Assembly: GCF_016097555.1 (NCBI RefSeq)
Contig: NC_054711.1
Coordinates: 37,776,152 to 37,840,151, forward strand
Origin: Gigantopelta aegis
Lineage: Eukaryota; Mollusca; Gastropoda; Neomphalida; Peltospiridae
Reading direction: 5' to 3'
Length of the DNA: 64,000 nucleotides
Each line of letters opens with the position of its first letter. The first letter of the stretch is position 1. The translations under genes and the position numbers were made by a program. Shown here piece after piece: positions 1 to 64,000 of this stretch. The notes under the pieces were generated by a model, which had not been told where the DNA came from, made no database searches, and saw only the letters and a list, made by a program, of their open reading frames with translations.

Positions 1-136
1 GCACAAATTTACATGTATGATTATTAAAGGTAGATCACTCTCAAATGTGAGGGTTTCCTTCTCCGAAAACAAATCGATGATAATCTCCGTGTAATTTTCA
101 GTAACATACCAAAACTAAATAACACTTTAAAAGTGT

Positions 137-358
137 GAAACATAAGCCCAGTGATAAAGTGCTCGCCTGATGCGCGGTCAGACTTCAGGGAACGATCCCC
201 GTCGATGGGCCCATTGGGTTATTTCTCATTCCAGCTTATGCAAAACGACAGGTGTACCAAAAGCTGTGGCATGTGCTATCCTGTCTATGAAATAGTGCCC
301 ATAAAACATCCCTTTCTACTATTGGAAATGTGTAGTGGATTTCCTCTCTAAGACGAAA
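137..358 (+). repeat. SINE-A, truncated copy (variant tail)
   Basis: tRNA-like head with A-box (AGCCCAGTGATAAAGTG) and B-box (GAACGATCCC), then the family body (CATTGGGTTATTTCTC, GGCATGTGCTATCCTGTC). It is cut short where the next copy begins. Confidence 0.85.
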
Positions 359-359
359 G

Positions 360-652
360 GGGCGGGATGTAGCTTAGTGATAAAGCGTTCGCCTGATGCA
401 CGGTCAGCCATGGTTCGATCCTCGTCGATGGGCTCATATGGCTATTTCTCGTTCCAGCTAGTGCACCACAACTGGTGCATCAAAGGCCGTGGTATGCGAT
501 GTCCTGTCTGTGGGATGGTCAATATAAAGGATCCCTTGCTACTAATGAAAAAGTTAGAGAATTCTACCAAATGTTCGACAATCAATAGCCGACGATTAAT
601 AAAATCAATGTGCTCTAGCGACCAAGTTGTGTCGTTAAATAAAAAGAAACCT
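360..652 (+). repeat. SINE-A, variant-tail copy
   Basis: tRNA-like head followed by the SINE-A body. The tail reads AATGTGCTCTAG...GTGTCGTTAAATAAA, the variant shared with 6915-7200 and 41519-41835. Directly follows the previous copy. Confidence 0.88.
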
Positions 653-894
653 CAACTCCAAGACTATATATCAAACTTACAAAATATTTGACATCCAATA
701 GTTCATGATTAATAAATCAATGTACACTAAAACACCCTTTAACTTTCGCAACCATACCACCTTCCAATTAGCATAATATACTAGTATTCAATACCGTATC
801 GCTGCACTAAACTGATTCCTAAAGACGTTTATTAGTCGTGAGGGTATGCAGTATTCACTGGCTGGTGCTTTGTCTACAGAGAAGAGCTGGTTTT

Positions 895-1290
895 GACCAC
901 GGTATGTGGTTTTCAACTCCGTCTGGCGGAGGGGGCGGAGGGGGCGGAGGGGGCGGGACGTAGCCCAGTGGTAAAGCGCTCGCTCGATGCGCGGTCGGTC
1001 TGGGATCGATCCCCGTCAGTGGGCACATTGGGCTATTTTTCGTTCCAGCCAGTGCACCGAGACTGGCATATCAAAGGCCGTGGTATGTATTACCCTGACC
1101 ACGGTATATGGTTTTCAACTCCGTCTGTAGGTGGGTGGGGGACATAGCCCAGTGGTAAAGCGCTCGCTCGATGCGCGGTCGGTCTGGGATCGATCCCCGT
1201 CGGTGGGCACATTGGGCTATTTTTCGTTCCAGCCAGTGCACCACGACTGGCATATCAAAGGCCGTGGTATGTACTACCCTGTATGTGGGA
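895..1290 (+). repeat. Tandem duplication (about 200 bp) including a SINE-A head
   Basis: The stretch from GACCACGGTATGTGG (895) to 1096 is repeated from GACCACGGTATATGG (1097) with few differences. It carries unique flank plus the tRNA-like SINE head. The first copy therefore ends abruptly in the SINE body, while the second runs on into a full SINE. Confidence 0.8.
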
Positions 1291-1454
1291 TGGTGCATAT
1301 AAAAGATCCCTTGTTGCTAATCAAAAATAGTAGCCCATGAAGTGGCGACAGCGGGTTTCCTCTCTCAATATCTGTGTGGTCCTAACCATGTCTGACGCCA
1401 TATGACCGTAAATAAAAAATGTGTTGAGTGCGTCGTTAAATAAAACATTTCCTT
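1136..1454 (+). repeat. SINE-A, near full length
   Basis: A complete example: tRNA-like head (A-box AGCCCAGTGGTAAAGCG, B-box GGGATCGATCCCC), conserved body (TATAAAAGATCCCTTGTTGC) and tail (GAGTGCGTCGTTAAATAAAA). The head resembles a Pol III internal promoter. The tail is presumably recognised by a partner LINE (inference). Confidence 0.92.
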
Positions 1455-1639
1455 CAGTCTATAGGAGAACTGCCACTTTATAATAGACGCACGCCAGTAC
1501 AGACGCCAAAAAACTACTTACCTCCATATCCGTAGTCTCTATAACTGACAGCCGTTGCCAAGAGTGACCCAGTCCTATCAATAGTTTAAAAAGGCTTTAA
1601 CTGTATTAAAGGGATAGTAAATTCAAATATGTGCCTTAA

Positions 1640-2006
1640 AGGGACATTCCTGAGTTTCCTGCAGTTGTTAAGATGTTATAGACCAACAGAGATTTTTTTT
1701 AACGATTGTAATTACATATCAAATATATTTTTTTGCATAAAATACTAGCGGCTGTATATTAAACGTGTTTCTGGTCGTTCTAATATTTGTACTAGGTTAT
1801 ATTTCATTTTATTTCCTAAAATATGTTTTGTCGTACGTACGAAATTATATGAACACAAAATCCAGTTTTGGCTCAAAATTACTCAAAATTTCAATTTGTG
1901 TTGTATTGGCCATTCTCAAAGAGAATGTTACACCCCTGCACCACGGAGAGGTTACAGCATGCGCAGGGAAAACATCTTACAATGCAGCAAACTCAGGAAT
2001 GTCCCT
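1640..2006. mobile_element. Miniature TTAA element (AGGGACATTCC family), copy 1
   Basis: Flanked by TTAA at 1636-1639 and 2007-2010, with terminal inverted repeats AGGGACATTCCTGAGTTT / CTCAGGAATGTCCCT. No coding capacity. The TTAA duplication fits Kolobok- or piggyBac-type transposases. The right part (about 1880-1965) carries a piece of the SINE-E head also seen at 28380-28462. Confidence 0.85.
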
Positions 2007-2011
2007 TTAAG

Positions 2012-2345
2012 AGTTGGAAAGATGCATACCCGGACCACCAACACATACTGACATGAAAAACGCGTAATTTTAGAGTTATTTAAAAAAAAAAACGTGATTA
2101 TTCCTGCTAACTGGGGGCAGCCATTTTCTTTTATTTTCGTCGCGTCCGGTACTCTAGCTTGGGGCGAAGTGACGTCAGCTCCAACCAACTCCCGTATGCA
2201 CAGTAGAAACAAACGCAGTCATTTACGACAAGGCGCTTCGCTTTCATCAACCTGACTTGTAAAACAACGTAAATGACTTGATAATATAATAAACTATTTG
2301 ACTAAATATACTTCAATAGAGGTATTTCACATTCCTATTGCGCAT
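2012..2345. repeat. Left half of a split dispersed repeat
   Basis: Matches the reverse complement of 38455-38725 (for example CTAACTGGGGGCAGCCATTT, TTGGGGCGAAGTGACGTCAG, AAGGCGCTTCGCTTTCAT). In the 38-kb copy it joins directly to the half found here at 4990-5226. Contains a TGACGTCA palindrome at 2170-2177. Confidence 0.8.
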
Positions 2346-2506
2346 GCGCGCGAAGAGTAACGTCCCTTGACAAAATAGACTGAAACTAGTCTATTTACAA
2401 ATTGGGGGGCGTGACAGACAGGTTGTTATGGGCGACTTGAGTAGCTTCGTAGGAGACTTTTAAACTTTGGCAACTAACATGTACATATTTCGAATTAGAT
2501 GGTATA

Positions 2507-2676
2507 ATGGCCGTAGAAAACGGTCTGCTGAAATTTACAGCGGAATGGTTCAAATTAAAAAGCAGTGCAACAACTTGGACAAAGTCTCTGCGACTTGTAT
2601 CCGAGGGTTTTGATAACGCCAGATTAAAAGACTATCTCGTAAAAAGTATAAACAAAACATTTGACAGATTCCATAG
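2507..2676 (+). CDS. Possible first exon, unknown gene
   Basis: An ATG after a GC-richer stretch opens a frame of basic, helix-prone sequence: MAVENGLLKFTAEWFKLKSS, then TTWTKSLRLVSEGFDNARLK, ending NKTFDRFHR. A donor-like CATAG|GTTATGG at 2676 would end it in phase 2. It does not match exon 2 of the coiled-coil gene (which needs phase 1), so it is not simply an upstream exon of that gene. It lies between the two halves of the split repeat 2012-2345 / 4990-5226, so it may be a gene inside a transposon rather than a host gene. It stops at a (GA)n tract. No family recognised. Confidence 0.25.
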
Positions 2677-2720
2677 GTTATGGCATCGACAGGTTATGGC
2701 ATCGATCGATATATATATTT

Positions 2721-2723
<3 letters not shown>

Positions 2724-2804
<81 letters not shown>

Positions 2805-2818
2805 ATATATATAAACAT

Positions 2819-2883
<65 letters not shown>
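2724..2883. repeat. Compound microsatellite (GA)n-(CA)n-(TA)n
   Basis: About 78 bp of GA, then short (AC)n and (TA)n runs. It truncates the open frame starting at 2507 and creates spurious open frames. Confidence 0.97.
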
Positions 2884-2884
<1 letters not shown>

Positions 2885-3569
2885 TAGTCAAACCTGTCTT
2901 AAGCGGCCACACAAGGGAGTAGATAAACGTGGCCGCTTAAGACAGGTTGCCGCTGAGTACAGGTTGCCACATATATAGTCTTTAAAACATTTGTTGTTGT
3001 TTCTTGTTTTACCGTCTGTACTGCTAATTAACGGATGTGTGCTTCATAGTTGACTATAAATCAACTTTTGACAGGTTGTCTCCTTCAAAAATAATGCAAA
3101 TAGAATATATTAAATTAACCGTTTTCCACAAGTTTGTTTTCTTTTTCCATTTAATTATTTAATTCCGACTTCATGCGATGTATTGTTATAGTAAGTGAAT
3201 CTACAAATGTCAAGCATAGCCTGCCCAGAGGCAATTAGATGCATGTCAGATTCATACTTCCTTAATTGATACACAGTGGAGATGTCGGGACTGAATGGGT
3301 ACTAGTATTCCTGAAGGTGTGAAGATCGGTTATTTGCTGCACCTATCGCTGTTGTTAAAATATCCCTTTTATATAAGAGTAAAACTTTACTGTGGCCGCT
3401 TAATGCAGGTATTTTAGCGATTTGGGATCAGATTTAGGTGGCCGCTGGCCGCGTTAGACAGGTGACCGCTTATTACAAGTGACATTTATAAATCGTTTGG
3501 GAGGAAAAAAGTGGCCGCTTAAGGCAAGTGACCGCTAAATACAGGTGGCCGCTAGGACAGGTTTGACTG
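2885..3569. mobile_element. TIR element with GTCAAACCTGTC ends (pogo/Tigger-like)
   Basis: Ends AGTCAAACCTGTCTTAAGCG / GACAGGTTTGACTG next to TA. Internal copies of GTGGCCGCTTAAGACAGGT-like motifs lie near both ends. About 0.7 kb without a transposase. The CAGT-type TIR and TA flanks resemble pogo/Tigger derivatives; this is from family knowledge, not a database match. Confidence 0.65.

Positions 3570-3571
<2 letters not shown>

Positions 3572-3640
<69 letters not shown>
3572..3640. repeat. (TA)n microsatellite
   Basis: About 65 bp of alternating AT directly abutting the GTCAAACC element, consistent with insertion at a TA-rich target. Confidence 0.95.
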
Positions 3641-3644
<4 letters not shown>

Positions 3645-4000
3645 AGGTGTTTTGTTGCATTTTTCTTAGTGTCTATCTAATTGGGAAAAGTTAAAAAAAA
3701 AGAAGAGATTTTTTATGCTGTTACATGTATATCCATAAAGTGGGAATTTAAAAAAGGGGGATTGGGGGGGGGGGGGGGTTTTTGAAGGTAGGTGCCGTTC
3801 TGTTTACCCATACACACGTTTTTATACAGTGTCAACATGAACGCATTGAGTATTATACAAAATATATTTATTTTCTTTACTGTTAATGTGTTTTCCACCA
3901 TATCTAAGTATATAAAATACTAGACGGACCTGTGTAGGAACGTCCTGTACAGAGCCGTCATCACTCTATATATATTTATATATCATTATTATTATTATTA

Positions 4001-4160
4001 TTTAAGGAGTGTCTGTTATTTCTTTTACGTTCATCGGGGTATGAACAAAATAAATCATCCGTAAATTTTGTGAATCGGCGAAGCCGTTCTCACAAGTTTG
4101 CGGATGATTTTTTTGTTCATACCTAGATGAACGTAAAGTAATAACAGACAATACTTATAA
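4001..4160. mobile_element. Palindromic miniature element
   Basis: Near-perfect inverted repeat: TGTCTGTTATT...ACGTTCAT...TATGAACAAA pairs with TTTGTTCATACC...ATGAACGT...AATAACAGACA around a centre near 4085. Could fold as a long hairpin. No coding capacity. Confidence 0.7.
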
Positions 4161-4199
4161 TTAAATTTGAAACATACTGAGTAATAATAACATTAAAAG

Positions 4200-4200
<1 letters not shown>

Positions 4201-4256
<56 letters not shown>
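4201..4256. repeat. (TA)n microsatellite
   Basis: About 56 bp of alternating AT. Confidence 0.95.
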
Positions 4257-4258
<2 letters not shown>

Positions 4259-4299
4259 TGTTGAGTATTGTCCGAAATATACATATATTTTCTGTATAT

Positions 4300-4600
4300 A
4301 CAAAATAGATATTTATTTTATTTTATTTACTGTTTACTACCATATCTAAGTAGAGAATACTAAATCGCCCTGTATAGGAACGTTCTGTACAGAGCTGTTC
4401 TGACTACATATATTTTTTATATATTTACACACGCACACGTTATATATTTTATTGAGTATAATCCGAAATATACATATATTTTCTTTATATACAAAATATA
4501 TATTTATTTTCTTTACTGTTAATGTGTTTTCCACCCATATCTAAGTATACTAGACCGCCCTGTGTAGGAACGTCCTGTACAGAACCGGTAAGGTTTTGGT
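4300..4600. repeat. Local direct repeats of about 180 bp
   Basis: The motif running from AATATATATTTATTTT through CTAAGTA...GACCGCCCTGTGTAGGAACG recurs around 3860-3955, 4310-4395 and 4495-4580. This is a degenerate tandem or dispersed local repeat between (TA)n tracts. Confidence 0.6.
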
Positions 4601-4667
4601 CCCTTATGCGTTCACTGGCTTCCCTCCTACAAAATGTGCCGAACAAACCCTCGTACTTAGAGTAACA

Positions 4668-4808
4668 TTAAAATCGTTTTCTACGTGAAACGATTACCCA
4701 CAATCGTTTCCGATATCCATTGGCTGGATATCGATGGAAGGATAACGAATTTCCCGGACATATGCGGTTGGAACAGTTAATAATTGAACAATGGTCGTGG
4801 CCTCCCAT
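4668..4808 (-). pseudogene. THAP-domain fragment (transposon-derived)
   Basis: On the minus strand, from the Met at 4808: MGGHDHCSIINCSNRICPG, then SLSFHRYPANGYRKRLWVIV, then SRRKRF and stop. The C-x4-C pair, the FHRYP motif and the following Trp match the first half of a THAP C2CH zinc finger, a DNA-binding domain of P-element, Kolobok and related transposases and of host THAP proteins. The second half (CSxHF and AVPTIF-type end) is absent, so this is a truncated copy or a first exon. It lies inside the split repeat whose ends are 2012-2345 and 4990-5226. About 47 codons against about 90 in a whole domain. Confidence 0.6.
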
Positions 4809-4989
4809 TGCTTTTGCCCCCCAATTTGCAGATAGGTCTATTTTGGCGAGATCTCGCGAAATCTCGCGGTTTGCGTCCTCGAGTAACTCCTCAACGGGCA
4901 CATGCGCAGTGGAATGTGAAATACCTCTATTTGCATTAACAGAACGAAATGGGGTTATAGTATTTTTCTCTCTTAAAACATCCAAAGAA

Positions 4990-5226
4990 AAAATGTATAC
5001 TATTATGGCCTATTGGTAGACTACATTGGAACAAAAACGACCACTCACAATACCCAAGTGATAAGTTTCTTTAGGACTACGTAATTGGTCAGTTCTGTGA
5101 TTTTAGATGGGAAAGTCTACTTAATCTGGAGTTTTACAGAATGATTTACAGTAATAAAGTATGACGGCTGATAATGTCCATTACCATGTTAAGGGTGGCA
5201 GGTATACCCCAATATCCTGTGATGTA
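4990..5226. repeat. Right half of the split dispersed repeat
   Basis: Matches the reverse complement of about 38205-38440 (GGCCTATTGGTAG, TACCCAAGTGATAA, GATGGGAAAGTCTACTTAAT, GGGTGGCAGGT). With 2012-2345 it frames a 2.6-kb interior that is absent from the 38-kb copy. Confidence 0.8.
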
Positions 5227-5265
5227 ATTTTGCGTCTAGATGGCGGTAATTAATGGCTTGTCTAC

Positions 5266-5830
5266 CTGACTGGTGATTTTAATAGCCGTATTTCAATTGA
5301 TGATTGTATATTCAATGATAAAGATGGTAAAGATACTGAACCACTTTCCGACGCATACAAATTAGAAATACTTAACATTCCTCTTAAGAGAAAAAGTATG
5401 GACAAGAAAAAGAATAATTATGGAAATTTACTTATAGATTTGTGTAAATTTAATAATCTGTACATTCTTAATGGTCGTGTCGGTGAAGATAAACATTTTG
5501 GTAAATTTACTTGTAAAAACTCTAGTGTTGTAGATTACTGTATTGGTACTAGTAGTTTATTAGGTCTAATTGACGACTTTTGTATACTAGAATTTTCAAA
5601 ATTATTTTCTGATGTTCATTGCCCACTATCCATTAAGCTAAAGTCTCATCAGACTTTACAAACTGATAATGATACTGATAATGATGAGATACATGTCTGA
5701 TAAACCACAGAAGTGGGATAACAGCAAAATAGACGATTTTTGTGGCAATATTAATATTGATACAGTGCATGAACTTTATGATCAGTTATGTAATACTGAG
5801 TTTAATACTATTACTGTTACATTGTAGCTT
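5266..5830 (+). pseudogene. LINE (non-LTR retrotransposon) endonuclease fragment
   Basis: Open from about 5266 to 5698: LTGDFNSRISI..., KRKSMDKKKNNYGNLLIDLC, NNLYILNGRVGEDKHFGKFT, SSVVDYCIG and FSDVHCPLSIKL. GDFN, the NGR...GKFTC block, VDY and the SD-H motif are hallmarks of the C-terminal half of an APE-type endonuclease. After a stop near 5698 the next frame resumes with KPQKWDNSKIDDFCGNINID, which matches the linker before reverse transcriptase in such LINEs. Both the N-terminal endonuclease part and the whole RT are missing, so the piece is 5' and 3' truncated and frameshifted once. The clade (Nimb/I/Jockey-like) is a guess. Confidence 0.75.
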
Positions 5831-5844
5831 GTAATCCTATGGAT

Positions 5845-5870
5845 TAATCACGACGCCACCGAGGCCGGTA
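5845..5870 (-). repeat. SINE-B head remnant
   Basis: CACGACGCCACCGAGGCCGG, the reverse of the first bases of SINE-B, with nothing else of the element. It abuts the LINE fragment. Confidence 0.7.
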
Positions 5871-6485
5871 TTAAGGTTCAAGCACAGGTGAAGGCCACTG
5901 AAAGAACCGGTATAGACCAATTAATTAAGAAAACACTCAGTTTATCATTTCAGTACATAGGTTATCGCATGGACAAAACATGATACGGTTATTTCGACAC
6001 TTTGACAATGGTGGTTTATTTTGTATTGTAAAATAGTATATACTTATTGCTGGTTTACTGGAATGGATATTACTACAGACCATTGCGCAAAAATCAGGTA
6101 CGTTTGTTTCTTCAGTTCTAAGACCAATTCCTGACGTGACGCGTTAAATATTACGTAACCACCGGCTCGCCAGAGGGCGCATTCACTGGGATGGTACAAA
6201 ATGGCTGCACCCGTTATATATAATAGCCGTCACATTTAACCGTTTTATTAATTATATATAATAATTTACTTGTTGATATTAAGCAATAAGGTGCATTATA
6301 TATCGTTGCCTTGCGAGAGCATTCCTTTAAGTGTATTAACGATGTACATGTACATCTAAAAATTCAGAAATAATTAAATAATGAAGAAATTGCAGTTTGT
6401 TTTTCTCTTATTTAATTATTTTTTTGCACACGTAAAATAACTAAAATGCTGAAACTTGGAGACGAGATCATAATGGCGGGGGCTA
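5871..6485. other. No gene seen
   Basis: AT-rich sequence with no open frame of note. A GC-richer stretch around 6120-6230 has an ATG (AAAATGGCTGCACC) whose frame closes after about 12 codons. Confidence 0.5.
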
Positions 6486-6490
6486 GAATT

Positions 6491-6492
<2 letters not shown>

Positions 6493-6571
<79 letters not shown>

Positions 6572-6607
6572 TTCCTCTCTCCACTCCCTCCCCCCCCCCC
6601 CCCCCCG
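6493..6607. repeat. (CT)n microsatellite with poly-C
   Basis: About 75 bp of CT followed by CTCCCTCC and an 18-bp C run. Confidence 0.97.
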
Positions 6608-6914
6608 TCCATCATGAACATATCTGAGCATGAGCAATATACAATGAAAATAGGTAGAATCTAAGTCATTTGTATGTTTTAGTAATGTCATACTACAAAA
6701 AGCGATGAATAGGACAGAAATTAAAATACTTACGAGGCCAGAAATGCCACAACAATGATTTATACCCAGCACCAATAGCAATATGACCACCATATTTAAT
6801 TAGGTTTGTTAGGTACACGTGGTATTGTCTGTTCTATTTTCAATATCTTTATCTTGACTTATCTTTGGCGGATCCAGAATTTTTTTTCTTTTTTTCTTTT
6901 CATTCATTTTTCAA

Positions 6915-7200
6915 CAGGGGTGGGACGTGGTAAAGCGCTCGCTTGATGCGCGGTCGGTTTGGGATCGATCCCCATTGGACTATTTCTCGTTCCAGCAAGT
7001 GCACCACGACTTGTATATTAAAGGCCGTGGTATGTGCTCTCCTGTATGTGGGAAGTACACATAAAAGACCCCTTGCTACATTATAAAAAATGTAGCGGGT
7101 TACCTCTGTTGACTACGAGTCAGAATTACTAAATGTTTGACATCTAATAGCCGATGATCAATGTGCTCCAGTGGTGTCGTTAACCAAAACAAACTTTGTT
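6915..7200 (+). repeat. SINE-A, variant-tail copy
   Basis: Head partly deleted (GGGACGTGGTAAAGCGCTCG), B-box GGGATCGATCCCC present, variant tail AATGTGCTCCAGTGGTGTCG. Confidence 0.88.
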
Positions 7201-7344
7201 TTCATTTTCAACGTTTTAATACAGGTAAGGAACGTAATACATGTTTATTAACTCCTCACCACGGTTTAAACTACGACTCTGGCCGCTGACATGTTATTTT
7301 TGACATGTGGGCGACATAGGGAAACCAAGAAAACCCACTACCGC

Positions 7345-7605
7345 CACGACACCACTAAAGCACATTGATTTATTAAATAATCACATTTCGTAACTTTGAC
7401 ATAATAGTCTTAGAGAGAAAACCTCACCTACATTTTTCTAAATAGCACGGGATATTTTATATGCATTTTCCCACGGAAAGGATAGCACATATCACGGCCT
7501 TTGATATACCAGTCGTGGTAAACTGGCTGCCTAACGATTAACAGCATGGGATAATTTATACACACTTTCCTATAGACAGTATACTACATACCACACTTTT
7601 GGGGA
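7345..7605 (-). repeat. SINE-A remnants (variant tail)
   Basis: Minus-strand tail and body (CGACACCACTAAAGCACATT, GGATAGCACATATCACGG, TACCAGTCGTGG) without the head, followed by a second more decayed body piece up to about 7605. Confidence 0.75.
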
Positions 7606-7802
7606 ACTGATTAGGACGAGTCCATTGAGTGTGATAGATCCCTAAAATACATAGGCGGATCAAAGTGGGTGCCTACGGGATCCGTTCATGCCCGACGAGT
7701 TGGCCCTTTTCCCCCCGACCCAGCAAAATATTTCCTGGATCTGCCCATACGGAGAGCGATTTACCGCTACACTACTCCCTGCCCCCTATACACAGCTAAA
7801 TG

Positions 7803-7992
7803 CAGAGGCGGAGGGGGGGGGGGCAGGGGACGGACCCCCCTAAATTTTGCGATAGTTATAATTTTATTATATATTAATTTTCATTTTACGATCCCCCTCC
7901 AAACCTCCACCAAAGTTCCCTTCGCAATTCACCTCAGTTCACTGCCCCACCCCACCCCACCCCTCTAAATGGACTTTCTGGATCCGCCACTG
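7803..7992. mobile_element. Miniature element, CAGTGGCGGATCCAG type
   Basis: The right end GGATCCGCCACTG and left end CAGAGGCGGAGG form degenerate inverted ends. The interior (CTAAATTTTGCGATAGTTAT, ATATTAATTTTCATTTT) matches 27441-27632. Both copies carry G runs at the left and C runs at the right. Confidence 0.7.
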
Positions 7993-8227
7993 AAATGTAT
8001 TGTATGGAATAAGTTCTAGAACAGCCCTGTCGTCTGGGTCAATTGATATAGATCCTCCCTTCGTCAGTCCTGGATCCGTTAACGCTTATCGCAGTCATCG
8101 CGTTCCAGACCAAAGTATTTCACTATTTCAGAGAAAGTGGACCGCATTGTGTATGCAACACAGAAGAGTAACAGAACTGAACATAAACCAGGTTTAGTGT
8201 TACAACAGTTTTGTATAAAACTAGAAT

Positions 8228-8500
8228 TGAAAGAAAGAAAGAAACGTTTTATTTAACAACGCACTCAACACATTTTATTGACGGTTATATGGCGTCAGAC
8301 ATATGGTTAAAGACCACACATATATTGAGAGAGGAAACCTGCTGTCGCCACTTTATGGGCTACCCTTTTCGATGTACCAGTTATGGTACACTGGCTGGAA
8401 CGAGTAATAGCCCAGTGGGCCCACCGATGGGAATCGATCCCAGACCCACCGCCCATCAAGCAAGCGCTTTAACACTAGGCTACGTCCCGCCGCCCCCCCC
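8228..8500 (-). repeat. SINE-A, minus strand, body deletion
   Basis: Tail-to-head on the plus strand (TTTTATTTAACAACGCACTC ... GGGAATCGATCCC ... TAGGCTACGTCCCGCC). About 60 bp of the body around GGGATCTTTTATATGC is missing. Confidence 0.9.
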
Positions 8501-8619
8501 AAAAAACGAGAATTGAAATTATACATTTTATGTGGACATCAATTTAGATCTACGTGGTGGGTTATTTTTTCTTTTAGACGGGGGGGGGGGGGGGGAAGAG
8601 TCCGTGCAACTGGAAAAAT

Positions 8620-8730
8620 ACCCATAAATAGAAATAGCGCAATAGGCCCACCGACGGGAATTGATCCCAAAACGACCGCGCATCAAGAGAGCGCTTTACC
8701 ACTGGGCTACGCCTCGCCCCGAACACCCAA
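8620..8730 (-). repeat. SINE-A head only
   Basis: Reverse complement of the tRNA-like head (GGGAATTGATCCC, GCGCTTTACCACTGGGCTAC) without body or tail. Confidence 0.8.
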
Positions 8731-8936
8731 TAATAACTTTCCCTAAAATAAGACCTTAATATTGTGGGGTGTCGTTAAACATTCATTAATTCAATACTGT
8801 GGAAGAATAGCTACCCGCAGCAAACCAATTTTAAATTAACATGTAGCTCACGTGTTTTCTCTTTTGATGAACCGTTCAAAAATGCGCCACAAATTCCTTC
8901 AATAAATTGCGCGCTACTTTCCTTTTTTGACTTTAA

Positions 8937-9310
8937 TGGACATTCCCAAGTTTGCTGCAAATTTAAAAATGTTTAACAAACAGACTTTTTAACGATTCTA
9001 ATTAAAATATATTTTATGCATAAAATATTAGTGGCTGTGTATTAAACGTGTTTCTGGTTGTTCTAATATTTATAATAGGTTAAATTTCATTTTATTTCCT
9101 AATTATTTTTATTTTTTTCGTATGTACAAAATTATTTGAAGACAAAATCCAGTTTGAGCTTCTTACAAATATTAAGACGGCCAGAAACATATTGAATATA
9201 CAGACACTGATATTCTAAACAAAAAAATATATTTAATATGTAAGTTTAATCGAAGAAATATTTTATTAGTCGGAAACATCTTACAGTACAGCAAACTCAG
9301 GAATGTCCAT
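8937..9310. mobile_element. Miniature TTAA element (AGGGACATTCC family), copy 2
   Basis: TTAA at 8933-8936 and 9311-9314. Ends TGGACATTCCCAAGTTTGCT / CAGCAAACTCAGGAATGTCCA. The interior matches copies 1 and 3 (GTATATTAAACGTGTTTCTGG-like block, shortened here). Confidence 0.85.
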
Positions 9311-9380
9311 TTAATCCTATGGGATATTCAAAATTCAATAGCATCAAAATTGCCCATACCCACTACTGATTCCGTTCAGA

Positions 9381-9548
9381 CTGCTGGCGATCCCTTGCTG
9401 TCCCCTCTTCCATCCACCCCATCCCTTTTCCTGTCCTGGATGGAGGTGCTGGCCAAAGCACCCAAGGCAAGCGTGCATTACAACAGCTTGTTCTGAATGT
9501 GTATGTAAAACCGTATGACCTGACCTGACCTGACCTGACCTGACCTGC
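9381..9548. repeat. Dispersed repeat with TGACC iterations (copy 1)
   Basis: Block with GTCCTGGATGGAGGTGCTGG and TTACAACAGCTTGTTCTGAA ending in (CTGAC)n. It matches the reverse complement of 20223-20455. May be another SINE type; no head recognised. Confidence 0.6.
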
Positions 9549-9988
9549 GGAAGCATGATAGTTCTTACCTGATGGAAACTACTATGTTATTTTGCTTTAT
9601 AATAGTGTAAAAGTCTGTAAATATAAAACAGATTTGTGGGAAACAACCGTTTTCTTACAAACTCTTTTACAAATGTTTATTATACAAATGAAACATGACA
9701 AAAAAAGCCAACATGATGATGTAAGGATGATAAAGTTATTTATCCTCGGGCCCTTCCCCACCAGGTACCAGCTGAAAATAGAAGAAAACACAAAATATTA
9801 CAATACATCAGGGCTCGCAAAGTGGTCAATAGCAACAAAAATTAAAAATTATTAAATTTTGGAAACACAATTTTTGAAAGATTTTATCGCGATGTTTAGT
9901 TACCAAACACATTTCCAACCAGTTTTGTTCAATTTGTCACTCACATGTACTAGAAGTGTTTTGTTTTTAACACACAACAAAACATTAA

Positions 9989-10370
9989 AGGGACATTCCT
10001 GAGTTTGCTGCAATTTTTAAGATGTTACCGACTAACAGAGACTTTTTGACAACTGTAATTACATATCAAATATATATTTCCACATAAAATATTAGTGGCT
10101 GTATATTAAACGTGTTTCAGATCGTTCTAATATTTGTACTAGGTTAAATTTCATTTTATTTCCTAAAAAATATTTTTTCGTACGTACGAAATTATTTGAA
10201 GAGAAAATCCAGTTTGGGCTTCTTACAAATATTCAGACGACCAGAAACACATTGAATATACAGACACTGATATTCTAAATAAGAAAATATATTTAATATG
10301 TAAGTTTAATCGTAGAACTATTTTATTAGTCGGAAACATCTTACAATGCAGCACACTCAGGAATGTCCCT
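9989..10370. mobile_element. Miniature TTAA element (AGGGACATTCC family), copy 3
   Basis: TTAA at 9985-9988 and 10371-10374. Inverted ends AGGGACATTCCTGAGTTTGC / CACTCAGGAATGTCCCT. Best preserved of the three full copies. Confidence 0.9.
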
Positions 10371-10374
10371 TTAA

Positions 10375-12010
10375 CATAATGACTTGATAGAGAAATCACA
10401 ATCAACAGTTTCCATAAATACAGGGACGTAAGTGATACATTTCTTAGTTTATTTTATACAAAATGGTTCTCACTAGTAAAGACATATTAACCAAACAAAA
10501 GAATAATCACATACAGAGTTTAGTAGTATAAACTAATCAAGAAAATGTCATTTCAAACTCCATTGGCAGACATTCTTTGTACGGGCGAGTATTGCCGTTT
10601 TATTTATACACTCATGTCACCTTAGTCTGCGTGGCACAAAAGTCTGAACATGTTAATTACATTACATTACATCTTGAAACAAGTGTTGGGGTATGTTTGT
10701 AAACAAACAACGTTAATTTAATTCATAAAACAATGGTTAAAACAACATATTTTGATTGTGAATATATGTATAAAACTGATAGATAACAATTTGACTGAAA
10801 AAAACGTCGAATTAATGCACAGAAAGTATACTTTTGTCAGCCTCGATCAACATGTTTTTTTATCACCTGTCAACACGTGTCTGTCAATGCTGTAATGATC
10901 AACCTTGTATATCAACTTACACAAGTTTACATAGAAGCTTCAATTACATACAGTATTGTAATTTATGAATCCATAAATAAAATAAATGTTTTATTTTTAT
11001 CTGTTAACGTAAACATCTAAGCATACAGTATTACTTTGAATTTCCATCAGAGTGACACAATGCAAAATGGCTGCACAGGCTTTGAAGTTTGCACTTACAA
11101 CATGCCCTATTTTAGCTATAGTCCGTTTCAAAATTATCATTGATTGTCCTATATGTCTAACAAACACGATTTGTGCTCATTTACACAGTTAATAACAGAC
11201 AACTTTTGTTGAATAATGATCAACATTTTTGACATCACCTTTTTTTATATTATCATTTTGTGTTGTCCAAACTAAGAAGCATGGAACACCATTTATATTT
11301 ATCTCATTTGCATAATCTAAATTTTCTGAAACAGACACCAGGAAGTGTTTGTTGTTTAGAACTCACAAAAAGTCGGATTCATTATTTGTTGCCATTTCTG
11401 TAAACATTAGCGACAGAAGTGGTTGTTTTAATGTTTGCTGCGCAGACTTATGTGCCATCATATAGGTCAGTAAATACAGGGGGTTCCACAAACAATGTGC
11501 TCATTATTTGACTTTAAAAAACATTAAAATTAAAATAACTTTCAGTAGTAACACGTTTATTGTTCCATTGTACTGTGACGGTGGAACAAATACTTTTGAA
11601 GAAAGATTTTAACTTTAAAAGACAACACAAATGCTTAGGTGCACAGACTTTGGTGCCATCTGTGTATTTTCACCAATGTTTCTACCAACTGGACATAAAA
11701 AACAGAACATTCTAGTTCTCCTTGTCTTTTTATGCCAAGCCAAACGAAATATTGACCAAAACCACTTACAATATTTGCTGGAACAAGGTATAGACAAACA
11801 CTTAACAGGCTGATACTTCAGTAAAAATAAATAGTAAAACCGCGTATCATCTAACCATCGTAATGTTGTTTCCATTCAGCAGCAGTTTATCCAGTTTGGT
11901 AACCCGCCTTCCCTCCGGTGTGCTTTCACTGAAAATAGACACTGTGTGAACTCATCAATTACATATATAGACAATTCGGCATGACAGCATTTTAATATGG
12001 AAAGGATTAA
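10375..12010. other. No gene seen
   Basis: AT-rich sequence without recognisable repeat ends or credible coding frames; the short frames at 11615-11875 show no family features. A poly-C run lies at about 12031-12060. Confidence 0.5.
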
Positions 12011-12394
12011 AACCAGCACTGGCATTGGAAGCCCCCCCCCCCCCCCACCCCCCCACCCCCTTCTTGATCCAGTAGCAGCAGCGATGGTTTATATATAAAT
12101 ATGTATGTACGTATTGATGTATAAATATCTATATATTGTAATTATGTGGAGGTTGACTGTTACATACATACAGGTAGATATTAACGCACTGGCGCAGGGG
12201 CCTGACAAACTGTCCCAGGCCGTTTCTGGGACTTGAACTTATGGCACCGAGTCACCCACAAGTTGTAAGACTAACCAAGATGCACTCTGAGCTATTGAAG
12301 CATCCATAAAAAGGATGTTCTTTAACTCAACTGTATGCATGGGGCCTATAAACTACGCGGTCGATCCCGCTTACGTGCATGAAACAGTGGGCAT

Positions 12395-12428
12395 GTATGT
12401 ATGTATGTATGTATGTATGTGTATGTAC
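12395..12428. repeat. (GTAT)n microsatellite
   Basis: About eight ATGT units. Confidence 0.9.
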
Positions 12429-12857
12429 TTACTATTCCGTGACATCTTCCAACACCATATCTATACAGGGTTAAGGAAATATTCCTACATACACTGGGGA
12501 CAATATTTCAAAATCTTAGGTAACCGGAAGTCAGTTTAAAAAAAAGTAAGATTTTTTTATGAATTACAAAAATTTGATCATATCCAGCACGTGCCTTAAA
12601 AATATGACCTTCGTGTTGAAAATGCCCTTCAATAAATTACAGTGCCCTGCCCTGTCAAAATCCTAGCTAGAACACTGCAAAGGTATATGAAGAAATGAAA
12701 ATTGATAGAGTTTATAGCCAAAACACAGTGTATGGAGATATGGTGAATTGTGTTAAACAATTAAACTATGATTAAACTACATGTTTACCTAAAGGGTATA
12801 CTATCAAAACAAATCCCAAAGACAACAATAGTAACATGTATACATATACATGAGTTG

Positions 12858-13005
12858 TTTATATAGAGAATAATACACGAGTGGTCGTTAGATACCATTT
12901 ATCTTAGGAGTTCGTTTTAAAATGTATCTAGTTGGATACGTTTTTAAATAACAAGTAAGATAAATAGTATCTAACGGACAAAAATTTATTATTCTATTTC
13001 CTCAA
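12858..13005. mobile_element. Palindromic miniature element
   Basis: GAGAATAATACACGAGTGGTCGTTAGATAC-type left arm (12864 onward) pairs with GTATCTAACGGAC...TTATTATTCTATTTCC on the right. The arms carry TTTATCTTA and TAAGATAAA. The same ATAGAGGATAATAAACGAG style of end is seen at 51345-51520. Confidence 0.6.
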
Positions 13006-13029
13006 AAATCAGGTTTTAAGCAAATTTTA

Positions 13030-13290
13030 ACATCTTTTTCGACTAAAACTTATTTACAGCCTTTGCAGCTGTAGCTAACTTACGTATCATAGACAAATGA
13101 TTGTCAGATAAACTATAGATACGTCACAGTGTAATCGATTTCAATTGTGCTGTTTTTTCCTTGGATGTATGAAATTGATGACCTGGTCATCACCTTGGAG
13201 CGGGCAGTGACTGAGTCGTAGATCTTGAAATTGCTAACAAACGTACATGAGTTAACAAAAATAACGAATGTTTTCACCAACGGATGTGAA
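13030..13290. repeat. Dispersed repeat shared with 60905-61150
   Basis: Shared blocks include TATTTACAGCC-TTTGCA, TACGTCACAGT, TAATCGATTTC, TGTGCTGTTTTTT and GACCTGG-CATCACC. Function unknown. Confidence 0.7.
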
Positions 13291-13317
13291 AGAAAAGTAT
13301 ACGTTACCAAGATTAGG

Positions 13318-13440
13318 GGCCCCAATTCACTAAACTCTCGCAACTTTACGATATCGCAGTGCAATGCTAAAAGACTTGCAAAGAGGACGCTCTGTTGTCT
13401 AGCAGAGCCTAAGAGAGCTTTGTGAATTAGGCCTCTGATC
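13318..13440. mobile_element. Short hairpin element, CCAATTCACTAA ends
   Basis: GGGGCCCCAATTCACTAAAC pairs with CTTTGTGAATTAGGCCTC. The interior is about 80 bp. Confidence 0.55.
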
Positions 13441-13689
13441 TGTTCTGCAATGCTTTGTAATGAATGTCATGAGTTATTCCCCTTTACATACATGTGGAGA
13501 TAACCATCATGTAAAGTAAATAAATATTATATAGTCTCTAAACTGATCATATTGTTAAAACATAAATGATGAAAAATCATAGAGTGCTGGTACAACATTA
13601 ACCAATCACCCAGATAACTGTGTGTCTTATAATTTAATAAAACTCTGTATCAAAATGGTTTTTCTTCAGTTGGAAAGGAAGGAAGAACT

Positions 13690-13752
13690 TTTATATACAT
13701 GTATTAATGCACTCGACACTTTTATTTATAATTACGTGGTATTAAACATATG
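13690..13752. repeat. Left copy of a long flanking duplication
   Basis: About 62 bp (TATATACATGTATTAATGCA ... GTATTAAACATATGG) repeated at 16105-16168 on the other side of the interrupted SINE. About 10% different. The duplicated sequence is itself a decayed SINE-A tail. Confidence 0.7.
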
Positions 13753-14026
13753 GAAGGAAATGTTTGTTTTAATTCAACAACACACTCAGCACATTTTATT
13801 TACGGTTATATGGCCTCAGACATATGGTTAAAGTGCTGTGCCAGATGTATGATGTATTGAGCTATATCAATCAAGATATTATTTAATATGATTAGAAAAT
13901 GTAAAAAAAATATGTAAAAAAATATGTAAAAAAAAAAAATACCGGTATATTTTCCATTTAAAAATATTCCCCTGAAAAACAGAACCAGCTGAATTCGTTT
14001 CGGCAATTTCCGTAAGATTTGATCCG

Positions 14027-14034
14027 TGACGTCA
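14027..14034. promoter_or_regulatory. TGACGTCA palindrome upstream of the THAP frame
   Basis: Consensus CRE/ATF site 59 bp before the THAP start at 14093. The same 8-mer stands next to the opposite gene at 15641-15648 and in related elements. Confidence 0.45.
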
Positions 14035-14092
14035 CGAAGGGAACTCCTTTCGATAGTCAGCGCCATTGTTCATTGCTTCTTTTGTGTTTATT

Positions 14093-14590
14093 ATGGTTAA
14101 ACGGCGTGTTGTTGGCGGCTGTAACAATACAAAAGCCGATAAATTTAGTCTTCATGCATTTCCTAGTAATGTTGCTATGAGAAAGCTGTGTGTGAATTTG
14201 ATTAAAACAACGTGGAAATACTGGACAGGAAGAAAATGCCGGAGACCGTTGTGACAGCAGACACTTTAGTTTCGATTCGTCTGAACTGGCTTGTCGGCTT
14301 ATATTAAGCGAGATATGGGAATACCATGTGTTATGGCTTTTAAAAAAAGATGCCGTACCAACAATTTTTCTGCGACACAAAACAAATGACAACAAGCCGA
14401 CGCCATCCACACCGAAACGACCTTGTGGTGCATATCGTCAATGTCCCAAATTGCGTTATGCTTTCAACTCCGGTCAGTTTGTTTTCTCATGCACGGTTCG
14501 TGCAATCATCGAGATCCGATTTGTTGTCGTTTGCATCTCGTTCATTTGTGAGATTTTTCTTTACAGTTCGAGAACATTAAAACAATAAAG
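14093..14590 (+). pseudogene. THAP-domain gene remnant of the TTAA element
   Basis: The first segment (14093-14254) reads MVKRRVVGGCNNTKADKFSL, then HAFPSNVAMRKLCV, then NLIKTTWKYWTGRK. After one frame change near 14225-14250 the reading resumes with CDSRHFSFDSSELACRLILS, then LLKKDAVPTIF. This gives the Cys of the first pair (GGC), the FP motif, the Trp, the CxxHF-type second pair and the AVPTIF end of a THAP C2CH finger. The domain binds DNA, presumably the element's own ends. Downstream (14430-14580) the sequence is conserved with 19425-19600 on the other strand, but no longer reads as a transposase. Confidence 0.75.
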
Positions 14591-14612
14591 TACAGACAAG
14601 TAAGTATCTATA

Positions 14613-15228
14613 GCCTAGTCCGTCCCATCCTACAAAAATGTAGGGGTTTTATTGTAAAAAGAAAAAGAAAAAAAAAGAAGCTAATTCTGTAGGCCTATGC
14701 ATCTTAGAAAACAATCGGCTCAGAAATAAATGACTTGTAAATTCCATAGTATGAAAAAAGGCGTTCCCTGTAAAACAGACTATAAATACATTAAATTAAT
14801 TTTACTATACCTCCCACAGAGAAAACCTTTTTTCATACTATGGAATGTGCTATACGTTATTTATTTCTGAGCAGACTGTTTTCACAACTGCACACAAAAA
14901 AATAGTATTGTTTTGTTATTTCCAAAACTCTTTTACTCTGGGTTTTTTTACGTCAAACTAAACTGAAATTATTCACACAAAAAAAACATCTTCATAGATG
15001 GATGGGATGGACTAAAAGTCGTTTTTGTTTATTTTTTAAAATTAAAATAAGTTATTTATTTCTGAGCAGACTGTTTTCACAACTGCACACAAAAAATAGT
15101 ATTGTTTTGTTATTTCCAAAACACTTTTACTTTTTTTTTCTTTCTTTTTTTACGTCAAACTAAACTGAAATTATTCACACAAAAAAACATCTTCATAGAG
15201 GGATGGGACGGGCTAAAAGTCGTTTTTG
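14613..15228. mobile_element. Nested miniature element with an internal tandem duplication
   Basis: Ends AGTCCGTCCCATCC / GGGATGGGACGGGCT. It is missing from the related sequence at 19425-19470, where the flanks are continuous. Inside lies an inverted repeat (CCATAGTATGAAAAAAGG / CCTTTTTTCATACTATGG) and a roughly 190-bp tandem duplication (from TTTCTGAGCAGACTGTTTTC at about 14865 and again at about 15057). Confidence 0.65.
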
Positions 15229-15419
15229 TTTATTTCTTAAAATTACCGATATCGGGTCCACTTGACTCGTAGAATTCAAGAGTTATTTATCGTCTTTTCT
15301 ACTACATCACAAGTATTAGAACATACAGTGTAGCAAAATAATTCGCACGAAAAGCTAAAGAACAAAACAAGAATAAAAGTTGTAAATTAGTGGTAAGCTG
15401 TCTCCACGACCATTTTCAT

Positions 15420-15605
15420 CGTCATCTGTCAGGCCGGTGGTTCGTCGGAAGATGTTCCAGGTTCAAACTGATAAGGCATTATTTGTTGTGTTGCACAAAT
15501 ATTAGTCCAGTCATCATTACTACACTATTCATCATCGAAAGAAGAATCGCATGATCAAGCTTGGCAGTCGCTGTCGGTCCCACTTTCGCTTGCGCTGGAA
15601 GTCAT
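15420..15605 (-). pseudogene. Decayed acidic PYQFEP protein of the TTAA element
   Basis: On the minus strand from the ATG at 15605: MTSSASESGTDSDCQA, then after stops SCDSSFDDE and later QIMPYQFEPGTSSDEPPA. The Ser/Asp-rich N-terminus with PYQFEP matches the better preserved frame at 36786-37010 in the second element. Several stops. Invertebrate 'P2X purinoceptor 7-like' proteins have, as I recall, a similar acidic N-terminus with a YxFEP motif; that link needs a search. Confidence 0.55.
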
Positions 15606-16104
15606 CTTGTGGTAGGTTTCTGTGAAGCGTGTTCCCTTCGTGACGTCACGGCTATTTACAGGCAAATGTTTTTACCGAGAATTTTACTCGGTCGTTTCCG
15701 GCAGTGTTCTACGGGAGTGATGTTTTAATACTTTTATGGGGCATTTTCGTAATTATTGATTTACATATCGGTGTAAAATATTATTGCAATGAATTAAAAA
15801 AGCATTTAATTGTGGAATTTGAAATTTTAGTGTATGGTCTGGCACAGCACTTTAAGGACCACACAAATATTGAGAGAGGAAACCTGCTGTTGCCACTTCA
15901 TGGGCTACTCTTTTTAATTAGCAGCAAGGGATCTCTTATATGCACCATCCCACAAACAGGATAGTACATACCACGGCCTTTGTTACACCAGTTGTGGAGC
16001 ACTGGCTGGAACAAGAAATAGCCCAATGGGTCCACTGATGGGGATCGATCCTGGACTGACCGCGCATCGAGCAAGCACTGTACCACTAGGCTACATCCTG
16101 CCCC

Positions 16105-16275
16105 TATATATACATGTATCAATGCACTCAACACATTTTTATTTATAATTAGATAGTATTAAACATATGGTTCAGGATCACACAGATAATGAGAGGACAT
16201 TTACATACACCACTACACCTCCCAGAGACAGGATAGTACATACCATGGACTTTGTTATACCAGTTCATTCAGTCA
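16105..16275 (-). repeat. Right copy of the long flanking duplication and older SINE-A remnant
   Basis: 16105-16168 repeats 13690-13752; it continues into a decayed SINE-A body (GGATAGTACATACCATGG, TTGTTATACCAGTT). Confidence 0.7.
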
Positions 16276-16729
16276 CACTGTCGAGAACGAAGGACCATTC
16301 CCAACTTTATTGTCATATCGTATCCACCTGGTAGACTGAACGACTGGTCATGTAATTTTGAATAATGATTTATTCATGCAAATATTTAGCCAAACTTTCA
16401 TAACTGATGCCATCAGCAAACATAAATTTATAACTAAATAAATATCACTCCAAAATCGGTTGGTCAACATTCTCGACAAAAGGATACTGACATAGTCGTC
16501 AAAACCAAGCAGAATTCCAACAATTTCCTTGTCATTTTTCATAATGATGTGTATCCGAGATCCTATACATTTGTCTACCAATTCTGAAATAAAGATAAAA
16601 TCAGATTTATAATTTATCACCATAATGACATTAAATAATGGCATTAATGACATGACAGTGTTTCTGCCCAAATTTTTTTTTGGGGTATGGTGCTATGGAA
16701 TTGAAAGCAACCATAGTCAACAAGGGGTG

Positions 16730-16800
16730 TGGGGTGTGGGGTGGGTGGGGGGGCCTCTGAAGAACAAAAATGGGTTAAGTTTAGGGTTAGGGTTAAGAAA
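16730..16800. repeat. G-rich tract and short TTAGGG-like run
   Basis: GGGTGTGGGGTGGG-rich stretch followed by GTTTAGGGTTAGGGTTAAG, a very short interstitial telomere-like motif. Confidence 0.6.
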
Positions 16801-17115
16801 ATCATACTTTAATGATAATAGTAAAGAGACTTTGTAAGGATTTTTTTGCCAAACAATAAAACAAACTGTGACGGACTTGACATTTTGGATTTTTTCTATG
16901 TCTTTAGACAAAGAAACCTTCATATCCTTGTAACTTGTGCATAAAATTTTTGGTAAAGAATTATGTAATTAATTTGAAATATCACATCCATGACGTTTTT
17001 GATAATATAAGTTTATATTTCTCTAAAAGTTATATAAAGTTAAAAACAAAACCTCATTTATTTTTCTACTTCTTTATCCATTTTAAAAGATTGTGAATTT
17101 AATTTTGAATCAGGT

Positions 17116-17470
17116 CTTCTAGAATTTTATAAAAATCCACTAGCCATGGGATCAGTGATTTTAAAAATGTACGAGCTATGAATAAAAATTCACTAGCCCT
17201 ACTTTAAATAAATACAATGTTACTAATAGCAATAATCAGATATGTTACCTCAAGGGGAAAATTGAGCTTAAAAATCTTTAGATTGGGGTGGAAAGAGGAG
17301 GGTGTAAAGAGGGGGCAGGATATCCATATTTACAAAATATGTAAATGTGGCATTTGACAAGGGTTTTTTTTTTTCCACTAGCCGTTGGGCTTGTTATAGT
17401 AATTATTTACTAGCCCAACACTGAATATCACTAGCCATGAGTGTGGGGCTAGCATAATCTAGAAGCCTTG
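17116..17470. mobile_element. AGGGCTTCTAGA miniature element, copy 1 (diverged)
   Basis: Ends AGGTCTTCTAGAATTTTA and ATAATCTAGAAGCCTTG. The interior has repeated CACTAGCC motifs (ACTAGCCATGGGATCAGTGA, TTTACTAGCCCAACACTGAA). Matches 40374-40789, 61457-61760 and 63074-63606. Confidence 0.75.
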
Positions 17471-18586
17471 TGAATAATGAAAAATTTGAAATTGAAGAAA
17501 TTTTAAATTAATTTTTTGTGATGGACATGATCATAAGAACATAAATTTACCATACACATAAAAACCTTCATACCCTTGTAACTTGTGCATAACATGAATT
17601 AGATTTATTCTTGTAAGCATTAACAGTACATGCATTATGCTGGTGCTCAGTCAACATTCAATTCAATTATTTCTTCTGCTTTTTTTTTTAGTTGCCTTTT
17701 AACTATGATAATGAACACTTTGTTTTTAAACTTTGCATCACATTTCTAAAATTACAATTCGACAGTGGTAGAAACTATCAAAATTCCGGGTTACTATCAA
17801 TAATCATTAGACATAGTCAGGGCTCACGCTGTCGATAGCCAAACTAACCACTGGATAGTTTTTACAAAATGTGGCCAGTTAAATCTGTATAAGGCTAAAC
17901 ATTTCGTCTTTTGTTTCTTCTTTTTTCACTGCAAATGACAACTTCAGAACAAAATTTTCATAATGGTACACTTTAAATTTTATAATGTGGGCTAATATTG
18001 CTACAAAGGAAAATGTCATTGTTCATATATGACCAAATTGTAATATCTTTATTTAATGTCTATCTTAAGTACATACTTAAGTAAATCTACCAAATTGTCA
18101 TGATTATGTATTACATATATACTTTTGGTTTGCAACTGTAACACTGAAAACATTTGGCCTATAACTGCATTTAGTCAAATATGGGGCAAAATCTAGACTT
18201 ACAATGATTTATTTATTTTATTTTTGGCATCAATCAGTCTTGTTTATAATAGCAATAGGTATGCAAGTTTGAGATTCTGTGTGCACTATGAAAGAAATAA
18301 TCTTAGAATTAGTAGCGAGAATTTCCCTTGGTATAAAAATCCCCGTCAATCGTAATTACTTCAATAAATTAATTCTCTTATTTACAGTGGTTTACTTTTA
18401 AGTTAGTGACATAAATCTGTTCTTTAAAAATATTGCACATAATAATATATATACATATAAATGGTGTTGATGGCTGATAAAGGGTTACAAATTGATTTGC
18501 ATCTAAGGCGTTAAGAGTCATGTAAACTAATTCATTAATCATCCTTGTTTACGAACACTACAAATATCTGACGATTAATTCAGTCA
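17471..18586. other. No gene seen
   Basis: AT-rich. A short motif at 17817-17880 (CAGGGCTCACGCTGTC...GGCCAGTTAAA) resembles 9808-9840 and may be the end of a miniature element; nothing else stands out. Confidence 0.45.
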
Positions 18587-18590
18587 TTAA

Positions 18591-18625
18591 AGGGACATAC
18601 CCTAGTTTTTAAACACTAATGTTAA
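18591..18625. repeat. End of a TTAA element (AGGGACATACC), incomplete
   Basis: TTAA at 18587-18590 followed by AGGGACATACCCTAG, close to the AGGGACATTCC ends. No matching right end found. Confidence 0.4.
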
Positions 18626-19424
18626 TGTTCGTACAGCCAGAATCTACACATACCATTGACGTCCTAAACTGCGTTAATCTTACGACAAAAAAACAAATAC
18701 AATATTTACGGAAATACTATTTTACTTTTTTTAGCTACTATACGTGAAACAAAATAGATTGCAATCAGATAACATAAAAAAAAAATCAACAATATAGCCA
18801 TCCAACAAATCCATTCTAGTAAACCAAAGTGAAGCACCCTCCAGTAAACAGGAAAGAGTGCAACGTTTCTAAATGCATTCACGTGTATGCATTTGCAAAG
18901 AGTATCATACCTCACATGTGCGGTTCAACATTTTCCATTTTTACGGCCACTATATCAAAAAATATATGTTTCTTAACTATGCACAGTTGACAAACACTTT
19001 TTTTACTAATTTTTTTACGGAAAAATTCAGTTTGTCAAACATTATGGTCCGGTCCACGTTTTGCCAAAACCCATCGCTAACACTTGATGTCGAAACTGAT
19101 AGGCATCATGTTCATACCAGTGAATAGTTTGTAAAAAAAAAAAATTCTATGAATTGATTCTTAATTAACACAATTTATACACTCAAAATTATTTATAATT
19201 GTTATGAATGAATTATGTCTACTATTCTCTACAGTAGTCTGGTAGAGGTACAAAAATTTAGCTTACCTTTTGCAGATCAAACATAATAATTGAAAACAAA
19301 TTCTAACAAAAGGTGGCTTAAAAATCATAAACATTAAATGAAAAAATTAGGCCTTGTTGATGTGGCACGTGTGAGGTCATGTGACGCACACTGAATGTTA
19401 ATTCATCTTCCTGCATTTTAAGTC

Positions 19425-19740
19425 AATTTCTATGAGTCAAGTGGACCCAATATATCAGTAACAAACAAAAACAACTTTGTAGGAAAACCTCACAAATGAA
19501 CGACAAGCAGATGACAACTAATATGATGTTGATTATGCAAACTGTGCACAAAAACCAAACTGAACAGAGTTGGAAGCATAACACAGTTAGGGACGTTGAT
19601 GATAGGTATTTGGGGTTGCGTTTTTGAAAAATTATAAAGATTTGTTGTACTATTTCGTTTGAGAAACGGTCGAAACATGGTGCCACAAGTTTTGATTGCC
19701 AGATATATATACGGTAATGTAACAAATTTCGAACATAGAA
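19425..19740 (-). repeat. Diverged relative of the 13832-15851 element interior
   Basis: The reverse complement matches 14420-14580 plus 15245-15275 of the first THAP element: shared peptide-level blocks NVPNCVML and SFICE-FL, and the DNA block GGGTCCACTTGACTC. The 0.6-kb nested insert of the other copy is absent. THAP and PYQFEP parts are not recognisable here. Confidence 0.65.
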
Positions 19741-19747
19741 AGAGGAA

Positions 19748-19890
19748 AAATATCCGCCCGGTCCCCCCTTCACCTAACCCACCCAACCCCAACCCCAACC
19801 CCAACCCCAACCCCAACCCTAACCCTAACCCTAACCCTCAACCCTCAACCCTAACTAAAAATAATAATGGAGGGGACCGGGCGGATATTA
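19748..19890. repeat. Telomere-like repeats between inverted repeats
   Basis: ATCCGCCCGGTCCCCC (about 19750) and GGGGACCGGGCGGAT (19874-19888) frame (CCCCAA)n turning into (CCCTAA)n. The run is a few dozen bases, so it is an interstitial telomere-like tract, not a chromosome end. Confidence 0.8.
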
Positions 19891-20222
19891 TATCTAGAAA
19901 GAAACATACTTTCTATGTTCATTCGCACTAAGTCAAACGTCATTTATATGATTTAGTTTAGAAACGATTAATTTAATGCACGAAAACACCATACACAATG
20001 ACCGGATTTTAATTCGTACGCATATAGGTTAGACTAAAAGTTAGTTCATAAATTATCGATTTTATTATTTTAAAAAAAAGTTACTTCAATCCAAATATAA
20101 AAAAGGTCGTCTGATAAAAGTGCATTTTATGTTTCAAACCTAAAGGCAACAACTGCGACGGATTCGTAAAGGGCGCTGCCATTTCAGTTCTTCTTTTGTG
20201 GTAATTCTTCCTATATTTCTAG

Positions 20223-20455
20223 AGCCCCGCGGCAAGAGCCTGTGTCAGGTCATGTCAGGTCATAGGGGTTTACGTGCACATTCAGAACAATCTGTTGTAG
20301 CTCACGGCTGTTCTGGGCGCAGGTGCCGGCCTCGACCGGCTCCTCCGTCCAGGATAGAAAAAGAATTGGGATGGGTGGGAGAGGGGACCGCTCGCTCTGG
20401 CAAGTGTAAGGGAGCATCAGCAGCCCGACCGGAATCGGTAGCGGGCAGGGACAAT
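20223..20455. repeat. Dispersed repeat with GTCAGGTCA iterations (copy 2)
   Basis: GTCAGGTCATGTCAGGTCAT followed by ACATTCAGAACAATCTGTTG and GTCCAGGATAG; inverted relative to 9381-9548. Confidence 0.6.
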
Positions 20456-20490
20456 GTTGCCATTGACTTTTGAATATTTCGAAGGATTAA

Positions 20491-20884
20491 AGTAAAGTTT
20501 GTTTTTATTTAACGACGCCACTAGAGCACATTGATTTTTTATCTTATCATTGGCTGTTGGACGTCAAACATATGGTCATTCTGAATTTTGTTTAGAGGAA
20601 ACCCGCTGTCGCCACATAGGCTACTCTTTTACGACAGGCAGCAAGGGATATTTTATTTGCGCTTCCCACAGACAGGATAGCACAAACCATGGCCTTTGTT
20701 GAAGCAGTTATGGATCACTGGTCGGTGCAAGTGGTTTACACCTACCCATTGAGCCTTGCGGAGCACTCACTCAGGGTTTAGAGTTGGTATCTGGATTAAA
20801 AATCCCATGCCTCGAATGGGATCCGAACCCAGTACCTACCAGCCTGTAGATCGATGACTTAACCACGACGCCACCGAGGCCGGT
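20491..20884 (-). repeat. SINE-B, full length
   Basis: Minus strand. The head (plus-strand end CACCGAGGCCGGTC) has a B-box-like GGGATCCGAACCC, and the tail is TTATTTAACGACGCCACTAG. Flanked by a target duplication TCGAAGGATTAA (about 20479-20490 and 20886-20897). Confidence 0.93.
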
Positions 20885-20905
20885 CTCGAAGGATTAAGTC
20901 AAAAA

Positions 20906-21170
20906 GGAGGCGGGACGTAGCCCAGTGGTACAGCGTTCTAGCCAGTGCACACGACTGGTATATCAAAGGCCGTGGTATGTACTACCATGTCTGGGATGAT
21001 GCATATAAAATATCCCTTGCTGCTAATCAAACAGAGTAGCCCATGAAGTGGCGACAGCGAGTTTCCTCTCTCGTTATCTGTGTGGTCCTTAACCATATGT
21101 CTGACGCCATATAACCGTAAATAAAATGTGCTGAGTGCGTCGTCAAATAAAAAAAAACATTTCCTTCCAT
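20906..21170 (+). repeat. SINE-A with deleted B-box region
   Basis: The head starts GGCGGGACGTAGCCCAGTGG, then jumps to TAGCCAGTGCACACGACTGG, so the B-box part is missing. Body and tail complete. Confidence 0.88.
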
Positions 21171-21284
21171 CTTTCCCATCTGGTGTCCGTCTGTTCATCC
21201 GACAAGAGCCTTACATTTTATAATATAGTATTCACTCTAATCAAGATGCAGTCTTGATTGGAGTGAACAAAAAGAAGAAGATAC

Positions 21285-21443
21285 CAGGGCCGTAGCTAGC
21301 GGGATAGGGGTGGGGGTGGGGGGGGGGGGCAGTTGCTCCCCCCTCGGAAAAATATCCTGGAAAAAATTATAGAAACTTAAAGAAACTACTCAGTTGCCCC
21401 CCCCCCCCCCCCCCCCAAACAAAAAATCCTAACTACGGCCCTG
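21285..21443. mobile_element. CAGGGCCGTAGCTAGC miniature element, copy 1
   Basis: Inverted ends CAGGGCCGTAGCTAGC / TAACTACGGCCCTG with G runs at the left and C runs at the right. Interior AATTATAGAAACTTAAAGAA. Confidence 0.8.
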
Positions 21444-21486
21444 GGATACTAGAACCATTATTTGGTGCTTGCATCCATTTACATAT

Positions 21487-21890
21487 GACCGGCCTCGATG
21501 GCATCGTGTTTAGGCCATCGGTCTACAGGCTGGTAGGTACTCGGTTCGGATCCCAGTCGAGGCATGGGATTTTTAATCCAGATACCGACGCCAACCCCCG
21601 AGTGAGTGCTCCGCAAGGCTCAATGGGTAGGTGTAAACCACTTGCACCGACCAGTGATCCATAACTGGTTCAACAAAGGCCATGGTCTATGCTATCCTGC
21701 CTGTGGGAAGCGCAAATAAAAGATCCCTTGTTGCCTGTCGTATAAGAGTAGCCTATGTGGCGACAGTGGGTTTCCTCTAAAAAAAAAAACAGTGTCAGAA
21801 TGACCACATGTTTGACGTCCAATAGCCGATGATAAGATAAAAAATCAATGTGCTCTAGTGGCGTCGTTAAATAAAACAAACTTTACTTTC
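21487..21890 (+). repeat. SINE-B, full length
   Basis: Head GACCGGCCTCGATGGCATCG, B-box-like GGTTCGGATCCCAG, body (GGCATGGGATTTTTAATCC), tail GTGGCGTCGTTAAATAAAAC. Confidence 0.93.
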
Positions 21891-21904
21891 TTGGGAAGAG
21901 GGTT

Positions 21905-23040
21905 ATATTTGTGAGACGAAATACATGTTTCAAATGCAAACCATGTCTGAGGGTGTACACAAGAAGACGCAGAGACAAAGATTATACTTCAATGTCTGTA
22001 CATTGCTGCCAGTTCACCATCCCAGATACGAAAACTTTTATACACTCATCTTGGCAACAAGAGGCATCATTAAAAATGCAGGGAAGACACGAACTAGCAA
22101 TTCCAGCTATGATACTAACAGTGCATTTATGCAGAATGGAAAACTGATGGTTTTGAATATTCTCAAGCAACACCAAGACTTCCTTGAAATGTTGTTAGCT
22201 CATGGAAGTTCAGCAAAAATTGATGTTCATATATTTAAGAAGTAGATCGTTTCATATACCTTCTCTATGGGAGTGCAGGTGCGAATAACACAAGAAAAAA
22301 CATTATGAGAAATATCTGGAAATGTTTGTTGCCAAACCAAGGGTGATAATATTGAACTTCAGTAGAGTATAAATCAGCCTTCTCCCCTATACATGTATGC
22401 ATTCACTGAGAATGCTCTGAGAATGCACATAAAGAGAACAAATTGCCAAGTTGTCATTTGGTATCAGTCCTACTAGGCACTCTAGGCTATTCCCCAAACA
22501 AATGGTCATATGGATGGGAAATTTCAGAAGGGGCACTAGAGATGAAATAGTGAATAGTGATATTATACCACGAGAGCTGATGGACATACTGATGGAGGAA
22601 CCAGAGCAGAGCCTGAAGAAGGAGAATACCAGAAATTGTGAACATGACAGACATATTTTAATCGCATGAAATACAAAGGAATATGAAAGGAAGTCAAAAC
22701 TTTCCTATATCTCAAAGGCAAAAGTTATTGTGTCATGGATTGTTTGGAGTAATAAATCTGTGAATGGGTTATGGATGTAAACCAGAGAAAATATGCATGA
22801 AACAGCTCAAAGTAATGCAACCAAGCAGTTGTTGCAGCGATTGCATGCTTTGTGCAAGAAATATGGAATGTTCGGGAGAAATGCTGTCCAGTGTTCATCA
22901 TAAAAGGCCAGACATTCAGTCGCAAATCATTGCCACTCTGTGCAGCCTTCAGAAGTCCAGAAGTCAGATAAACACCATTAGTGAACTGTTTGATGCAATT
23001 TCGTCATTCCACGCCTCAGTGAAAATGACAGATGGCGAGT
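21905..23040 (+). pseudogene. Decayed coding-like sequence of unknown origin
   Basis: Several short open frames with protein-like composition: QRLYFNVCTLLPVHHPRYEN..., NGKLMVLNILKQHQDFLEML (about 21925-22245), then further pieces around 22450-22670 and 22764-23045 (RNMECSGEMLSSVHHKRPDI). Base composition is more balanced than in the flanks, but frames shift and stop repeatedly. I do not recognise the family; it may be a processed pseudogene or a transposon relic. It ends where the Tc1 relic begins. Confidence 0.35.
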
Positions 23041-23350
23041 CATAGGGATGCTTGAATCTGGGACTTCGCAGCGTGACGTCGCACATCAATTCAACGTCCA
23101 CAGAAACACCATATGGCAATTATGGCAACGATATCAACAAAACAACCAGGTCACGGATCGTCCCCGTAGCGGCCGACCAACCGTGACAACCCTTCGCTAA
23201 GACACATGGATCCTAACCACGCATCTGCGAAACAGGTTCCAGCCAGCAACCCCCCACAGTCCGTACCATCCCTTTCTCCAGCGTTTAGTGGCCTCAATGA
23301 GACGACGGTGCCAGGCCTGTATCAATGCTCAAGGTGGACACATTCGCTAC
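23041..23350 (+). pseudogene. Tc1-type transposase relic with the middle deleted
   Basis: N-terminal helix-turn-helix part (GMLESGTSQRDVAHQFNVHR, IWQLWQRYQQNNQVTDRPRS, GRPTVTT) is followed almost directly by the C-terminal end (ASMRRRCQACINAQGGHIRY). Both match the transposase at 34780-35787. The catalytic core between them is gone and a stop follows TVTTLR. Confidence 0.8.
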
Positions 23351-23535
23351 TGACTGTGTGAACTTTGCTCTGGACCCCCTCTAGTGATGTGGCTCATTTG
23401 TATATGGCAGGTGCGCCCTTTTCATGGACGATTGCTCGTTTCCGTACCTTCGGACATTTCTCTTTCCATGTTATAACGTTTCATACACGGCAGTCAAAAC
23501 ATCATCAATTACCTTTGTCTTTTGTGTGTCACTGT

Positions 23536-23553
23536 AAAGGGGGGGGGGGGGGG
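23536..23553. repeat. Poly-G run
   Basis: About 18 G in a row. Confidence 0.9.
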
Positions 23554-23569
23554 TAGTTTGTAATCGTAT

Positions 23570-25560
23570 GGTACAGAGAAAGCAGATTCTCTACCTTCAC
23601 CCTCAAATATGAATATAGTAAATATGTATTAATATAAATAAGAAAGACGAGGTTCAGGATCTGAAGGGCTTTAATAATAGGGTTAATTAATTATAAGTAA
23701 ATTAGAACACTGGGGTTTCCATATAGGATCATTTATCCCCAGGATCTATAAATCAATATACAAGTAGTGTATACCCCACAGGTATAGCCCTAATATTTAA
23801 CAAAATAGAAAACAGTTATATAAATACATGTTCAACAAAAGTGTAGGCTAATCAGTTAAATAGCATTAGTAACCAAGCTTCATCTATCAAACCAAATACA
23901 CATAATCATTAATATCAACACTCTTCCACAATATCATTAAACCATGGCTTCAAGAAGAAGTAACATGAATAAGACATTTGTAATCATCCTCAACCCATAT
24001 AAATTTGGCCGGCACTAATGCAACAAGTTAACAATACAAAATAGATTATTTCTAAACACTTAATAAGAACTGTCACTCTATTATTAGAAAAGCATTTTTA
24101 TTTTAATATTATCCTGATAAACATGTTTTCCTATTCTAATTATGTAAAGTTGTATACGTTTCTTCTCTAGTGTACATGTATATCCTTCACATAAAAACAA
24201 AGTGAGAAAGCCATTCTCAAACAAATACAAACACATTACCAAAGGTTATTCAGCTTAAGTCAATTAATTTCAAGCTGAGACCAATGTTTATGTTGCAGCT
24301 GAGGATTTAATAGATATCGGTGTCAAACTGGTCGTCTGCTAAAGGAATGACCCCCGGTCATTCTGACTATTTCCCAAAATTCCAAGTGCTTTGTTCTCTT
24401 AGAGTTAGAGCTGTTGGTGCTAATTAGGACACACACCATAATCCCCTACTGAGAGAGAGAGAGGCTAAATACCAACTGTTCCCTTGCAGTAATCGTTTAC
24501 ATGTGTGATCATTTGGTGATAAAATATATTTTACTCACTAACTCAGCTCTTTCCTTTCAATACTAACAATGTCTTTAATATATTTTATCCCAGCATAAAC
24601 ATTTACAATAATCAAACCATTAACCTCGTTAATGAATACATATGTATGCAATATTCTAATATTAATTATTCAAATAAGTACAGAGATGAGCCTTTTACTA
24701 AAAAGGGCACCTCTATTTAAAAGCATACTAAATATGTGTCCACTAAATACAGGTTTTGTACTGTCTACTTGGACATTCGTTTATAAAAATGACTGATCAC
24801 ATATGTACCATTTAAGTACAAATTATGAAAATTATAATATACATATCTGTAAAAGTATAATATGAATGAACAAAACTAATATGTAATGATGCCAGTATCA
24901 CTTACCCCACACGACCAGAGTCCAAACCTGAACAAAAACAAGCAATTATCAGTCGCGTTTTACAGATAAATAAATGAAAGCAATAAGGCATTAATTGGAT
25001 CTTTTTAAGATTCCCTCTCACCAAGAGTTAATATAAATTGCTAAAGCAGCGGTTTATCTCTTTTGAGCTAACATATTTAATAAAACGGCGCCAACATATT
25101 TAATGTCAAATAAAAGCTCCCAAACTATACAGTGCAAGAAAATGTCGATAATTATGATACATCATGATATGGAACCTTATGACATCTTTGTTCTTTCTTT
25201 CTTTCTTAAGCATTATGGCAACAGTACTAACAGGAAATAAAATGATCACTTACTAATCGACTTTCGGGAGAGAAACCAACTTTATAAAATACTATAACTA
25301 TGCATTCAATCTTATAAAAATTATCAATAGCTTGATTCCTAAATAGCAAATATAACTTCCTTGTAACTAAATGTAATACGATGCTTACCTTAAGATGGCT
25401 CGAGTAACTCGGTGTTGATTGCTCGGTGACCAGAGTGGAATGCCTTGTGTGAGATTCACACCAAGAACAAGGAACTTTGGCCCTTTTCCACATATGGTCA
25501 TGTCACATGACCACGAAAGCTGTCCCCTCTGGCACCAGCCTTCCAAACATAATAATGTAA
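23570..25560. other. AT-rich region, possible LTR of the neighbouring Ty3/Gypsy fossil
   Basis: No coding sequence or recognised SINE. It lies on the 3' side of the minus-strand pol fragment, so a 3' LTR could be inside it. I could not fix the LTR boundaries because no second copy is in the window. Confidence 0.3.
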
Positions 25561-25724
25561 GCCCTTAGAGAGTGGTTGGTTGTGTTCTTTTTATAGACAG
25601 GGAGGAACTATGCATGCAGTAAATGAAACAATGATAGTGCATTTCCACCACCATATGAAGCAGGCAAATCCCGACCTTCAAGATATAAGAAATAATACAC
25701 CATATATATTTCACTATCCTACAC

Positions 25725-27430
25725 ACTTCCCACACTTCCCAACTTAAAATGTTGCCATCCTCGGCAACACAAAAACATATAATGATGGTATTCACAAAAA
25801 CATTGGTCTCCCACACACCACATGCCAACCTAAACTGTTGCCGTCCTCGGCAACTCAGAGCATCAGTCACTGCGGCCCCTGCAACAGTAACTGTGCCAAG
25901 AGCACCTGGGTCTGAGCCAAATCTCTTATGGCTTGAGCATGTGGCGAGCTGGCTGATGTAGATATTGCTGCTCTCTCCTGTACAACTGTAGAGACTGGTA
26001 GACGATGACGGTTACTATGCTGTCCAGCACCCGACCTTGTAGAATGTCTCTGTGGCTGGGGCTGAGCCAGTGTAGTCACCAAAGATGGAGGTGTTTCCTC
26101 TCTTCTGTCGGCTGGTGGTTGGACTATGATAACTACATCCTCCTCAACCTCATTGTCCGTACCGGAACTAAATGAGACAGGAGCTGAGATCATGTCAACA
26201 ACCTCATCCAATGGAAGGGGAGAAAGCAGGTTCTCATCATTGGCATTCTCAATTTCCAATTCGTGCATTCTGCTTGGATCTGGAGGATTCAGTGCCTGAG
26301 CTACTGCATTCAGGATAGGAATGTCCATATCCTGTGGATGGTCGTCACACTGGATATCAGAAGATACTTCGACAGGTATTACTGTTGGCACTGTCTCAAA
26401 CCACAATGTCTTTGGAATCTAAAATCTCTGATCGGTGGACATTTTTCTGAAAACCATCCCCATCTATGAGCTCCAGAGTATAGACATGGCCATCAGAATT
26501 GGGTTTGGCAACCACTCTGTATGGTTTTGGATTCCAAACATCCTGCATTTTATGTCTACCCTGGTGGTGATTTTTTATATGCACACGACCACCAAGTGGG
26601 ATGTCGCAAGTTGTTGACTTGGCATTCCGGCCTTTCTGTCTTTGTAATGCCTCATGTTCCAGCCTCACCCCTGCCTTCTCGAATGACTCCCGCATCCTCT
26701 GATAGTGGAGTGCTATCCACTCATCAATATCTGGTGTGCCTTCTTCTGCCTCATCAAGATCATCGAAAAGTTGATCAAAAAGTAGTTTTGGCTCTCGACC
26801 GAAGAAGAGGAAGTATGGTGAATAACCAGTTGAAGAATGTCGAGTGGCATTATAGGCATAGATCAACTCAGGAAGATATTTTGGCCAGTGTTTCTTCTGA
26901 GATGGATTTAATGTACGAAGCAAGTCATGCATCGTACGGTTAAATCTCTCTGCCTGAGCATTGCCCTGTGGGTGGTATGGTGTGGTCCGGCTTTTCTTAA
27001 TACCATACATAGTGCAGAGCTCTTTGATTAGGTCAGACTCAAAGTTTCGGCCTTGATCTATGAATTCGTCGCGGAATCCCATAACGCACAAACCATTCTT
27101 TGACCAGAACTTCTGCAACTGTCCTGGCTTTCTGGTCTCTTGTTGGGACAGCTTGAGTGAACTTAGTGAACACATCTGTCATCACCAAGACATTTTCTCG
27201 CCCATCAGTTGCAGGTTCCAGGAACGTGAAGTCAATAGCCAAGACTTCTAAAGGTTTCTTGGCTAGAGAACTTCCCATTGTTGGTCTAATCTGGGGTCTA
27301 GACTTTGCAAGCAAACATCTGTTGCAATTGTGACAATATTTCTCAATGTCCACAGTCATTCCTGGCCAGAAACATCTTTTCTGTATCAGTGAAAGGGTTC
27401 GTTCATACCCTTGATGGCCAACTTCATCAT
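25725..27430 (-). mobile_element. Ty3/Gypsy LTR retrotransposon fossil, pol 3' part
   Basis: A fossil fragment on the minus strand. Parts recognised, in minus-strand order: the end of the integrase zinc-binding region, the integrase catalytic core, the C-terminal integrase domain, and an acidic Gln/Pro-rich tail after it. Purine-rich sequence on the minus strand near 25725-25745 is compatible with a polypurine tract, placing a 3' LTR to its left. Gag, protease, reverse transcriptase and RNase H are not in the window. It is broken: 5' truncated at a miniature element and with roughly two further breaks in the remaining coding part. Moderately young by the good state of its protein-like sequence; no LTR pair is available for dating. 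Confidence 0.85.
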
Positions 27431-27440
27431 GAAGTGCCTG

Positions 27441-27632
27441 CTAGGGGGGTGGGGGGGGGGGGGCAGGGGCCCAGGGGCCCAGCCCCCCTAAATTTTGCGA
27501 TAGTTATAATTTTATTATATATTAATTTTCATTTTTTTTATGACCCTCTCCAAACCTCCCCCAAAGTTCCCTTGGCATTCCATTTCATGTCACTGCCCCC
27601 CCCCCCCAATGGATTTTCTGGATCCGCCACTG
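27441..27632. mobile_element. Miniature element, CAGTGGCGGATCCAG type (copy 2)
   Basis: Right end GGATCCGCCACTG; interior shared with 7803-7992; long G run at the left and C run at the right. It adjoins the truncated side of the Ty3/Gypsy fossil. Confidence 0.7.
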
Positions 27633-28177
27633 TTTCCCCGTCAAATAATTATTGTAAACAAATTATGCGATAACCGTTACGTTACGTGCTCTATTAGTAT
27701 ATGAAATTAATTGGTTTTTATTGTGTATGACCACGTTTTTCAATGTGTAATCTTTACATTTGAAAACAAAAGCTAATAAATAATTTTGGTCACTATACAA
27801 GTTTGATACTGTTCTTTTAATGTATTTAGTGGTAACTAAATAAAGTACTGAACATCTAATTGTATGTTTAGCGAGAATACATATGCTTAGACTGGGGTCT
27901 CCGCGAGTACTCGAGTACTCGGGCATGGGTCTAGTTTAGCAAGACTCAAGTCCGTTCACAGGACTCTAGTACCCGTACATACAAGGTGGAATACAATGAT
28001 CAATGTAGGACAATAATTTCAGCAATAGATAATCAACGATATAAGTTACATAATAATTATATGATCATGCGCTAGTTTTTCTTTTTAAACTGACCGTTCG
28101 TTCGTCACAACACTGCACGTATCAACCGGTTTTTAAATACAGTGGTATGATTTGGCATCCATGTTCAGCGCTGGAAT

Positions 28178-28462
28178 TAATGAATGAATGAATGAATGTT
28201 TAACGACACCCCAGCACGAACAATATATCGGCTATTGGGTGTCAAACTATGGTAATGCAAATAAATAAAGTGATGATCAACATCAATATAAAAATTCAAG
28301 ACTTAAACAAAAACAGTGTAAAGAACTGTGCAAAAACACAAATATCACAGAATTTTACGGGTACTGAATTTTACTCAAAACTTCAATTTTGTGCTGTATT
28401 GGCCATTCTCAAAGAGAATGTTACACCCCTGCACCACGGTGAGGTTACAGCAAACGCAGGGG
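28178..28462 (-). repeat. SINE-E with target duplication
   Basis: Flanked by GCGCTGGAATTAA at 28164-28177 and 28463-28475. The minus-strand head contains CTGTAACCTCACCGTGG and TGCAGGGGTGTAACATTC; the tail is (TGAA)n before TTTAACGACACCCCAGC. The head piece recurs at about 1890-1965. Confidence 0.75.
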
Positions 28463-28475
28463 CGCTGGAATTAAG

Positions 28476-28872
28476 TTAAGTTTGTTTTATTTAATGACGC
28501 CACTAGAGCACGTTGATTTTTTATCTTATCATCGGCTATTGGACGTCAAACATATGGTCATTCTGACACTGGTTTGTTTTAGAGGAAACCCGCTGTCGCC
28601 ACATAGGCTACTCTTTTACGACAGGCAGCAAGGGATCTTTTATTTGCACTTCCCACAGGCAGGATAGCACAAATCATGGCCTTTGTTGAACCAGTTATGG
28701 ATCACTAGTCGGTGCAAGTGGTTTACATCTACCCATTGAGCCTTGTGGAGCACTCACTCAGGGTTTGGAGTCGGTATCTGGATACAAAATCCCATGCCTC
28801 GACTGGGATCCGAACCCAGTACCTACCAGCCTGTAGACCGGTGACCAAACCACGACGCCACCGAGGCCGGTC
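28476..28872 (-). repeat. SINE-B, full length, beside SINE-E
   Basis: Minus strand, complete head-to-tail. The flank GCTGGAATTAAG / CGCTGTTATTAAG suggests insertion at the same site as SINE-E's duplicate. Confidence 0.92.
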
Positions 28873-29573
28873 GCTGTTATTAAGATTCGTAATGCTATTT
28901 TACTTTATTCCTTAATCTTATCATCATCTTGTGTCGGGTACTCGGGTCCGGGTCGAGTTTGACCCTCGAATACTCGAGTCCACTATTTTGGATTCGTGGA
29001 GGCCTTAGCTTAGACGTGTGTTTAATCACTCGTGATTCCGTCGTGCTGATTTTGTGATTATGTCACAGATTTCAAGGCAAACTAGTTTGAGAAACTTAGT
29101 CATCAGTTATAAAAAATAAAAAAAACCTAAATTTTATTAATAACGTTAATACAACCATATAATAAAACAGAAGTTATTCCAATAAGTATCAGAGAGGAGC
29201 AGATTATTTTTCTCAATCGTGCCTTGTCGGGAAATTGCCATTTGTGTGTGATTCCGTCATGAAAGTTTGGCTGTTAATAAAAACAAATATAACTACCGAC
29301 CCTAGATTCTAAATCAGCCCTTATGTTGTAGGACACAATGCAAGCTTTAAAAATGCCCAACATTTATTAATCAAAATAGTCAAAGAAACTTCGACATTTC
29401 AGTGGAAAGGTTCGAAAAAGCGTCCGATGTGTGATTCTGTCACGATGGAATTCATGATTATCTGCCAGAATAATGGGACTTGAAACAGGATAAAAATGAT
29501 GGTGGCAATTTTCGAACTAAATTTTACACCTACTATGGTATGACATTTCCTAAAAAAAAAATACTTGGAATAC
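28873..29573. other. No gene seen; GAGTACTCG-rich margin
   Basis: 27896-27930 and 28930-28990 carry related motifs (GCGAGTACTCGAGTACTCGG; TACTCGGGTCCGGGTCGAG; GAGACCC-like and TTCGTGGAGGCC), also seen at 32145-32210 (TCTCTGCAAGTACTCGGC). They look like the two ends of a repeat interrupted by SINE-E and SINE-B. The remainder is unremarkable AT-rich DNA. Confidence 0.45.
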
Positions 29574-30096
29574 CAGGGCCGTAGCTAGCATGGGGGCAAG
29601 GGGGGCACTTGCCCCCCCCCCCCCCCCCCCCGAAAAAAAATCAGCATTATACTTATAGAAACTTAAAGGCATATTGTCACAGTCCACTGACCTATTTAAT
29701 GATCTAACAAAGTATTACCTGAACAAAACTAATGTCTCTGTCCCTAAATGTACTTTATTCAACCATCTTCATAACCACCATACTCCATTTATTAATGACA
29801 TTTTGTAAAAAATAATTGAATTATGGCAATGGTCCATAATTGAAAAAGTAAAATTGGCAAGAGGAATGACATGGATTTCACTCCATCATGGTTCAGTTAA
29901 GGTGATGCGATAGCTATATTTGGTTTCCAACAATTAATGTAATTTTTATTTATTATCCATTTTTAGAGAAATAAGGTCCTTAAATTTGTGACAGTATGCC
30001 TTTAAAGAAAAGGAGTTTTAGACTATTAACTACTCAGTTGCCCCCCCCCCCCCCCCCCCCCCCCCAAGCAAACAAAAAATCCTAGCTACGGCCCTG
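29574..30096. mobile_element. CAGGGCCGTAGCTAGC miniature element, copy 2, carrying a nested element
   Basis: Ends CAGGGCCGTAGCTAGC / CTAGCTACGGCCCTG with AATAC on both sides (29569-29573, 30097-30101). C runs of about 20-25 bp lie near both ends. Split by the TTAA element 29667-30001. Confidence 0.85.
29667..30001. mobile_element. Nested miniature TTAA element (AAGGCATA ends)
   Basis: TTAA at 29663-29666 and 30002-30005; inverted ends AAGGCATATTGTCACAG / TGTGACAGTATGCCTT. The host element's sequence continues across it (ATAGAAACTTAAAG...AAAGG). Confidence 0.85.
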
Positions 30097-30101
30097 AATA
30101 C

Positions 30102-30870
30102 AGAGCCATAATTCAGATTTGTTCATGTAGATGACAGGCATACTTGGTATAACTTTAAAGTGAATCTGAAACCGAAGAGCGTGTGTCGGGGCATTTGTTG
30201 ATTTGAAATGGATTCACCCTGAATGGTTACGATGAATCAAATAAATGTTATTAACGAAGCTATAAACAGCGTGGTTTTAATAATCCTTTGAAAGCAGCAG
30301 AAACACTCCAGGATAGCGCTAAAGGGGGAGGGGGTCAATATTCAAAACATTTCTAGGGAAGAATATCCATACCCCCCTCTCCGTGATAGGCATCGAGCAT
30401 ACACCACCGGCAAAATCAAAGGGACCGACACCAAAGCGTGGTACAACTAATAAAACATCCCTTCAACGTTCCCCAGACTGACCAGGGATTTCGAACGCCC
30501 CCCTTCCACTTCCACTCTCCCCCCCCCCCCTCCCCGCGTCCGCTCAGGATAAACCAATTTTATTGGTGTCCAGGAAGAATGTTTACTAAAGGGTCTGCTA
30601 GGTTCACCATATTCGCTCGACCTCCTCCCCCACCCCTTGTCCAGATCACGCCACTTCCCTGTGCCCAGTTTCAGAAAACATCTCAAGCCTAGTTTTGCAC
30701 GTAAATGTAAATCTACGACTAAACCACAATTCTTATTACTATTATCGTATAACAAATATAGTTAAAAGTACACATATTTCATTTTCATTTGTTCTTAAAA
30801 TTCTCAATCTTCCGTAATGATGTAATTTTCGTGGTGAAATAGATGCCAAACACGTGTAAATGTAGGTCTA
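30102..30870. other. No gene seen
   Basis: Mixed sequence with several C/G runs (30517-30531, 30614-30625). Open frames here are driven by poly-C and look non-coding. Confidence 0.45.
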
Positions 30871-30901
30871 GCAGTGGCGTAGAAGGTGCCAAAACGTGTG
30901 T

Positions 30902-30932
<31 letters not shown>

Positions 30933-31040
30933 GGAAACACACTTTTATACTATTACGGTATAAAACAAAATATCTGAAAAGTGGGGGGCACATGCCCCTT
31001 TGCCCCCCCCCCCTCCCCACCCCGCTTCCTACGCCAGTGC
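30871..31040. mobile_element. GCAGTGGCGTAG miniature element upstream of exon 1
   Basis: Inverted ends GCAGTGGCGTAGAAGG / CTTCCTACGCCAGTGC, with a (GT)n-G run inside the left half and C runs on the right. Lies about 400 bp before the start codon at 31441. Confidence 0.75.
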
Positions 31041-31440
31041 CTGGTATAACTGCCAGTCGCAGACGTATACGTACGATGTTTTCTCAAATAGGCCCCTGGC
31101 ATGCAGATTATGAGACACACAGTTTGCAAGTTTTTATTTCTTGACAGTGTTGAAGGGAAAACAATCCCAGATAGTTTATATTCACTCGGTCGAGGTGTGT
31201 GCTGTCAGCTCATTACACATAGCGTAAATGGAATTCGCCAACTTTAAAAACATCCGGAATAACCGAAAGTTTCCGGCGATTATATATTGTAGACCAAAGT
31301 TTGGTTAGCTTGGCACCAGTGGTTCGCTCAAAGAGGAAGCGGCCTCGCTTTCGTGTTTTGTGAAACGGACTATACGTCTGAGGAATAAAAATGGCCGCCC
31401 GTGTTTGGTGGGATTGACTGTTGGATGGCTGATGTCGTAG

Positions 31441-31561
31441 ATGATGAGGGAAATCATGGATAGCACGAGTTCGGAACATAGCCCACCACTGAGCGAAAAT
31501 ACGGGAAGTTCTTGGGCCAATTGGGAAACTGAAATTAGTTCTGTGTCGGGTTTAAATTTGG
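31441..31561 (+). CDS. Exon 1 of an unrecognised coiled-coil host gene
   Basis: First coding exon of the only multi-exon gene I can assemble. An in-frame TAG lies directly before the ATG at 31441. A second in-frame ATG at 31456 has the better context (ATCATGG), so the protein may start MMREIMDSTSS or MDSTSS. The exon ends at a perfect donor (G|GTAAGTAAG) in phase 1. It encodes about 35-40 residues rich in Ser, Glu and Asn (SSEHSPPLSENTGSSW, WETEISSVSGLN) with no signal peptide or membrane segment. The leftover G joins GA of the next exon to give Gly. About 400 bp upstream is a miniature TIR element (30871-31040); a TATATA-like stretch near 31280 could be promoter sequence, but this is not established. 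The function is unknown to me. The call rests on the donor, the start context and phase agreement with four later exons. Confidence 0.6.
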
Positions 31562-31856
31562 GTAAGTAAGTTTAGGAAGATTTCACAAATTCAGGGAATT
31601 GTAAAAAAAAAAAAAAAGGTTAAGATATTTTACCACAATTAAGGTATTACGGATGGGTTTGATGATGTGTTGGCATGTTGGAAGTATAACATTTGTTGTT
31701 TGTTATTTGGATGATGGAAAGACTAGTGTTACATGTAGGCCTAGTCTGTTTAACGGTAGAACAAATGCACATATTTGATGTTACAGTGCAAGGGTAAACA
31801 GGAAGTTGTTGGATTTGTCTGTCTGAATTTTTTAAAATCATAATTCGCAATCTTAC

Positions 31857-31909
31857 AGAGCCATAGCTAGGGGGCAACTGTCTCTCCCCCCCCCCCCCCC
31901 CCCCCCCCA

Positions 31910-31940
<31 letters not shown>

Positions 31941-32053
31941 TAAATCCGTAAAAATTATAGAAACTCAAAGAAAATTAACCATTTAAGGAGTTTTAGACTA
32001 CTCAGTTGCCCCCCCCCCCCCCCCCAACAAAAAATCCTAGCTACGCCCTCTCG
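31857..32053. mobile_element. CAGGGCCGTAGCTAGC miniature element, copy 3
   Basis: Ends CAGAGCCATAGCTAGG / CCTAGCTACGCCCTC. Very long C runs (31887-31934, 32009-32025). Located in intron 1. Confidence 0.75.
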
Positions 32054-32311
32054 TAAGATGTTTGGAAATTAAATTGTGTTAATCTGATTGTATTAAACTA
32101 AACAACAAAACCACCTGTTTATCAATTATATTGTATTCAATAGGGTCTCTGCAAGTACTCGGCATGGGCGGAGTCTAGCAAGACTCCAGTCCATTCACAG
32201 GACTTGGTACCCATTTAAAATCATCATCATGGCATTTAAAAAAAGTGAAAATGTTCAATGCAGTTTCATTTTGAGCAATCAAAAACATTATTCTTGCACT
32301 TGAATAAAACA

Positions 32312-32638
32312 AGGGTGGGACGTAGCCCAGTGGTAAAGCATTCGCTTGATGCACGATAGGTCCAAGATCGATCCTTGTCAGTGGACTCATTGGGCTATTT
32401 CTCGTTCCAGCCAGTGCACCACAACTGGTGTAACAAAGGCCGTGGTATGTACTACCCTGTCTGTGGGATGGTGCATATAAAAGATCCCTTGCTGCTAATC
32501 AAAAAGAATAGCCCATGAAGTGGCGACAGCGGGTTTCTGCTCTCAATATCTGTGTGGTCCTTAACCTTATGTCTGACACCATATAACCGTAAATAAAATG
32601 TGTTGAGTGCATCGTTAAATAAAACATTTCTTTCTTTT
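32312..32638 (+). repeat. SINE-A, full length
   Basis: Complete head, body and tail; head B-box AAGATCGATCCTTG. Confidence 0.92.
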
Positions 32639-32639
32639 T

Positions 32640-32750
32640 TTTCCTCTCTGAATATCTGTGTGGTCCTTAACCATGTGTCTGATGCCATATAACCATAAAT
32701 ACAATGTGTTGAGTGCGTGGTTAAATAAAACTTTTCTTTCTTTGAATAAA
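32640..32750 (+). repeat. SINE-A tail duplicate
   Basis: A second copy of the last about 100 bp of SINE-A (CTCTGAATATCTGTGTGGTC to AAATAAAACTTTTC) in tandem with the full element. Confidence 0.85.
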
Positions 32751-32859
32751 ACAAATCATTTATTTGGACAAGTGAAAATATTGGCAGACAAGAGTAGATT
32801 TCTACACTTACTTGTCCGGTTGACTAGTGAAAATTTCTGCTTATTGCTGTCGCTGAAAT

Positions 32860-33000
32860 GTCAATGATCAAAATGTCAACAGTCAAAATATCAGTGGAAA
32901 AAATGTCGATAGTCAAAATGTCAACTATTAAAGTGGTACACAGGTCAAAATTTCAACTATTAAAGTGGTACACAGGTCAAAATGTCAACTTTCAGATTAT
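32860..33000. repeat. Degenerate AAAATGTCAAC tandem motif
   Basis: Repeats of TCAAAATGTCAAC and two near-identical 34-bp units (TATTAAAGTGGTACACAGG). The complementary motif (GACATTTTG) recurs at 37345-37415, beyond the far side of the TTAA element. Confidence 0.65.
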
Positions 33001-33428
33001 ACATAATTTGTAAAAAAAAAAAAAAAAAAAAAAACCCCAACAAAATAACCTTTCATTCGACCAATCAAAATACTGCTTGCATACATTTGACAGCATTAAA
33101 GGAGACCGGACACCAAAAGACATGTAGTGTGTAATGGATTAAGTTAGCGCCAAAGACCGCATTACTCTAACGCCTGGCTTGCTGCGAGGCACCGGTCAGC
33201 TGTGCGTCTTAGGTTTGGGGTAAAAACAGAAGTGGGTGGGATTATGCATAGATCTGAACGAAAGCGAGGCAATACGTCATCGGTGAGAGTTACCAAGCAA
33301 TACCGGTACACGTGTTGATTCTTTGGTTGTGCCTTTTAGTAGTCTTTTTTTTTTTTTTCTTCTCCAAGTTTATCGGAAATTTAATTTACAAGATAATTAG
33401 TGTTATTATATACTGTCGACGTAATTAT

Positions 33429-33610
33429 ATGATGGTTAACCGCGCAGTGTTTAACTGAAACAGTAACAGCAATGCATCCCAAGAAACGGCCAACATCATG
33501 GTTTCGATTTAAAAAAAAACCCGAAAGTTGTTTCAAAACATGGACGCATTATTGTCGTCGAATGGGCTTTACACCAACTAAATACAGCAGGTTATGGTAC
33601 ATTTACAATG
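33429..33610 (+). pseudogene. THAP-domain remnant of the second TTAA element
   Basis: Starts MMVNRAVFN, with a stop where a Cys is expected. In the neighbouring frame it continues KKRPTSWFRFKKKPESCFKT, then WTHYCRRMGFTPTKYSRL. The SWFRF-KKP, W, and FTPTKYSRL pattern matches the middle of a THAP finger up to the CSxHF pair, which is not found in the following bases. One stop and one frame change. A donor-like CAG|GTTATG ends it. Confidence 0.55.
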
Positions 33611-34247
33611 TGAAAATTAAAACAAGTATGTACTTAAGATATACATTAAATAAAGGTATTGCAATTTGTTCACATACGAATATTTAAACTTCACATTTAT
33701 TTACCTATAATTACCAAATTAATTTTCACCGACAGCCCATAACTACTCCATACTAACGTCTCTTGATCTAGTTGGTTTGTTAACCTCATAATAAAACACC
33801 TTCAAAACATGAATTATTACGTTAGTTAACAATGTTTATCGTCAGTTCAGTATATTATCATTAAAATTAAAATGCTAACACTTTGGCAGGAACAACATAT
33901 GTACTCTGGCCAGAAGGAATGATGGTTAAATAATTTTAAAGCTAGTGTCGATTATTAAAGCATAATAAAATTATACTTTTCAATGTTTTCTGTATGTTAT
34001 ATTAAAAATACTCTACACCAAATAATTATTTTAATACCTACCTTGAGTTTCTGCCAGAGGGTGCAGAGGGTAAACTTATATGTATGTACTAAAAAATCTC
34101 AGAAATTAATATATATATTTTTTCGATAGATTATAGTAACATAATTGCTGTTTAAAATTTATAAAAGTGCATGAAATAAAATGTTCAATAAAAAAAACAT
34201 TTCAAACCTATAACCACCCAATATACTCCTTTGAATATATTTAGTTT

Positions 34248-34402
34248 TTACAGGCCTGTAGGAACAACTTGAGGGGGGTGGGGGTGGGGGGGAGGGCACT
34301 GACGGACTGGGTATAAATTCTACATCAGATTTGGTTATGATGGCAAAAATTAATGTGATAAAGAAAAGCTCCCCCCCCCCCCCCCCAGTTCCTATGGGCC
34401 TG
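34248..34402. mobile_element. Miniature element, CAGGCCTGTAGGAAC ends
   Basis: CAGGCCTGTAGGAAC pairs with GTTCCTATGGGCCTG; G-rich left and C-run right interior. A right-end fragment of the same kind lies at 36344-36386 (AGTTCCTACGGGCCTGTTG). Confidence 0.65.
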
Positions 34403-34604
34403 TTTTATTACGTACCCTCAAATTATTTTCTGGCAGAAAACCTGGTACCTTTGGTAGAGGTTGAAACAATTGGTCGTCTAATTTTCGACTGTTACCATAA
34501 AATAATATAATTAATCACTTTTGGCATCTAGCAATTTAAAGCACAATTAACAATAGTTACCACCTGGAATAAGCATTATATATTATTTTGTTTTACCTGT
34601 AATA

Positions 34605-36106
34605 TATACTCTTCAAAAGAAGAAACGCAAAACCACATTGTCGTAACATTTGGAGAATTGATTTAATTATTGAATGGTGAGTCCGATAATTACCAAATGT
34701 TGCAGGATTGTTCACAATTCACTCTAGTCCATTGTGAGTAAGTGATAGGACACACCACCAAGGTCAAGGTCATCTGGAGTCAATACCGGGTGTGGCCTCC
34801 GCGTGTGTTGACAACTGCCTGGCACCGCCTGCCCATTGAAGCAACCAGAGTACGGATGACGTCCCGGGGGATGGTGGCCCACTCGGCCTGCAAGGCTGCT
34901 GCCAGCTCGGGCAGGGTCTGGGGCTGTGGTTGTCGCTGTCGGAGGCGTCGGTCCAACTCATCCCATAGATGCTCAATTGGGTTCAAATCTTACGATATCG
35001 ATGGCCAAGGAAGGACATTAATGTTGTTGTTCTGTAGGAAAGCCGTTGTGAGACGTGCTGTGTGAGGCCTGGCGTTGTCATGTTGGAACACTGCGTTGGC
35101 GTTGGCCATAACTGGAACGATGTGTGGCCGGAGGATCTGGTCAATGTAGCCCTGTGCATTCAGGTTGCCCTGCACGTGGACCAGGTCAGTTCTGCCAGTG
35201 TGTGAGATGGCTGCCCACACCATGACACTACCCCCGCCGAATCTGTCCACTTCCTGCACGCAGTTTGCCGCATAACGTTCACCACGACGCCTATACACGC
35301 GACATCTTCCATCATGACGTCGGAGCAGAAATCGGGACTCGTCACTGAACCACACCTGTCTCCATCGCAGTTGAGGCCATTGTCGATGAATCTGGCACCA
35401 CTGCAGTCGGAGTCGACGGTGTTGTGGTGTTAAGATGACACCTCGAACTGGACGACTGGCACGAATTCCTACCTCACGTAGGCGGTTCCGTACGGTCTGG
35501 TCGGATATCCTGCGCAAACCTGGTATTGCTGCGGCTGTGGAGGTGGCAGTAGTCAATCGTTCCCGAAGGTGGCGTACCCGGATGTAGCGGTCCTGCCCGG
35601 GGGTAGTGACCCGTGGTCGACCGGATCTAGGGAGGTCACGTGTTGATCCATGTTGCTGGTAACGGTCCCACAGTCTGGAGATGGTGCTTGGGGACACATG
35701 GAATGCCTTGGCAACAGCCGTTCTGGATTCGCCTGCGTCTAGTCGGCCGATGGCATTGTTTCTCTGCGGTTCACTGAGACGTGGCATGTCCTGGATTGTC
35801 AACTGTCGGCCAGATACAGAGGCCAGGCAAGCGAACACCCTGCACTTTTATACTGTCGGTGTTCATGTTGCACGTGCAGACAACGCACGTGCAGTGGTGA
35901 CATGGTTTGCACGTGGCTGCGTTTTTGCGAATATTCACATTTTGGAACTTTATTGTACAGTAGCTGCGTTTTATCGAATGTAACCGTGGGAATGTGTTTG
36001 GGACATGCAATGACCTTATATTCACAAAGCATGAACCGGTAGGAAACATAAAATCGGAGTTATAACCCATTTGTACCCTTTTGCGTTTCTTTTTTTGAAG
36101 AGTATA
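34605..36106 (-). mobile_element. Tc1-type transposon, nearly whole
   Basis: About 1.5 kb with inverted ends TATACTCTTCAAAA / TTTTGAAGAGTATA, extended by GAAACGC near both sides, inserted in the TTAA element. The single transposase gene runs on the minus strand. GC content of the coding part is far above the host element. Flanked by a 16-bp direct repeat TTTTACCTGTAATATA at 34591-34606 and 36107-36122. Confidence 0.92.
34780..35787 (-). pseudogene. Tc1-family transposase with one in-frame stop
   Basis: Cut-and-paste transposase, about 335 residues including the stop position, close to the family length. MPRLSEPQRNNAIGRLDAGE starts a paired-type helix-turn-helix (AVAKAFHVSPSTISRLWDRY), followed by a GRPR hinge (DLPRSGRPRVTT). 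Catalytic residues are visible: FSDESRF (first D), FQHDNARPHTA (second D), and NPIEHLWDELDRR (E). Thirty-four positions lie between the second D and the E, i.e. DD34E. A TAA stands at 34990-34992, just before DLNPIEH, where the family usually has Pro; everything after it is in the same frame to the final GGHTRY. An upstream in-frame Met at 35838 exists, but MPRL is the customary start. Recently active judging by its state, but not able to make a whole protein from this copy. Confidence 0.93.
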
Positions 36107-36785
36107 TTTTACCTGTAATATATTTTCATCAGGACTCCCTTCTTCCTCCATGAATGATTAAAGAAAATAACACTGGATATATTGTAATTATTTTTATTTT
36201 ATTCCAATATATAACAAATGTGTTTTATGTCAGTATGTGGAGCAAACTACCTGAAACAGTTGATTTGAAATCATGATCTTTATTTATGCAAAGTAGTAAA
36301 AATTTAAAACATACATTTTCTTCCTAGAGTGTGTGATGGAGAACAAGCCCCTAGGCCCGCCCCTCCCCAGTTCCTACGGGCCTGTTGTATTTTATATTAA
36401 TAGATGCAAAAACTACATAATAAAGTGATTGTCAGTATGTGGCAACAGTATATTTTCCAACATTTCTGTGTTTCTGTACCCGGCTGTGGACAGTTTCGGC
36501 AGACTGGTAACACATTTTCTTAATAATTAAAAATTCACGGCTTAACCAAACACATTAAAACTTGGAGGGTAACTAGTTGCTTTGGTGAGGAGGGGACGCT
36601 TTTTGCAAATTTGCGAAATCGGCCTCTGGAATATCCACTGACGTGTCATATTTACATCTATGCTGAACAAGATTTATGATGAAATATTATTATTGTGTGC
36701 TTTTCTTCTAATTAGGTCCATTTGCTTCAGTTTACATTAAAAATGTCATAAAAAATTATTTAAAAAAAAATGCTTGTATGCTAGT

Positions 36786-37010
36786 CTATGACTGTGTGGC
36801 TTCCTCGTCTTCGTCGGCAGTTGATTCATCCAAATTTTCGTCTAAGACAACAATTCCAGGATTAGGGACAAAGTCTCTGATAAGTGGTTCAAACTGATAC
36901 GGTTTGATGCCATTAGCACAAGCTGGACACAATTCTTCGTCACTCGAATCGCTAAGTTCGTCCATGCTGCTTGGTAGTTTCTTCAGTTTTCCTCTCATCG
37001 ATGACGTCAC
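36786..37010 (-). pseudogene. Acidic PYQFEP protein N-terminus of the second TTAA element
   Basis: A 74-codon frame on the minus strand: MTSSMRGKLKKLPSSMDELS, then DSSDEELCPACANGIKPYQF, then EPLIRDFVPNPGIVVLDENL, ending ESTADEDEEATQS. Features: Ser/Asp/Glu-rich, a CPAC pair (residues 28-31), PYQFEP (37-42). A TGACGTCA palindrome overlaps the first ATG, so the Met at residue 5 may be the true start. As I recall, molluscan and cnidarian 'P2X purinoceptor 7-like' proteins have such an acidic N-terminus with YxFEP, followed by a Cys-rich domain like the P2X7 cytoplasmic tail. That domain is not present here, so this is either a first exon or a truncated copy. Confidence 0.6.
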
Positions 37011-37249
37011 GGGTCTAGCTCATCAATTGTCGACAGTTTCCGGCAAACATCGGAGATCGGCGAAAAAAAACCCCAACCAAGACTGGCACGCTTAACTTAG
37101 TTAATAAGGCGAGCGCGGTAGTTGCGTGTTGTGGTTTATGACGGCAAATAATTCATTATGCCGTATATATTATTTGGTGTCCGGTCTCCTTTAAACATGC
37201 ACATATAATGAGCAAGGAAATTGATTTTCCCAATTCTAATACATACATA

Positions 37250-37250
<1 letters not shown>

Positions 37251-37323
<73 letters not shown>
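37251..37323. repeat. (CT)n microsatellite
   Basis: About 70 bp of CT with one CG interruption. Confidence 0.97.
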
Positions 37324-37327
<4 letters not shown>

Positions 37328-37564
37328 TACACTCACACATACACAGGTTGACATTTTGACAGAGATACCACATTAATGGTGACATTTTGTTCACTGACAT
37401 TTTGTCCATTGACATTGTGTCTGCACACCGGATTGGTCTACCTGGTGGCAATGGGTTTCCTCTCACTATATATACATACATGTATGTATGCGTTTAAACC
37501 AAGTGCGTCTTTTCAGCCTATATGTATTGTATGACTCAGTATTACCCAAGTGTCTTTGCTGCAG

Positions 37565-37566
<2 letters not shown>

Positions 37567-37645
<79 letters not shown>

Positions 37646-37665
37646 CATACATACACACACACGTA
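37567..37665. repeat. (TA)n microsatellite with CATA/CACA tail
   Basis: About 75 bp of TA followed by CATACATACACACACAC. Confidence 0.97.
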
Positions 37666-37712
37666 TATGGTTATATATGGTACACAGTAAAACCTATCTA
37701 AATTTGACAACT

Positions 37713-37962
37713 TTAGACCTCAACATTTTTCTAGTTTGTAAAGGGATCTGGTAAATGCAGGGTTTGTATTTTGGTCATGCATATAGATTATTACATACAT
37801 ATATTATTAGATTGTAGATTATTAGATGAGTGGGAGTGCCATACAGAATTTATAAAACAAGTTTTGGAATTTTTTATTTCCCAAGCGAAGGCATGACCAA
37901 AATTAAAACCCTGCATTTACCAGATCCCTTTACAAACTAGAAAAAAACCATGTTGAGGTCCA
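37713..37962. mobile_element. Foldback element with about 70-bp arms
   Basis: Left arm GACCTCAACATTTTTCTAGT...CCCTTT-type sequence pairs with the right arm ending AACCATGTTGAGGTC. Both arms hold AAAGGGATCTGGTAAATGCA or its complement. The CAGTAAAACCTATC motif just to the left (37684) resembles pogo-type ends. Confidence 0.8.
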
Positions 37963-37963
37963 A

Positions 37964-38165
37964 AATAGCCCAGTGGTAAAGGACTTGCTTGATGCACGGT
38001 TGGTCTGAGATCGATCCCATTGGTGGCCTATTGGGCTATTTCTTGTTCCAGCCAGTGCACCATGACTGGTTTATCAAAGGTATGTGTTATCCTGTCAGTG
38101 GGATGGTGCATATAAAAGATCCCTTGCTACTAATGGAAAAATGTAGTGGGTTTCCACTATCTAGA
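37964..38165 (+). repeat. SINE-A, 3' truncated
   Basis: Head AATAGCCCAGTGGTAAAGGA, body to GTAGTGGGTTTCC; inserted next to the foldback element. Confidence 0.88.
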
Positions 38166-38204
38166 GACCAAAAAAAAATATGTGCCAGTTTTATTAAGAT
38201 CACA

Positions 38205-38730
38205 GGGTATTGTGTGATAACCTGCCACCCCTAAAATGGCCATCCTGCTTTATTACTGTAAATAATTCTGTAAAATCCTTGTCATGATTAAGTAGACTTT
38301 CCCATCTAATATCACAAAACTGATCAATTACGTAGTCCCAAAGAAAAGAAAATTATCACTTGGGTATCATGAGTGGTAGTTTTTGCTCCAACGTACCCTA
38401 CCAATAGGCCAAATAATATCCATTTCATTCTATTAATACAAAATTGAAATATATTCAGTTAAATAGTTTATTATATTATCAAGTTATTTACGTGGTTTTA
38501 CAGATCAGGTTAATGAAAGCGAAGCGCCTTGTCATAACTTAGAGCATTTGTTTACACTATGCATACAGGAGATGGTAGGAGCTGACGTCACTTCGCCCCA
38601 AGCTGTAGTACCGGATACCATGAAAACGAACAAAATGGCTGCCCCCAGTTAGCAGAAATAATCAAGTTTTTTCTATTAACTAAAATTATGCGTTTTTTAA
38701 TTTTTTAAAGTGTCAGTATGTGTTGATGGT
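38205..38730. repeat. Short form of the split repeat (reverse orientation)
   Basis: Holds in one piece, inverted, the two halves found at 2012-2345 and 4990-5226. The 2.6-kb interior with the THAP fragment is absent. Contains TGACGTCA at 38583-38590. Behaves like an internally deleted transposon derivative. Confidence 0.75.
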
Positions 38731-40370
38731 CCATATATACATCTTTCCTCAGTTTGTGTAGGTGGTTTAATTAATATATATAGATATATGCAGTATTGAT
38801 TAAAATTGATCAATCTGATTAAAATTAGCTCTACTGGTCTACCAGTAGATCTAACAACATTGCGTGGACGCCCATGTCCAGGTGACATTTCATCTATAAA
38901 TAACAATTTAAATATCGACCAATTACACTTCGCCTTTTATAGCGTTAAATTTGGGAGCATACAAATTCTAGAAATATCGGGCGAGACTATTTATGCAATA
39001 GGCAAACTTGTTTGTCTATTTCAACATTGAAAAATAGGGGGAAAAGTGAAGTAATCAACTCTGGATTGTATACTAGTATAAACAGATTTTATGGCTATAC
39101 CATCACAGGTTTTTTTTCCATCTTGAAATGAATTTTATATAACATTTTATGTTGAAATTAGTTTCCGGCATACTTCATAATTCACCCGAATCATTTCGTA
39201 TACCCTCGGCATAATCCCGAATGTTTTCAAATTCTTTTCAGAATACTGGCATGATTTTGCAAGTAAGATTTTGATTGGTCGAATGAAAGGTCAGCTGGAC
39301 ATAGTGGAGCTGTAATAGTGGAGCTAATTTTAATTAGATTGTTCTTGACTAGCACTAATGTCTAAAATATAGCAATGTGGATGGTTATTTCAATACATGG
39401 TTGAAATTAAAATAGAGAGCAAATGAGCTGCTCTCGCATATATAGTGATAATATTACTTATGATATTAATAGGCTACACCTAATAGTAATACAGTAAGGG
39501 ATCTGTTTTATGCACTTACCACTAGGCAGGGCAGTACATTCCACCACCTTTGATGAACTAAAACTAAATTAAACTTCCATTAACATGTAGTTTGATATAC
39601 ACCGTAAAATATTTTATGACACATCACCAGTTTTAGCTCAGATTGGTAATAGTTTGTGACATAATGTGGACATTGTTTGTGTAAAAACTGTATAATAATA
39701 ATAATATCTATTCCCAACAAATTAATGCACACAATTTATATTTGGTGTATATTTGTTATACAATATACACTAGACTTTGAAAGTATTTTTGGATATATAA
39801 TAAGAACTTTGTGAATATAGATTTGGTCTTTGAACTACTCAGTTTGTGTAGGATTTGTGTTGTATGTTGAGACCAAACAGTCCGTATCATCATTCCATCA
39901 AAACGGTTTTTCTTGTAAATAATTTCAGCAAACAAAATATTAAGTCAAACAGGTGCATGTGCAGGAAATTGTATAGAGAAAGTCTAGACTGGTTAGTGGT
40001 GTTTTTAGGGGAGGGGTCGGGTCGTGTGTCCCCAGAAAATACATTGAAAAACCCCTATAATATAGCAAGTGGGGAAGGGAACTGTTCTGATTGGAATATT
40101 ACATTTTTATTCCTCCCATCCTCCTACACTTTTTTTGTGTGTGAATAATTTCAGTTTGGTTTAACGTAAAAATAAAAATAAAAGTGTTTTGGAAAGAACA
40201 AAAAAATACAATTTTTGTGTGCAAATTATAAATCAATCAGCTCAGAAATAAATAATTTGCAGTAAATTCCATAGGATGAAAAAAGGTGTTTTCTGTGGGA
40301 CGAACTATAGTTTGATATACCAATAACCAATTGAACACAGGCTATGCAACTTCAGGTAGGCATTTGGAAA
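38731..40370. other. Mostly unannotated; fragment of the AGTCCGTCCC element near 40130-40310
   Basis: AT-rich with no credible gene. 40138-40310 is the reverse complement of part of the nested element at 14700-15180 (TTTCAGTTTGGTTTAACGTA, GCTCAGAAATAAAT, GATGAAAAAAGG). 39485-39560 holds a tiny SINE-A body remnant. ATTTTGATTGGTCGAATGAA at 39269 is inverted relative to 33045-33070. Confidence 0.5.
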
Positions 40371-40373
40371 GAC

Positions 40374-40789
40374 AGGGCTTCTAGAATTTTTATAAAATCC
40401 ACTAGCCATGGGATCAGCGATTTTAAAAGTTTACTAGCCACAATTAAAAATTCATTTGCCGTACTTTACTAAATAATAGTAATAGTCAGATATGTCACCT
40501 AAAAAGTGAGAGACAGCTAACACTAACATTGGGTGGTTGAGGTGAGGACAGGATATTCATATTTACATAATAGACTTAACTGCAACATTTGATATATTAT
40601 TTTCACTAGCCATCAGGCATGGCAATAGTAGTTATTTACTAGCCCAACATTGAATATCACCAGCCATGGGAGTGGGGCTACCATAATCTAGAAGCCCTAC
40701 CTTTGCATGGCAATAGTAGTTATTTACTAGCCCAACATTGAATATCACTAGCCATGGACGTGGGGCTACCATAATCTAGAAGCCCTAAA
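40374..40789. mobile_element. AGGGCTTCTAGA element, copy 2, with duplicated right end
   Basis: Left end AGGGCTTCTAGAATTTTTAT. The right-end unit (GGCAATAGTAGTTATTTACT ... TCTAGAAGCCCT) is present twice in tandem (about 40620-40705 and 40706-40789). Confidence 0.85.
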
Positions 40790-40923
40790 TGATTTATTTA
40801 ATTACACATTCAACACATTTTAATTACAGAACTTTGTATGGTATCAAACATATTGTGAAGGACCACACAGACAATGAGAGAGGCAACCCGCTGCAGCCAC
40901 ACACTGGGATACGCTTTCCTATT
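40790..40923 (-). repeat. SINE-A tail remnant
   Basis: Minus-strand tail (CATTCAACACATTTTAATTA, GGACCACACAGACAATGAG), interrupted by the next SINE-B. Confidence 0.75.
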
Positions 40924-41332
40924 AACCGGCCTCAGTGGCATTGTGGTTAGGCCATCTGTCTACAGGCTGGTAGGTACTGGGTTTGGATCCCAGTCGAGGC
41001 ATGGGATTTTTAATCAGATACTGACTCCAAACCCTGAGTGAGTGCTCCACAAGGCTCAATAAGTAGGTGTAAACCACTTGCACCGACCAGTGATCCATAA
41101 CTGCTTCAACAAAGGCCATGGTTTGTGCAATCCTGCCTGTGGGAAGCGCAAATAAAAGATCCCTTGCTGCCTGTCATAAAAGAGTAGCCTATGTGGCGAT
41201 TGCGGGTTTCTTCAAAAAAAAAACCACAGTGTCAGAATGACCATGTTTGACATCCAGTAGCCGATGATAAGATAAAAAATCAATGTGCTCTAGTGGCGTC
41301 GTTAAATAAAACACACTTTACTTTTTTTTTTA
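40924..41332 (+). repeat. SINE-B, full length
   Basis: Head ACCGGCCTCAGTGGCATTGT, B-box-like GGGTTTGGATCCCAG, tail GGCGTCGTTAAATAAAACAC. Confidence 0.93.
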
Positions 41333-41518
41333 CTATGAGCTTTAGAATTATTTAGTATAAAGTTACATGCCAGCTAGGTCTGAGTAAAACTGGTATGGTG
41401 CCATGCCTTAATATTTAGCTCTTTGTTTTTAAGTTAACCTTTTGACAAAATTAATGAATCTCTATCATAACTGTGTGATTTTCTTAATCCTAACCCTAAA
41501 CCTAACCCATTTTCTTTC

Positions 41519-41835
41519 TGGGGGCAGGATTTAGCTCAGTCGGTTGAATGCTCGCTTGAGGTGCTTGCATCGCAGGATCGAACCACCTCGATGGATCCAT
41601 TCAGCTGATTTTTTTTTTCTCGTTCCAACCAGTGCACCATAACTCGTCAAAGGTCATGGTATGTGCTTTCCTGTCTGTGGGAAAATGCATATAAAAGATC
41701 CCTTGCTGCATTAAGAAAAATGTAGCGGGTTTCTTCTAATAACTACGAGTCAGAAATACCAAATGTTTGACATCCAATAGCCAATGATTAATTAATCAAT
41801 GTGCTCTAGTGGTGTCGTTAAACAAAACACACTTC
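41519..41835 (+). repeat. SINE-A relative with a different tRNA head
   Basis: The head GCAGGATTTAGCTCAGTCGG ... GCATCGCAGGATCGAACC is clearly closer to a tRNA than the usual SINE-A head, but body and variant tail (AATGTGCTCTAGTGGTGTCG) are SINE-A. Confidence 0.88.
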
Positions 41836-41956
41836 TTCTGGGGGACAATGAGTGCATGCAGCACACACATTGTAAATACTGTATTCAATTCCGTAGCACC
41901 ATACCCAAAAATGTCTTTCTGGCAGAAACCCTGCAGGTCTATCTATATCTGATGGG

Positions 41957-42247
41957 GAGGATGTAGCCCAGCGGTACAGCGCTCACTCAATGCGTGGTCG
42001 GTCTGGGATTGATCCCCGTTGGTGGGTCCATTGGGCTATTTCTCGACTGGCATATCAAAGGCCGTGGTATGTACTACCCTGTCTGTGGGATAGTGCATAT
42101 ATAAAAGATCTCTTGCTTCTTATCGAAAAGAGTAGCCCATGAAGTGGTGACAGCAGGTTTCCTCTCTCAATATCTGTGTGGTCTGACGCCATATAACCGT
42201 AAATAAAATGTGTTGAGTGCGTCGTTAAATAAAACATTTCCTTCCTA
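41957..42247 (+). repeat. SINE-A with small body deletion
   Basis: Head GGATGTAGCCCAGCGGTACA; the CGTTCCAGCCAGTGCACC stretch is missing; full tail. Confidence 0.9.
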
Positions 42248-42531
42248 TATCTGATTTTACACTGCATGCAGTGAAATAGCTTTGACTGCCTACGAACTGC
42301 TTTGAATTGACTTTGAGCAAGTCTATGTGATATCACAGAGCATGAACATGCAGTGGAATACCTTTGGCTACATGTAAACAGAATATGTAAGAGGAAATCA
42401 GCACTGAGGAAAGCATGTCAGGGTTATTGGGAAATTCCTTACCTCGGAGCACCATGACCTTGGAGTGGTAGCCACCAGAGTAGTGTTTACACGTATGTGT
42501 GCTTTTACATGAGGGTGTGTTTTTCGTTTAA

Positions 42532-42825
42532 CGACGATGTAGCCCAGTAGTAGAGCACTCGCTTGATGTGCGGTTGGTTTAGGATCGATCCCAATGCACC
42601 ACGACTGGTACATCAAAGACCGTGGTATGTGCTGTCCTGTCTATGGGATGGTGCATATAAAAGATCCATTGCTACTAATTGAAAAGAGTAGCCCATGAAG
42701 TGGCGACAGCAGGTTTCCTCCCTCAATATCTGTGGTCCTTAACCATATGTTCCGAAACCATATCACTGTAAGTAAAATGTGTTGAACACAACGTTAAATA
42801 AAACATTTCCATTTCAAACATTTGG
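42532..42825 (+). repeat. SINE-A with small head/body deletion
   Basis: Head ACGATGTAGCCCAGTAGTAG; about 50 bp after the B-box missing; full tail. Confidence 0.9.
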
Positions 42826-42839
42826 TAATTTTTGACATG

Positions 42840-43065
42840 TAGTCTTAGAGAGGAAACTTGCTACATTTGTGTCCATTAGTGATAAGGGATCTTTTATTTG
42901 CACCATCCCACAAACAGGATAGCACATACCATGGCCTTTGATATTATATATGTACCAGCTGTGGTTTCCTGACTGGAACACTGACGGGGATCGATCCTTG
43001 ACTGAATGTGCATCAAAGTGAGCACTTTACCACTGGCATACATCCCACTCCCACCAACAAATGAT
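42840..43065 (-). repeat. SINE-A, minus strand, decayed
   Basis: Body and head in reverse (GGATCTTTTATTTGCACCAT, GGGGATCGATCC, TACATCCCACTCCC). Confidence 0.8.
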
Positions 43066-43086
43066 CACATATGGAGTGGGTGGCTG

Positions 43087-43113
43087 GGGGGGGGGGGGGG
43101 GGGGGGGAGGGGT
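43087..43113. repeat. Poly-G run
   Basis: About 20 G followed by AGGGG. Confidence 0.9.
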
Positions 43114-43127
43114 TTTCAGTGGTTTCC

Positions 43128-43195
43128 AATGAATGAATAAATGTTTAACAATATATACGACACCCCAACACAAAAAATACATGAACAATATAGTG
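43128..43195 (-). repeat. SINE-E tail remnant
   Basis: AATGAATGAATAAATGTTTA then ACGACACCCCAACAC, as at the tail of 28178-28462. Confidence 0.6.
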
Positions 43196-43359
43196 TTCAA
43201 CAACATGCAGTTTCCAGTATGAATTATTGAAAATGTTCAGTTTTACTGTGAAAACAGCTGTGGAACTTGGTATATTTGTGACAGCATTTTATTCTTTATT
43301 AGATATTTATTGTAAAAACTTCCCAATTAAAATAGTATGGATTTAAAGGTGCATTCTCA

Positions 43360-43567
43360 AACTGGCATGCCTAAAATCAAAGGTCGTGGTATGTGCTATC
43401 CTGTCTGTGGGATGGTGCATATAAAATATCCCTTGCTACTACTGGAAAAATGTAGGGTTTTTTTTTCTAAGAGTAAGACTATATGTCGAAATTATCATGT
43501 TTGCTATCCAATAGGCGATGATTAATAAATCAATGTGCTCTAGTGGTGTCAAAAAACAAACTTATAA
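43360..43567 (+). repeat. SINE-A, 5' truncated, variant tail
   Basis: Starts in the body (ACTGGCATGCCTAAAATCAA) and ends with the variant tail. Confidence 0.85.
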
Positions 43568-43579
43568 CAAATATACATG

Positions 43580-43973
43580 TATAGAAAGAAAGAAATGTTT
43601 TATTTAACGACGCACTCAACACATTTTATATACGGTTATATGGCGTCAGACATATGGTTACGGACCACACAGATTTTGAGAGGAAACCCACTGTCACCAC
43701 TTCATGGGCTACTCTTCCGATTAGCAGCAAGGGATCTTTTATTTGCGCTTCCCACAGGCAGGATAGCACAAACCATGGCCTTTGTTGAACCAGTTATGGA
43801 TCACTGGTCGGTGCAAGTGGTTTACACCTACCCATTGAGTCTTGCGGAGCACTCACACAGGGTTTGGAGTCGGTATCTGGATTAAAAATCCCATGTCTCG
43901 ACTGGGATCCGAACCCAGTACCTACCAGCCTGTAGACCAATGGCCTACCACGACACCACCGAGGCCAGTCAGT
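43580..43973 (-). repeat. Chimeric SINE: SINE-B head with SINE-A tail
   Basis: Minus strand. The head and body to about GGCAGG...CTTCCCACAG are SINE-B. The 3' part (TTTAACGACGCACTCAACAC to GGCTACTCTTCCGATTAGCA) is SINE-A. The switch falls within GCAGCAAGGGATCTTTTAT, which both families share. A second copy of the same chimera is at 56434-56819. Confidence 0.92.
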
Positions 43974-44399
43974 CATCTAAATGCACACAGCTAACACTAA
44001 TGCAAATGGTGTCACTTATCAAAATTACGTCATTGGCAATCACGTAATTTAAATAATAGTCAATGAATGTTTGCATTTCTTTTTCAATACATGTATATGT
44101 CTCAGTGAAGTTCACACAAACAATACTACAGACATATTTAAAGCTAAACAAAACAAATTCAGATATATGTATTGTTAAATTATGCATATAAATTTAATTA
44201 TAAGATTAGACTGCAGTTATGTTTTGGTTCATGCTACGCGAAGTCATACAGTGTGGTGCACATCAGTTTTTCAGTTCATACTTGCATGAAACAAAACATA
44301 ATTGTGGTCAGTTCTTAAATAAGACTGTTAATTTTTGACAGATTATAATTTTTATTTAATGTATATATATTTAAAAAATATATTTGACCCACACAAGTA

Positions 44400-44452
44400 C
44401 ACACACACACACACGCACGCACGCACACAAACACACATACAAACACACACAT
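44400..44452. repeat. (CA)n microsatellite
   Basis: Interrupted CACACA/CACGCA run. Confidence 0.95.
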
Positions 44453-44484
44453 TGGGTAGAATGTACATGCACGTAAAGAGACAA

Positions 44485-45700
44485 TGTCTGTGTTCCGTCA
44501 GCCCTATATTCCCTCAGCTCTACGTTCCCTCAGCTCTGTGTTCCGTCAGCTCTGTGTTCCGTCAGCTCTGTGTTCCCTCAGCTCTGTGTTCCCTCAGCTC
44601 TGCGTTCCCTCAGCTCTATGTTCCCTCAGCTCTGCGTTCCCTCAGCTCTACTTTCCCTCAGCTCTACGTTCCCCCAGCTCTGCGTTCCCTCAGCTTTATT
44701 TCGCTCTATGTTCCCATAGCTCTGTGTTCCCTCAGCTCTATATTCCCTCAGCTCTATTTCCCTCAGCTCTGTGTTCCCTCAGCTCTGTATTCCCTCAGCT
44801 GTATTTCCCTCAGCTCGATGTTCCCTCAGTTCCGTGTTCCCTCAGCTCTATGTTCCCTCAGTTTCGTGTTCCCTCAGCCCTGTGTTCCCTCAGCTCTATA
44901 TTCCCTCAACTGTATTTCCCTTAGCCCTGTTTTCCCTCAGCTCTATGTTCCCTCAGTTCTGTGTTCCCTCAGCTCTATTTCCCTCAGTTCCGTGTTCCAT
45001 CAGCTCTATGTTCCTTCAGCTCTGTGTTCCCTCAGCTCTGTGTTCCCTTAGCTCCATATTCCCTCAGCTCTGTGTTCCATCAGCACTATATTCCCTCAGC
45101 TCTGTGTTCCCTCAGCTCCATATTCCCTCAGATCTGTGTTCCCTCAGCTTTGTGTTCCATCAGCTCTATATTCCCTCAGCTCTGTGTTCCCTCAGCTCTA
45201 TATTCCCTCAGCTCTGTGTTCCCTCAGTTCTGTGTTCCCTCAGCTCTGTGTTCCCTCAGCTCCATGTTCCCTCAGATCTGTGTTCCCTCAGATCTGTGTT
45301 CCCTCAGCTTTGTGTTCCAAAAGCTCTATGTTCCCTCAGTTCTGTGTTCCCTCAGCTCTATTTCCCTCAGTTCCGTGTTCCAACAGCTCTATGTTCCCTC
45401 AGCTCTGTGTTCCCTCAGCTCTGTGTTCCCTCAGCTCTACGTTCCCTCAGCTCTATTTCCCTCAGCTCTGTGTTCCCTCAGCTCCGTGTCACCTCAGCTC
45501 TATGTTCCATGTTCCCTCGGCTCTGTGTTCCCTCAGCTCCGTATTCCCTCAGCTCTGTGTTTCTCTCAGCTCCATGTTCCCGTGTTATCTCAGCTTCGTG
45601 TTCCCTCAGCTCCGTGTTCCCTCAGCTCCATGTTCCCGTGTTCCCTCAGCTCCGTGTTCCCTCTCAGCTCTGTATTCTCTCAGCTCTGTGTTCCCTCAGT
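44485..45700 (+). repeat. 16-bp minisatellite in intron 1 (about 75 units)
   Basis: Unit GTTCCCTCAGCTCTGT with changes at a few positions and occasional 3-bp deletions. Because 16 is not a multiple of 3, all forward frames read the same 16-residue peptide and stay open, giving spurious long frames. Each unit contains TTCCCTCAG, which looks like a 3' splice site. Ends about 170 bp before the exon 2 acceptor. Confidence 0.97.
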
Positions 45701-45782
45701 TAACCCTAACCCTGAGGGAACATAGGGTTGAGTTAACATAGAGCTGACATAACCCTAACCTTGAGGGAACGTAGAGCTGACC
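45701..45782. repeat. Inverted end of the 16-bp array with telomere-like motifs
   Basis: TTAACCCTAACCCTGAGGGAAC, seen as AACCCTAACCCTGAGGGAAC, then GAGGGAACGTAGAGCTGA: units of the array in reverse orientation mixed with CCCTAA. Confidence 0.85.
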
Positions 45783-45872
45783 CCCATGTAAATGCCAGAT
45801 AATTCTTGTTGAATATATTTTGATGTAGACATCAAGTAATTAATTTTAAAGGTGAATTAATTGTCTTTACAG

Positions 45873-46011
45873 GAAGTACCAATGAGCTGAACAGCCTGGT
45901 GGAAGACAAGGAAGTCGCAGCACGCGCCGTAGCGTTTGTCGTCAACAGCACGCGCAAAGGAATTGTACCCCTGTGTGCTGATGTGGCAACTCTTCTGCAC
46001 ACCAAGCGACG
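45873..46011 (+). CDS. Exon 2 of the unrecognised coiled-coil host gene
   Basis: Internal exon with acceptor TTGTCTTTACAG and donor ACG|GTTTGTAA. It enters in phase 1 and leaves in phase 2. Only one frame is open, giving STNELNSLVEDKEVAARAV, then AFVVNSTRKGIVPLCADV, then ATLLHTKRR. This reads as an alpha-helical segment leading into the coiled coil of exon 3. GC content and codon use are clearly higher than in the AT-rich flanks, as expected of selected coding DNA. The exon is hemmed in by repeats: a 16-bp tandem array ends about 170 bp upstream and a (CT)n tract starts about 35 bp downstream. No family assignment. Confidence 0.8.
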
Positions 46012-46040
46012 GTTTGTAAATTGTTGTGAAAATTAATGTA

Positions 46041-46195
<155 letters not shown>

Positions 46196-46349
46196 TAATT
46201 TTATTACTTACAAATTACACATGCAAAACAAAAGCATTTTTCTGGTTGAATCTTTTACATTATTCATCAGATCAGTAACAATATAACCTTGCTTTAAAAA
46301 TTTGTATGAACAGACACAATAACGGACAAGGTAGAGAAATAGAGAATAA

Positions 46350-47065
46350 CGTAGATAATTGGCTTTTATCCTGTGATGGTTTCAGTGAGGAACTCCACGA
46401 AGCATTAGATTATTGGCTTTTATCCTGTGATGGTTTCAGTGAGGAACTCCACGAAGCATTAGATTATTGGCTTTTATCCTGTGATGGTTACAGTGAGGAA
46501 CTCCACGAAGCATTAGATTATTGGCTTTTATCCTGTGATGGTTTCAGTGAGGAACTCCACGAAGCATTATGGTTACAGTGAGGAACTCCACGAAGCATTA
46601 GATTATTGGCTTTTATCCTGTGATGGTTACAGGGAACTCCACGAAGCATTAGATTATTTGCTTTTATCCTGTGATGGTTTCAATGAGGAACTCCACGAAG
46701 CATTAGATTATTGGCTTTTATCCTGTGATGGTTACAGTGAGGAACTCCACGAAGCATTAGATTATTGGCTTTTATCCTGTGATGGTTACATTGAGGAACT
46801 CCACGAAGCATTAGATTATTGGCTTTTATCCTGTGATGGTTACAGTGAGGAACTCCACGAAGCATTAGATTATTGGCTTTTATCCTGTGATGGTTACAGT
46901 GAGGAACTCCACGAAGCATTAGATTATTGGCTTTTATCCTGTGATGGTTACAGTGAGGAACTCCACGAAGCATTAGATTATTGGCTTTTATCCTGTGATG
47001 GTTACAGTGAGGAACTCCACGAAGCATTAGATTATTGGCTTTTATCCTTTGATGGCTTGGAGAGC
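46350..47065. repeat. 54-bp minisatellite in intron 2 (about 13 units)
   Basis: The unit encodes LDYWLLSCDGYSEELHEA in one frame. About 13 units, two of them shortened. Very low divergence between units, so the array is young or homogenised. A reverse-strand frame is also open. An acceptor-like TTGTATGAACAG stands before it (46301-46312), so use as an alternative exon cannot be excluded, but nothing shows it. Confidence 0.97.
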
Positions 47066-47099
47066 AGAATTCCTCATTCATCTTGTAGTAGTACAGAAT

Positions 47100-47990
47100 A
47101 AAGTTGATAATCGACAGTATTAATCTGTTATAACTTTATCCTGCAATTCATCAAAATGAGTGAAAAAATTAAATTTATTCTCAATTTGTTCCATCAAGCG
47201 TGTTTCAGAATAGTGTCAAACAAGATATATGACATCGTTCTTTTAACATGATAAATTTATCACATCAAAAATAGATTTACTTTGGCCACATCATTCTAAG
47301 CATCAGAAACTTTCACAAATGCTTATTTCATTCAGTTATCGATTGCACAAGTCTAGTTTTACTTAAGGGCAATTCCACATTGGAGAGCTCAGATTGGTAA
47401 AAAAAAAATTGCTGAAACTGCATCAAAGTTTTTTAATTGATGTAAAAAGAAAAAGAAAAAAGTATTTTTTTTATCCTTGTCACCTTTTTTGTGTAGGGAG
47501 TTCACTTTCATAAAAAATAGTGGTTCTACTGAAGTGTATTTTTTACATCATGTTGTTATGGAAACATAGTAATGAATGAAATCCATCTTTTCTTTTTGAG
47601 AATTATTAACTTATTGGCTTTATTTTGCCAATTATTTAAGCTCATATGTTTAAAATTAAAACTAGAATGAAATATAGACTGCACATCTTATGCTTATAGG
47701 CATGCAGGAGATGGCCCAAATTTTTTATAAATAACATACAGAGCATTTGGATGAAAAATGGCCACAGCTTCTTTATTAAAATATAATAAATGACATGTTT
47801 TATGATGAGTGGACATACATATATTTTCCCGAACATCTGGGTACTACCCCCTGGTGTTGAGCCATAGCAGGGCAGTTCTTCTAACATGCACATGCATAAG
47901 TAGGGCTCTCATACTGAGTATCTATCGACCACGGCATTCGACACAACAGCACCTTTAATTACTCCCTAGTGTAAAACATAGTGGAGTATA
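47100..47990. other. No gene seen
   Basis: AT-rich intron sequence. The only repeated motif is ATAGGCATGCAGGAGATGGC at 47695-47716, which recurs at 49335-49357. Confidence 0.5.
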
Positions 47991-47994
47991 CCAT

Positions 47995-49335
47995 ATAGAT
48001 GGGTTTATTGGCCGGTGATGTCAAAGTACTGTGCGTGGCCATGTGTAGAATCACGTGATCAGTCCGCCATTAAGGGACAATAATAACATGTCAAGGCATT
48101 GCATCTGGGTGCATTTTCAGTATTTATTACCTTTTTAGTACATTTTTTGAAAGCAATATCATATCAAAGTTCGTGGAAGTGTGTTAATCATTAAAAACGT
48201 AACTAATAAAGCATGTATATATACATGCGAATATAAAAGCATAACGAATAATTTAAACTTATGAAAGAAAATGTAATTTCCCTGAACACTTCTATAGCCT
48301 AATATATTGATCTTTAAAACAATATTTTTAGCCTCAGCTGACGAGGGTGTCAGATGACACCCCTCCCCCAGCCTAAGCACCTGTTTGTTTGTATTTGTCT
48401 TGGGCATCACCAGTAAGTGTCAAAGAGGTTCGTTTTGTAATTAACTAGTATATAGAAAATAACTAGTATATAGAAAATAGAGGTGCATTTTCGGGGTAAT
48501 TTATTTTTGTATATTGTGGATGATTAATTTTTTTTTTCTTCCAAGAAACAAAAGATAATTTTAAAAATATATATTATAATTATAAAATAATAACATAAAT
48601 TAATTAATTATATAATTTTTTTATTTTATTATTATTATTTATTAATTAATAATAAAAATAATAAAATAAATAAATAAAATAAAAAATAATTGTAAAAAAA
48701 AGTTTGACGAAATGGGTTGGGGTGCGATTTTCAACGTGACATGCATGCGTGTTATGTCAGTAAATTATTTATTTATCATAAAAAAAAAAAAAAAGAGATA
48801 AATATTTAGCAGTGTTAACTGCGCCCCACTTCAACCACATGATCACATCTGGAATATCCCAGAGCTAATAATAGTAACAGGTAAACGTTGACATCTACTC
48901 TAGATCTAAGTTCAGTCTTTCTGTTTTTTAAAATGGTACACCACTTTTTCTACAAACGTACATAATTGAAATACTTTTCTATATTTTAGGATGCATTCAG
49001 TAACGTTTCACTTAATAACCATCAAAATTATTTACACTTATGTGTGTTTAATTTATTCCCTATGCTTTTGTATTGACGTGTATAGGTGCTTTATTATTTA
49101 TGTTTTTTATCATTCACAGATTTCCACCGATATTGATATGAATATACAATCTTTAAATGAGGTTGAATTATCCGAGAGACTGGTTCCAAAAAAGTTATAA
49201 AGACTGAAATTGCACCCAGCTGCAATGCCGTCACATGTTATTGTTGCGTGATTTTCACTCCCTTAATGGTGGCTGTACAGTTGCGCCATCTATCGACGTC
49301 ATAAACTGCTGGGTGACAGTTGGGAAAAACCCGTC
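47995..49335. mobile_element. TIR element of about 1.3 kb in intron 2
   Basis: Long imperfect inverted ends: left ATAGATGGGTTTATTGGC ... GCCATTAAGGGACAATAATA ... GCATCTGGGTGCATTTTCAG; right ACTGAAATTGCACCCAGCTG ... TCCCTTAATGGTGGC ... AACCCGTCTATAGG. The interior is very AT-rich (48530-48690), without coding sequence. Confidence 0.7.
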
Positions 49336-49680
49336 TATAGGCATGCAGGAGATGGCCTAAAAGTGCTCTAAAAATTACATGAAGTGGTAACTATCGTACT
49401 ACCAGCTAATTTTGGATTATTATGAAAGTATGGGTCCTGGTTAACTCCTGGGTAAAAATTACCCAGAATACCTGTGGAGGAACATGGTCAAATGACGTCA
49501 TCAGTATGGCCACCTCGATTTTGATAGTTTTGCATCTAGTTCCAATAGTCTTTATTCTCTGTAGTTCCTTGACATTTTAAGCCTGTACAAAGGTTGGAAA
49601 TGTTATAATACAGTTTGAAAACAACATTTATAATTTTTTTGGTATTAATAAATGTTTAAACAGTAGAGAGCGCTTTCAAT

Positions 49681-49730
49681 ATGGCTGTCTCCGGGCCAAT
49701 AATGCTGTTTCTTAGTGATGATGAAGTAAG
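49681..49730 (+). other. Start-codon and donor-like segment, doubtful
   Basis: ATGGCTGTCTCCGGGCCAAT opens MAVSGPIMLFLSDDE and meets a donor-like GAA|GTAAGA at 49726. The context resembles a first exon (perhaps of a decayed transposon gene), but nothing downstream supports it. Confidence 0.15.
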
Positions 49731-50029
49731 ATTTACTAAATTTAGTAGCTTGTTTGGTTATAGCCACTACAATGTCTTGATTACTATACAAATTCATTTT
49801 AAAAAACATTTCAGCCTAGAAATGCCAAAACGTTGTAACAAAGTATATCAGCAAATCAGAAATTGAATGATAACTAGAGTGAAATAAATCTATTCCAAAC
49901 AAAGATGGTGCACAGAGTTACTATGTTTGTGCACATCATTTGTGATTGATGTGCAAAACCATTCAAAGTCTCTGCCACATGGCATTTTTATATACCCATC
50001 TATCATGGGTTGTATCATGGTATGGCATT

Positions 50030-50530
50030 GTCTGTCTGTCTGTCTGTTAACATTTTCTTGTCCAGACCATATCTTGCATACAGGACCATCAAACCTCACA
50101 TGTAGGAACAACTTGGGATGGCAGTGTGTCGCGTACTATTACTAGGTCACTGTGACCTACTTTTCACAGTCTACTGCACATAACAGTAAATCCTTGTCCA
50201 GACCATATCTTGCATACAGGACCATCAAACCTCACATGTAGGAACAACTTGGGATGGCAGTGTGTCACGTACTATTACTAGGTCACTGTGACATACTTTT
50301 CAGTCTACTGCACATAACAGTAAATCCTTGTCTAGACCATATCTTGCATACAGATGCATACAGGACCATCAAACCTCACATGTAGGAACAACCTGGGATG
50401 GCGATGTGTCGCATTCTATTACTAAGTCACTGTGACCTACTTTTCATGGTCTACTGCGCATAACAGTAAATCCTTGTCCAGACCATATCTTGCAAACAGG
50501 ACCATCAAACCACATATAGGGAACAACTTG
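50030..50530. repeat. Tandem repeat of about 140 bp with ERE-like palindromes
   Basis: About 3.3 units (CTTGTCCAGACCATATCTTG ... ATAACAGTAAAT). Each full unit holds AGGTCACTGTGACCT (50144-50158) or a one-mismatch form (50280-50294, 50424-50438). Preceded by (GTCT)n. In intron 2. Confidence 0.9.
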
Positions 50531-51340
50531 GGATGGTGGCTGGTCCAAAACAAACTGTTCATCCATCCCATTGCAAACATTTCACATAATTAGACTTGAA
50601 TCATACCTATAACATATTCATTAATACAGATATGGTTTTACACCAAACTTCTGATGGGCTTATCATGTACCTCACCGGTACTCTTTTTTTTTTCTCAAGA
50701 TAACTGATACTATGGTAATATTGGTAAACATTGTACTGTTCGTAATACCAGATATGAACCCAACCATCCAGATGTAAAAGCTAGATGATCTTGTCTTAAA
50801 ATTGGTGGTCTGTTTGTCTGTTCTGTTTACCCTGGCTATAAAACTAAGGTCGACGACAGTCACTTTTCAGACTCTTGTTTTGGCTTCATACACAATGAAT
50901 AAAACATATCCAACAGTAATTTTTTTATAATATATATTTGACAAAAGGTACTTTTTATTTATTTCATCTTTTAACACTTAAAATTAATATTTTGTCCAGA
51001 ATTATGAAAAATAAAAAAACATCGACCTGTAAACAGCGTTGTCTGCTTGTTATAGAAATTTGACAGGGGTCATGGTTAGTAGACCAGTTTTTATTTTAAT
51101 GTGGCGAAGCATTGCAATAATACAGCTAATTTTGAATTTGAATTATGTCAGTATTCCAATGACAATAACACTAAACTGGGTACATGACATTTCCATATTA
51201 AGAATGCTGGGAAAATTCCAATGCAAAATTGCTATTGAATGTTTTTTGTTTGAACATTACTAATGCACCTGAATGTGTTTGAAGAAAATCTTGTGATTAA
51301 AAAATTGTACCTTTTACGAAATATGGATTTCAAGTGAAAT
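50531..51340. other. No gene seen
   Basis: AT-rich intron sequence without recognised repeats. Confidence 0.5.
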
Positions 51341-51344
51341 TATA

Positions 51345-51520
51345 TAGAGGATAATAAACGAGTTACCAGATATTATCAAATTTATGTCCCGAGTGAAATA
51401 ATTTTCAGTTGTCACGAGCTTTAGCGAGTGACAAATGAAAATTATTTCACAAGGGACATAAATTTGATAATAACTGGTACCGAGTTTGTTATTCTATTTA
51501 TTACCTCAGCTATTTTTTCT
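51345..51520. mobile_element. Palindromic miniature element
   Basis: ATAGAGGATAATAAACGAG ... ATCAAATTTATGTCCCGAGTG ..., seen as AAATTTATGTCCCGAGTG, pairs with GGGACATAAATTTGAT ... CGAGTTTGTTATTCTATTTA around a centre at about 51425 (GCTTTAGC). Confidence 0.8.
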
Positions 51521-52269
51521 CTAAAAGCCTTTATTTTTGACGCACATGCACGAAGGCCAACCTGTATAGAAACGATGTAAACCACTTTACACACTGTTCT
51601 GAGAATTACTATAACGTTGTAATTTAATCATGTTCAAAGATAATTTAAAAAAACACAAGTTCTCTTTATTCTGCTTCCAAATCTATAATGAATTGCATTA
51701 AAATAACATTTTGCTATTAATTTAATACCAAAAACAGAGACCCCTAAAGGCAAACTCTTTACACTACATGACGTTTGTCAAATCGTGATGATGTCATATT
51801 TAGTACCGACAAAGTTATTGGTTTGTAAGCGTCAAATTGTCCAATAGTATTGTTCGTTAGACCAATGCAGAATATTTCTCACTGAGAAAATATGGAAAAT
51901 ATTTTCCCTGTTATGAGTGACCGCTGGGGTAATAAGGTAAGATATGCTATATTATATATATAATTTATTATGTACAAAGCCAAAACAAGGGTGTAAAAAG
52001 TGACTGTTGTTGGCCTTAGCAAGATATTTGTGGGCCAAATTATTGCAAATTAAGAGAATCACTATCTTGTTACAAAACAGAATTTGGAAAATTTGTGAGG
52101 CCAAACATTAAGACAAAAATTGTCTCGAATGTTCCAATATGATCGAGATACTGCCTGCATTAACCTCAAATGGATAGGCATTCAATGATAATCTTTGTTG
52201 TGAAACATCAGTAAGTTTAGTTAACCACTTGAAATTATACTAAACTACATATAGATGTATTCCATCATA

Positions 52270-52449
52270 TACAGTGAAACCTATCAAAACCGGACCCTCT
52301 GTAAACTGGAATCCTTTCAAAATCAGACATTTTTTGCAGTCCCCTTTTAAATGTCTGTACAGAAATGAACCTCTCTAAACCGGATACCTCTTAAAACCGG
52401 ATGTTTTGCTTGGTCCCAAGGGTATCCGGTTTAGGGGAGTTTCACTGTA
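52270..52449. mobile_element. TACAGTGAAACCT miniature element (pogo/Tigger-like)
   Basis: Ends TACAGTGAAACCTATC / GGGGAGTTTCACTGTA. Interior copies of AAACCGGA. Confidence 0.75.
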
Positions 52450-52570
52450 ATATCATAATAAGCTACTATCAACATAAAAAGTCAAAATTCTGCAGTAAAC
52501 AGTTTGGCATAATGCATAAAGGAGCGTTCTCATTACGCGATTAGTTGTACCGAAAACATACATTAGTTGT

Positions 52571-53239
52571 CAGTGTTCGAGATTAAAAGTTTTGAGCAGT
52601 ATCCCAGATGGATACTAACAATTCAAAATCTGGTATCCCACCTGAGAATTTAGTATCCCACTTTAATGAAATTCATAAATAACATCATAACAAATTTGGA
52701 CGACACCGTTCTCGTTCCCAATCTATTGCTACACCGCAATCAAAATCGCAGAATTCGTGAAATTCGCAATCAAACGGAATTGGCAAAAAGATTTGCTGCA
52801 TTTATTTTTGCGTAATATTGGCATAAATTAATATTTAACAGTAATCAATAAGTGTTTTTGACATTATTAACGATAAACCTACCTGTATCAATTTTCTGCA
52901 GATGTGGAATCGATCAATATCTCAAATAAAATTTGAAGGGAGGAAACATCCAACAAGAACAATAGCGATTTAGCGGTTCCCAGCATTAGACCGAGTACGA
53001 GTTGGGGGAGATATTGTTACGGCATAGCATTAGACTGAGTAAGAGCTCAAAAATACTGTTACTTAACTTCACCAGTAAATGACGACTCACTGTTTCAACA
53101 AAAAATAAAAATGCATGATTAAAAAAACCAAGAACCTTATATGGTATCCCGGTAGGATACTGGGTTCTTGAAGTCTGGTATCCAAAATTAAATTCTGGTA
53201 TCCCCGGGATACTGGGATACCGTTAATCTCGAACACTGG
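52571..53239. mobile_element. CAGTGTTCGAGATTAA element
   Basis: Inverted ends CAGTGTTCGAGATTAA / TTAATCTCGAACACTG. Several GGTATCCC or GGGATACC motifs near each end look like subterminal binding repeats. About 670 bp, non-coding. Confidence 0.8.
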
Positions 53240-54319
53240 TTGTACTGTGAGAACATACAAATCGGAGCGTATTTAGTCTTACACGACAAGTTGTGTCGGA
53301 ATCGTACCGATTAGAACATGTTTTATTTCACATGGCAAATCATAAGCTCTCCACCAATCAAATCACATGAAAGTTCAATCATTCAGTTTTGTCAACTCTG
53401 GGGTTTTTTGTTTTGTTTCTAATCATGTCAAAATGTCTGGATTTCATGGGTCCATATAAAACCTATTATTATCCAGATGTGGTCAATAGTTGTTTTGTTA
53501 AATAATACCATCAGTAAATTGTTTACATTCATGTTTTCTTTATTTCAGAGAAATTTCTTATGCACTTACATTTCCGGCAAAATATTTTTAAATTGACAAG
53601 TTGTTTTTGATGTCATGGAATCTTATGACATAACGTCTTCCCACACACATGATACGACAAATCAAGAGTTCAAGAATTTACACAAATTATCAATGCTTAC
53701 AGGCCTGCTTCAGGGCTCAAATGTACAAATTTGTCTCCCACAGCAATTGTTTTATAAATTGCCATGGGTGAAGTGACCCACCAAAGGTACAAATGTTATA
53801 TACTGGCAGATAATATATACCAGATGTATCCTGGACTTGTCGAATTCCATCCCATTAACAGAAAAACGCTACTGTGCATGTTCAATCCAACATCCGGATA
53901 AATTTAACGACATCATTGTTTACCTTGTCTAATACAAAGTAAAATAATAATTTAAAAAATTGTAATTACTTACATTTGTTGTCAACGAATGTAAAATTTA
54001 CACTAGTAAGTATATCTGTCCCATGTGAACGTCACAAACGCGGAAAGATTAGAAAGTTCCCTTTGTTTTTCTTGTTTTTTACAGTTTGTTTTAGATTTGC
54101 TTTTTTTTTTTTTTTTAGATGATTTGTAAACGGCCATGCCACTATTAACAGCTTTTCAAGTAGTCAATAATTTTTCATGAATATAGGAAAATGGTTTACA
54201 ATGTTTATAGGTAGCTGAAAAAAGAAGAATCATCTTTTCTTCTACAAACAGTAAAAAATCGACTAATGTTGTTTCTCAATAACAATTGTGGATCTGACAC
54301 AAACAGCCTTCCATACATC

Positions 54320-54351
<32 letters not shown>

Positions 54352-54440
54352 TGATTTTAATAGTGTCAGTCATGTGACTTTTAACTAAATATAGACAAAA
54401 CTAATGCAGATGACAGTCATTAATGATCTGTCAAGTCTAG
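53240..54440. other. No gene seen; left-end fragment of the CAGGGCTCGAAC element
   Basis: 53708-53830 matches the left half of 55488-55835 (CAGGGCTCAAATGTACAAAT). A (CA)n run sits at 54327-54351. Otherwise AT-rich intron. Confidence 0.5.
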
Positions 54441-54442
54441 GC

Positions 54443-54720
54443 CAGCCTCAGTGGCATCATGGTTAAGCCATCAGATTACAGGCTGGTAGGTACAGGGTTC
54501 GCAGCCCGGTACCGGCTCCAACACAGAGCGAGTTCTTAAGGGATCAGTGGGTAGGTGTAAGGCCACTACACCCTCTTCCTTCTCACTAACCACTAACAAA
54601 CTAACAACTAACTCACTGTCCAGGACAGACAGCCCAGATAGCTGAGGTTTGTGCCCAGGACAGCGTGCTTGAACCTTAATTGGATATAAGCACAAAAATA
54701 AGTTGAAATGAAATGAAATG
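54443..54720 (+). repeat. SINE-C
   Basis: tRNA-like head GGCCAGCCTCAGTGGCATCA with B-box-like GGGTTCGCAGCCC, body with CTAACAAACTAACAACTAAC and CCAGATAGCTGAGG, end (AAATG)n. Matches 59596-59865. Confidence 0.9.
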
Positions 54721-54984
54721 TCAAATCTTGTCTCTTCATTTCTAAAGGTTTTAGTATATTTATAACCTTTGGATATGGTTTCTGTATGCAATAATAGAAT
54801 TACTGCTACTGTACAAGGGACAAACACACTTTAAAAACTTTTTCCACCCTCATTTTCTATTTTGATCAATCAAGGCTTGGTTAGTTGATACATATGCAGT
54901 GGTATTAAAATGCATACTTACGCAGTGTGATTAGAAAGTGCGGAATTCGATGTGGAACGGAATTCGATAGTTTAGGATATACGT

Positions 54985-55065
54985 TTTTCCATTGTGATGC
55001 TCCCGACCTATGGCAATTTATATCGCAGTGACGGCAATTACCATCAGTGACGTTATTAAGTTCGA
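54985..55065. repeat. Right-end fragment of the CAGGGCTCGAAC element
   Basis: ATGGCAATTTATATCGCAGT and GTGACGTTATTAAGTTCGAA match the right end of 55488-55835; interrupted by the next SINE-A. Confidence 0.6.
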
Positions 55066-55069
55066 AGGA

Positions 55070-55425
55070 AGGAAGGAAATGTTTTATTTAACAAGGCACT
55101 CAAAACCTTCTATTTATGGTTATATGGTGTCAGACATATGGTTAAGAACCACACAGATATTGAGAGAGGAAACACCTTGTTGCCACTTCATGGGCTACTC
55201 TTTTCGATTAGCAGCAAGGGATCTTTTATATGCACCATCCCACAGACAGGATATGGACACGTTAATACAGTTCCCATTCCCATACCACAGCCTTTGATAT
55301 ACCAGTCGTGGTGCACTGGCTGGAGCTAGAAATAGCCCAATGGGCCCACAGACGAGGATCGATCTCAGACCGACCGCACATCAAACGAGCAATGGGATGT
55401 GTCCCACCCCCTATTAAGTTTGAAC
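55070..55425 (-). repeat. SINE-A, minus strand, with a small insertion
   Basis: AAGGAAATGTTTTATTTAAC to ATGTGTCCCACCCCC. About 28 extra bases (around 55250-55280) interrupt the GACAGGATA...CCACGGCC part. Confidence 0.88.
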
Positions 55426-55487
55426 CCTGCTGCTTTCACAAAGGCAAACACTGGAACAGGCCAAAAACCCTACATACATGTACTTTA

Positions 55488-55835
55488 CAGGGCTCGAACT
55501 TAAGAATTTGTTTCCCACGGCAATTTTTAAAAGCATTGCAATGGGTGAGACAGTCCACCGACGGCAATTTTGAGCCTTCCTATGGCAATTGTTTTAAAAG
55601 TGACATTTGCAACAAATAAACCTGACTGAAATGCTATCTTGTTATATGTAGACATCTTTTAAATGTGCAAATGTTAAATATTAGCAGATAATGTACACTA
55701 GGTGTATATATTTCGCCATTGTTGAGGAGCTTTTCCGACAGCACTAAAGTGCCATCGGTGATGCTCTCTACCTACGGCAATTTATATCTCAACGACGGCA
55801 ATTGCCGGCGTTGCCTTCGTTAAGTTTGAGCCCTG
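55488..55835. mobile_element. CAGGGCTCGAAC miniature element
   Basis: Ends CAGGGCTCGAACTTAA / TTAAGTTTGAGCCCTG with CTTTA on both sides. Interior repeats of ACGGCAATT. Confidence 0.8.
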
Positions 55836-56141
55836 CTTTACATATATTGTTGGTCAGTGCACGATAACCACTTAATTGTCTACATATGTCAGATTTAGTT
55901 TTTTTCGGACCATACACACATTGTAGCAAGTGGTGGTGGTGGTGGGTTGCAATTGCACCCATCCCCCCGAGAAAAGTGAAGAAATGTATTACTGTGCCTT
56001 GATTTTATTCTTGTATTGACACACACTTATTTTAGTTTGGTTGCGGCTGTAGCTGTACATTCATATTCATATATTGTGTGAACGAAACAAAATAATAATG
56101 TTTTTCTGGGTGGATGCAATATTTGTGTTATCTTTTGTTAG

Positions 56142-56301
56142 CCTTGAGAAGAAAGTCTATCAGTTTAAGCGTGAGAACGAAGCACTGAGGTCTTCTGCGT
56201 CGATCAGCTTCCGCACCAGTCATTCCACAAGTCCGACCCCTCCGTCCATCAGTTCGTACACTGACAAGTCACTGCTGCATGACCAGTCATCACAGATACA
56301 G
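56142..56301 (+). CDS. Exon 3 of the unrecognised coiled-coil host gene
   Basis: Internal exon with acceptor TTATCTTTTGTTAG and donor ATACAG|GTACGT. It enters in phase 2, so that CG from exon 2 plus C gives Arg, and leaves in phase 0. The start encodes a short basic coiled coil (LEKKVYQFKRENEALRS) and the rest a Ser/Thr/Pro-rich stretch (SFRTSHSTSPTPPSISSY), then TDKSLLHDQSSQIQ. The last 20 nt of the exon plus the first 15 nt of the intron form the first unit of a 35-bp tandem array that fills the next 1.4 kb, so the true donor is followed by many near-identical donor-like copies. I chose the first copy because it joins exon 4 in phase 0 and because the upstream sequence is non-repetitive. 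Confidence 0.8.
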
Positions 56302-57690
56302 GTACGTTCTATCTTGTCCAGTCTTCACAGATACAGGTACATTCTGTCTCGTCCAGTCTTCACAGATACAGGTACATTCTATCTCGTCCAGTCTTCACAG
56401 ATACAGGTACATTCTATCTCGTCCAGTCTTCACAGAAAGAAAGAAATGTTTTATTTAACGACGCACTCAACACATTTTATTTACGGTTATATGGCGTCAG
56501 ACATATGGTTAAGGACCACACAGATTTTGAGAGGAAACCCGCTGTCGCCACTACATGGGCTACTCTTCCGATTGGCAGCAAGGGATCTTTTATTTGCGCT
56601 TCCCACAGGCAGGATAGCACAAACCATGGCCTTTGTTGAACCAGTTATGGATCACTGGTCGGTGCAAGTGGTTTACACCTACCCATTGAGCCTTGCGGAG
56701 CACTCACTCAGGGTTTGGAGTCGGTATCTGAATTAAAAATCTCATGCCTCGACTGGGATCCGAACCCAGTACCTGCCAGCCTGTAGACCGATGGCCTGCC
56801 ACGACGCCACCGAGGCCGGTAGTCTTCACAGATACAGGTACATTCTGTCTCGTCCAGTCTTCACAGATACAGGTACATTCTGTCTCGTCCAGTCTTCACA
56901 GATACAGGTACGTTCTGTCTCGTCCAGTCTTCACAGATACAGGTACGTTCTGTCTCGTCCAGTCTTCACAGATACAGGTACGTTCTGTCTCGTTCAATCA
57001 CCACAGATACAGGTACGTTCTGTCTCGTTCAATCACCACAGATACAGGTACGTTTTGTCTCGTTCAATCATCACAGATACAGGTACATTTTGTCTCGTTC
57101 AATCATCACAGATACAGGTACGTTCTGTCTCGTTCAATCATTACAGATACAGGTACGTTCTGTCTCGTCCGGTCTTCACAGATACAGGTACATTCTGTCT
57201 CATCCAGTCACCACAGATACAGGTACGTTCTGTCCCGTCCAGTCATCACTGATACAGGTACGTTCTGTCTCGTTCAATTATCACAGATACAGGTACGTTC
57301 TGTCTCGTCCAGTCATCACAGATACGGGTACGTTCTGTCTCATCCAGTGATCACAGATACAGGTACGTTCTTTTTCGTTCAATGATCACAGATATAGGTA
57401 CGTTCTGTCTTATCCAGTCATTACAGATACAGGTACGTTCTGTCTCATCCAGTCATCACAGATACAGGTACGTTCTGTCTCATCCAGTCATCACTGATAC
57501 AGGTACCTTCTGTCTCGTCCAGTCATCACTGATACAGGTACGGTTTGTCTTGTCTAGTCATCACAGATACAGGTACGTTCTGTCTCATCCAGTCATCACA
57601 GATACAGGTACGTTCTGTCTCGTCCAGTCATCACAGATACAGGTATGTTCTGTCTCGTCCAATCATCATAGATACCAGGTACGTTTGGGC
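56288..57690 (+). repeat. 35-bp minisatellite that copies the exon 3 donor site (about 29 units)
   Basis: Unit CACAGATACAGGTACGTTCT plus GTCTCGTCCAGTCAT. The first unit straddles the exon 3 / intron 3 border (56301/56302); 3 more units precede, and 25 follow, a SINE insert at 56434-56819. Nearly every unit keeps ACAG|GTACGT or ACAG|GTACAT. All three forward frames are open across the array. Confidence 0.97.
56434..56819 (-). repeat. Chimeric SINE (SINE-B head, SINE-A tail) inside the 35-bp array
   Basis: Same chimera as 43580-43973. The target duplication AGTCTTCACAGA comes from the array unit, so it inserted after the array had expanded. Confidence 0.95.
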
Positions 57691-57859
57691 TCATCTTTAA
57701 CAAAGAAAACTCAGGACATAAATTTGATGAAAACTGATTACTTGTTATTATGCGTTATATTATTAGTAAGTGTTTATGACAATTACATGTACCTGCAGAA
57801 TGTGAGTTCAAAATGAAGAGAGTTCACCTGATTTTTGCAGGTAACTTGTTTGAACTTTG

Positions 57860-58146
57860 TTGTAGATTAATTACACCACTTTGTAATTGTACCCTTAGTG
57901 ATGCCATATGTTTGCTTGATGTTTTTCAATATTTTACTAACATACATGTATCATGTTGTGAATGAATTATTTATTATTCCATGTGGTTAAAAATATCTGG
58001 GTTCATATCAAAGTGTTACATTCCACTAGAATGTAAAGTGGAGTGTAGCACCTCCATGTCATGTGATGATGTGAAACAATTAGCACACTAAACATTTACC
58101 AGTACATCGGTCAAACGAGTTCAGTGATATAAAATAAAATTGATTA
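57860..58146. other. No gene seen
   Basis: AT-rich intron sequence between the 35-bp array and the next miniature element. Confidence 0.5.
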
Positions 58147-58377
58147 TGGCAGGCATCGAAATAAGTCGAGAACGGTCATTCAGGTTACCGGGAGGTTACC
58201 ACATGTAAGAAAAGTCGAGAACGGTGATTCTTTCTTGACAAAAATTTCAACGAACAGTAGTTTTGTTTCCGAACGTACATCAGGCAGTGCATTGTGGTAA
58301 CCTATAGGTTAGCAGGCTATATTTTGTGGTAACCTGTAAATGGGTTACCAGACACCATGCTTATTTTGATGCCTGTT
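58147..58377. mobile_element. GGCAGGCATCGAAATAAG miniature element
   Basis: Inverted ends ATGGCAGGCATCGAAATAAG / CTTATTTTGATGCCTGTTAT. Interior repeats of GGTTACC and of GTCGAGAACGG. About 230 bp. Confidence 0.75.
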
Positions 58378-58429
58378 ATGGGTGATAAATAGAGTATTAA
58401 AATCACTTTCACATCATGTTTATATGTCT

Positions 58430-58515
58430 CTCGTGAAATAATTTCCATTAATATTGATTATATAAAGTCTTTGACAATTGAAAATTAGTCCACTCGGGAC
58501 ATAAACATGATAGAA
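58430..58515. repeat. Decayed palindromic element
   Basis: TTTATATGTCTCTCGTGAAA ... CCACTCGGGACATAAAC, related to 51345-51520. Confidence 0.5.
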
Positions 58516-58534
58516 ATGGAAGGTTGATTTAGAA

Positions 58535-58748
58535 AGTTTGTTTTATTTAATGACACCACTGAACCATATTGATTTATTAATCATCAGTTATTGGATGTTA
58601 AACATTTAATAATTTTGATATAGTCTTAGAGAGGAAACCCGCACATATCATGGTCTTTGATTTACCATTTGTGGTGCACTGGCTGGAACGAGAAATAGCC
58701 CAATGGCTCCACTGATGGTGATCGATCCCAAACCGACCACGCTTGGAA
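58535..58748 (-). repeat. SINE-A, minus strand, variant tail, partial
   Basis: GTTTGTTTTATTTAATGACA to GATCGATCCCAAACCGACCA; the body middle is deleted. Lies about 80 bp before exon 4. Confidence 0.85.
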
Positions 58749-58827
58749 GCTTGATTCATATCCTATTATTACATGTACTAATATCTTTTTAAAAAAAAAT
58801 TTCTTTTTTTTTTTTTCTTTTTCTCAG

Positions 58828-59141
58828 GACCGGTCTCGTCCGTGCTCCCGCTGCAGTCAGTGTTCCAGTCTGGTTAGCAACTCTCCCAAGTTTGAGAAGA
58901 CCTTCACCTTCAAAGGTCATCTCAACTCAGGCTCCAGTCACAATGAAGGTCAAGGTCAGAGGTCACCTCACAGGTCACCGAACATGGTACATGGGCAGAT
59001 GAATGGAATCCTGACTAAAGCTTTGATCCATCACACACATGGGGCTGATGCGCTGGACAACGGTCAGACGAGCGTAAAACAACGCAAAAATTCTCTACCA
59101 GAAATTATATCTGAACCTGACGGACGCCTGAAGAAAATCAG
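58828..59141 (+). CDS. Exon 4 of the unrecognised coiled-coil host gene
   Basis: Largest exon seen (314 nt). The acceptor follows a long T-rich tract (TTTTTCTCAG) and the donor is ATCAG|GTTTGT. It enters in phase 0 and leaves in phase 2. It encodes a Cys cluster (CSRCSQC at exon residues 6-12), then polar Ser/Gly/His-rich sequence (SPKFEKTFTFKGHLNSGSS, RSPHRSPNM), and ends basic (LPEIISEPDGRLKKIR). No transmembrane segment. The Cys cluster is short and has no clear second half, so I would not call it a zinc finger. The exon looks like a linker between coiled coils in a cytoplasmic scaffold; that is inference. Confidence 0.78.
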
Positions 59142-59224
59142 GTTTGTTTTAGATAATTATCATGTTAGTACCGGCCTCAAAACATTTCCAGAATGATAGT
59201 TTTGTTCACACAGCTCTTCCTATC

Positions 59225-59535
59225 TGAGGGTGGGCGGGGTGTAGCCCAGTGGCAAAGCGCTCGTTCTCGATGTGCAGTCGGTCTGGGATCGATCCTTGTC
59301 GGTGGGCCCATTGGGCTATTTGTCGTTCCAACCAATGCACCACGACTGGTATATCAAAGGCTGTGGGATGGTGCATATAAAAGATCCCTTGCTGCTAATC
59401 GAACAGAGTAGCCCATGAAGTGGTGACAGCGAGTTTCATCTCTCAATATCTGTGTGGTCCTTAACCATATGTCTGACATCATATAACCATGTAAATAAAA
59501 TGTGTTGAGTGTCGTTAAATAAAAGATTTCTCCTA
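59225..59535 (+). repeat. SINE-A, near full length
   Basis: Head GGGCGGGGTGTAGCCCAGTG to tail GTGTCGTTAAATAAAAG; short body deletion. Confidence 0.9.
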
Positions 59536-59595
59536 TCTGAGGTCCCCTGAGCACACCTTAATTTGATCTCAAAAGCATTTTTGGTCATCCATCAC

Positions 59596-59865
59596 TGGCC
59601 TCGGTGGCGCAGTGGTTAAGCCATCGGACTACAGGCTGATAGGTACAGGGTTCACAGCCCGGTACCGGCTCCACCCCAGAGCGAGTTCTTAAGGACTCAA
59701 TGGGTAGGTGTAAGACCACTACACCCTCTTCTCTCTCACTAACCACTGACCAACTAACAGCTAACCCATTGTCCTGGACAGACAGCCCAGATAGCTGAGG
59801 TGTGTGCCCAGGACAGCGTGATTGAACCGTAATTGGATATAAGCATGAAAATAAGATGAAATGAT
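59596..59865 (+). repeat. SINE-C
   Basis: Head TGGCCTCGGTGGCGCAGTGG, B-box-like GGTTCACAGCCCGG, end ATAAGATGAAATGA. Confidence 0.92.
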
Positions 59866-60019
59866 CATCCATCTAATATGATAACAGCGTGCCTCTCGCT
59901 GGTTATTGAATAGAAGCTGCTTTAACATTTAGACTACTGGTGTACTGTCCTGCCAATGGAAAGTACATTTAAAAGATCCCTGGCTGCTTTAGGAGTAGAC
60001 TACACAGCAGCATCTTTGT

Positions 60020-60035
60020 GTGTCTCTCTTTGTGT

Positions 60036-60121
<86 letters not shown>

Positions 60122-60122
60122 C
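60020..60122. repeat. (CT)n microsatellite with GTGT ends
   Basis: About 85 bp of CT flanked by TGTGTGT. Confidence 0.97.
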
Positions 60123-60129
60123 TATTTTT

Positions 60130-60900
60130 GAAAAAAAATCCATATTTAGTGGGTACAAGTTTATAATTTTACTCACATATATTCACATAAATGTTTTATA
60201 AATACATAAAATAAAGTTCATATTTGAATCGGTAAGTATTATTTTGGTGGGTTTTTATAATTTTATTGATACTTTAGATTGATTAAAAAACATTGCATCT
60301 ACTTACGGGCATTTGTGGCCGGGTGTCCTGGATTCACAAATCGGGGGTAAAAAACATATAGAGAGTTAGGAAAAAAACTAACAAATGTTGCTCCAAAACA
60401 AATAAATAAAAGTTGAAAGTGTTGCTATTGGTGTTTTAACATCGTTTGAGCTCTTCAGAATGCGAAATTGGTGTATCAACCAATATTTGAAAGAAGACTG
60501 TAAATGTTTGAAAATGTGCTCAGGGATTTCTGAACTTGGCCTCGTTTTCGCAATGCTAGCAAAGTTAAAATGGCAAAGACTTTGGTTTACATACATTATG
60601 TAGTACACTGTGCAGAAAACTAAACATTTTATGATTTCGGAAGTTAATATCACCAGTTACATTTTTTTATTTTTCGAGGACACGACAAGCCTTCAGTTTA
60701 ATACAAAGATTAGGGCACCAGCACAGATTGGAGGGGCACGAAGGCAAACTTTTCCTTCAAAAGAAGGAAATGAAGCCAACTTACTTTCTATCAAGTTTCT
60801 GAGACAAAAATTATTTCACCTTATGGTCTTGTTTTATTTTTGATACAGATATATGCCATAATAATGTATTTTACAAGGTTAATAACATGTAGCATATATG
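60130..60900. other. No gene seen
   Basis: AT-rich intron 4 sequence; short frames at 60378-60653 and 60610-60843 show nothing recognisable. Confidence 0.5.
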
Positions 60901-60904
60901 CTTA

Positions 60905-61150
60905 GTCACTCTTTATCGACTAAAAGATATTTACAACCCTTTGCACTTGTAGCTGACTTACACGTCACAGATACATGAGTGCAGGTTAACTATATACGTC
61001 ACAGTATAATCGATTTCCACTGTGCTGTTTTTTTGTTGGACGTATGGCATTGGTGACCTGGACATCACCTAGGAGCAGCCAGTATGTGTGTAAACAACTG
61101 TGTGTTATCAAAAATGACGTATGGTGTTCTCACCAAGGGGTGTGTAAGAA
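60905..61150. repeat. Dispersed repeat shared with 13030-13290, beside exon 5
   Basis: TATATACGTCACAGTATAAT, TGTGCTGTTTTTTTGTTGG and GACCTGGACATCACC recur. Ends about 35 bp before the exon 5 acceptor. Confidence 0.7.
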
Positions 61151-61186
61151 AGACATGTTTCTGATGTTTCTCCGTTTGCCTTTCAG

Positions 61187-61263
61187 GTCAACTATTTCTA
61201 AGGAAGTTCAGTGTTCGCTGTACCCGCCCAGTGGTGCCTCATTGGAGGAACAGCTTATTGAGA
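61187..61263 (+). CDS. Exon 5 of the unrecognised coiled-coil host gene; gene continues beyond the window
   Basis: Short exon (77 nt) with acceptor TTTGCCTTTCAG and strong donor GAGA|GTAAGAAT. The entering phase 2 matches exon 4 (AG+G = Arg) and the exon leaves in phase 1. It encodes STISKEVQCSLYPPSGAS followed by LEEQLIE, which looks like the start of another coiled coil. A dispersed repeat (60905-61150) abuts its upstream side. No later exon could be recognised before the window ends, so the C-terminus lies further downstream. Confidence 0.72.
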
Positions 61264-61456
61264 GTAAGAATACAAACGCCAGGCATTCTATTTCATTTTC
61301 ACTTGATTTTTTGTGCTTACCCAATTCAGGTTCAAGCATGCTGTCCTGGGCACATACTTCATCTGTCTGGAACAGGAGTTAATTGTTAATTATTAGGCAA
61401 TTGCATTGTGATGGACTTACACATTGGATGACTAAAATACTGAAAAACATAAATAC

Positions 61457-61760
61457 AGGGCTTGTAGAATTTTTATAAAATCCACTAGCCATGGGATCAG
61501 TGATTTAAAAAATTTACTAGCCACAATTCAAAATTCACTAGCCCTACATCACTAAATAATAGTAATGATCAGATATGTCACCTAAAGAGGGAGATACAGC
61601 TTAAAAAGACACATTGGGGTTGGGGTGGGGACAGGATATTCATATTTCCAAAATAAACAGTAGCCATTGGGCATGGCAATAGTAGTTATTTACTAGCCCA
61701 ACATTAAATATCACTAGCCATAGGAGTGGGACTACCATAATCTAGAAGCCTTGGTAAATA
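61457..61760. mobile_element. AGGGCTTCTAGA element, copy 3
   Basis: AGGGCTTGTAGAATTTTTAT to ATAATCTAGAAGCCTTGG; one right-end unit; interior block TCAGATATGTCACCTAAAGA. Confidence 0.85.
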
Positions 61761-62510
61761 GAAATTGATAAAGTTAATAATGACTTCAGTTAACCATTAG
61801 TTGGAGTGTTATATTAGGCTCCATAAACATGTATTTGACTTGACAGAAATTGTAGAATGGTAGTCCAAAAGTGTGTGATGGACCTACAGTGTACAATGGA
61901 CATGCAGAATTAGTGAAATGCAAGTGTCATCAGTGTCATATTGTCAAAGTTCTGTGAATCGTTAGTACTCACATATTTCATTCCTATTTCTGCATACAGT
62001 CTGAACATCAGAGAAAAGCATCACTGCATACTCAAAATTTAATAAAGTAACTGGACCAACCTGATACATGGTAAATATTGTAACTTATTACCCATATGGG
62101 CTTATTACCCATACGGGGTAATATTTTTTCGATCTCTGCACAGTGTGCAGATTGCTTCTACAGTCACTGATTGGATGGCTTTAAAAAGACAAGATTTGAT
62201 TGGCAATTACATACTGCAGGGACTACTTTTTGTTCATTCATGATTCCATTCATCGGTCAAACTATTACTACGGACTTCAAATATTTTTTCACGATACGAA
62301 CATTTACGGAATTAAAAACCAAAATATATGTACAAATGTTTAAAAAAAAAAATTATTTTTATTATTTTGACTGGGTTTTTTTTTAACTATTCTTTGGTGG
62401 ATACTGTTGGGTGTGCACCGGTAACGGCGCGTATGAATATATTGTTATGGCTGGTAGAGCTTGTAGAGCGAGAATGTAAATATACTTTTAAAATCGTTAA
62501 TGATTGACAA
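61761..62510. other. No gene seen
   Basis: AT-rich. ACCCATATGGGCTTATTACC at 62091-62118 is a small palindrome; nothing coding. Confidence 0.45.
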
Positions 62511-62514
62511 TGGG

Positions 62515-62685
62515 TAATAAAGAAAATAACCAACTCACTACGAGGAATTACGGATTATCTGTCCCTCGTGAATTAATGCTGTAAAACCCTCGCCAGAGGC
62601 TCGGGTTTACAACATTAATTCACTCGGGACAGATAATCCGTAATTCCTCATAGCTCGTTAGTTATTCTCTAAAGACGTACATAAA
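62515..62685. mobile_element. Palindromic miniature element
   Basis: ACGAGGAATTACGGATTATC ... GTGAATTAATG pairs with CATTAATTCACTCGGGAC ... ATAATCCGTAATTCCTCAT around a centre near 62595 (CTCGCCAGAGGCTCG). Confidence 0.85.
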
Positions 62686-62849
62686 AATGTGTGACGGACG
62701 TACATGTCAGGTTTGAATGAATTAGTTTTAAGATAAGATCAATACTGGTCTGCCAAAAACACCATAATTACAAACTGAATAGAATAATAATTGAAGATAA
62801 AAAGAATAAGGTTATGTATAAAAAAAAAAATTAACACCATTACAGATTA

Positions 62850-63055
62850 GTAATTAATCATGTGCAATAGGATGTCAAACATTTGATAATTCTGACCCAG
62901 TTTTCAGAGGAAAGTTTTTCCAATGCACTTTCCCACAAACATGACAGCACATACCATGCCCTTTGATGTACATCATGAGGGACTGGTTGGAATGGGAAAA
63001 TTAGGTCCATAGAGGGGAGTGTCCAGTCCTATGACTTCAGAACATCAGGCTAGAT
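62850..63055 (-). repeat. SINE-A, decayed
   Basis: Minus-strand remnants (GGATGTCAAACATTTGATAA, TTTCCCACAAACATGACAGC). Confidence 0.55.
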
Positions 63056-63073
63056 CCCTGTTTTCATGTTATA

Positions 63074-63606
63074 CGGGGCTTCTAAAATTTGTATAAAATC
63101 CACTAGCCATGGGATCAGTGATTTAAAAAAAACTGACTAGCCACAATTAAAAACTCACTAGACCTACTTTACTTTTAAGTTGATACAAGTTTACTAAATA
63201 ATAGTAATAATCAGATATGTCACCTAAAGAGGGAGATACAGCTTTAAAACACTAACATTGATGGGTTGGGGTGGGGACATGATATTCATATTTACAAAAT
63301 AGATTTAACTGCAACATTTGACCTTTTTTTTTTTGCACTAGCCATTGGGCATGGCAATAGTAGTTATTTACTAGTCCAACATTGAATATCACTAGCCATG
63401 GGAATGGGCCTACTATAATCTAGAAGCCCTGTCTGGCATGGCAATAGTAGTTATTTACTAGCCCAACACTGAATATCACTAGCCATGGGAGTGGGCCTAC
63501 CATAATCTAGAAGCCCTGTCTGGCATGGCAATAGTAGTTATTTACTAGCCCAACATTGAATATCACTAGCCATGGGAGTGGGCCTACCATAATCTAGAAG
63601 CTCTGC
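63074..63606. mobile_element. AGGGCTTCTAGA element, copy 4, with triplicated right end
   Basis: Left end GGGGCTTCTAAAATTTG. The right-end unit of about 83 bp (GGCATGGCAATAGTAGTTAT ... AATCTAGAAGCCCTGTCT) occurs three times between about 63350 and 63606. Confidence 0.88.
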
Positions 63607-64000
63607 ACACCTGTTCACATATATTTGTTTTAGCCTGTTTTTGTCTTACTTGCATGTAACTACATACATTTACAATGCGTACACGTCTGCGTTTAAGAAA
63701 AACAGACTTTCTATGGCTATCAGAACTAGCAGTGCAAGAGATCTATGGCCCGGCTAGGACCAGTAACCCCTACAGTTACCCGCGGCAATCGGCAATGCCA
63801 TGGAGATTGGTGTGAAATTTTTCGTTCTCTGCAGCATTTTGGATTTTTTTTTTTTCAAGATGTATTTTTTCCTTATTGTTAAAAATAAAATATACTTTAC
63901 GAACTGAAAACAGATTAAAAGTAAATACTAAAACAGTAACTGTACCGTTATTACTAAGTATCTGAATCTCTTGGGTCCCAGGATCAAACGTCTTTGGTTT

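Follow-up and report, generated by a model that had tools for sequence, protein, structure and literature searches.

A 35-bp minisatellite that repeats a predicted 5' splice site 28 times behind a predicted coding exon of Gigantopelta aegis

The predicted exon, the array and its SINE

The locus lies within a window of 64,000 nucleotides, C13:37776152-37840151, the whole stretch of DNA that was analysed, and consists of a predicted coding exon, a 35-bp minisatellite that begins inside the end of this exon, a SINE-like element lodged within the minisatellite and further predicted exons downstream (Table 1). The four predicted exons, from 56142-56301 to 66608-66696, yield an open frame of 213 codons when joined in phase, its end resembling a coiled coil; this fit of frame and phase with the three downstream exons would be compatible with a first unit that holds a coding exon's true donor. 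The exons 56142-56301, 58828-59141 and 61187-61263 each gave one match in a search of the genome, at their own place, and no second copy of the gene was found among the candidates scored there. The predicted product yielded nothing better than an E value of 0.13 against Pfam and no match in the PDB. On a home-made score the acceptor of exon 56142-56301 reaches 3.2, that of exon 4 12.8 and another predicted acceptor of the gene 8.9; the donors predicted for exons 4 and 5 reach 1.7 and 1.1 on an informal donor matrix. The low values among these (3.2, 1.7 and 1.1) leave the exon model in some doubt. The original prediction had called the first exon 'exon 3', a number that finds no support, as a home-made exon finder returned no convincing exon upstream.

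Table 1. Features of the locus (window positions) and of exon-headed arrays elsewhere in the assembly
Feature	Position	Strand	Remarks
Predicted coding exon	56142-56301	+	Last 19-20 nt form the first unit copy; open frame, phase fits exons 58828, 61187 and 66608
Predicted genuine 5' splice site, GTACGTTCT	56302-56310	+	In-frame join to exon 4; score 6.4 (informal matrix)
Proximal block	56317-56435	+	Three complete intronic donors (56337, 56372, 56407), all GTACAT, and a partial fourth unit
Left target-site duplication, AGTCTTCACAG	56425-56435	+	11 bp, identical to 56821-56831
SINE-like element, antisense	56436-56820	-	Within a unit; 95.8% identical copy at 43586-43969
In-frame TAA in the SINE	56734-56736	+	Ends all extensions from donors 56838 onward
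Right target-site duplication, AGTCTTCACAG	56821-56831	+	
Distal block	56821-57693	+	25 more donor copies (56838-57679)
Next predicted coding exon ('exon 4')	58828-59141	+	Acceptor TTTTTCTCAG, open frame
Following predicted coding exon ('exon 5')	61187-61263	+	
Further predicted exon, beyond the window	66608-66696 (L007:2608-2696)		Continues the chain
Array L055	G000:C4:113664600-113665450	minus	Pfam YBD, E 6e-17; 35-bp unit, 20 shared exon nt
Array L063			C2H2 zinc finger, best Pfam E 1.9e-7, under family cut-off; 31 shared nt, 2 mismatches
Array L056			Hint-like, E 4.8e-5, under cut-off; 19 shared nt, 2 mismatches
Array L060			Cysteine-rich open exon, no Pfam match; 13 shared nt
Array L047			Open exon, no Pfam match; 18 shared nt, 2 mismatches

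The junction at 56302 reads CCAGTCATCACAGATACAG/GTACGTTCT (a slash marks the exon-intron border), and the 35-bp unit is made up of the last 19-20 nt of the exon and 15-16 nt of the intron. That the unit straddles the exon end and the donor, as originally proposed, is borne out by the 19 nt that the exon tail has in common with the first intronic copy, with one mismatch. We count 29 units in register, namely the donor at 56302, which is taken as genuine, and 28 intronic copies with donors from 56337 to 57679, in agreement with the number of about 28 given at the outset; GT is present in all 29 donors, including all 28 in the intron. Tandem Repeats Finder (TRF) reports the array as two segments of period 35, 56283-56436 and 56821-57685, with scores of 280 and 1315. 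The steps of 35 bp from 56302 that had been foreseen hold in general and fail at two places, across the SINE (431) and before the last copy (36).

The element at 56436-56820 is presumably a SINE in antisense orientation, a designation that follows sequence motifs, and its role as the sole interruption of the array was correctly anticipated. Its deletion in silico together with one flanking target-site duplication leaves an unbroken 35-bp register, an empty site from which it follows that the SINE landed in an already repeated unit. Other matches to this element in the window are 76-92% identical.

A DNA search of the whole assembly (1.149 Gb) with 56838-57685 as query returned three matches, these being the query itself, the proximal block and an array on C6, although by the tool's own warning the absence of a match is no proof of rarity. 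The C6 array is 64% identical to the query and was rejected as another copy of the unit, its consensus being a different 32-bp unit. Tandem arrays as such are common around the locus: 15 merged arrays (period of at least 10, at least four copies) occur in 124 kb, two of which are the blocks of the 35-bp array. One array of 140-bp units (4.4 copies, L007:1913-2572, window coordinates 65913-66572) stops 36 bp short of the predicted exon at 66608. Another, at 44487-45699, contains about 77 copies of a 16-bp unit, TCTGTGTTCCCTCAGC, each of which resembles a 3' splice site with a pyrimidine tract and CAG, and it is crossed by open frames that reach 327 codons.

Strength, variation and coding consequences of the copied donors

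The claim that every unit repeats ATACAG/GTACGT applies to 16 of the 29 copies (15 of the 28 intronic ones) and not to the rest. The 9-mer of the genuine donor, CAGGTACGT, is kept by 16 of the 28 intronic copies; seven carry CAGGTACAT, in which G is replaced by A at position +5, and five show other single changes. The first five intronic copies (56337, 56372, 56407, 56838 and 56873) all have A at +5 and read GTACAT, so that the nearest copy to match the genuine donor in strength is the one at 56908, 606 nt downstream and past the SINE. On the informal matrix the genuine donor obtains 6.4 against 2.1 for the +5 A copies, and their predicted duplexes with U1 differ little in energy (-7.6 and -7.1 kcal/mol, respectively). 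The +5 A copies are weaker but not dead, their score of 2.1 still standing above those of the donors predicted for exons 4 and 5. Neighbouring copies also share their base at -13, and the clustering of +5 A can therefore reflect a unit type that spread locally in the absence of selection.

Within the 28 intronic copies the donor 9-mer accounts for 12 of the 73 variant cells in nine of the 35 columns, and its conservation above the rest of the unit is not significant (permutation p 0.19). Position +5 varies in eight of the 28 and is amongst the most variable columns. Selection on the copied donors is thus unsupported as far as the 9-mer is concerned, with one reservation: columns -7 to +4 (counted over 56317-57693) hold only three of the 73 variant cells in 11 columns, with a best-window permutation p of 0.0019, and the stretch -7 to +6 gives p values of 0.007-0.024 when its place is fixed and 0.10-0.29 when any window is allowed, both stretches having been picked post hoc from copies that are not independent. 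The extra C of the last unit was dropped from the variation count to hold the register. At first sight the low variation at -7 to +4 is an unexplained point against simple neutrality, which does not predict it; it is no clean evidence for donor function either, because the stretch excludes +5.

Each of the 29 donors was joined to exon 4 by script, and the frame and stops were read. Donor 56302 yields the open chain. The expectation that steps other than multiples of three would shift the frame into exon 4 holds for 56337 and 56372, which encounter stops 172 and 47 nt into that exon, and the expected in-frame gain of 35 residues after three steps is realised at 56407 (+105 nt). Neither pattern extends beyond the proximal block, as all 25 donors past the SINE run into its TAA before they could reach exon 4, and 56407 is consequently the single one of the 28 downstream donors with an in-frame product. 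The unit was likewise said to contain no stop in any frame, which is true of the consensus unit and the proximal block, whereas 56820-57685 contains nine stop triplets distributed among the three frames, including one that spans the edge of the SINE.

Origin of the array and competing explanations

Three possibilities had been put forward at the outset, a noisy splicing device, a source of length-variable isoforms and a merely tolerated array, and the evidence favours the last: one of 28 downstream donors is in frame, the nearest five are changed at +5 and the 9-mer is not significantly conserved. We consider it probable, judging from the sequence, that a minisatellite was seeded at a donor and is tolerated, with splicing mostly at the first copy and some leakage into nonsense-mediated decay. 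A tandem duplication over the exon end and donor (about -19 to +16) would have started the minisatellite, which may then have expanded on the intron side until it counted 29 units, presumably through slippage or unequal exchange, the reading frame of the exon being preserved provided that splicing starts from the first donor; the SINE would subsequently have inserted into one of the repeated units. The spliceosome would mostly choose the first donor, since this one completes the exon of 160 nt and is followed by five copies that are weaker at +5. A minor share of splicing at 56337-56407 would generate two products with a shifted frame and a premature stop, along with a third that gains 35 residues, and use of the later copies would produce exons of at least 696 nt that end at the stop in the SINE and are exposed to nonsense-mediated decay. 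By analogy with ABCA7, where one-unit retention amounts to 2 +/- 1%, leaky use of the nearest copies is likely, which leaves the noisy splicing device some plausibility. The array would on this account be tolerated and not maintained for splicing. The shared exon tail, the phase-consistent exons, the empty site, the stop analysis and the weak first five copies speak for a tolerated array, as do the p value of the 9-mer, the commonness of arrays, the five exon-headed arrays amongst 18 inspected (see below) and the human precedents. Against it stand the +5 A copies that are not dead, the 16 intronic copies with the genuine 9-mer, the low variation at -7 to +4 and the cryptic AGs described below.

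Some of these points would fit an array that acts as a splicing dial under selection, in which the number of copies and the strength of their donors would govern how large a part of the transcripts goes to decay or to the isoform with 35 additional residues. Downstream donors are reported as used in IFI6 and ABCA7 in the excerpts of PMC4526556 and PMC5954066, and both the many copies that retain the genuine 9-mer and the quiet columns from -7 to +4 could be read in the same way. We nevertheless regard such a dial as unlikely, given that +5 is variable, that the weaker copies are precisely the five nearest and that the stop in the SINE precedes 25 of the 28 donors; in ABCA7, moreover, one-unit retention is independent of array length according to the excerpt of PMC5954066, though skipping of the next exon does depend on it.

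The array could also be an ordinary non-coding minisatellite beside a wrong exon model, a reading to which the product without a meaningful Pfam match or any PDB match, the low acceptor and donor scores of the exons and the donor-like arrays without a clear exon elsewhere (13 of 18 and three of three inspected) would be congenial. Four exons in phase, an open chain of 213 codons whose end resembles a coiled coil, and single matches in the genome for three of the exons argue against it and make it hardly probable. A recursive-splicing ladder, in which splicing to a unit AG rebuilds a donor, or cryptic exons, in which splicing to a slightly earlier AG creates a tiny exon, must be judged highly improbable. 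AG/GT occurs at 28 of the 29 unit borders (the exception, 57328, has GG/GT), but this is automatic when any donor is copied, and on the home-made score the border AGs reach only -1.7 to 2.9, below the acceptor of exon 56142-56301 (3.2) and far below that of exon 4 (12.8) or the other predicted acceptor (8.9), so that a good acceptor abutting the donor is missing from the array. Within 56302-57690, 46 other AGs, three of them in the SINE, exceed 3.2 on the same home-made score and reach up to 7.3; because they outscore the exon's own acceptor, cryptic small exons within the array are possible. Intron gain through tandem duplication of an AGGT segment, the Rogers model described in an excerpt of PMC4974935 that also mentions fission yeast genes with multiple 24-bp AGGT duplicates, would suit the AGGT within the units and is extremely improbable, as the acceptor at 58828 lies about 1.1 kb past the array in other sequence and the duplicated segment did not supply both splice sites.

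Similar arrays in the assembly and in human genes

The assembly was searched for three perfect CAGGTAAGT motifs with gaps of 12-41 nt or of 23-41 nt, with the reversed motif as a control. The wider range of gaps gave 247+121 matches (reversed control, 150+35) and the narrower range 84+104 (reversed control, 99+28). We took 18 separate arrays (11 and seven more) from the 100 matches listed per search and inspected their 5' ends, an 'exon' being recognised by eye on the basis of its open frame, its acceptor and the shared tail, with no preset cut-off. In five of the 18 arrays inspected among the matches listed, a probable coding exon terminates at the first donor and contributes its tail to the unit (Table 1); in the other 13 an exon is absent or doubtful. 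The layout of L055 matches that of the array in the window, with 20 exon nt per 35-bp unit behind the donor of a TEAD-like exon, Pfam YBD being the YAP-binding TEAD domain. Three CAGGTGAGT arrays on C1 (L043-L045) have no clear exon.

With gaps of 23-41 nt, at least 16 separate CAGGTAAGT arrays can be told apart by eye from C1 to C9:8.4 Mb among 100 of 188 matches listed, and at least nine of the reversed motif among 100 of 127 matches listed, which reach C13; without the five exon-anchored arrays at least 11 of the former remain among the matches listed. These numbers are too few for us to claim an enrichment of CAGGTAAGT arrays. Three CAGGTRAGT motifs in a row gave 792+691 (1483) matches in the whole assembly against 159+170 (329) for the reversed motif, a 4.5-fold excess for which a few very large arrays are at least partly responsible. 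As 71 of the 100 places listed belong to one array, the excess is silent on how often arrays are seeded.

Donor-headed arrays thus appear to recur in this genome. It is decidedly doubtful that minisatellites seeded at functional 5' splice sites form a recurrent class here (the window gene and probably five others, including a TEAD-like and a zinc-finger gene) in which copy number tunes leakage to downstream donors and decay as a fast-mutating splicing dial. Dozens of near-identical donors right after an exon constitute a natural test of how the spliceosome chooses amongst equal 5' splice sites, and if several such arrays exist in one genome the rule of choice, be it first copy, exon length or strength, could become readable from ordinary RNA-seq with no constructs. 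This is the modest addition to a kind already known: its apparent recurrence in this genome makes donor choice amongst equal sites testable by RNA-seq.

'Exon-anchored donor minisatellite' is a grouping made in this analysis for arrays of the IFI6, ABCA7 and CBS type, with in-register tandem units of 10-100 bp and GT donors in later units. The kind is already known in human genes, and the array in the window, with 29 units of 35 bp and GT in 28 of 28 later units, is another example, most likely a tolerated one. The IFI6 unit measures 12 bp and its use keeps the frame, in contrast to the unit described here, which is 35 bp long, frame-shifting and interrupted by a SINE. The CBS array reportedly has an effect on splicing, as Lievers et al. 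(2001) are said to have found.

The excerpt of PMC4526556 states, citing Turri et al. 1995, that two downstream repeat units of IFI6 serve as donors and give rise to three mRNAs; the title of Turri et al. 1995 refers to a minisatellite giving multiple splice donor sites. Both IFI6 and the window array are minisatellites with units that carry donors, the use of which as donors is reported for IFI6. A survey of variable internal tandem repeats in human duplicated genes describes, in the excerpt of PMC2812944, 27 intron modifications from tandem repeats at exon-intron boundaries, with units of 30 bp repeated four times on average; unlike the window array, they are not described in that excerpt as arrays of copied donors. 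Two further papers, PMC1831785 and PMC3039753, were rejected as precedents on the strength of their excerpts.

In ABCA7, according to the excerpt of PMC5954066, the VNTR of intron 18 is built of 25-bp units, the first GT coinciding with the donor of exon 18; the reference has 23.7 copies, and the numbers found in people range from about 12 to 427. Splicing at the donor one unit further along, which breaks the frame, occurs at 2 +/- 1%, and stop-bearing transcripts rise when decay is blocked; one-unit retention is not length-dependent, and the effect of array length is on the next exon, exon 19, the skipping of which rises with it. The ABCA7 array is described as beginning at the GT, whereas the unit in the window takes in about 20 nt of the exon. 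For the 31-bp VNTR of CBS, c.1444_1467+7(16_21), copy-number polymorphism is documented in the excerpt of PMC2630376 (alleles of 16-21 copies), while the window array is known from one assembly; by its name the CBS unit comprises the last 24 nt of the exon and 7 nt of the intron, which is nearly the layout of the array in the window.
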